Origin: a bacterium
GTDB taxonomy: Bacteria > UBA9089 > CG2-30-40-21 > SBAY01
Direction of reading: 5' to 3'
DNA: 5,640 nucleotides
Assembly: GCA_040757115.1 (NCBI GenBank)
Contig: JBFLYA010000125.1
Coordinates: 5,359 to 10,998, forward strand
The notes under the pieces were generated by a model. That model saw only the letters and a list, made by a program, of their open reading frames with translations. It was not told the origin of the DNA and searched no databases. Below are positions 1 to 5,640 of this stretch, piece after piece; within the stretch, counting starts at the first letter, position 1; each line of letters starts with the position of its first letter. The position numbers were made by a program, and so were the translations under genes.

Positions 1-1
1 A

Positions 2-2551
2 CAGAATCAATATGTCTTACAGATATTTGGCACCTATCTTAATTTATACAGAGTAGTAAATGGAAGTTGGACTCGTCTTGCTGAAGTATCAAGGACATTA
101 CCTCTTAATACCTGGGCAAATTATAAAATAATAGCCAGTGGTAACCAGATTAAGGTATATGAAAATGATAATGTAGTTGCTTTTGTTAGAGATGAATCTC
201 ATAAATTAGGCAGTATAATCCTTCAGACCTATAAAACTAAGGCACAATTTGACGATGTAAAAGTTTCAGAACTGCAAAAAACCATTTCATACAAAGAATT
301 AGATGAAATTCCAGAAGGGATGCCACTTGACCCTATTCCGTATGCTAACAGAACCTTACTCAAAGGCTCTGGAAATGCGGTTTATATGATGATGGGTGGA
401 CAGAAAAAGTATGTCCCAGCAGGCGATAGTAGTATCTGGAACTCTTATGGGTTAAATCCTGCCAAAATCACAACTATCTCAGATGAAGAATTAGCCAATA
501 TCCTCACGGCTGATGGACTACCAAGATTGGAATATTATGGAGTAGAATCACATCGAGTAAGTCATCTAAAAACACTTATCAATATTGTTGCGCCCTTCAT
601 ACCCGTCATTGGTCAGTTATACACGATGTATCAGGCATTTCAAGGTATCAAGAAAGGGGATTATTTACAAGGTGCCTTAGGATTCTTAGGCGGGCTGGGG
701 GAATTAGCTAAATTAACTCCAGCGCAACTGGCTAAATTTGGTAGCTTAGGTAAGTTAGCGGCTAACCTGAATAACTTAAATAATATCGATACTATCTCAA
801 AACTTGTTACCTTAGCTGATACCATCAATAAAATTAATTACGCCTCTATTGCCTTAACTGGTAATGACTTAACCGACGGCAGTGGCAGGAAGATAAACGG
901 TAGTCAAAGGTTTATAGCAGGGCTTAACTATATGGCTACTGACTTTAGTAAAATCTTACCAAAAGGGTTAAATAGCCTTCACCTACCCTTCTCTAACACC
1001 ATCTCACCTGGAGCACTGAAATATATGACCAAAACCTATCAATTAGGTGTAGCGGCTACTGGCAAAGAAGGGGTATTGTTTGGTAAAGAGTTATCAGATG
1101 AAGAAAGGATAAATATCGGCACCAAATTAGTTGGTTCTTCACTGGGTAATATTATTGCGAATGGAATTGACTACGCTACGGATGACAACCCAGAAACAGG
1201 AATAACAGATGCCTTAAAAGAAGAAGGGATGAGTTTTTACAAAGGTGCACAGGCGTGGAGTCAGATGGCCATCCAGGCCTACCAGAACGCCTCAAGACTT
1301 GTCCCAATGCTTAATTTTACCACTACTACTCCCAGTTCTATCCCCAAAGACCAGGATGCTTACATAAAATTAGACATTGCTCATGAGTTATGGCAAACCG
1401 TTGCCTCCATTAGAGACACAGGGAGCGATATATTTACTTCGATTAGAGATGCGGTAAGAGAATCCAGAAAGGATTATGACCTGCGGATAGCATATAAAAA
1501 GGGAGAGTTACCTGCGGATGTCCTTGCGCAAAAGCTAAATAATAAGGAGATAAATGTAGAAGATGTATACCAACTGGCGGTAACTTATGGAGCGGATGCA
1601 ACAAAATTAATAGCCCTGGCGACTAAAAACGCTACCAATCAAGAACTGATGGAGCTTATCCATAAAGATAAGGGTAGTAACAAAGAGGTATCCGAGGCAC
1701 TTAAGGGGGAAAGGAATGAGAGGATAAATGAGGCGATAAAGGAGTTTTCTTCTGCTATTACTCCTCAGTTAGCTAATGCAAGTGACAGCACAATTCCTTG
1801 TGTTGACTTTGAGAAAGGAACAAAATACTTATTGGAACTTATGCAGATGGAGTGTAAAATTAGCACTGGAGAGACAATTATTACGCCAGAGGGAAGTACA
1901 ATAAGATGCATTGGTGTAAACAATGTAGTCGCAGAGTGGTGGAAAGGGATACTTAGGGATGCAGGTATTGCTATTGAGGGAGGCATTGCCGCAGTTGGAT
2001 TTCTCCCAGGGGGGCAAGTAATTGAAACTGTTTATGACATATTTATGGCTACCGCAGGATATAGTCTTGCTGAAGGTAAACTTTCACCTGTTCAAAGGGC
2101 ATTAGTTGCTGGAGCAATATTTGTCCCTGGAATGTCAGGGGTATTAGTTAAGAATGCCGACCAGGTAGCAAAAGAGGTTTTACATATACACCATGCACTT
2201 TCCCAGTCTAAGAAGCTTGCACCCAATTTTGCCAGGGCAGGATTGGATATTGAGGAGTGGACAGTGCCATTTGCTAAATGGTTTCATAACTTAAAACCCT
2301 ATGGTATCCATACAGGACCAAACCACTGGAATAAACAATGGGAAGGATTTTTTGAGAAATATGGTGATTATGTTAAAGATACTAAAATATTAGAACAATT
2401 AAAGAAGATGGACAACGAGATCTTAGAGCAGTTAGACAACATAAAGAAACAACCTGATCTTCAACAATGGCAATTAGGCCAGATAGAAAATATGCAAACA
2501 GAGATATTAAAACAGATTGAAAAGATAAATAAAGAACTTAATCTTCGATAA
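2..2551 (+). CDS. Polymorphic toxin, 5'-truncated by window edge; SitA5/DUF2380-like C-terminal tip
   Basis: The frame is open from base 2 with no stop, so the ATG at 320 (no convincing Shine-Dalgarno) is internal and the real start lies upstream. Counting the codon at 2 as residue 1, 849 residues are visible. Residues 1-97 look like a LamG/concanavalin-type beta-sandwich (NTWANYKIIASGNQIKVY, then AQFDDVKVSE). Residues 119-168 match a short surface-protein domain (KGSGNAVY, KKYVP, TTISDEEL). Residues 192-233 are hydrophobic and pre-toxin-like (FIPVIGQLYTMYQAF). A helical linker spans about 381-569. Residues 664-713 resemble pre-toxin TG (GFLPGGQ, then EGKLSPVQRAL, then VPG). The tip has H730-H731, H762, H770, H775, W776-N777 and W780, recalling DUF2380/TIGR02269 SitA5-like toxins, possibly nucleases. 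Residues 788-849 form a charged helical tail. The immunity-like gene follows after 19 bases. Toxin architecture is fairly sure; family and activity are inferred. Confidence 0.8.
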   Translation, partial: QNQYVLQIFGTYLNLYRVVNGSWTRLAEVSRTLPLNTWANYKIIASGNQIKVYENDNVVAFVRDESHKLGSIILQTYKTKAQFDDVKVSELQKTISYKELDEIPEGMPLDPIPYANRTLLKGSGNAVYMMMGGQKKYVPAGDSSIWNSYGLNPAKITTISDEELANILTADGLPRLEYYGVESHRVSHLKTLINIVAPFIPVIGQLYTMYQAFQGIKKGDYLQGALGFLGGLGELAKLTPAQLAKFGSLGKLAANLNNLNNIDTISKLVTLADTINKINYASIALTGNDLTDGSGRKINGSQRFIAGLNYMATDFSKILPKGLNSLHLPFSNTISPGALKYMTKTYQLGVAATGKEGVLFGKELSDEERINIGTKLVGSSLGNIIANGIDYATDDNPETGITDALKEEGMSFYKGAQAWSQMAIQAYQNASRLVPMLNFTTTTPSSIPKDQDAYIKLDIAHELWQTVASIRDTGSDIFTSIRDAVRESRKDYDLRIAYKKGELPADVLAQKLNNKEINVEDVYQLAVTYGADATKLIALATKNATNQELMELIHKDKGSNKEVSEALKGERNERINEAIKEFSSAITPQLANASDSTIPCVDFEKGTKYLLELMQMECKISTGETIITPEGSTIRCIGVNNVVAEWWKGILRDAGIAIEGGIAAVGFLPGGQVIETVYDIFMATAGYSLAEGKLSPVQRALVAGAIFVPGMSGVLVKNADQVAKEVLHIHHALSQSKKLAPNFARAGLDIEEWTVPFAKWFHNLKPYGIHTGPNHWNKQWEGFFEKYGDYVKDTKILEQLKKMDNEILEQLDNIKKQPDLQQWQLGQIENMQTEILKQIEKINKELNLR
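1142..1708 (+). repeat. Conserved linker block of the toxin, repeated in the orphan module at 4960-5524
   Basis: This part of the toxin gene (residues about 381-569, counting from base 2) recurs downstream at about 4960-5524 in direct orientation. The best stretch, 1427-1650 against 5244-5467, is collinear over 224 bases without gaps, with roughly a dozen differences by eye (about 94% identity). Similarity fades after the shared KEVS-ALK residues. A less similar island lies at 1291-1345 against 5109-5160, with a one-codon length difference. A conserved block just upstream of unrelated C-termini is what allows toxin tips to be exchanged by homologous recombination in polymorphic toxin systems. 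That role is inferred here. Confidence 0.85.
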
Positions 2552-2556
2552 AGACC

Positions 2557-2563
2557 AAGGAGG
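2557..2563 (+). promoter_or_regulatory. Strong ribosome binding site of the immunity-like gene
   Basis: AAGGAGG sits 7 bases before the ATG at 2571 and lies entirely in the 19-base gap after the toxin stop codon. It is a near-perfect Shine-Dalgarno and fixes the start. No promoter fits in the gap, so the gene is probably cotranscribed with the toxin and translated efficiently, as an immunity gene would need. Confidence 0.85.
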
Positions 2564-2570
2564 GATTTCT

Positions 2571-3248
2571 ATGTTTTATAGACTCTATCATGAGGAGAAC
2601 TATTTAGGAGCTGACTGGGCAGATGGGATGGATTTAGAACAGATTATCTGTCCAAAAGATAAACATCACAGGAGGGGAGGAAAAAGGATAGGAGATTTAA
2701 TGATAGAATTGCCATCTCCTAATATTAGAGATTTTATATGGATAGTGTTTGGTGGCGAGTGTTTAATTACGGATAAGGTAGCTGGGTTATTCAAAGAGGC
2801 AGGGTTTACAGGATATGAGTTAAAACCAGTCACTGTAAAGAAAGTAAAAAGGATGGGGAAAGAACCAAAACCAATCCCTCAATTATGGGAGATGGTAATT
2901 ACAGGCTGGGCTGGTATGGCACCACCTGAGTCTGGAATAAAACTTATAGACTCGTGTGAGGCGTGTGGAGGTTTGGAGTACTCTGGAATCACTAATCTAT
3001 CTGCCCTTATTAACCCTTCTCAATGGGATGGAAGTGATTTCTTCATGGTTTGGCCAATGCCAAGATTTATCTTTGTTACTGAAAAGGTAAAACATTTTGT
3101 AGAAGAAAAAAAACTAACAGGTTGTCAATTTATACGTGTAGAAGATTTATCGCCAACAGCAGTAGATGGATTTGGTCCTGGCAGACTTTCTTACCATATG
3201 CCAGAATCTCGAGCGCGTCTTCTTGGAGAGCCTTTAGGGATTTACTAA
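2571..3248 (+). CDS. Probable immunity protein, SitI-like CXXCG family (225 aa)
   Basis: This is a soluble 225-residue protein with no signal peptide or membrane segment, so it is expected in the cytoplasm. It has a CXXCG motif at C129-E-A-C132-G133, probably half of a metal or structural knuckle. The N-terminal counterpart is degenerate: C27-P is followed by KDKHHRRGG with no second cysteine. Two similar segments occur, CLITDKVAGLFKEAGFTGYE (64-83) and FIFVTEKVKHFVEEKKLTG (166-184). This order resembles the Myxococcus double-CXXCG family (TIGR02264, SitI6-type immunity), though the match is from memory. Its position 19 bases behind a toxin tip and its strong ribosome binding site fit a protein that binds and neutralises that toxin in producer and kin cells. 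A terminator follows at once, so toxin and immunity close the operon. The loss of one CXXCG pair is unusual for the family. Confidence 0.7.
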   Translation: MFYRLYHEENYLGADWADGMDLEQIICPKDKHHRRGGKRIGDLMIELPSPNIRDFIWIVFGGECLITDKVAGLFKEAGFTGYELKPVTVKKVKRMGKEPKPIPQLWEMVITGWAGMAPPESGIKLIDSCEACGGLEYSGITNLSALINPSQWDGSDFFMVWPMPRFIFVTEKVKHFVEEKKLTGCQFIRVEDLSPTAVDGFGPGRLSYHMPESRARLLGEPLGIY

Positions 3249-3256
3249 TAAATGCC

Positions 3257-3297
3257 AAAAGGTGGTAAAAATACCACCTTTTTGTTTATTTTTTACC
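3257..3297 (+). terminator. Rho-independent terminator after the toxin-immunity operon
   Basis: A perfect 11-bp stem (3257-3267 AAAAGGTGGTA with 3272-3282 TACCACCTTTT) closes a 4-base AAAA loop. A T-rich tract continues to about 3295. It starts 9 bases after the stop of the immunity-like gene. The A-run on the left arm could let it work weakly on the other strand too, but no gene there needs it. Confidence 0.9.
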
Positions 3298-3311
3298 GCA
3301 GAGGCACAGGG

Positions 3312-3331
3312 GTATGAGTGAGTATGAGTGA
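3312..3331. repeat. Short tandem repeat, 2 x 10 bp (GTATGAGTGA)
   Basis: GTATGAGTGA occurs twice back to back (3312-3321 and 3322-3331). It runs into the left arm of the 26-bp inverted repeat, of which base 3331 is already part. A related GAGTGAGTG string occurs in the second repeat copy near 4918-4926, so it belongs to the same dispersed element. It follows an ACCGCAGAGGCACAGG string (3295-3310), a type of sequence I associate with intergenic repeats in environmental bacteria. That association is from memory. Confidence 0.6.
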
Positions 3332-3390
3332 GGGTCACATCTTGAATTGTGAATTAACAAGGGGTAATTCACAATTCAAGATGTGACCCT
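3331..3390. repeat. Perfect 26-bp inverted repeat, dispersed palindromic element
   Basis: The left arm (3331-3356) and right arm (3365-3390) are exact reverse complements over 26 bp, separated by an 8-base spacer (ACAAGGGG). The arm reads AGGGTCACATCTTGAATTG and onward to GAATTA. No T-tract follows and a real terminator lies just upstream, so a terminator role is unlikely. A 26-bp perfect palindrome that recurs in broken form at 4904-4949 fits a REP- or MITE-like element. It could fold into a long hairpin in RNA or extrude as a cruciform. Confidence 0.9.
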
Positions 3391-3415
3391 TCTCCCCTCT
3401 GACCCTTCTCCCCTC
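3384..3415. repeat. Perfect 16-bp tandem duplication (TGACCCTTCTCCCCTC)
   Basis: TGACCCTTCTCCCCTC is repeated head to tail at 3384-3399 and 3400-3415. The first unit overlaps the end of the right arm of the 26-bp inverted repeat. The inverse complement of this pyrimidine-rich unit, with changes, appears at 4881-4910 (GAGAAGGGT twice, then GAGGGTCGC). The two therefore belong to the same dispersed family and face each other across the beta-helix gene. Confidence 0.85.
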
Positions 3416-3446
3416 GATTGCCAATAAATCCTGAGGATTATGGTGG

Positions 3447-3530
3447 GTGAGTATAATAAAAAAGAGAGAAACAAGAGTAGTCTATCTTCCCGATGAAGAT
3501 GGCTATCTTGTTGAACCAGAGTTTAATTGA
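3447..3530 (+). CDS. Possible small ORF, 27 aa, of doubtful reality
   Basis: A GTG at 3447 opens a 27-codon frame ending in TGA at 3528-3530, 11 bases before the beta-helix gene. The peptide begins MSIIKKRETRVVYLPDEDGY and ends in LVEPEFN. It has a protein-like composition and no low complexity. A GAGG at 3433-3436 sits 10 bases before the start. The frame is closed by a stop at 3432-3434. It could be a leader peptide coupled to the next gene, the tail of a decayed gene, or chance. It conflicts with the promoter-like TATAAT at 3452, which lies inside it. I do not recognise the peptide. Confidence 0.2.
   Translation: MSIIKKRETRVVYLPDEDGYLVEPEFN
3452..3457 (+). promoter_or_regulatory. Possible -10 box (TATAAT) upstream of the beta-helix gene
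   Basis: A perfect TATAAT lies 84 bases before the ATG at 3542, with TG two bases upstream, close to an extended -10. No good -35 stands 16-18 bases away; TTGCCA at 3418-3423 is 28 bases off. The upstream operon is closed by a terminator, so the beta-helix gene needs its own promoter somewhere in 3298-3541. This is the best candidate, though weak in an AT-rich spacer. Confidence 0.3.
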
Positions 3531-3537
3531 AGAGGTG
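3530..3537 (+). promoter_or_regulatory. Ribosome binding site of the beta-helix gene
   Basis: AAGAGGTG lies 4 bases before the ATG at 3542 (about 6 from its AGG core). This is a usable Shine-Dalgarno and supports that start, which also places a signal peptide at the N-terminus. Confidence 0.6.
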
Positions 3538-3541
3538 AAAG

Positions 3542-4828
3542 ATGAAGAAGGTATTTTGGATAGGTTTGGTGATATTAGGGTTGGTTTTAAGAGAAAATGG
3601 AGAAGCAAGCACAATATATGTTGATGACGATAATACATCAGAGATAGAAGATGGAACTGAAAAATATCCTTATCGCACTATCCAAGAAGGAATAGATGCC
3701 TGTTCAGATTTTGGTACAGTCTGTGTAAGACCCGGGATATATACTGGAACAGGAAACAAAAATCTAACTTGGAAAGAAAAGCATATCATTGTAAAATCCC
3801 AAAATGGACCTTTAACTACTATCATTGACTGTGAAAAAAATGGGAGAGGATTTTATTTCAATGACACAGGTCAAAATAGTAATGATATCATGGATGGGTT
3901 CACTATTAAAAATGGAAATGTTGCTGGGGAATGGCCAGAAAACTATGGTGGTGGAATCTATTGTGGAACTTTTTCCCCATCCATCATAAACTGCATAATC
4001 ACGCAAAATAGTGCTTCTACAGAGGGTGCTGGAGGTGGAATTGCATGTTTATTTTCCTCTCCAATTATCATAGATTGCATAGTAATAGGAAATAAGGCTG
4101 ATTACTTTGGTGGGGGAATTGTATGTAGTTGTTCCTCTCCCACTATCACAAACTGCATAATAAGAGGGAATAGTGCCGTCTGGGGTGGTGGAATTCATTG
4201 CAGATTTGATTCCTCTCCAACCATTACAAACTCCACAATAATGCAGAATATTGCTGGTGGTGGGGGTGGAATTTATTGTGTGAGGTTTTCCTCTCCAACC
4301 ATCACAAACTGTGTAATTATACAAAATATGGCTAACTTTGATGGTGCTGGAGTCAATTGTTATTATAATTCCTCTCCTACCATTATAAACTGCGTAATAA
4401 CAGGAAATATTGCTGATCGGTATAGTGGTGGAATCTATTGCTCTAATAATTCCTCTCCATGTATTACAAACTGCATAATAACGCAAAATAGCAGATATGG
4501 AATATATGAGGCTGATACTACAAGTGATCCTTTAACAAATTATAACTGTTTTTATAACAACACACCCTCTGATTATTATGATGAAGGCTTAAAATCTCGA
4601 ACAGTTAAATGGCTAAACATAAAAGCAGGTTTTGCAGGGAATATATCTTCTGACCCAAAATTTATTGGAAATGGAGACTATCATCTTCAATCAATCTCAC
4701 CTTGCATAGACAAAGGTTTAAATACAGCTTCGGGTATCTCTTTAACTGACAAAGACGGTAATCCTCGCATAATAAATGGCATAGTAGATATAGGTGTATA
4801 TGAGTGTAAAATGGAAGTTAAACCATAA
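3542..4828 (+). CDS. Secreted right-handed parallel beta-helix protein (428 aa)
   Basis: The N-terminus is a signal peptide: MKK, a hydrophobic core (VFWIGLVILGLVL), then RENGEAS, probably cleaved near residue 22. The mature part opens with IYVDDDN and YPYRTIQEGIDA (45-56), the usual entry of DUF1565/pectate-lyase-fold surface proteins. Seven helix rungs follow from about 144 to 330, each a variant of SSPTITNCIITQN followed by a GGGIYC-type turn. Their period is 26-28 residues. Regular N-C pairs suggest an asparagine ladder and a cysteine stack inside the helix. The C-terminal part (NCFYNN, SSDPKFIGNGDYHL, SPCIDKG, DGNPRI, VDIGVYE at 415-421) is typical of choice-of-anchor Q beta-helix proteins. 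No lyase active site is evident and no sorting tail follows, so the product is probably released or loosely surface-bound. Ligand and function are unknown. It is not clearly linked to the toxin pair, being separated from it by a terminator and repeats. Confidence 0.85.
   Translation: MKKVFWIGLVILGLVLRENGEASTIYVDDDNTSEIEDGTEKYPYRTIQEGIDACSDFGTVCVRPGIYTGTGNKNLTWKEKHIIVKSQNGPLTTIIDCEKNGRGFYFNDTGQNSNDIMDGFTIKNGNVAGEWPENYGGGIYCGTFSPSIINCIITQNSASTEGAGGGIACLFSSPIIIDCIVIGNKADYFGGGIVCSCSSPTITNCIIRGNSAVWGGGIHCRFDSSPTITNSTIMQNIAGGGGGIYCVRFSSPTITNCVIIQNMANFDGAGVNCYYNSSPTIINCVITGNIADRYSGGIYCSNNSSPCITNCIITQNSRYGIYEADTTSDPLTNYNCFYNNTPSDYYDEGLKSRTVKWLNIKAGFAGNISSDPKFIGNGDYHLQSISPCIDKGLNTASGISLTDKDGNPRIINGIVDIGVYECKMEVKP
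3971..4489 (+). repeat. In-gene tandem repeats, seven units of 78-84 bp, coding for beta-helix rungs
   Basis: The string TTCCTCTCCAACCATCACAA and variants recurs at about 3971, 4055, 4133, 4211, 4289, 4370 and 4451. Successive spacings are 84, 78, 78, 78, 81 and 81 bases, always whole codons. Each unit encodes one rung (S-S-P-T-I-T-N-C-x-I followed by a glycine-rich turn). The first half of each unit is well conserved and the second half varies in sequence and length. This looks like growth by unit duplication, and it could allow rung number to change by slippage or unequal crossing-over. Confidence 0.85.
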
Positions 4829-4880
4829 ATGTATAAATGTAGAATGCACTTAAAAATAACCCATTGTTATTATTAGGTTT

Positions 4881-4949
4881 GAGAAGGGTTGCGAGAAGGG
4901 TCGGAGGGTCGCATCTTGAGTGAGTGTTGACAACTAAAATTGTGAATTA
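4881..4949. repeat. Second, split copy of the dispersed repeat
   Basis: GAGAAGGGT (4881-4889) and GAGAAGGGTC (4893-4902) match the reverse complement of the 16-bp tandem units at 3384-3415. GAGGGTCGCATCTTGA (4904-4919) matches 3330-3345 with one change. AATTGTGAATTA (4938-4949) is identical to 3345-3356. An 18-base segment (4920-4937) splits the arm. Only one arm is present here, so the palindrome is broken. The copy ends a few bases before homology to the toxin gene starts. Apart from this copy and a weak AT-rich hairpin, nothing is seen in 4829-4956. Confidence 0.75.
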
Positions 4950-4956
4950 GCTTATT

Positions 4957-5640
4957 AGTCTGGGTAATATTATTAGGAATGGAATTGAATACGCTACGGA
5001 TGACAAGCCAGAAACAGGAATAACAGATGCTTTAAAAGAAGAAGGAATGAGTTTTTACAAAGGTGCACAGGCATGGAGTGAGATGGCTGTCCAGGCCTAC
5101 CAGAATGCCTCAAACCTTGCCTCATATCTTCATCTACCTACTCTTGATATTTCTATCCCTAAAGACCAGGATGCCTACATAAAATTATAGATATTGCTCA
5201 TGAGTTAGGGCAAACCTTTGCTTCCATTAAAGAGACAGGTAGCGATATATTTACTTCGATTAGAGATGCGGTAAGAGAATCCAGAAAAGATTATGACCTC
5301 CGTGTAAGATATAAAAAGGGAGAGTTACCTGCGGATGTCCTTGCACAAAAGCTAAATAATAAGGAGATAAATGTAGAAGATGTATATCAACTGGCGGTGG
5401 CATATGGAGAGGATGCAACAAAATTAATATCCCTGGCGACTAAAAACGCTACTAATCAAGAACTGATGCAGCCTATCAATAAAGCCAAGAGTGGTAATAA
5501 AGAGGTATCAGACGCCCTTAAGAATGAGAGAGAGATAAGAATAGCCATACATGAGGGAGAGATTAAAGCAATACTTGAGTTAGCGAATATATCAAGCCCT
5601 GTTGTAGGAGATGGAGCACCAGAACCTAAATATGACCTTA
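4957..5640 (+). pseudogene. Headless, frameshifted orphan toxin module, running off the window
   Basis: Translation from 4960 gives LGNIIRNGIEYATDDKPET and onward, the same linker as the intact toxin from 1142. There is no start codon and a TAG lies just upstream at 4948-4950. At 5188-5190 a TAG interrupts the frame: compared with AAATTAGACATT of the intact gene, the copy has two extra bases (AAATTATAGATATT). The frame then resumes at 5190 (LDIAHELGQTFASIKETGSD) and stays open to the window end. Similarity is high to about 5524. Beyond that the residues differ (NEREIRIAIHEGEIKAILEL, then ISSPVVGDGAPEPKYDL), so a different tip probably follows. I do not recognise this tip from the part visible. 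The copy looks untranslatable as it stands, yet it could donate its tip to the intact gene by recombination downstream of the frameshift. The two-base insertion could also be a sequencing error, but the missing 5' part could not. Confidence 0.8.

What the first reader, a model, noticed from the sequence alone, without database searches (positions are those of the whole stretch)
4957..5640. Orphan toxin module with a different tip, downstream of the intact toxin-immunity pair
The block at 4960-5524 repeats the linker of the toxin gene (1142-1708), with 224 gap-free bases at about 94% identity. It then switches to an unrelated C-terminus. It has no start, a missing front, and a +2 frameshift with TAG at 5188. 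Orphan modules of this form serve as tip reservoirs in CdiA and Rhs loci. Here the same arrangement would apply to a LamG-fronted toxin in which the frameshift lies upstream of the best homology. A crossover in 5244-5467 would give an intact new toxin.
Basis: partly seen in the sequence, partly recalled or inferred. Interest (0 to 1): 0.8.

Follow-up and report, generated by a model that had tools for sequence, protein, structure and literature searches.

The report
Silent spare toxin tip, partly decayed
Behind an intact bacterial toxin gene and its protective gene lies a headless, frameshifted copy of the toxin's connecting segment that leads into a different tip with its own probable protective gene, which is a known way bacteria store or discard spare weapon tips, seen here in an uncultured lineage with an unusual toxin front and unusual candidate protective proteins.

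Summary
The window ends at a contig end. The next contig was found by a single exact 127-base overlap and supported by synteny: a sister genome at about 98% identity has the same flanking genes (dxs, pfpI) side by side, without the toxin island (about 14.6 kb). Downstream, the orphan frame runs 261 codons to a different tip ('tip B'). Then, 21 bases on, comes a lipoprotein gene with a TolB-like (PD40) propeller, itself frameshifted. Related genomes carry the same tip plus lipoprotein, other tips (AHH-type, NlpC/P60, tip C) behind the same linkers, and mosaic linkers. This is a polymorphic-toxin cassette array like the orphan modules of CDI, Rhs and MafB. Whether this orphan is a usable reserve or a decaying fossil is open; its two lesions favour fossil. 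New here: a dockerin/CBM60/concanavalin-type front and propeller lipoproteins as candidate immunity proteins. Toxicity of tip B is not shown.

The parts
2..2551 (+). 3' part of the intact toxin gene (the front lies upstream of a 100-N scaffold gap in the contig): end of a concanavalin-type domain, pretoxin region, linker, AHH/SitA6-like tip
   Evidence: ORF; PF06439 28.9 bits, PT-TG PF14449 26.1 bits (cut-off 23.5), PF09533 23.9 bits (cut-off 26.3); TIGR02269 28.6 bits (cut-off 85.75); gap C125:5259-5358
1142..1706 (+). linker of the intact toxin, the template of the repeat
   Evidence: alignment
2571..3248 (+). cognate immunity gene of the intact toxin (Imm11/double-CXXCG clan)
   Evidence: Weak Imm43/Imm11 matches; the homologue in sister genome locus L032:967-1809 (52% identical) matches Gmx_para_CXXCG PF09535 at E 6.6e-4; same position after the tip
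3257..3282 (+). intrinsic terminator-like hairpin after the immunity gene
3331..3390 (.). 26+26-base perfect inverted repeat (dispersed element), lying between the immunity gene's stop and a relic of its 3' end (3461-3530)
3542..4828 (+). right-handed beta-helix protein; also follows the AHH toxin-immunity pair in the sister genome (44% identical)
   Evidence: PF13229 E 8e-32
4903..4950 (+). interrupted copy of the same dispersed repeat abutting the orphan's 5' edge
   Evidence: sequence; copies elsewhere
4951..5190 (+). orphan module, 5' fragment of the linker (frame ends at TAG 5188-5190)
5163..5640 (+). orphan module, downstream frame: rest of the linker (to about 5523), then the start of the tip-B segment; continues without a stop to C62:786

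Best explanation
The block is a silent, displaced 3' cassette of a polymorphic toxin. It holds the shared linker, then an alternative toxin tip (tip B), then that tip's own gene for a TolB-like propeller lipoprotein, most likely its immunity protein. It lies behind the expressed-type toxin-immunity pair (AHH-type nuclease tip with an Imm11/double-CXXCG-clan protein) in an island inserted between dxs and pfpI. Mechanism: tips and their immunity genes move as units by homologous recombination within the shared linker. An incoming cassette displaces the old tip downstream, and a displaced cassette can in principle be taken up again. Shown: the repeat, the lesions, the different tip, its recurring lipoprotein partner, the empty site, other tips on the same linkers, and recombination breakpoints in linkers and module bodies of relatives. 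Inferred: toxicity of tip B, the immunity role of the propeller, and silence (no start, a terminator upstream). This copy looks more like a decaying fossil (about 0.6) than a ready reserve (about 0.4).
For: Repeat and lesions. Continuation C125 to C62 by the only 127-base end overlap found, supported by sister genome G001:C166, where dxs and pfpI are neighbours at 98% and 97% identity. Tip B followed by a PD40 lipoprotein at about 21 bases in G000, G001 (twice) and G003; tip C followed by the same at 15-37 bases in two places. Sister locus G001:C31 has the same AHH tip, immunity gene and beta-helix order. An NlpC/P60 tip (E 2e-10) sits on the same module type. Recombination: the C62/G001 linker is 97-98% identical then about 62% from the tip on, with dS 0.034 against 0.9 or more, while the genome background is about 98%. 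The G001 tip-B linker is a mosaic of the two window linkers (MaxChi permutation p 0.0004; 0.004 without private sites). In G001:C83 a 3.3-kb duplication at 98.5% ends inside two module bodies, which then run into different tips.
Against: The orphan's candidate immunity gene is frameshifted too (C62:808-970, then 996-1976), so a re-used cassette would lack a working partner unless the assembly is wrong there. Tip B has no family or structure match. No full-length toxin carrying tip B is assembled. The join to C62 lies at a contig break.
Confidence: 0.8

Rival explanations
1. Fossil only: the orphan is the displaced former tip of the toxin, no longer usable, kept by chance or for a while for its immunity gene. 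(A sub-reading of the best explanation, not exclusive of it.)
For: Frameshift and missing start in the orphan; frameshift in its candidate immunity gene; a second, more decayed module at C62:4124-4977 whose tip is lost; 'fossil' is one of the two standard models for orphans (PMC4927057).
Against: The tip-B reading frame itself is still open over 261 codons, with low dN/dS against relatives in its core (0.15-0.20); linkers in relatives are demonstrably exchanged.
Confidence: 0.5
2. Assembly artefact: the orphan and its continuation are a chimera of strains or of repeated linkers.
For: The contig ends at 5640 and a scaffold gap lies just upstream of the window; linkers are repeats that break assemblies.
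Against: The repeat itself lies well inside the contig and differs from the intact linker at 11% of sites. The 127-base overlap is unique, and the outer flanks of the two contigs (dxs, pfpI) are neighbours in the sister genome.
Confidence: 0.07
3. Not weapons: modular surface or adhesion proteins with variable ends; the propeller lipoproteins are partners, not immunity proteins.
For: The front has dockerin, CBM60 and concanavalin-type domains; tips B and C have no known toxin relatives.
Against: AHH/SitA6-like and NlpC/P60 tips, a pretoxin PT-TG domain above its cut-off, and an Imm11/CXXCG-clan partner are toxin-system hallmarks.
Confidence: 0.12
4. The orphan is expressed as it stands, by programmed frameshifting or an internal start.
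For: The downstream frame is open from 5163 to the end of the tip.
Against: GTG 5397 and ATG 5466 lack ribosome-binding sites, the 5' fragment has no proper start of its own, and a terminator-like hairpin lies upstream.
Confidence: 0.04

Closest known systems
Orphan rhs-CT/rhsI modules (Salmonella LT2, PMC3967940)
   Same: Displaced 3' fragments behind the main pair, no translation start, part of the conserved region kept, own immunity gene; recombination with the main gene shown experimentally there.
   Different: No RHS repeats here; the front is dockerin/CBM60/concanavalin-type; here the orphan and its candidate immunity gene carry frameshifts; no experiment.
Orphan cdiA-CT/cdiI modules (CDI; PMC4927057)
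   Same: Tandem displaced toxin-immunity cassettes on an island; 'fossil' and 'repository' models apply directly.
   Different: No filamentous-haemagglutinin repeats or CdiB partner seen in the toxin or its neighbours.
mafB-CT silent cassettes of Neisseria (PMC4287609)
   Same: Cassettes without an initiation codon, each followed by an immunity gene, sharing a stretch with the full-length toxin.
   Different: Different front, different tips, lipoprotein propellers in the immunity position.
SitA6/SitI6 of myxobacteria (TIGR02269/PF09533 with PF09535; PMC12077181, PMC8546572)
   Same: AHH-type tip of the intact toxin and the clan of its partner gene.
   Different: Scores below the family cut-offs; the toxin is a large multidomain protein without an evident lipobox at its N-terminus.

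Membership tests
Polymorphic toxin system with standalone cassettes (Zhang et al. 2012, PMC3482391) | Constant front or linker joined to different C-terminal tips | tested here: met
   AHH, B, C and NlpC/P60 tips behind homologous module bodies
Polymorphic toxin system with standalone cassettes (Zhang et al. 2012, PMC3482391) | Immunity gene directly after each toxin tip | tested here: inconclusive
   By sequence for the AHH pair; by position only for tips B, C and NlpC/P60
Polymorphic toxin system with standalone cassettes (Zhang et al. 2012, PMC3482391) | Recognisable toxin domain in the tips | tested here: inconclusive
   NlpC/P60 above cut-off, SitA6/DUF2380 below cut-off, tips B and C none
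Polymorphic toxin system with standalone cassettes (Zhang et al. 2012, PMC3482391) | Cassettes lacking front and start near the full gene | tested here: met
Polymorphic toxin system with standalone cassettes (Zhang et al. 2012, PMC3482391) | Export route of the toxin | not tested
   No secretion-system search was made; the N-terminus MATNNVVLDPKLLLTTHQ has no evident signal peptide or lipobox
Rhs | RHS repeats in the toxin | tested here: not met
   No RHS family in Pfam or NCBIfam scans
CDI (CdiA) | TpsA/haemagglutinin domains with CdiB | tested here: not met
   Absent from the toxin and its neighbours
SitA6 (TIGR02269) | Score above the curated cut-off | tested here: not met
   28.6 bits against 85.75
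SitA6 (TIGR02269) | Transfer by TraA/B outer-membrane exchange | not testable with these tools
   Experimental property
Pretoxin PT-TG (PF14449) | Score above the gathering cut-off | tested here: met
   26.1 bits against 23.5 for the intact toxin

The most novel reading that the evidence does not exclude
TolB-like (PD40) and similar propeller lipoproteins are a new class of immunity proteins for tips that act in the periplasm or on the envelope (B, C, NlpC/P60), in a dockerin/CBM60-fronted polymorphic toxin family of an uncultured lineage. The localisation logic is consistent: the AHH nuclease tip is paired with a partner lacking a signal peptide, the other tips with lipoproteins.
Probability: 0.4. 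Interest if true: 0.6.

Novelty: new variant of a known kind. Interest (0 to 1): 0.45.

Why it matters
It extends orphan-cassette toxin arrays, known from bacteria such as Salmonella and Neisseria, to an uncultured lineage with a carbohydrate-binding/dockerin type of front. A pair of sister genomes at about 98% identity gives an empty site and sharp linker/tip breakpoints, so cassette exchange can be mapped and dated. The recurring tip-propeller pairs offer testable new toxin and immunity families.

Tried and rejected
Structure of tip B: mostly helical, mean pLDDT 63, no match in solved structures at E below 1. Structure of the AHH-type tip: mean pLDDT 41, unusable. Sequence search of solved structures for tips B and C and the AHH-type tip: nothing credible. 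Search of 84,980 species genomes for tip B: only one contig, SBAY01000226.1, labelled Nitrospira sp. Bin_21_1, of the same length (3,167 bases) as G003's. Search of all 19 genomes held from the phylum: tip B only in G000, G001 and G003. The far end of the second full-length toxin (C106) could not be joined to a tip. Papers: no report found of TolB-like immunity proteins or of dockerin-bearing polymorphic toxins in the library held; absence there is weak evidence. Programmed frameshifting and assembly error were considered and judged unlikely.

Full report
What was checked. The window is bases 5359-10998 of contig C125 in a 4.3-Mb genome of 462 contigs. It starts directly after a 100-N scaffold gap (C125:5259-5358) and ends at the contig end. 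The orphan carries a 2-base insertion at 5187-5188 that creates TAG at 5188-5190. Its 5' part is open from 4951 only, its downstream frame is open from 5163, and its only candidate starts lack ribosome-binding sites. A terminator-like hairpin follows the intact pair's immunity gene.

The intact pair. The ORF 2-2551 is the 3' part of a gene that very likely begins at C125:2881 (dockerin, CBM60 and concanavalin-type domains) beyond the scaffold gap. Its end holds a pretoxin PT-TG domain above cut-off and a SitA6/DUF2380-like tip below cut-off. SitA6 toxins of myxobacteria hold AHH nucleases, and their partners belong to the Imm11/double-CXXCG clan (PMC8546572, PMC12077181). The next gene, 2571-3248, gives weak Imm43/Imm11 matches, and its homologue in the sister genome matches double-CXXCG PF09535. 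So the intact pair is best read as a nuclease toxin with its immunity protein.

What lies beyond 5640. The last 127 bases of the window are identical to the first 127 of contig C62 and to nothing else in the genome. Independent support comes from sister genome G001 (about 98% identical over dxs, over rpmA-obg-proB and, by dS 0.049, over ilvB). There, dxs and pfpI are neighbours on one contig. In this genome dxs lies at the start of C125 and pfpI lies on C62. The island between C125:2108 and C62:5797 (about 14.6 kb, not counting the unknown length of the scaffold gap) is thus present here and absent at that site in G001. On C62 the orphan frame continues to base 786 (261 codons on that contig) with a tip unrelated to the AHH-type tip. 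A lipoprotein gene with PD40 (TolB-like) repeats starts at 808. Its frame breaks near 960 and resumes to 1976. A further, more decayed module lies at C62:4124-4977.

Relatives. Tip B recurs in G001 (two copies) and G003, each followed by a PD40 lipoprotein; the G003 copy of that lipoprotein gene is broken as well. Tip C recurs twice in G001, on two different linker types, again followed by PD40 lipoproteins. An NlpC/P60 tip is followed by another lipobox-bearing, propeller-like protein. The AHH-type tip, immunity gene and beta-helix gene recur in G001:C31 in the same order. Lipobox assignments were read by eye from the N-termini, not predicted by a program.

Evidence for tip exchange. Between G000 and G001 the tip-B module is 97-98% identical in DNA up to the end of the linker segment (dS 0.034, like the genome background) and falls to about 62% from the tip onward (dS 0.9 or more). 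The linker of the G001 tip-B module resembles the orphan's linker on its left and the intact toxin's linker on its right, before returning to the tip-B segment. A MaxChi permutation test gives p 0.0004, or 0.004 when sites private to the orphan are left out. In G001:C83 a 3.3-kb duplication at 98.5% ends inside two module bodies, which continue into tip C and NlpC/P60 respectively. Fast divergence of tips under selection could add to the fall in identity, but would not by itself explain synonymous divergence some twenty times the background.

How it most likely works. Cassettes of linker, tip and immunity gene are exchanged by homologous recombination in the shared linker, as argued for polymorphic toxins in general (PMC3482391) and shown for orphan Rhs modules in Salmonella (PMC3967940). 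For displaced modules the CDI literature gives two models, fossil and repository (PMC4927057), and MafB cassettes without initiation codons are a close parallel (PMC4287609). Here two lesions, one in the orphan and one in its candidate immunity gene, favour a fossil in this genome, while the open and conserved tip frame and the mosaics in relatives show that such cassettes do move in this lineage.

Limits. The background identity rests on a few genes. Comparison by dS uses the Nei-Gojobori count on short segments. Toxicity of tips B and C, the immunity role of the propellers and the export route are untested.

Noticed in passing
window 3331-3390 and 4903-4950; L030:2600-2660 and 8930-8990: A dispersed short repeat (TCACATCTTGAATTGTGAATT and its inverted copy; 17, 11 and 2 copies in G000, G001 and G003, none for the reversed control pattern) abuts the 5' edges of several orphan modules. 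It may mark or promote the junctions.
   Followed up: partly
window 3249-3530: A relic of the immunity gene's 3' end (VVYLPDEDGYLVEPEFN, stop at 3530) lies beyond the terminator and the hairpin repeat; the sister genome's gene is continuous over this part (280 aa against 225 aa). The window's immunity gene seems to have lost its C-terminus at the element.
   Followed up: partly
window 3542-4828; L032:1832-3103: A secreted right-handed beta-helix protein follows the AHH toxin-immunity pair in both genomes; its role is unknown.
   Followed up: partly
L030:1-3307 and 6329-9635: A 3.3-kb duplication at 98.5% identity in the sister genome's array, ending inside two module bodies that run into different tips.
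   Followed up: yes
L020:2-4171 (minus strand): A second full-length toxin gene (over 1390 codons, dockerin front) runs off its contig in linker type 2; its tip is unknown.
   Followed up: partly
L077, L079, L080, L081: Copies of the dispersed repeat often sit in short arrays in which the GACCC/GGGTC part recurs with variable short spacers.
   Followed up: no
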